Source: a virus
Virus record (IMG/VR): IMGVR_UViG_3300020428_000120
Coordinates: 1 to 20,788 of that record
Length of the DNA: 20,788 nucleotides
Direction: 5' to 3' (one strand)
The notes under the pieces were generated by a model. The model did no database searches, had not been told where the DNA came from, and was given only the letters and a program-made list of their open reading frames with translations. Each line of letters begins with the position of its first letter. The stretch's first letter is position 1. Shown one piece after another: positions 1-20,788 of the stretch. The translations under genes were made by a program, and so were the position numbers.

Positions 1-360
1 TCCATTTACAGCCGTAGGAGCGGCAGGGCTAACCCCATCAGTTCCTTTAACCACGCCACAATTTATTGTATTAGAATCAGACAAAGTAAGCACAAGCTCA
101 CCACTTGCATTTACTGTTCCTGCGGTAACACTAACACCATCTGTGCCGTTTGTACCATTAGAAAGACCTGCCACAGAACCAGTAACCTCAAGATCTCCTG
201 CTACTTTTACTTTTGTGGTTGAAATTTGCAGGACTGATGCCGTGCCTTCCCCATCCTCTACTGTTTTCAACGAAGCTGTCACTCCATTGTTACTCCCTCC
301 GCTCATTTGCAGAAGGTCTTTATATGTATCTTTTATTGCTTTGTTATTTAATGTACTCAT
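1..360 (-). CDS. Tail fibre-type structural protein, N-terminal part (3' end outside window)
   Basis: The frame opens with ATG at 358-360 and stays open for 120 codons to the window edge, so only the N-terminus is seen. It begins MSTLNNKAIKDTYKDLLQ, followed by a Gly/Ser/Asn stretch, a VEDGEGTASVLQIST segment, then beta-rich and Gly-Thr-Asp-rich sequence (GTNGTDG, later KGTDGVSP). Such openings and GxxGxxG-like stretches are typical of phage fibres and spikes that form trimeric shafts. The start overlaps the TGA of the 441-aa gene by four bases (ATGA), which supports both the start and co-translation. It follows two other fibre-like genes, so a role in host recognition is inferred. The receptor-binding part lies beyond the window. 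Confidence 0.75.
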   Translation of the reverse strand, partial: MSTLNNKAIKDTYKDLLQMSGGSNNGVTASLKTVEDGEGTASVLQISTTKVKVAGDLEVTGSVAGLSNGTNGTDGVSVTAGTVNASGELVLTLSDSNTINCGVVKGTDGVSPAAPTAVNG

Positions 361-1682
361 TGTGGATCATCCCATGTTGCAGTTGAATTATTGTAATTTT
401 TATATGCCTCGTTCCACAAGAGATGTGGTTCGACTGTTACTTCATCAGTGTTTACGATTGTGTTGTCGGTAAAAGTAATAACTTTCCCTACAATTGAATA
501 AATTATTTTAGGCACACCATTCACAAATACAGTTTGCCCATTAGTGAAACCTGTAAGATTTGGAGCGGTATTCGTTATGCCTGTTGTGGTCTTTGGATTA
601 ATTGTTCCTGTACCACCCAAGTCATCAAGATATGTTAAAGTTTCTCCTGTTATACTTGTGACAAGGCATCGCACTCCATTCAGATAAAAATAGTCTCCAA
701 GATTATATCCTGTAGTATTTGCTGAACTTGAAATTTCATCATCATCATTTCCTGAATCACTTGTGCCTGTCGTATTGTCATCAATAAATACATAAGTAAT
801 TGTTGTGCCATTTATGCCTGTAACAATTGCCTGTCTACCATTAATGTAAATTGTATCACCAACATTATATCCTGTGGTGTTTGCAGTTCCCCCTACATTG
901 GTTCCGATACCTTCAGTCACATTCATTTCTACCGATCCAGTAGAATCGTCATCTACATAACGGAATGTTATGATTGATCCTGCTACTCCTGTGACAACGG
1001 CTTCTCTGCCATTAATGTAAATTGTGTCACCAATATCAAAACCTGTATCATTTGATTCCTTGCTGACTTGTCCAACATTTTGGGTAATGGTTTCAAAAGA
1101 ACCATCATCATTGTATTCAATAAATAGATTACCATTCGATATTCCTCTAATGGTTGCAAGTCTGCCATTAATGTAAATTTGTTCTCCAACTTGATAAATA
1201 TCAGTGTTAAAACCACCTAGTCCTCCACCAATTCCTGTGCCTGTTCCTGTGCCTGTTCCGACACCTGTTGTTACATCAGTCGTAACTTCAGTGTCACTAA
1301 ATCCTGTCGTTCCATCAAGCAGGGTATAATAAACAACTTTGCCATTAATTCCCGTAATTGATCCCTCAACACCACCAACAAAAATTGTTTGACCAATAGC
1401 AAATGCACTTGTGTTTTCAGAACTTGATAAGCCTAAGTCTGATGCGTCTGACATTAAATTAAATCTGATCTGATTTCCAATTGCATCAATTGCAGTAAAA
1501 TCTAAATCTACTTCTAGCTTTGTCAGCCTAACAGGACCATGCTTATAAAAGATTGTTTTTCCCAAATGATATGCACCTGAAGTATGCTTTACCCATGTTA
1601 AAACGCCATTGACCCACCAATTATTTATATCGGCATTATTAAACCTAAGCCGTGTTAATATACTAAAGTCTACTGTTTGCAT
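357..1682 (-). CDS. Repeat-containing tail fibre/appendage protein, 441 aa
   Basis: This 441-residue protein has a Trp-rich N-terminus (residues 22-30) and a Gly-Thr stretch at about 139-157. It contains six imperfect repeats beginning near residues 90, 159, 211, 268, 322 and 374. Each has the pattern NTTGYxxGDTIYINGRxAxVTGIxGxxITY followed by an acidic tail such as DDNTTG. The repeats are short all-beta units that resemble small SH3-like barrels, which is an inference from pattern alone. No catalytic motif is visible. The gene starts five bases after the preceding fibre gene and overlaps the next one by ATGA. Position and composition suggest an exposed virion appendage, probably adhesive. 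No named family was recognised. The acidic, Asn/Thr-rich surface could be a glycosylation target. Confidence 0.75.
   Translation of the reverse strand: MQTVDFSILTRLRFNNADINNWWVNGVLTWVKHTSGAYHLGKTIFYKHGPVRLTKLEVDLDFTAIDAIGNQIRFNLMSDASDLGLSSSENTSAFAIGQTIFVGGVEGSITGINGKVVYYTLLDGTTGFSDTEVTTDVTTGVGTGTGTGTGIGGGLGGFNTDIYQVGEQIYINGRLATIRGISNGNLFIEYNDDGSFETITQNVGQVSKESNDTGFDIGDTIYINGREAVVTGVAGSIITFRYVDDDSTGSVEMNVTEGIGTNVGGTANTTGYNVGDTIYINGRQAIVTGINGTTITYVFIDDNTTGTSDSGNDDDEISSSANTTGYNLGDYFYLNGVRCLVTSITGETLTYLDDLGGTGTINPKTTTGITNTAPNLTGFTNGQTVFVNGVPKIIYSIVGKVITFTDNTIVNTDEVTVEPHLLWNEAYKNYNNSTATWDDPQ
453..1415 (-). repeat. Six imperfect coding repeats inside the 441-aa fibre gene
   Basis: Six protein repeats with starts 52 to 69 residues apart are visible also in DNA. 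The 15-mer CCATTAATGTAAATT (plus strand) occurs exactly at 838-852, 1009-1023 and 1165-1179. The longer 19-mer TCTGCCATTAATGTAAATT is shared by 1005-1023 and 1161-1179. It encodes the conserved (F/I)YINGR core. The outer repeats are more diverged at DNA level, consistent with old duplication plus more recent copying among the central units. Confidence 0.8.
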
Positions 1683-1687
1683 AACTT

Positions 1688-2473
1688 TTACTCGTCTGTG
1701 TTAATATCCAAAACGCCATTTGAAAAAGTCCAAGTGGCAGACCCCGGTGCTCCTGATTGCACAAGCAAAGAAGCTGAAGCTGATAAATAAGTGTAAGCTT
1801 GCACAGCCGTACCAAACATTACTTCCGTTCCACTTACTGCAAAAAATGGTACTGTTGTGCTGACTAAAGGAGTCCCATCATTTTTTAAAAATTCATCAGC
1901 TTGCAAGGATCCACCTATAACTACTTTCCCTGCACCTCCTGCATTATCTACATCAGGAGTAATAGAAAACTCATTGTTTTCGTAGTCCGCGGACAATTCC
2001 CATTCTTGATAAATTTCAACACCATCAGGTGCGTCAGCTCGTCCAAAAAACTTTAGTACAGCTTTACGCTCTTCATCGTTTGCTTGAATCCTAAATTCCT
2101 TACCATCGAATAATAATTGCCCTGGAGTAGGTTGGGACAAAGATGCCAAAACTAAACCTTCTTCATCTACAACTAACTTGCCATTAACTGTCAGTCCATT
2201 TTGCGTAATCGTGTTTACAAAATCTTCTTTTTGTACTTTGCGAAAAGTATTGTGCGTTGCAGACCATACCAAGAAATAATCCTGTTGTGATATGTCTTCA
2301 AAAACTAATATGGGAAAACCCATAATAGATTCAGCAATACTACCATCTTTCAAATTTATGTAGCTAATCGCTTTATCCTTGATGACAGCGTTGTCTACTA
2401 AATCATTAAGGTCGGTGTGCGTTATTTGGCTTCCTGATTGGAATGTAACCCCTTTTTCTAAATAATCTCCCAT
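1688..2473 (-). CDS. Tail fibre-like structural protein, 261 aa
   Basis: The N-terminus (MGDYLEKGVTFQSGSQIT, then HTDLNDLVDNAVIKDKAIS) resembles the opening of many phage fibre proteins, with a 'set up, then add to a location' beta segment followed by a short helix. The rest is beta-rich with many Gly, Ser, Thr and Asp residues, including a VNGKLVVDEEGLVLASL segment like those in fibre shafts. No enzyme motif is seen. A GGGGGA sequence ends about ten bases before the ATG and may act as a ribosome site. The gene sits between the sulfotransferase-like gene and the repeat fibre. A virion-attachment role is inferred from position and composition; the exact family is not recognised. Confidence 0.65.
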   Translation of the reverse strand: MGDYLEKGVTFQSGSQITHTDLNDLVDNAVIKDKAISYINLKDGSIAESIMGFPILVFEDISQQDYFLVWSATHNTFRKVQKEDFVNTITQNGLTVNGKLVVDEEGLVLASLSQPTPGQLLFDGKEFRIQANDEERKAVLKFFGRADAPDGVEIYQEWELSADYENNEFSITPDVDNAGGAGKVVIGGSLQADEFLKNDGTPLVSTTVPFFAVSGTEVMFGTAVQAYTYLSASASLLVQSGAPGSATWTFSNGVLDINTDE

Positions 2474-2476
2474 AAT

Positions 2477-3016
2477 TTATTTCCCCCAAAGTTGCTTAAT
2501 TTCTTCGTAAATTTCGTTGTAAAAATTCAAATATTTTTGCCTTACAGCACTGCGAGCAGATTGTCTTTTTTTTAATTTAACATCGAAAAACAACATAAAG
2601 CTTTCTGCCGACAATTCTTCAATTGTCCTAAAAATAACATTTGGTTTTCTCGACCAACCTCTTGCATGAGACAGGAACCCAAAATAATCAGTGTTTGTAT
2701 CGCACACTTTTTCTTCGTATTCATTAAGTGTCTCAGGTAGAATCTGTCGTTTCCCTGAAGTTTTGTAAGCCTGTAAATCAGCCCATTTTCTTTCATAATG
2801 GCTTTTTACAGCCAGTATCGGATCACAATATAAATAAAGAGTAGGTATAGAAAAATTAATTATTGGGTTGCGATCTTTATGCGTAATTGGCCTGTGTTTT
2901 TCTCCGTCTGAATCATGTATGCAGTTAAACAATGAACTACCAAGTTGTTTCATTACATATGATTGACCTACACCTCCCCAACCTACTACCCTTATTTTAT
3001 TCATATCATTCATCAC
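2477..3016 (-). CDS. Sulfotransferase-like P-loop protein, 179 aa
   Basis: Near the N-terminus is a beta strand followed by a glycine-rich loop (VVGWGGVGQSYVMKQL, residues 10-25), similar to the 5'-phosphosulfate-binding loop of PAPS-dependent sulfotransferases. Around residues 60-76 the stretch LYLYCDPILAVKSHYER matches the (Y/F)(R/C)DPxxAxxSxxxR pattern of the 3'-phosphate-binding region. The Arg of the usual YRDP is replaced by Cys. At 179 aa it is shorter than typical sulfotransferases (about 250-300), so it may be a minimal or divergent member, or a P-loop kinase-like protein. It overlaps the upstream gene by 11 bases and follows three glycosyltransferase-like genes, so sulfation of a glycan is a reasonable but unproved inference. 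The start could instead be Met2 or Met5. Confidence 0.5.
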   Translation of the reverse strand: MMNDMNKIRVVGWGGVGQSYVMKQLGSSLFNCIHDSDGEKHRPITHKDRNPIINFSIPTLYLYCDPILAVKSHYERKWADLQAYKTSGKRQILPETLNEYEEKVCDTNTDYFGFLSHARGWSRKPNVIFRTIEELSAESFMLFFDVKLKKRQSARSAVRQKYLNFYNEIYEEIKQLWGK

Positions 3017-3698
3017 TGATATGCTCTATAGCCTTTTTTACCTCAAGACCTTCGGTAAAACTTGTGGGAACCCCAAGCCTTTCAATTTTTTCACAATCCC
3101 TAAGGGCAAACCAATCAGCCATTGTAATTTCAAAAGGGACTGCATTGCCATGGTCATCCAAAATATCGGTAGTCCCAACTTCGCTTGTTTGTATAGCGTG
3201 GGTCGCTACTGCTCTTTGCTCAGCCCAATCTGTTGCAAGAAAGCACGGATGAAGTGTTCCTTTAGGTATGTCATAAATTTTAGCATCATGAAACCTTCTG
3301 CGAACTTGATACCCAACACATCCTTGGGGTATATCTACTAAATATGGTAATACTTTTGGCCCTGGCTTAATTCTATCAATTATAGATAAGTCCATTAGTC
3401 CACGCACATATTTTTGCCTATGCCAAGGACTACCAATTTCAGTTGGTGGAATTAATGATTCTTCTTTTTGTCGTAAAAGGCTGCCCTGAACATCAAGTGA
3501 TATACTTATGTTGCAATCTGAAAAGTCTATATATTCTTCAAAAGTTGAAGTGAGAGTGTTGACCATTTCACCTTCTTTTTTATCAGCAATATCCCATTTG
3601 AAATGTACATCAGGATGTCTATGCCAAAACATAATCATATTTAGACGATTACCCCAACCCCATGACAGGTTAATAGTTTTTGGACTATCAACATTCAT
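3006..3698 (-). CDS. Fucosyltransferase-like (GT-B type) protein, 230 aa
   Basis: Residues 11-20 (LSWGWGNRLN) match the GxGNRL loop at the N-terminus of fucosyltransferase-like enzymes, where it helps bind GDP-sugar. Residues 128-138 (VGYQVRRRFHD) resemble the donor-binding HxRRxD motif, with Gln in place of His. LATDWAEQRAV (154-164) and a final DWFALRDCEKIE ... TSFTEG segment (195-216) match the 'ATD' and 'D..ALS.C......SSFS' blocks of the same fold. At 230 aa it is shorter than most members. The replaced His could mean a changed donor or lost activity. It overlaps both neighbours by 11 bases within a run of glycan-type genes. The substrate is unknown. Confidence 0.55.
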   Translation of the reverse strand: MNVDSPKTINLSWGWGNRLNMIMFWHRHPDVHFKWDIADKKEGEMVNTLTSTFEEYIDFSDCNISISLDVQGSLLRQKEESLIPPTEIGSPWHRQKYVRGLMDLSIIDRIKPGPKVLPYLVDIPQGCVGYQVRRRFHDAKIYDIPKGTLHPCFLATDWAEQRAVATHAIQTSEVGTTDILDDHGNAVPFEITMADWFALRDCEKIERLGVPTSFTEGLEVKKAIEHISDE

Positions 3699-4476
3699 AA
3701 TAATCAGTCAGCTTGAAATCATTGGGAACTGCTCTCCAATTTTCAATGCTCTTAATTTTATCTTTATCTGTGTACCAATGAATATAATTTAAATGTTTTC
3801 CGTCAGCATATATAGCCCCATTTTTCATCACGACACTGTTGGGATCCACATACTGTATGTCAGTCGAATGTATTCTTTTTATATTCTTAAATTCATGCAT
3901 AAGCACAGTTGGAACTAAATGCTCATCAATATATCTATTTGTAATATCTTTTATTAAACGATCAGCAGTCGGCAAATGATTGATAAGTCCTCGACTTCGA
4001 TCATCATTACGCATCATTACGAAATGTCCTGACGCATACCATAATCCTAATGGAGTGTCTGATTGAACTAGGTGAATAGCATCTCTTTTATGATAATTAC
4101 AAAAAAGATCAGGAGTGCCATTTGCAGGAACAGGGAAATTTTCAAAATTACCATACATAACATCAAGATCACCCCACCCCCAGTAGTCATAATCACGAAG
4201 CTCTTCCCTAAACATCTCACCATAAATAACTCTAAGATCGCAAAGTTTGTAGTAAAACCTAGTTTCTATTTTTCCAATAATCTTTTCCGCTTTGTTATAA
4301 ATATCATCAATTGTACATTTGTGTATTTTTATATTTGATGGTGCTTCCTGAATTTCAAAATCAGTAAATAATAAAACATCAAATGGTTGATTTCTTACTG
4401 TTGCTAAAAACAGAGATAAATAGTTACATTTATTCAAATCCCCAAAATGTGGTATAACTAAGCAAGCGTTATTCAT
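3688..4476 (-). CDS. Putative glycosyltransferase, DUF6625-like, 262 aa
   Basis: The protein opens with a beta strand and IPHFGDLNKCNYLSLFLAT, typical of a GT-A nucleotide-binding half. Around residues 76-109, KLCDLRVIYGEMF ... YDYWGWGDLDVMYG closely fits the conserved block of the DUF6625 glycosyltransferase-like family, in which the Asp-Leu-Asp (103-105) sits where a metal-binding DxD is expected. A later GHFVMMRND segment (about 150-158) is also typical. Length is normal for the group. The ATG overlaps the TGA of the 271-aa gene (ATGA), so the two are probably co-translated. Expected role: transfer of a sugar to a surface glycan or virion protein in the host cytoplasm; donor and acceptor cannot be read from sequence. 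Confidence 0.65.
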   Translation of the reverse strand: MNNACLVIPHFGDLNKCNYLSLFLATVRNQPFDVLLFTDFEIQEAPSNIKIHKCTIDDIYNKAEKIIGKIETRFYYKLCDLRVIYGEMFREELRDYDYWGWGDLDVMYGNFENFPVPANGTPDLFCNYHKRDAIHLVQSDTPLGLWYASGHFVMMRNDDRSRGLINHLPTADRLIKDITNRYIDEHLVPTVLMHEFKNIKRIHSTDIQYVDPNSVVMKNGAIYADGKHLNYIHWYTDKDKIKSIENWRAVPNDFKLTDYYEC

Positions 4477-5288
4477 ATTGAATCTGCGAAGTTGATAATT
4501 GATGAAGGTAAATACTGCGTGATCTCATCACGCAATCTATCGTAACCCATTTTTAACCCCTCATCCGCACTGTTATAATAGGTTTCTTTAAAATAATGAA
4601 AATGATATGAAATTGCAGTTTTATACTGCACATTATGATCTCCTAAAAAAACTTTTCCATTTTTCCAGTATTTAGGGTATCTCCAAAATCCTATATTATG
4701 ATCTTGGTTAAAATGTGTCGTGTTGAAATGCTCAGGTAAAAATCGCATTCCTTGTTGTTCATAAAAAGTTGATCTGCCTAGATAAATCTCTTTCCAAATA
4801 TCCCCAACTTCAGTGGAATTTGTCCACAAATACCCTGCGTTGTAAGTCCCGTATTTTCGACTATCATTAACTCTGTTGTGCACATAATAATGGGGTGACA
4901 ACATTAAATCCATTGAGCTTTCAATTGAGGATTCAGGATCCTTAACAAAAACAACATCAGCATCTACAAAAAGAGTATTTCCTGTTTCACCTACAGCCCA
5001 CTTAATACAATTCATTTTACAGCCTATAATAGCTATATTGTGAAAATCATTAATTTTAGCTACGAGAGCAGTTTCTTTTTGTATAACTGCTAAGTTTTGT
5101 GGATCTAATGCTTTAAAGAAAAACAGTGAACTAAAATTATGTTTTTCAATTTGAACCTGTGTTTCAGAATCGCAGAAAATATAAACAGGAATATCATGAA
5201 ATCTGCGGATGGAATAAATTAGAAGCACGGCTTCACGCTTAGCTTTTGAGTTTGCAACAAAAGAATATGATTTTAATTTAGATTCCAT
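4473..5288 (-). CDS. Putative GT-A (GT8-like) glycosyltransferase, 271 aa
   Basis: The domain order fits a GT-A nucleotide-diphospho-sugar transferase. An N-terminal Rossmann-like half (YSFVANSKAKREAVLLIYSI; VYIFCDSET) is followed by IKWAVGETGNTLFVDADVVFVKD, in which D109-A-D111 is the metal/nucleotide DxD motif. NAGYLWTNSTE near residues 150-160 matches the 'N(A/S)G' acceptor-side block of related enzymes, and QDHNIGFWRYP follows. It overlaps the 111-aa gene by 11 bases and ends in an ATGA overlap with the next glycosyltransferase. No signal peptide or membrane segment is seen, so it should act in the cytoplasm. The sugar and acceptor are unknown. It starts the putative glycan cassette inside the tail module. 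Confidence 0.7.
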   Translation of the reverse strand: MESKLKSYSFVANSKAKREAVLLIYSIRRFHDIPVYIFCDSETQVQIEKHNFSSLFFFKALDPQNLAVIQKETALVAKINDFHNIAIIGCKMNCIKWAVGETGNTLFVDADVVFVKDPESSIESSMDLMLSPHYYVHNRVNDSRKYGTYNAGYLWTNSTEVGDIWKEIYLGRSTFYEQQGMRFLPEHFNTTHFNQDHNIGFWRYPKYWKNGKVFLGDHNVQYKTAISYHFHYFKETYYNSADEGLKMGYDRLRDEITQYLPSSIINFADSI

Positions 5289-5613
5289 ATCCTGCCGTTC
5301 CTATGAAGACCCAAGGCATTGGGGCAATGAATTCAAACCGCTTTGCATGAAGTCCACTTTGTAATATTTGCAAAGGCTGATTATTAGGCTTAAAACCAAG
5401 TTCAAATTCTGAAAATAATTTTAAGTTGTTTCGTAATCCTCTGCGAAACACAGTCCCCTCATCTGATAAACTTAAATACCTCTCATATCTTTTATCGTAA
5501 TACTGAACTGCTAAAGCCCTTCCTAATGGATCACTAGGATCTAAAATAATTTCAAAAGGAGGTTCATAAATTGTTCCTTTTTGCACATATGTTTCTTTTA
5601 TAATTGGAATCAT
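5278..5613 (-). CDS. Uncharacterised tail-region protein, 111 aa
   Basis: A 111-residue protein that begins MIPIIKETYVQKGTIYEPPF and contains DPSDPLGRALAVQYYDKRYERYLSL. No motif of a known enzyme, membrane segment or signal peptide is visible. Its start overlaps the nozzle stop by ATGA and its end overlaps the first glycosyltransferase by 11 bases, so it is part of the same translated chain. Its place right after the nozzle suggests a small virion or tail-assembly protein, for example an adaptor for appendages, but this is a guess from position. It could instead serve the glycan genes that follow. Confidence 0.6.
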   Translation of the reverse strand: MIPIIKETYVQKGTIYEPPFEIILDPSDPLGRALAVQYYDKRYERYLSLSDEGTVFRRGLRNNLKLFSEFELGFKPNNQPLQILQSGLHAKRFEFIAPMPWVFIGTAGYGI

Positions 5614-7727
5614 ATCGTGTTTTTAGTACCTGGATCCCCAACTAAAACAGGATCATCGAGATTTCTGTCGCTTGAAGGTCTAAAGCCTTCCTCAATATCA
5701 AAAGGGCTTGTCTTAACTACAGTTGAATCACTAAACGACTTAGTTGATCTTTTACTCTCGCTTGATTCAATATAAAATTCACTTATCCGTAACCTTCCTG
5801 CCGGAAGATATTTATTAAGACGATTTGTTATAGTAAGTGCAAACAACTGACCGACTTTGCGTGTGATCATTCTGTATGTCTTCCGAAACTCGTCAGAGGG
5901 AGCTTCACTATAAACAAGAGTTGCCGTATCAGGATTTACGGTTGAAAAACCAAAACTTAAACCAGTGCTTGGGCTATCTCCAATTTTAGTTATTGCGGCT
6001 CCAACTCTGTGCCATTTTTTAATATTAAAAGATTCTGCGTCAAACGATCTTGAAGTTATTGCAAAAGAAATTGGGGTAGTTGTATATTCATTATTGGCAT
6101 TAAAATACCTGTCTTCACCTCTTTCATGGGCTTCCCAAACCATGATTGCAGAATTGGATCCCACAAGATGCAGTTTATTCACGCCATTATCAGGAATAAC
6201 TACAAATTCTTTAGGAATTAAATCTTCAGGTACATCATCAATTGTTTCCCAAGATTTTAATAATTGATTGTATATTAAAATTTTACTTACAGCCCCACCG
6301 CTTCCTGACGAAACTACGGCTAAAAAATAACGATTATCCCAAAAAGCAGAAATAAATTTATCTGCATAAGCAAAGTCTATTTGCTTTATTATATTCTGAA
6401 TGGATTCAGAGGTGGGTGTATTTAAAATTTCTAATGCCTGTATTGGGCTTGCAATGTTACTTTGCTGTCGGATCCCTGCGTCTATTGCGTACACCCCATT
6501 ATCACTAAGAAAGTAAATCAAATCTCCTATTTCCTGTACAGTGCCTTGCGAAACACAGCCCATTTGCCTTGTGACCTCAATGACTCTTAAATTTTCACCT
6601 AAACTAGATGTCGCAGTTATTAAATATATACTAGATCTTTTAAAAACTAATAAACTGTCATCTTGGACAGGAAGAAGTGCTGTTATATAATCTCCTGCAC
6701 CTTCATTAACTATGACTCTGTTAAAATATGGATTAACAATACTTGGCGAAAATACATCAGAAAATTGTATTAAATCGGGACCACATTGGTAGGCTAAGCG
6801 ATTTGCGGTAGTGACAGCATATTTAGCAGGACGCAAATATGAATTTTCCTTCCAACCATACGCTTGGATATTTCGATCTCTTGGTGATCTTGGAATAAAT
6901 TCAGCTTTTATTACTGCAATCGTGTTGTTATCTATTTTACGAATTTTATGAACACCATCGTGGCGTGAAGTGCCAGTAAGTTTGATACTATCTCCTGTCA
7001 CAAAATTGTGTCCTGTGTTGCTGTTCAATGTACTATTAGTGATATGCCAATTTTCTTCATCAAAAAACCACGCATCATACCTTGATTCAATAGGGGCTAA
7101 ATCAATTCTGAGTTCATTAAAAGTTTCACCTAGTTCCCCTGCTGAGCCTTGATCTACATCAAATTGATCAGCTTGCCTAGAAAATGGATAAATTTGTATA
7201 ACAACGACAGCTTGTGGCATTTTAAAAACACCTCCATCATCAGGCGTATCACCATTGTATTCTAAAGGATATTCACCAAGTTTTATTGGGAACTTACAAG
7301 GTAAAGTGGAACCTTCACCTCTGAACAAAAGTAACGACCCAAAGGACTCAACAAGAAAAGCGTCACCATCCGCAACTTGCCCACTTTGGTAGGGTACTTT
7401 ATAATCACCATCCTCTGGGTCGTAAATTGTTACATTTTCTGTACTTGCGACTGCTATTGCTGAATGCTCAGCAGTGCCTTCTACAGGATTTATATATCTA
7501 CAAGCACTGTATGCATCAGGAAAGTTTTCATCTGTAAATACTACATCACAACCTTTTCTAGTTTCAACTTCTCCATTTTCCATTCTTGCATTTCTGCTAT
7601 CACTCAATGTTCCTTCGGGAAGTATGTTTCCCTTAATAGCAGACTTAAAACTATTAAACGCACGATCACCCTCGACCACAGGTCGATTGTCTAGGTGTCC
7701 ATATTTGCGTTTAGACTCTAAATTCAT
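5610..7727 (-). CDS. Tail nozzle / stabilisation protein (beta-propeller type), 705 aa
   Basis: The sequence has features of podovirus nozzle proteins (P22 gp10 or T7 gp12 type), which form the tube below the portal/adaptor ring. The N-terminus has LPEGTLSDSRNARMENGEVETRKGCDVVF, the common 'N.R..dG.l..R.G' opening. Middle blocks typical of the propeller include NRLAYQCGPDLIQFSDVFSPS, DDSLLVFKRSSIYLIT, GDLIYFLSDNGVYAID and LLKSWETIDD. Its 705 aa lies between P22 gp10 (about 470) and T7 gp12 (about 790). It starts in an ATGA overlap with the small membrane peptide upstream. The assigned role is structural: closing the head and conducting DNA. Confidence 0.75.
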   Translation of the reverse strand: MNLESKRKYGHLDNRPVVEGDRAFNSFKSAIKGNILPEGTLSDSRNARMENGEVETRKGCDVVFTDENFPDAYSACRYINPVEGTAEHSAIAVASTENVTIYDPEDGDYKVPYQSGQVADGDAFLVESFGSLLLFRGEGSTLPCKFPIKLGEYPLEYNGDTPDDGGVFKMPQAVVVIQIYPFSRQADQFDVDQGSAGELGETFNELRIDLAPIESRYDAWFFDEENWHITNSTLNSNTGHNFVTGDSIKLTGTSRHDGVHKIRKIDNNTIAVIKAEFIPRSPRDRNIQAYGWKENSYLRPAKYAVTTANRLAYQCGPDLIQFSDVFSPSIVNPYFNRVIVNEGAGDYITALLPVQDDSLLVFKRSSIYLITATSSLGENLRVIEVTRQMGCVSQGTVQEIGDLIYFLSDNGVYAIDAGIRQQSNIASPIQALEILNTPTSESIQNIIKQIDFAYADKFISAFWDNRYFLAVVSSGSGGAVSKILIYNQLLKSWETIDDVPEDLIPKEFVVIPDNGVNKLHLVGSNSAIMVWEAHERGEDRYFNANNEYTTTPISFAITSRSFDAESFNIKKWHRVGAAITKIGDSPSTGLSFGFSTVNPDTATLVYSEAPSDEFRKTYRMITRKVGQLFALTITNRLNKYLPAGRLRISEFYIESSESKRSTKSFSDSTVVKTSPFDIEEGFRPSSDRNLDDPVLVGDPGTKNTI

Positions 7728-7876
7728 TTCTTTTCGTTCAGAGACTTATATATACGAATTGACATATAAATTATCGTGACTAAAGCAGCTCCAATTCCGG
7801 CAATGTGGTTCCATTGACCCAAGGAAATAGAAGATATTGTTCCAAGAATTCCAATCGACATTTCTTTATCTATCAT
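7724..7876 (-). CDS. Small one-pass membrane peptide, 50 aa
   Basis: A 50-residue peptide beginning MIDKEMSIGILGTISSISLG, with a hydrophobic segment at about residues 24-41 (HIAGIGAALVTIIYMSIR) and a basic tail ending SLNEKK. I chose ATG at 7874-7876 because it overlaps the TGA of the 37-aa gene as ATGA, exactly the junction used by its neighbours. A longer reading from TTG at 7921 would run through the whole hydrophobic half of that gene and is less likely. The end overlaps the nozzle ATG in the same way. It could be a holin or pinholin-type peptide or a small virion membrane factor. No family was recognised. Confidence 0.65.
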   Translation of the reverse strand: MIDKEMSIGILGTISSISLGQWNHIAGIGAALVTIIYMSIRIYKSLNEKK

Positions 7877-7986
7877 AGTAATTCTAAAATTATGTAAATT
7901 ACCGCTATGCCACATAGCCAAACAACGCCTTTGCCAGTTGTACCCATACTTTTGTATGCTTGTTTTAGAACTTTAAAATTTTTCAT
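7873..7986 (-). CDS. Tiny one-pass membrane peptide, 37 aa
   Basis: The frame encodes MKNFKVLKQAYKSMGTTGKG, then VVWLCGIAVIYIILELL and TGA. The first half is basic (six Lys) and the second half is one hydrophobic helix reaching the C-terminus, a positive-in arrangement. The ATG overlaps the TGA of the lipoprotein gene upstream (ATGA at 7983-7986), and its own TGA overlaps the ATG of the next membrane peptide (ATGA at 7873-7876). This double overlap is the main evidence that it is a real gene despite its size. No family was recognised; holin, lysis regulator or ejection-related membrane peptide are possible. Confidence 0.65.
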   Translation of the reverse strand: MKNFKVLKQAYKSMGTTGKGVVWLCGIAVIYIILELL

Positions 7987-8411
7987 ATTTTATCAGAGGG
8001 TTTAGGAAATGGTGCTCTAGTTGTACTTTTTTCTACGCATTGCTTAGCAGTGTATCGTGCTACAAATAATGGGATTAATAAGTACAAAGCTAATCCTACT
8101 CCTGCGATACTCAGAATTTTTTGTATAGTTGTTTTAAAATCACCAATTTCACTTCGATGTTCTCCCATTTGAGAAGTAACAATATTTTGTACAGCGGCGG
8201 CTGTTATTGTATCAGTAATTTCATCTTCTTTTATTTCTGCTTGAACTAGCTCTGCTCCTGCGTACCCAAGCATTCCTCCTGCGGTAGCTCCTGTCGGTCC
8301 TGCTAAAGAACCCACTCCTGCCCCAACCCCTGTTGATCCAAGCGTGATCAATTTTTTTACACAGCCACAATAAAGCAGTGGGCAAAAAAACATTATCGCA
8401 AGCACCCTCAT
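7983..8411 (-). CDS. Glycine-rich membrane lipoprotein candidate, 142 aa
   Basis: The N-terminus (MRVLAIMFFCPLLYCGCVKK) has one basic residue, a hydrophobic core and a Cys at 17 preceded by Gly, like an imperfect lipobox. Residues 26-54 are very Gly/Ala-rich (GVGAGVGSLAGPTGATAGG), like a glycine-zipper membrane segment. A short amphipathic linker follows, then a clear transmembrane segment at about 99-118 (ILSIAGVGLALYLLIPLFVA) and a short basic tail. It is joined by ATGA overlaps to the adaptor upstream and to two small membrane peptides downstream. It might be an ejection protein, a spanin-like lysis lipoprotein or an envelope factor; the sequence does not decide. The lipid-anchor call is tentative because -3 is Tyr and -2 is Cys. 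Confidence 0.65.
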   Translation of the reverse strand: MRVLAIMFFCPLLYCGCVKKLITLGSTGVGAGVGSLAGPTGATAGGMLGYAGAELVQAEIKEDEITDTITAAAVQNIVTSQMGEHRSEIGDFKTTIQKILSIAGVGLALYLLIPLFVARYTAKQCVEKSTTRAPFPKPSDKI

Positions 8412-9373
8412 CCTGTGCGACTGAAAGTGACTTGTTGGGTGACTTGATTTTGCGGAGCATACATATCCATCAAATCTTCTAGGATTTTGGAGGCATATGT
8501 GTCCTCGTTTTTGGATTTATCCAATTGCCCCTCGCTTGCGAGCCAGTCAGCATACGCACCATGAACAACATAGCGTTCTAAAAATCTTGGGAATGGAATA
8601 CGCTCCCAAAATTCTGCATCCGTAAAGGGATCTTGCTCAGTAGCATTTTGCAAAGGCTTATAGCAATGTCCTGTTGCATTATCGAAAACGATGTCAGTTT
8701 TTCTAGCAAGATCCCCAAATGGTATATCAGGAATATATACTCGATTTTCCTGCAAAGGCTCTAAAGTGTATTCTTGCGGTTCTACCTGATATTTTATCCA
8801 AATTTGTGCAGGAGCTAGATCACTTACAATTACTCCGTCATGCAACAGTTCAAAAGATAAATAACCTGGACTCGTTGTTCTGTTAGGGTTACGCATCGAC
8901 ACACTAAAAATTCGATGCATATATTCTTTACCATCAGCTAATATATCATCTCCGTTTTGCCAATACGGAACCATTTTAGGATAATCTTCTAGCAATAGCC
9001 AATTAGGATTAAGCACAGTTTGTTGCACCATTGGCGTTGCAGGATCTCCATCATCATCAACTAACTCTACTGTTGTGAATGATGGATCAGTTTGCGTATC
9101 GTTTTGGCAAACATAATAAGATCCATTGCTGTAAAGAATATCACCAATTTCATATTGTTGCCCTGCACAGAAAACTTGATGGTAGTGCCTTCTTTCTACT
9201 CGAACTGTCTGAGGCCAAAATTCATGATGCCAAGCTTGTTTTAGCCTGTCATTTATATAAGCAACTAAATCAGTTGCTAAGCCTACAAGTTGGGTATCAA
9301 CACCGTCTCTTTGTAATACTTGATCAACAACCTTTTTAAAAGGTATGCTATCTTTGTTTGTCGGAAGAGCCAT
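8408..9373 (-). CDS. Head-tail adaptor-like protein with two carbohydrate-binding-like inserts, 321 aa
   Basis: Helical ends frame a beta-rich middle. The N-terminus (FKKVVDQVLQRDGVDTQLVGLATDLVAYINDRLKQAW, about 12-48) and the C-terminal helix (RYVVHGAYADWLASEGQLDK, about 267-286) resemble adaptor proteins that sit under the portal. Residues 71-98 (GQQYEIGDILYSNGSYYVCQ ...) and 222-258 (DIVFDNATGHCYKPLQNATEQ ... FWERI) both resemble the small aromatic chitin/cellulose-binding repeat (YxxGDxVxxxGxxYxC ... W). It overlaps the 123-aa gene by 26 bases, has no clear ribosome site and ends in ATGA with the lipoprotein gene. Position between capsid genes and nozzle fits a connector. Confidence 0.6.
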   Translation of the reverse strand: MALPTNKDSIPFKKVVDQVLQRDGVDTQLVGLATDLVAYINDRLKQAWHHEFWPQTVRVERRHYHQVFCAGQQYEIGDILYSNGSYYVCQNDTQTDPSFTTVELVDDDGDPATPMVQQTVLNPNWLLLEDYPKMVPYWQNGDDILADGKEYMHRIFSVSMRNPNRTTSPGYLSFELLHDGVIVSDLAPAQIWIKYQVEPQEYTLEPLQENRVYIPDIPFGDLARKTDIVFDNATGHCYKPLQNATEQDPFTDAEFWERIPFPRFLERYVVHGAYADWLASEGQLDKSKNEDTYASKILEDLMDMYAPQNQVTQQVTFSRTG

Positions 9374-9719
9374 AACTTTTGCGGAATTTAGTTCCCATTA
9401 TTGGCTTTTTCCAAAAAGTGCTTGATTTATCTAAGGAGCCATAGCCAACCTGTATTTTATTACTATGACTTTTTACCCTACATATTTCATTATCACGTAA
9501 GAATTCACGCACAAATTGCTCATCCTCCCAACATTGATAGCCTAATCTTTGTCCCCAATAATGGTAAAATTTATTGTGTATTTGAAACTTAACTTCACCT
9601 TTATCACCAAAAAAAGTACGATCACCATTTTCAATTTTTGCCTGTGTTTGTTCCTTCTTTGCTTGCACAAAGTCAATAAGGTTTCCCTCACACAGCTCTT
9701 TTGTAATAGCGTCTAACAT
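9348..9719 (-). CDS. Uncharacterised protein between head and tail genes, 123 aa
   Basis: A 123-residue protein with a conserved-looking core: KGEVKFQIHNKFYHYWGQRLGY then CWEDEQFVREFLRDNEICRVK, rich in aromatic residues. The tail is basic and polar (KKPIMGTKFRKSYGSSDKQR). No known domain is assigned. It is the first gene after the strong hairpin at 9735-9774, and the U-rich end of that hairpin reaches almost to its ATG, with no Shine-Dalgarno site. It therefore probably needs read-through or a promoter I cannot see. Position between decoration protein and adaptor suggests a minor virion or assembly protein. Confidence 0.65.
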   Translation of the reverse strand: MLDAITKELCEGNLIDFVQAKKEQTQAKIENGDRTFFGDKGEVKFQIHNKFYHYWGQRLGYQCWEDEQFVREFLRDNEICRVKSHSNKIQVGYGSLDKSSTFWKKPIMGTKFRKSYGSSDKQR

Positions 9720-9734
9720 GATAAAAAGGGTAAA

Positions 9735-9774
9735 GGGATCCGACTCTCGAAGAAAAAGAAAAGAGTCGGATCCC
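9735..9774 (-). terminator. Intrinsic terminator, 13-bp perfect stem
   Basis: The arms GGGATCCGACTCT (9735-9747) and AGAGTCGGATCCC (9762-9774) are perfectly complementary around a 14-base loop. On the minus strand the hairpin is followed by TTTACCCTTTTTAT. It comes right after the capsid/decoration genes, where many phages attenuate transcription after the abundant head proteins. The U-tract is interrupted by ACCC, so partial termination is more likely than a full stop. Confidence 0.85.
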
Positions 9775-9781
9775 CTCGAAC

Positions 9782-9805
9782 CATTATATTACCCCAAATA
9801 TAATG
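9782..9805 (-). terminator. AT-rich hairpin upstream of the main terminator
   Basis: CATTATATT (9782-9790) pairs perfectly with AATATAATG (9797-9805) around a 6-base loop (ACCCCA on the plus strand). It lies just past the stop of the 150-aa gene and eight bases before the stronger hairpin. It has no U-tract of its own, so it may protect the upstream mRNA 3' end or help the terminator rather than terminate alone. Confidence 0.6.
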
Positions 9806-9813
9806 ATGAGTGG

Positions 9814-10266
9814 TTAATAAACATCAGGACTATGTTTAATTCTAAACCTAATATCTCCCTTATCGAGATCGGATAAACTTATTCCAGCTCCTGGAGCACT
9901 AACAGTCACAACAATATTAGCTGTTGCATTGGTAACAGCCCCACCACTCTTTGCGTCAACTGTATTTGCATGAGCAGATGCTGATTGTATGTCACCTGTG
10001 ATTTGGCTTCCGTTTACAGCCGTTCCTACTTTGATATTTAACGAGAGGAGACTAACATTGGTTCCCGAAAATCCTGCTTTTACATTAATTGAAACCAACT
10101 GAAATGTGCTATTTTTGGTAGCAGAATTTGCAGTTGTTGGAATAACAATAGACTGTGAAGTATTGTTAGTTGTTTCAGTTAAATCAGAAGCAAGAATTTG
10201 AACTTCATGAGTTGCACCATCGTAACTTGCGGCTTGAGCGCTAAGTGGTATTAAATGTTTTGGCAT
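9814..10266 (-). CDS. Probable capsid decoration/head protein, 150 aa
   Basis: A 150-residue, Thr/Ser/Ala/Asn-rich, beta-rich protein without Cys or Trp (MPKHLIPLSAQAASYDGATH ...). It has no enzyme motif, signal peptide or membrane segment. It lies 13 bases downstream of the major capsid gene and has the best ribosome-binding site of the region (AGGAGG, eight bases before ATG, overlapping the capsid stop). Strong translation, placement and composition fit a decoration or head-fibre protein made in amounts similar to the capsid protein. This is inferred; the family is not recognised. Confidence 0.65.
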   Translation of the reverse strand: MPKHLIPLSAQAASYDGATHEVQILASDLTETTNNTSQSIVIPTTANSATKNSTFQLVSINVKAGFSGTNVSLLSLNIKVGTAVNGSQITGDIQSASAHANTVDAKSGGAVTNATANIVVTVSAPGAGISLSDLDKGDIRFRIKHSPDVY

Positions 10267-10274
10267 ATCAATTT

Positions 10275-10280
10275 CCTCCT
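10275..10280 (-). promoter_or_regulatory. Perfect Shine-Dalgarno site for the 150-aa head protein
   Basis: AGGAGG on the minus strand lies eight bases upstream of the ATG at 10264-10266. It partly overlaps the TGA of the capsid gene (TGAGGAGG). It shows that the host ribosome uses the classic anti-SD, and marks this gene for strong translation. Confidence 0.85.
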
Positions 10281-11287
10281 CAGGTATTAATGTTCAAAGG
10301 CATCAAGGTCAGAGGATTATCACACTGAAGCATGAAAATCGCATCTATGATAGCTTTATGACCACCACCCTGATATTCCAATTTTTTGACTCTAGGCATC
10401 CGAGTGTAAGAAAGTGATGCCATGTTCATGTCTACAAATATACCCGAAGAATGAGTATAATCTGTTTCAGCCCCAGTTACAGGATCACAACGAAGGAATG
10501 AACTTGTGTGCAAATCATATGTGCCTGAATCAAGAATCAGACGATCTACAACTTGTTTAAAAGTTCCATCGTTATTTGAGTTGAACCTACGAACAGGAGT
10601 GAAATCAGCTTCATTCTTTTGATAAGAAGTAAACTCTGTGAATTTTTCCTTGAGATCAATTCCCAAGAAACCATCCATCTTTGCCGGACCTTTGAGTTGC
10701 TTGAAAGCAGATACACCCTGATTGCGGAATTCTTCCTCATCAAAACCTGCTAAAGTTGCTGTATATTTACTAGCAGTTGGTGTGCGGAAATCTGATGGTA
10801 CTGCATAAGCGGCTTCTGCAAAAGCAGAGTCAGACCATTTAAATATTCCTCTCGTTTCGTTAGCTACATCAACGCCGTTATCACGGCTGACATCTTCGTT
10901 AGAAAGACAGCGTTTTTCGATCATGCGTGACAGGACTTTAACACCTTCAGCAACTTGATAGTTGAAATTACTACCGCTGATTCCTGCGATGTCATTAAGT
11001 TCTTCACCAAAGTCGGAAACTCCAATGTTGTACCAGATTTTTTGTGCTACAGAAGTAAGCTCCTGTGCTTGCGTTGCGTTAAATTCGGTAGCGTCCTTGC
11101 CGTCTATTACACCATTGAATCCTACTTCAGGATATTTCTTTGCTTGCCAACGATGTATGACTTGGTTTGGTTGCTGACCTTTCCTTAACATAGATGAAAA
11201 TGGAGTTTTGTCGGACTCCACTGTGGAAATCAAATTCGCCCAATCATCGGGCTTATTGACTGTATTTATTTCAGTTAATTGTGGCAT
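10280..11287 (-). CDS. Major capsid protein (SU10-type), 335 aa
   Basis: The protein matches the pattern of the SU10 major capsid family with the HK97 fold. It opens with INTVNKPDDWANLISTVESD then KTPFSSMLRKGQQPNQVIHRWQ, the characteristic 'DKTPF...' N-arm. It continues with long helical and beta segments (VAEGVKVLSRMIEKRCLSNE, the spine-helix-like part) and ends with a beta-rich part (GHKAIIDAIFMLQCDNPLTL). Length is usual for the family. It follows the scaffold gene by 13 bases and precedes the decoration gene, the standard head-module order. The ATG has no Shine-Dalgarno sequence upstream (only A/T-rich TTAATTATAAA), odd for the most abundant virion protein. Confidence 0.85.
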   Translation of the reverse strand: MPQLTEINTVNKPDDWANLISTVESDKTPFSSMLRKGQQPNQVIHRWQAKKYPEVGFNGVIDGKDATEFNATQAQELTSVAQKIWYNIGVSDFGEELNDIAGISGSNFNYQVAEGVKVLSRMIEKRCLSNEDVSRDNGVDVANETRGIFKWSDSAFAEAAYAVPSDFRTPTASKYTATLAGFDEEEFRNQGVSAFKQLKGPAKMDGFLGIDLKEKFTEFTSYQKNEADFTPVRRFNSNNDGTFKQVVDRLILDSGTYDLHTSSFLRCDPVTGAETDYTHSSGIFVDMNMASLSYTRMPRVKKLEYQGGGHKAIIDAIFMLQCDNPLTLMPLNINT

Positions 11288-11300
11288 TTTATAATTAAGA

Positions 11301-12239
11301 TTATTGCATTAGCTTTGAGACAGCATCGACAAGATCTCCTTGGGCTACAGCTTGATAGTCTTGTTCAGACAAGCTAGTTTTCCCTGCTTTAGATTGCTTT
11401 GATATACTTTTTGCTCTTGAAGGAGCAGGAGAAACAGGAAGATTTGGTGCAGGAGGTGGTACAAAATTTGGAGGACTGATAGGTTTTATTTGCTTTTTGG
11501 AAGAATCACCAAGTAGTCCTTGAACCATCAACCAACACATCTCAGCTCCATTGTCGTGGTTCTTCAAAGATTCATATTCTTTGCTAGTCCACACTTTTTT
11601 GAACATTTTATACTCTTCAGTCGCTTCGTCCTGCAAAACAGGATTTGCGATTGCAACTGCGTTTAACTTTTCTGCCAATACAACACGCTTTTGCTGTGCT
11701 TCAGGAATATCTAATAAAACACGCTTATTAAAATAATTATAGGTTTCCCTAATTTCCTCAGGGCTATAAAATTTTGATTCACCTGTTTTTTCATCAGTAG
11801 CTTCGTAGCCATCATGCAGTGGACCTTCATTTGCCCAAAGAATGTATTCCTTCGCTTCCTTCTCGACATCTTGCAATTGCGTTTGTGTCATTGCATCGAG
11901 ATCGGTGGGAGCCTTAGGTTGTATTGTTTCCGTAGTTATTTTACCTTCTAACAGCTCTACTTTTTTTTGTAGTTCTGATATTTCATCTTCCTTTGCTTTA
12001 CGCTTACTAACTTCCTTAGCAATTCGTTTATCAATGGATTTTTGTACATGAGGATCCAGTTCAGATTTCTCTTCCTGTACTTCCTCTACTGTCGTTTGTT
12101 GTTCCTCATTTTCCGTGAGTTCGGTTTTTGCAGAATCCTCTGCTACAGGTTGTGGATTTTCTTCCATAAGCGTTGATACACTTGCAACCAAGTCATCATC
12201 AGATTGAAGCTCTGAAGTAGCTGTTTTTTCGTCTGTCAT
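11301..12239 (-). CDS. Scaffolding protein, 312 aa
   Basis: A very acidic N-terminus (MTDEKTATSELQSDDD ...) is followed by a charged coiled coil (about residues 63-102: SIDKRIAKEVSKRKAKEDEI ..., EISELQKKVELLEGK). A Pro-rich linker (ISPPNFVPPPAPNLPVSPAP) follows, then a basic/helical C-terminus (SRAKSISKQSKAGKT ... VDAVSKLMQ). This is the usual build of phage scaffolding proteins, in which the C-terminal helix binds the capsid shell. It lies directly before the major capsid gene. I chose ATG at 12237-12239, with a G6 run seven bases upstream, rather than an in-frame TTG at 12266 that would add nine residues with no site of its own. No protease motif is visible. Confidence 0.8.
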   Translation of the reverse strand: MTDEKTATSELQSDDDLVASVSTLMEENPQPVAEDSAKTELTENEEQQTTVEEVQEEKSELDPHVQKSIDKRIAKEVSKRKAKEDEISELQKKVELLEGKITTETIQPKAPTDLDAMTQTQLQDVEKEAKEYILWANEGPLHDGYEATDEKTGESKFYSPEEIRETYNYFNKRVLLDIPEAQQKRVVLAEKLNAVAIANPVLQDEATEEYKMFKKVWTSKEYESLKNHDNGAEMCWLMVQGLLGDSSKKQIKPISPPNFVPPPAPNLPVSPAPSRAKSISKQSKAGKTSLSEQDYQAVAQGDLVDAVSKLMQ

Positions 12240-12350
12240 GGGTGAACCCCCCAAGTAGGATAACAATTAGTCATTTGACACTTAGACACTAAAATCCTGA
12301 ATAAGGAAAGTAACGCAGTGCCGATTTAACCTAATCAGCTTCTTTTAGCT
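12240..12350 (-). other. 111-base noncoding leader before scaffold and capsid genes
   Basis: One of the few gaps in the window. On the minus strand it holds AGCT-AAAAGA-AGCT, the direct repeat AGTGTC-TA-AGTGTC, and the small inverted repeat GTCA-AA-TGAC. None is a strong hairpin with a U-tract, and I see no convincing -35/-10 pair. It is a reasonable site for a late or head-gene promoter, but that rests only on its position. A 12-codon frame at 12236-12274 ends in ATGA with the scaffold start. Confidence 0.4.
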
Positions 12351-12599
12351 TTATTTTACGAACAAACTTAATTCTTGCAGTAAATCAGGAAACTTTTTTG
12401 CAATTTTCCGCAAAGCTTTCTTTTCAATTTGATAAACCATTTGTTTAGACATTCCACAAAATTCTGCAATCTCAGCCTGTGTTTGAGGTGCTGTAGAAAT
12501 TGCAACCATCTCTTTGAGACGATTATTTATTTGTTCGTGTCGTTTAGCAGATGTTGGGATATTGCCTACATATGACCTGTTCTCGCTAGGGTTTGCCAT
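12351..12599 (-). CDS. Small HTH protein resembling sigma factor region 4, 82 aa
   Basis: After a polar N-terminus, residues 40-67 read TQAEIAEFCGMSKQMVYQIE then KKALRKIA. This matches the helix-turn-helix of sigma-70 region 4 ('T..EIA..LGVS...V.QIE..AL.KLR'). There is no region 2, so it cannot replace a sigma factor alone. It might bind DNA as a regulator, a co-sigma-like or packaging-site protein. It overlaps the previous small gene by 14 bases and sits just before the noncoding leader of the scaffold/capsid genes, where a transcription regulator would make sense. The ribosome site GAGGAG is rather far (about 14 bases) from the ATG. Confidence 0.7.
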   Translation of the reverse strand: MANPSENRSYVGNIPTSAKRHEQINNRLKEMVAISTAPQTQAEIAEFCGMSKQMVYQIEKKALRKIAKKFPDLLQELSLFVK

Positions 12600-12867
12600 T
12601 GTTCTTCATTAGCTCCTCTAGTGTTTCACTTAATTCAAACAATGCTTCGGTTGCCCCCAAATACCATTTAGTTTCAGGTAAATCCATTTCAACATTTAAA
12701 GTAGCCTGTAGCTTTGACTCAATGTGCTCATTAATTTTATCTAAAACTGCTTTACATATAGGATTTTCTATTTCTCCTGCTAGTGAAGTTTCAATTTCAG
12801 ATTCCCCCATTTGAAAAATTTTTCGGTAAAACTTACCAACTTGATTTGGTCTATAAACATTCCACAT
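12586..12867 (-). CDS. Uncharacterised small helical protein after portal, 93 aa
   Basis: A 93-residue protein opening MWNVYRPNQVGKFYRKIFQM, then mostly helical and acidic (AVLDKINEHIESKLQATLNV; ALFELSETLEELMKNNGKP). There is no membrane segment, signal or known motif. It begins two bases after the portal stop and has a perfect AGGAGG seven bases before the ATG, placed in the last codons of the portal gene, so it should be well translated. It may be a head-assembly helper. Family not recognised. Confidence 0.7.
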   Translation of the reverse strand: MWNVYRPNQVGKFYRKIFQMGESEIETSLAGEIENPICKAVLDKINEHIESKLQATLNVEMDLPETKWYLGATEALFELSETLEELMKNNGKP

Positions 12868-12869
12868 TT

Positions 12870-15062
12870 TTACTCCTCCTGTTGAGATGCTGGCACAGCT
12901 CCTAATCTTCCGTATTGCTTATTGACAGTCTGCTGTTCAACCATGTGGTTTAGATGTTGCAATCTGTTTTCAAGCATTTGCTTGCTGTCATCAGGAAGTC
13001 TGTCAATAGCTTGCGGATTAACTTCACCAATCTGCTGAAGCGTTTTTAACCTGAGTCCATGATTTTGCCCATCTTCCATCATTGGCGGTTCTACGCCTGT
13101 TGCAATTTTTGCAAAGTTTGCTTGCTCATCCAATACTTCTTTCATGTTTGCATTCTGAACAGGCTGTATAGTTGAAGCGGCTAAACTTGGATCCAATCCT
13201 GCAAATAGTTTTTGTACTAGTTTATCTCTTTGTATAGTGGAAACACTGTCTATTGGCAGAATATATTTACCAATAATTTCAGCTTTTTTCATTACATATT
13301 CCATATCGAGGTCTTTTGAGTCGAAAGAAATAGCAAGATCGAATTTACCTTGGATTTCCTGCCTTGATCTAACAACAGGCAAACCATTTTCTTCAGTTCC
13401 ACTTATCCTAGAAAGCGTTTCATCAGGCATATATTGCTGACAAAGCTGTAATATCATGTGCATCACATCTTTTAAGTTTCCTAAATAAGTGTCTATAATG
13501 TCCTGCATATGTAATTGCGTAAGGGCAGGTTGTACCGATTCGTCAGCTCGCCCAAAATATTCATTCACTTGTTTTTCTAATATTGGTTGAGCTTTGTCAT
13601 TACTTACAGGGTACTTAGGCATATCCATGAACCTTACCTCTCCTGGGCGGTTCTCTTTAACTTGCCCCAACGGACTAATGTTTAACTGCGTTTGTGGACG
13701 ATTTTTAGGAACAGTTATTGGCGGTATAGTCGTAAGAGTTGTATGATCTAAAAAAGAGTCCCACAATATTTTTAACATCTTTTGCTGACCCATAGCTAAT
13801 TCACTAACGGATCGAGAATCCCACAATCTGTTAGTTAGCGTTTCTCTTCCAAACCAAACAAAAGGATATGTGCCATGAGCATAGTCTAATAAATATCTTT
13901 CTTTTGCAGGAAAATCTACAGCATGATGAAAACAAGTATAATAAATCCCCGGAACTCCATCACTATTTACGCTTCTTGTATATGCAGTGATTTGTTCATA
14001 CAGACCTTTATATTCAATTTGAGTAGGAGATTTAACACGCTCCACTTGCCATTCTCCTGCAAATTCTTTTGCGGTATATTCAGGAAATCCAGTTTCGCCT
14101 TCTTGATCTAATACGGCATCAACATACTTTTCAGAGTACCCATGAGTAAATTGTCGTTCACGCAATTCTGCTTCAGTCAACCACTCCCTAATAAATACAG
14201 CTCTTGATTTTTGCAGATCACTTGTATTTGAGGGAAAAAATATGTCATCAAACAATCTGTGAGCCGTTATAACAGGAGTTTGTGTTTTAATATATGGACT
14301 TGGATAAACCGCACTACCTGTTTCTCTTAGCTCTTTAATTATTTTAGATAATCTTCGCTCAGACAAATGTGGTGAAATTTCAAGTAATTTACTTTTTAAA
14401 CGATCCTCTTCACCCTCATTTTGTACCAAAATTTCCAATTCAGTTTGAAATTGCTGAGGGGTCATGTTTTGAAATTCAGGTTCCTGTTGCATTGACTGCA
14501 ACAACAGTTGAGCTAAATCCTGAATTGTTATGGTTTTATTTTCTAAAGCTACTTCATCTTGCCAGTAAACTCCCATTACAGCACCCGCAGGAACATCAGA
14601 TTCTTGCCATTGTGCTACTTTTTTTAATTCCCTTCTATACTTAGATCCCATCGAGTTCTTCAAAACCCAATTCAAAACAGTAGACATTCTTGCACCCAAT
14701 TCTAAATCGTTGCCCTCGACTCCTTCAACAGTCACATCAGCTCGCATAGCAGAGCTAACCAAGATCATTGATCTTTCATTAATAATCATATCGCATAAAC
14801 GAATTCTAGCGTCACTAGCTCCCTCGAACGGAAATGCTTTGTACCCTTCATGCGGATCTGAATGCTTTAAGGCATCACTTTGTTGATAAGGCCACCGACA
14901 AAATCTAGCATCATCTGCTATTCTTCGTCTTTCCTGAACATCCATAGCGGCATCTTTGCAAATATCATCAATTTCATTTTTCAAATCCGTCAATTCATCT
15001 TCATTTACTTCCGCTGTTCCACCATCCTGCCTTACATTTTCTATCGTATTAACTTTTTTCAT
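12870..15062 (-). CDS. Portal protein, 730 aa
   Basis: A large portal of the podovirus type. The N-terminal part has ERRRIADDARFCRWPYQQSD and FPFEGASDARIRLCDMIINE, typical of portal clip/wing openings. The centre has the hallmark VYWQDEVAL, then DIFFPSNTSDLQKSRAVFIR and WLTEAELRERQF. After it come LLDYAHGTYPFVWFGRE, TLTNRLWDSRSVSELAMGQQ and a long helix to the tunnel region, then DLDMEYVMKKAEIIGKY. The C-terminus is Gln-rich and helical (barrel-like). Length and position right after terminase fit. It overlaps the HTH gene by 14 bases and ends two bases before the 93-aa gene, whose AGGAGG it encodes. Role: 12-fold channel for DNA packaging and exit. Confidence 0.85.
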   Translation of the reverse strand: MKKVNTIENVRQDGGTAEVNEDELTDLKNEIDDICKDAAMDVQERRRIADDARFCRWPYQQSDALKHSDPHEGYKAFPFEGASDARIRLCDMIINERSMILVSSAMRADVTVEGVEGNDLELGARMSTVLNWVLKNSMGSKYRRELKKVAQWQESDVPAGAVMGVYWQDEVALENKTITIQDLAQLLLQSMQQEPEFQNMTPQQFQTELEILVQNEGEEDRLKSKLLEISPHLSERRLSKIIKELRETGSAVYPSPYIKTQTPVITAHRLFDDIFFPSNTSDLQKSRAVFIREWLTEAELRERQFTHGYSEKYVDAVLDQEGETGFPEYTAKEFAGEWQVERVKSPTQIEYKGLYEQITAYTRSVNSDGVPGIYYTCFHHAVDFPAKERYLLDYAHGTYPFVWFGRETLTNRLWDSRSVSELAMGQQKMLKILWDSFLDHTTLTTIPPITVPKNRPQTQLNISPLGQVKENRPGEVRFMDMPKYPVSNDKAQPILEKQVNEYFGRADESVQPALTQLHMQDIIDTYLGNLKDVMHMILQLCQQYMPDETLSRISGTEENGLPVVRSRQEIQGKFDLAISFDSKDLDMEYVMKKAEIIGKYILPIDSVSTIQRDKLVQKLFAGLDPSLAASTIQPVQNANMKEVLDEQANFAKIATGVEPPMMEDGQNHGLRLKTLQQIGEVNPQAIDRLPDDSKQMLENRLQHLNHMVEQQTVNKQYGRLGAVPASQQEE
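12875..12880 (-). promoter_or_regulatory. Perfect Shine-Dalgarno site for the 93-aa gene
   Basis: AGGAGG on the minus strand lies seven bases before the ATG at 12865-12867, inside the last codons of the portal gene (encoding Gln-Glu-Glu). It is the second perfect anti-SD match in the window. Confidence 0.8.
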
Positions 15063-15231
15063 TTTGTAATTTCACTCCCATAACCTCTTTAGTTTTAAAG
15101 ATTTTTTGTTTCATTCCTTTTAAAATAATTGGATTTAATAATTTGCTATCTACTAAACATTCTAGCTGATACCTAGTAACTCCTAACATATCCATTACCT
15201 CAGCCCTTCTTAAAAATGTCATTTTATGCAT
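15049..15231 (-). CDS. Small excisionase/MerR-type HTH protein, 60 aa
   Basis: The sequence MHKMTFLRRAEVMDMLGVTR ... LVDSKLLNPIILKGMKQKIF fits a winged helix-turn-helix of the excisionase/MerR type ('AEV...LGVTR..L..LV..G.L.P......Q..F...EV'). I chose ATG at 15229-15231, preceded by GGGGTGG about six bases upstream, instead of an in-frame GTG at 15249. It overlaps the terminase stop by eight bases and the portal start by 14. Placed between terminase and portal, it could bind DNA for packaging or regulate genes. There is no integrase nearby, so a true excisionase role is unlikely. Confidence 0.7.
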   Translation of the reverse strand: MHKMTFLRRAEVMDMLGVTRYQLECLVDSKLLNPIILKGMKQKIFKTKEVMGVKLQNEKS

Positions 15232-17068
15232 AGTATCCACCCCCCTCACTTTTCCATGTTCCTTCTGCTATATTATCACAGTCGCTTAAAAAAAAGTAAC
15301 GGCATACATCAATCGGATCTTTACAGGCTCCCTTGTTGCCATCTTCACCTGTCCAATTTTGTAAAGAGAAAATAAGGTTTTTGCATTCTTTGCTTACATA
15401 AAACTTCGGGCAATTCATGTAAGATATATCCTCATCTTCATTGTAGTCTAAAACATCATTAATTTTAGTAACACCATCTGAAATTATATCCCCTGGAGCA
15501 CATTCAAAATATACACCCATATCATCAAAATCAGTAAGCAAAGTAACAGGACGATCTTTCTCAATTCTTGGGGTACTTGCGGCTCTTGAATCCATAATTC
15601 TCTCTTGAACATTTTCTTCACTGCCATTTTGTTCACTCCATTTTTTAACAGCTTCAGATTCTTTAAGATCAGAATCAGGTTTATAATTTAAACAATCATT
15701 CCATTTTTCTAATCTAGCTATTTCCCTTTTAATTTTCCAAACACCAAAACCAAAAGGATCTTGAGCAGGACCAGTGCGACCATCTAATTTTTTCCCATCA
15801 GGCATTGCCCAAGGTCCAACTACACCAACCTCAGGAATCTCATATCCTCCCGGCCATTCTCTATATGCATAAATTTTGTCTTTAACTACTCTAAACCAAA
15901 CCATGTAAAAGTTTCTGCCTGACGATGGATCACAAACTAAAACATTCACTCCATTTTTAGGAATAGCATCTTGATCTACGCAATGCACTTTTGTATCAAA
16001 CTTCGGAAACCTAGATGCCATTGTTTTGTTTGCTAATCCGTAAAACCTTTCACGAATATACCAACGCTGTTTACCCCTAATAATATCTAAAACTGAACTA
16101 GGATTCCCATAAGGGTTATCAGAACTATGAAAAAAAGCTACAGCTCGCTTACCATCAGATCCCATACATTTCATCAATCTTGGTAAACGCTCAAATTTCC
16201 TTCCTTCAGGTACAGGCATTTGCCCACTTTTTCCATCTGCCCAATCTAAACATTTTTGTAAATATAGTGCGTGATCTTCTAATTGTTCACCTTCATCTTT
16301 CGGACATAAAAATGCAGTGCTGTCCTGCATTATTTCTGCTCCATCTTGAAACATTTTACAAGTTGGGCTGTAGCCTTTCACAGGCGTAAATGTAACGAGC
16401 ATCTTACTTAGCGGACTACGTGTGGCTAATCTCAGCTCAAGTGTTTCGACCCAATCTGGGGGTACAAGTTCATCTGCCCATGCGATATTAAGCTCACCAC
16501 CCTCAATCTTTTCCCTGTCCTGCTCGTAGTTTCTAAAAATGCATTCGCTGTGGTTATGCAAAACAAATTTAGAATCACTAAAGCCGTACTTTTGATTATA
16601 GGATATGTAAGCTACTTCAGTTCTTACTTTTTTACGCTGTTCAGGTGGCAAATATTTCCACATGAGGGGGTGTTGATATTCAACTGAATTTTGATTACTT
16701 TCATGAAAACACCAAGCTCTTGCACCTCTTACATACTGCAACATCTGCATTGTTCGCTTAGCCGCATATTCGCTTTTTCCTGCACGATTTCCCCCATTTA
16801 TTAGTAAAATATCAACAATTCTAGTAAATCCTAAAGCCAATCTTACTCTTTCACACCACTCTTGATCTAGCCAATCCCATGACAATAATGCGTCACAAAT
16901 TTTCCAAATGGGCGGTTCCCATCCTTTTCTTAAAGGATCAATTTTTTCATCAGCTATGACTTGCTCACGCTTGTGCATCAAATCTGCAAACGCTTCACTG
17001 CTTAAATCTTTTACTTCATCCAGTTCAGGAATTTTTAGTATTGGATGCTGTGTTGGCGTAAAACTCAT
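15224..17068 (-). CDS. terL: Terminase large subunit (packaging ATPase-nuclease)
   Basis: The 614-aa protein has the expected TerL order. Walker A is GGNRAGKS at residues 92-99. Walker B is LNIAWADE (193-200), with the catalytic Glu following the Asp pair region. The coupling motif is LVTFTPVKGYS (224-234). The C-terminal RuvC-like nuclease starts at VNVLVCDPSSGRNF, in which D380 would be a metal ligand. It cuts concatemeric DNA and drives it into the procapsid through the portal. The ATG has no Shine-Dalgarno sequence and lies four bases after a U8 run that ends a structured spacer, so expression may be controlled there. Confidence 0.9.
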   Translation of the reverse strand: MSFTPTQHPILKIPELDEVKDLSSEAFADLMHKREQVIADEKIDPLRKGWEPPIWKICDALLSWDWLDQEWCERVRLALGFTRIVDILLINGGNRAGKSEYAAKRTMQMLQYVRGARAWCFHESNQNSVEYQHPLMWKYLPPEQRKKVRTEVAYISYNQKYGFSDSKFVLHNHSECIFRNYEQDREKIEGGELNIAWADELVPPDWVETLELRLATRSPLSKMLVTFTPVKGYSPTCKMFQDGAEIMQDSTAFLCPKDEGEQLEDHALYLQKCLDWADGKSGQMPVPEGRKFERLPRLMKCMGSDGKRAVAFFHSSDNPYGNPSSVLDIIRGKQRWYIRERFYGLANKTMASRFPKFDTKVHCVDQDAIPKNGVNVLVCDPSSGRNFYMVWFRVVKDKIYAYREWPGGYEIPEVGVVGPWAMPDGKKLDGRTGPAQDPFGFGVWKIKREIARLEKWNDCLNYKPDSDLKESEAVKKWSEQNGSEENVQERIMDSRAASTPRIEKDRPVTLLTDFDDMGVYFECAPGDIISDGVTKINDVLDYNEDEDISYMNCPKFYVSKECKNLIFSLQNWTGEDGNKGACKDPIDVCRYFFLSDCDNIAEGTWKSEGGGYYA

Positions 17069-17079
17069 AATTAAAAAAA

Positions 17080-17156
17080 AGTTGGGCTACTGTTTCCTAA
17101 AGCAGAATAGAACATCGCTCGAACATGGTTCTCCCATGATACCATAACACCCAACT
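17080..17156 (-). ncRNA. Structured 77-nt leader element before terL (candidate)
   Basis: AGTTGGG and CCCAACT form a perfect 7-bp closing stem, extendable by a G-U pair. Inside, 17087-17110 forms a hairpin flush against it (CTA/TAG, CTG/CAG, TTT/AAA with two bulges). The rest can form either CATGG/CCATG with loop GAGAA (17124-17138) or AGAAC/GTTCT (17109-17113 with 17128-17132); these exclude each other. A run of eight U includes the last base of the stem. The shape suggests an attenuator or switch. A 24-codon frame (17071-17145) ending two bases before the terL ATG, or a 9-codon frame behind GGGAG, could be a leader peptide instead. Confidence 0.45.
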
Positions 17157-17160
17157 AAAT

Positions 17161-17382
17161 TCATTGTTCCCCCATGCGATGTTCTAAGTATTTCTCAACT
17201 ACATTGTAAACTGCCTCAGCAAGTTCCATTGCATTAAGATCACTTTCTCCCCCTCGATCCACATCCCAACCAACAAGTGTTTGCCCAATAATTTTCTGCA
17301 AAGCCATTGCTTGCCTAAATTTTCTTTGAGCATTTAAAATATTATAAGCTTTTGAACGATTTAATTCATTTTCTTCATCCAT
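17161..17382 (-). CDS. Uncharacterised small helical protein before terL, 73 aa
   Basis: A 73-residue, mostly helical, charged protein (MDEENELNRSKAYNILNAQR ... AEAVYNVVEKYLEHRMGEQ). The ATG is preceded by AAAGGA six bases upstream, a good ribosome site, which makes it one of the more secure small genes here. No HTH, zinc or membrane motif is visible. It stops just before the structured spacer ahead of terL. Since no small terminase subunit was recognised, this gene is a candidate on position alone; it is shorter than usual and the call is weak. Confidence 0.6.
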   Translation of the reverse strand: MDEENELNRSKAYNILNAQRKFRQAMALQKIIGQTLVGWDVDRGGESDLNAMELAEAVYNVVEKYLEHRMGEQ

Positions 17383-17435
17383 TCTATTTCCTTTCTCAAT
17401 CTTAGAACCTCATCCTGCAAATCCTGTATGTGCAT
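17361..17435 (-). CDS. Very short coiled-coil peptide, 24 aa (uncertain)
   Basis: The reading MHIQDLQDEVLRLRKEIEWMKKMN is a regular heptad-like helix that overlaps the next gene by 22 bases. AAGGGAG is directly against the ATG, too close for a normal ribosome site. The same frame can be read from ATG at 17573 to give 70 aa, but that largely overlaps the 85-aa gene in another frame and lacks a ribosome site. The coil composition looks real; start and expression are doubtful. Confidence 0.35.
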   Translation of the reverse strand: MHIQDLQDEVLRLRKEIEWMKKMN

Positions 17436-17667
17436 CTCCCTTGTGTAATTTATCTTTGTAGGTTTGTATAAATTTTTTTCTAGGGGAACAGAACGCACTG
17501 AAATCTGCCCAATTGCTGATAATAAATCGGAAAGCTTTATCGGCTGAGGAAATTTCGATGTGATCCAAATCATAACAATTGTCCGAAATTAAACCTATAT
17601 CCTGACAATACTCTAAGACTATTGTGGGGGGTAGCTTTTGCCTTTTGCATAAATTCTTTAACTTCAT
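17410..17667 (-). CDS. Uncharacterised protein after primase-helicase, 85 aa
   Basis: An 85-residue basic protein (MKLKNLCKRQKLPPTIVLEY ... FRFIISNWADFSAFCSPRKK). Its ATG overlaps the TGA of the primase-helicase gene (ATGA), the same coupling used across the window, and this favours it over the 70-aa frame that overlaps 17410-17573. No known domain is seen. A role in replication is suggested only by its neighbour. Confidence 0.5.
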   Translation of the reverse strand: MKLKNLCKRQKLPPTIVLEYCQDIGLISDNCYDLDHIEISSADKAFRFIISNWADFSAFCSPRKKFIQTYKDKLHKGDAHTGFAG

Positions 17668-19574
17668 TTTGCATAGATTATGGGCAACTCTCCTTTCCCT
17701 GTGTAATGCTGTGATTCTTTATGAAACCATAAATTACGAACAGGCTCTTCACCATTTTCCCTTTGTGCCAAAACCGCAAATGTTGCATCAGATTTATCTT
17801 TCCACTCACTATCATAAACAGACATATTTCCAGTGTTTACACCTTTGTAATAGCTTTCTTCTTTCGCTTTATTTCTCCAAACAACTACTACATTGTGAGC
17901 TATATTTGTTATATGAACACTACCTCGCACCATATGTTTATTTGGCCAACCTCTAGTTTCAGGTCGCTTCATATCAGGTTTTTTTGAATGTGCGACTAAA
18001 TGCACATGGACATTATATGTCGTTGCAAAATCACACAGCCTGTTCATCAAATGCTTTATTACACCATCCTCATCCTCAGGAATGTCTAGTCGCATTAAAG
18101 AATCTATCACAAAATGAGTTATACCATATTTTTTAGCGGCATAACTAAAAACTTCTATCACTTCTTCAGGAGTTGCTGTACCAACCTTGTCGTATATCCA
18201 AAAATAGTTTGAAGCCCAATTTAGACCAAAATCAAATTCTTGTTCGTCTGATGGTTTTAATTTTGCCAAGCCCATTTTTATGATCGCTTGCAAATTTTTT
18301 TCAGGTTTCATTTCAAGACTACACAAACAACTCCGCTTGTTATATTGCGTTAAATGTACCAACATAAAATTTAACAAAATAGTTTTACCATGCTTAGAAT
18401 AACCTGTCCAAACTGTGATCTCTCCTGGGCGAAACCTAAATGGAAAGTCACCACCAAAAGGAACAGGATCCCCTAACTTACTGTCATCACTAGGAAAAAA
18501 ACATTCCCATATTTCACTTCTGAAATCTTTAGCAGATTTTAAAGAATCAGGATCCATATCACTTGCTTCATTTAAAAGTGTTTCAGTAAATTCACTGCTC
18601 TCAAAACCCTTTTGAATAAATTCATTGGCATCTTTAATTCCATCAGGCCAATTAATCATTCGACATTTATCACGACCTAATCTCCTCGCTATTGATTCAG
18701 TTGCAGCTCTCCCTACTTCGTCTGAATCTCCTGCAAAAATAATTTCAGTATGCAAAGCGATCCAATTGTCATAATCATGCTCTATCCATTCTGAATTTGG
18801 GTCATTGTCACCATTTGCAACTTTTGCCCCAAACGGAACAGATACAGCAGGGTATCCCATGTCATACATAGTCAACGCATCCAGTTCACCTTCCGTTAAA
18901 AACATAGAAGATTGATTTTCAGGTATGGCAGGAATGCCAAATAAAACTTTATTACTTTTTGCGGTTGTCCGAATATAGTCTTTGTTGTCAGGGTCACGCC
19001 ATTTTAACATTTGTATTTCTCCCATACTGTCTATGAATGGAAATATTACACATAGGGGGGATTTTTTATCGTATGGATATTTTCCCTGACCAATACCATA
19101 AGCACGAATCGCTTCCTCAGATATTCCTCGTTCATCAGTCAACCATTCCCATGGTCTACTACCCTCCTCAATAGGCTTGAGAAAATCAGCTTCTTTTTCC
19201 GGCAATCTCTCCCTTTTAGGAGTAGGTGTTTTGTGACCTATGCTTTGTTTAAATTTTACTGACTTTGGCGATTTATAACCAACAAAATCAGATGCTTCCC
19301 TTAACGCTGATCTAAAATCAACTTTTCTACAAGCCATCCACAGCCCAATAATATCCCCATTTTGTGAGGTATCTGCATGGTCTATCCACATTCCGACTTT
19401 ATCGCCAAGTAAAGCTACCCTTAAACTACCTGTGTTTGCTGATCCTTTGGAAGAAATGTCATTTACATTACTTGCAAGCCATTCACCCCTAGATTCCTTG
19501 CCATTTGGCAAAAGATGACCACAAACTTCTTTTATTCGGTTGTTTAACATCTGTTTAATAACTGCTCCATCCAT
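17664..19574 (-). CDS. Primase-helicase (TOPRIM plus DnaB-like), 636 aa
   Basis: Two parts are clear (numbering from the alternative ATG at 19610). The TOPRIM primase has MFLTEGELDALTMYDMGYPA with E240 and IIFAGDSDEVG with D295/D297. The RecA-like helicase has Walker A TGYSKHGKT (402-410), a SLEMKP loop, Walker B ITHFVIDSL (497-505) and HLVAHSKKP (537-545) where the sensor lies. This is the T7 gp4 layout, but the N-terminal Cys4 zinc finger for template binding is absent. It unwinds DNA and may make primers; without the finger, primer synthesis is uncertain. I chose ATG at 19574 (GGGA six bases upstream, one base after the previous stop). ATG at 19610 would add 12 residues and overlap by 35 bases. 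Confidence 0.85.
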   Translation of the reverse strand: MDGAVIKQMLNNRIKEVCGHLLPNGKESRGEWLASNVNDISSKGSANTGSLRVALLGDKVGMWIDHADTSQNGDIIGLWMACRKVDFRSALREASDFVGYKSPKSVKFKQSIGHKTPTPKRERLPEKEADFLKPIEEGSRPWEWLTDERGISEEAIRAYGIGQGKYPYDKKSPLCVIFPFIDSMGEIQMLKWRDPDNKDYIRTTAKSNKVLFGIPAIPENQSSMFLTEGELDALTMYDMGYPAVSVPFGAKVANGDNDPNSEWIEHDYDNWIALHTEIIFAGDSDEVGRAATESIARRLGRDKCRMINWPDGIKDANEFIQKGFESSEFTETLLNEASDMDPDSLKSAKDFRSEIWECFFPSDDSKLGDPVPFGGDFPFRFRPGEITVWTGYSKHGKTILLNFMLVHLTQYNKRSCLCSLEMKPEKNLQAIIKMGLAKLKPSDEQEFDFGLNWASNYFWIYDKVGTATPEEVIEVFSYAAKKYGITHFVIDSLMRLDIPEDEDGVIKHLMNRLCDFATTYNVHVHLVAHSKKPDMKRPETRGWPNKHMVRGSVHITNIAHNVVVVWRNKAKEESYYKGVNTGNMSVYDSEWKDKSDATFAVLAQRENGEEPVRNLWFHKESQHYTGKGELPIIYAK

Positions 19575-19575
19575 C

Positions 19576-20100
19576 TTAGTTCCCGAATTCGTAAGCCATT
19601 GTATCCTCATACCTTATGTCATCATTATCAGAGGGGGTATGCTTTAAAACTCCCTTCATCAATTTGACATTCCAAGTCGCATCCCAATTGCGTGACCTTT
19701 CTCCCTCTTGATGAACCAAGCTTTTGAACAAAGTGAGAGCATCATGGTATTTCACTCCATATTTTGAGCAATATGCACCACGCAAATGTTCAGAGGGTTG
19801 CCAGTTTTCAGGCAAATCTTGGGGGGGTGGTTTTTTTTGAGTTAATTTTTTACTACTATCAGGTGAAAAAGTTTCTTTGGGAACTTCGTTTCCATATAAT
19901 ATATTATTATTAGGTAGCGAAGCTACCCCCGTGACGTGCGATGGGAATGGGGAACCTTTGACGCTATTTTGCTGTGATTTTAACGCTGAAATGATGCAGT
20001 GTACAATTGCTGATGCTTTCGTAGTAAAACCATGATTTTTGCAATATTCGCCCAATTGGATCAGGTCATCTTTGCTTAAATTTACACTTAATCTAGGCAT
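19576..20100 (-). CDS. Ribbon-helix-helix protein with replication-loader-like C-terminus, 174 aa
   Basis: Residues 1-40 (MPRLSVNLSKDDLIQLGEYC ... ASAIVHCIISAL) fit a ribbon-helix-helix DNA-binding unit: one strand and two helices. A polar Pro/Ser/Lys linker follows (about 45-95). The C-terminal part LPENWQPSEHLRGAYCSKYG ... FKSL ... RSRNWDATWNVKL (96-147) matches the pattern seen at the end of phage replication initiators and DnaT-like loaders ('W.P ... G ... F...F ... DWDAAWR.W'). It lies just upstream of the primase-helicase, so a helicase-loading or origin-binding role is inferred. GGAGG stands six bases before the ATG. Confidence 0.65.
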   Translation of the reverse strand: MPRLSVNLSKDDLIQLGEYCKNHGFTTKASAIVHCIISALKSQQNSVKGSPFPSHVTGVASLPNNNILYGNEVPKETFSPDSSKKLTQKKPPPQDLPENWQPSEHLRGAYCSKYGVKYHDALTLFKSLVHQEGERSRNWDATWNVKLMKGVLKHTPSDNDDIRYEDTMAYEFGN

Positions 20101-20290
20101 TATTAACCTCCAAATAATGAGTTACTGAACTAGCAGGAATTCTTATTATTCCTGTGTGGAGCTTCACAAACTTCCTTATGCCTTGTGAGCCTTGTGTTTT
20201 AGTTCCTAGCTCTAATAATCGTCTGACTGTCCTTGTACTGACGCTAAGCTGTTTCGCCACTTCCTTGACGCTGTAATGCTTTTCTATCAT
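20093..20290 (-). CDS. Small excisionase-type HTH protein, 65 aa
   Basis: MIEKHYSVKEVAKQLSVSTR then TVRRLLELGTKTQGSQGIRK fits a winged helix-turn-helix of the excisionase (HTH_17) type: 'YSVKEVA..L.VS.RTVRRL...G'. The second half (FVKLHTGIIRIPASSVTHYL) is the wing and the usual end of such domains. ATGA overlaps the truncated upstream gene; the end overlaps the next gene by eight bases. It likely binds DNA as an early regulator or origin factor. No integrase is present, so excision is not implied. Confidence 0.75.
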   Translation of the reverse strand: MIEKHYSVKEVAKQLSVSTRTVRRLLELGTKTQGSQGIRKFVKLHTGIIRIPASSVTHYLEVNNA

Positions 20291-20788
20291 TTTAGTATTT
20301 TTCCTTTCTTTTTAGGTTGTCGGCAAGCAAGCACCCACTTATCCCTCTTAAAATAAACAGGAATGAGTTGGTGCATATTAAACAAACTAGAATCACGAAC
20401 CCATACACTATGCAGAACGCTCTGTATGGCTTCAGGGTCGGGATCAATACACCCAATGATCCTTGGATTAGCCCAAAATTTAGTAATCTTGAACAGCCTT
20501 GGAGCTTCTTCTTCAGGTATATCTTCATTAGTTAGATTTAATTGCCGTAATATAGTTTCTATAGCCGTATGTAATAGTATTACGGCATTACCTTCTGTGA
20601 CCCAATCTTTACCCTCAGTCAAATCTTTTTTACGCATATTCCTCAACCACTGCCTTGGAAGCCCCATTCGCCAAGCTAGTTCATGCTCAGGAATAGAATA
20701 TCGTTTTAGTCTGCGGAAAGGTTTTTTGCCGTTGCTTTCTACTCGTTCAATAATCTTTGCCCAATCATCAGTCGTATCCCCTTTGTGA
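20287..20788 (-). CDS. 5'-truncated gene, possible DNA-binding early protein (at least 166 aa)
   Basis: The frame is open from the window edge (first full codon at 20785-20787) to TGA at 20287. An internal ATG at 20667 has no ribosome site, and the upstream frame (HKGDTTDDWAKIIERVESNG, then KKPFRRLKRYSIPEHELAWR) reads like protein, so the true start is probably outside. The segment IPEHELAWRMGLPRQWLRNM looks like a helix-turn-helix ('ELA..MG...QWLRN'), and the C-terminal half ends in a basic tail (CRQPKKKGKILK). Function is not known. It ends in ATGA with the small HTH gene, so it belongs to the same early/replication chain. Confidence 0.65.
   Translation of the reverse strand, partial: HKGDTTDDWAKIIERVESNGKKPFRRLKRYSIPEHELAWRMGLPRQWLRNMRKKDLTEGKDWVTEGNAVILLHTAIETILRQLNLTNEDIPEEEAPRLFKITKFWANPRIIGCIDPDPEAIQSVLHSVWVRDSSLFNMHQLIPVYFKRDKWVLACRQPKKKGKILK

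Follow-up and report, generated by a model that had tools for sequence, protein, structure and literature searches.

The window analysed here is the whole stretch of 20,788 nt of the IMG/VR virus record IMGVR_UViG_3300020428_000120. In this window a terminase large subunit-like gene (terL) is preceded by a structured spacer, and the question raised by the locus is what such a spacer does at the border between replication and packaging genes. The coding strand at the locus is the minus strand, and the order runs from the replication genes through a 73-aa gene and the spacer (17160-17069) to the terL-like gene. The initial annotation regarded the spacer as a switch-like attenuator of terL whose fold could be set by translation of leader peptides, and named a packaging site or a small RNA as alternatives. 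The 7-bp perfect closing stem and the flush inner hairpin on which it relied (P1 and P2 below) are present in the sequence, as are the run of eight U followed by AAUU and the terL ATG at 17068 (~12 nt after P1), and both proposed ORFs of 24 and 9 codons. The features of the locus, in the order of transcription, are as follows.

17161..17382, minus strand: upstream gene (73 aa), ending in a stop codon directly next to the element
17176..17186, minus strand: UAGAACAUCGC, end of the upstream gene, a window-specific 11-bp perfect complement of 17118-17108 (P3/L3)
17074..17160, minus strand: complete RNA element, as delimited by the covariance-model match (R1, 68.8 bits; R2, 47.5 bits); related elements are found upstream of terL in relatives
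17150..17156, minus strand: P1 5' strand AGUUGGG, perfectly paired with 17080-17086
17141..17149, minus strand: conserved segment J1/2, UGUUAUGGU, from alignments (GUUGUGGU in class A, GAAUGGU in class B)
17124..17138, minus strand: P2 hairpin CAUGG-GAGAA-CCAUG, with a covarying stem
17100..17120, minus strand: P3 hairpin GAGC...GCUU with a variable loop; 3/3 model pairs with two-sided changes
17087..17099, minus strand: conserved segment J3/1, UAGGAAACAGUAG, from alignments, including A17093
17080..17086, minus strand: P1 3' strand CCCAACU, perfectly paired with 17150-17156
17073..17080, minus strand: U8 run after P1, not conserved in the family
15224..17068, minus strand: terL-like gene (Pfam Terminase_6N below cut-off, E 0.0055)

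The terL-like protein had no match in PHROGs, NCBIfam or PDB and only the sub-threshold one in Pfam; among annotated phages its sole match was in Phage C75C1 (27% identity). The 73-aa upstream gene had no family match. As had been noted, the terL start is devoid of an SD site, yet GGAG/GAGG/AGGA-type strings were present at just 6 of the 27 window starts checked, so that this feature is not special in the window. When folded alone, the spacer reached -21.1 kcal/mol (z -1.32), which is not significant, 21 of 200 shuffled sequences being at least as stable. Energy folding also predicted an extra short UGG/CA helix inside P1, and its bases are nearly invariant in the alignments.

A search with terL yielded seven viral contigs, and a motif related to the window element was observed upstream of terL in L001/L131, L002, L003/L004, L007, L139 and L006; the records of two further terL relatives, L136 and L138, gave no element match. 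Compensated P1 stems were seen among these relatives (GUUGGG/CCCAAC, AAUGG/CCAUU, GAGAAACG/CGUUUCUC and AAACA/UGUUU, the last in L007 vs AAACG/CGUUU in L003). The distance from the start of the element to the start of terL varied from 86 to 743 nt, and L003 and L004 have a 53-aa ORF in between. IMG/VR was then scanned with core patterns of two subclasses, class A and class B, which returned at least 120 rows each. Among the matches listed, the motif was present in almost every row of class A and in the majority of those of class B, and some rows, chiefly of class B, were chance matches without stems. In this way the same RNA, with altered sequence, was found in well over 100 viral contigs besides the terL relatives.

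Two covariance models were built, R1 from 17 sequences with the window included and R2 from the class B search matches with the window left out of training; they score most members at ~30-86 bits. R2, trained on other sequences alone, matched the window at 17160-17074(-) with 47.5 bits (E 3.6e-10), and the match comprises P1, P2, P3 and the core. There is therefore strong support for a structured, functional RNA in the spacer. The common layout is a three-way junction with P1, GUU[G/A]UGGU or GAAUGGU, P2 with a GAGAN loop, P3, GAA[U/A]CA and P1', in total ~80 nt; the two conserved segments face each other as an internal loop.

The covariation analysis in related phages that the initial annotation had proposed revealed two-sided changes in 17/17 modelled pairs (67 distinct members), including 7/7 pairs of P1. 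In the same 67 members, covariation was 0.757 vs 0.199 for shuffled alignments, with no shuffle as high, and 0.106-0.163 for slid partners. Class B members taken by themselves also support the pairing. Ninety percent of the pair cells are paired in the family alignment, a figure somewhat inflated because the alignment was fitted to the modelled structure; the slid and shuffled controls are still far lower. G-U pairs are retained in the stems, as expected for RNA. The P2 loop reads GAGAN in all 138 distinct members where it could be read, P2 of class B mostly begins with a non-standard pair (G-A or A-G), and P1 extends up to ~16-18 pairs (L139, L310). A contact between the P2 and P3 loops was also considered, as visual inspection of the terL relatives suggested plausible kissing pairs (GAU/AUC, GAA/UUC), and it was dropped because the complement is missing in L182, L217, L222 and others.

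The two subclasses differ in the core, class A having GUUGUGGU with GAAUCAG and class B GAAUGGU with GAAACAAAG. Two core positions are coupled, the one preceding UGG and the fourth of GAA-N-CA: they read G and U, respectively, in class A, and A and A in class B. Twelve members picked by neither pattern showed the same coupling, seven with A/A and five with G/U, with zero exceptions. In the window the variable core base A17145 in J1/2 is coupled with A17093 in J3/1; the window thus shows the core double change, since class A surroundings (GUU, CAGUA) carry the A/A combination.

These comparisons demonstrate, at the level of sequence, that the spacer encodes a member of an uncatalogued RNA family of ~80 nt, and we consider the existence of this family practically certain. 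Rfam 15, at gathering and permissive thresholds, gave no match for the window, L121, L165 or the class B elements; the best sub-threshold match was Ms_IGR-2 (16.6 bits vs 45 needed), whose pairing differs. No description of this RNA family was found in the open-access literature. The family is probably undescribed, and we do not put it higher because the search covered only Rfam 15 and open-access papers. The novelty lies at the level of the RNA family, and its mechanism may prove a known one. The family is apparently restricted to phages: the class A pattern returned 20 rows from bacterial genomes, none with a member-like score (the highest was 23.5 bits), and R2 returned nothing from 797 bacterial genomes, which is weak evidence of absence given the strict filters and the lack of a positive control. 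Among isolated phages, a weak class-C-like match was seen in two Microcystis phages only (22.2 bits, E 0.0046), and no convincing copy turned up in phages of Bradyrhizobium and Xanthomonas that carry a related lysozyme.

An intrinsic attenuator or leader-peptide switch dedicated to terL finds its arguments in the window itself, where P1 is followed by U8 and part of P3 can pair with the upstream gene. Across the family, the U-run, the peptide and the competing pairing are all unconserved. A U-run of at least five follows P1 in just 7 of 44 distinct members, so the stem plus U-run is not a conserved feature of the relatives; some members lie within long ORFs, and adjacency to terL is not conserved. 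No short ORF is conserved either. The L131 element has no ORF start of at least nine codons, and L003 and L007 differ in the P3 loop by an indel of one base, which shifts the frame and leaves the fold intact. Across the relatives, the ORFs are absent, frameshifted or different. As no terL-, peptide- or terminator-specific feature is conserved, the attenuator fails as a general account; the element is not a terL-specific attenuator, and we regard that reading as very improbable. Concerning the mutually exclusive pairings, the 11 perfect bp between 17186-17176 and 17118-17108 are real and beat 200/200 shuffles for the window, and among the members tested they have no counterpart in relatives. 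Upstream anti-P3 pairing was rejected as a family trait (family mean 5.54 vs 5.50 for shuffles), and a switch is possible only as a window-specific alternative pairing.

The positions of the members were then compared. Of the 40 distinct members with an upstream ORF, 23 have an upstream stop codon no more than 30 nt from the core; a start codon lies within 50 nt of the core in over half of the members with a downstream ORF, and 20 of 44 distinct members have an ATG no more than 20 nt after P1. The downstream genes differ widely and none is constant; a different terL, which passes the Terminase_6N cut-off, lies directly behind the L240 member. Terminator-like hairpins stand directly behind the element in L389, L402, L369, L374 and L385. 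Several members lie at module borders, e.g. between glycosyltransferase and primase-like genes, between replication genes and terL, and, as a weak match in a Microcystis phage, in front of terS-terL. In freshwater phages the element lies between a glycosyltransferase-9-like gene and a primase-like gene (our naming, without a Pfam match), or a gene is inserted before the latter. The weak family-like element of the Microcystis phage L401 (OR083034.1) is in the intergenic region before the terminase genes, at 17340-17780 (-), which also contains a number of terminator-like hairpins with a TCGTCTWAC-like motif behind each of them.

The proximity to terL or terS in several phages, and flanking genes that vary as at a recombination linker, could point to a site of packaging or recombination that acts as DNA. 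The G-U pairs kept in the stems speak for RNA, and many members are far from packaging genes, which also weakens the packaging-site alternative of the initial annotation; we consider a DNA site very improbable.

Other members are associated with tRNAs. In L374 the order is tRNA-Met, other structured-looking units, element and terminator; in L385 a tRNA precedes the element; and in L307/L384/L393 a tRNA-Pro is located 3 nt behind it. The region L374:4260-4640 (+), like others in L309, L369 and L385, looks like a phage ncRNA operon with a tRNA-Met with encoded CCA, GUGUGAY...GCCGGGAGAGACCGGC units, a class B element and an intrinsic terminator; the GUGUGAY...GCCGGGAGAGACCGGC units resemble another structured RNA. 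Most records have a single copy, and tandem copies, subclass A then B, occur sometimes, with three copies in a row in L383. In the L163 tandem (3747-3923, minus strand) the class A and class B elements are 5 nt apart, and the spacer contains a start codon and a short ORF extending into the second element.

Further members are embedded, in frame, in portal genes of the Mu type (Pfam Portal_Mu), at the following positions.

L310, 344-423, minus strand: in-frame portal member
L335, 6135-6218, plus strand: in-frame portal member
L379, 6364-6449, plus strand: in-frame portal member

The three portals share 23-49% pairwise identity, and the element occupies the same inter-domain linker in each. The peptide encoded there by the RNA resembles [PA]NG.QG[DE], ETK comes later in the sequence, and P1 of the L310 member has 18 perfect pairs. 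This variety of contexts, i.e. stops, starts, terminators, tRNAs, tandem copies and the in-frame portal linker, argues for an autonomous RNA module.

Such contexts are compatible with several functions. A stable small RNA that is cut out of phage transcripts and acts in trans, e.g. as a decoy for a host or defence factor, would account for the apparent ncRNA operons (L374; L385; L307/L384/L393), the tandem copies of differing subclass and the inconstant downstream gene. The small-RNA alternative of the initial annotation is a live rival, and the main one, by virtue of the tRNA contexts and tandem copies; most members, however, are inside protein operons or ORFs with no evident promoter of their own, and the tight packing of stop, element and start suggests action within the mRNA, so we find this reading rather doubtful. 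A switch for the gene that follows, either a riboswitch or a translational one, in which subclasses A and B would recognise different ligands, appears unlikely. The conserved internal-loop core with its subclass-specific coupled bases, the tandem copies and the ATG close after P1 would suit it, but no conserved expression platform was seen, the downstream genes are diverse, and members occur inside ORFs or directly before terminators or tRNAs. A self-cleaving ribozyme is quite unlikely: the core is compact, with nearly invariant loop bases and variable stems, and copies occur in tandem and in tRNA arrays, but the in-frame portal members would cut their own message, P1 is very long in L139 and L310, and no Rfam ribozyme matched.

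We favour action in cis on the element's own transcript via a general factor, a reading that we hold at somewhat less than even confidence. It is preferred because of the stop/start packing, the terminator-like hairpins, the module borders and the portal linker sites. The RNA would fold during transcription, and its conserved core and GNRA-like loop would be recognised by a general factor, which may be the transcribing RNA polymerase, an RNA-binding protein or a nuclease. In the likeliest concrete version, a transcript-control element of the put/EAR type at gene-module borders (here replication/packaging) would help the polymerase to read through or would set a processing site of the polycistronic RNA. 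By our estimate, about half of the weight within the cis reading would fall on antitermination and about half on processing or stability. Counting against it, the tRNA-adjacent and tandem members fit a processed stable RNA equally well, no terminator is readily recognised near many of the members, and some members are located away from module borders.

The put RNAs of HK022, which are phage-borne, and the EAR element of B. subtilis are processive antitermination RNAs. They share with this family a structured RNA inside operons and action in cis (inferred here), a works-like resemblance only: location alone is compatible with a put-type RNA, the junction with P2/P3 and GAGAN loop sets this family apart, and Rfam scans found no homology to put or EAR RNAs. 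The lambdoid boxB is a hairpin with a GNRA-like pentaloop (GAAAA or GACAA) in phage transcripts. Our GAGAN hairpin is similar, but it sits in a larger conserved junction, and no N-like protein was identified. The packaging-associated RNA of phi29 is likewise a phage RNA with a three-way junction and a GAAUGGU string, as in class B J1/2; it differs in layout and size, most members here are not by packaging genes, and no match to a phi29-type packaging RNA was obtained at any Rfam threshold used. In its strong covariation and lack of an assigned function, the family is like the orphan structured RNA motifs obtained by comparative genomics (e.g. PMC2864571, PMC8040213). It differs from them in being restricted to phages as far as tested, in occurring also in frame in ORFs and in tRNA arrays, and in being outside Rfam 15.

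More tentatively still, these elements may form a phage-exclusive RNA class of at least two subclasses with a coupled core, a cassette moved among intergenic, tRNA-array and in-frame sites across unrelated lineages and acting via a general host component, for example RNA polymerase, a nuclease or a defence factor. The in-frame portal and tRNA-array members stand out as unusual; the core changes that distinguish the subclasses point to a specific recognition, which could be found biochemically. If these interpretations are correct, a common structured RNA of environmental phages went uncatalogued, and it would offer a testable handle either on how phages control the flow of transcripts from module to module or on a phage small RNA of a new kind.
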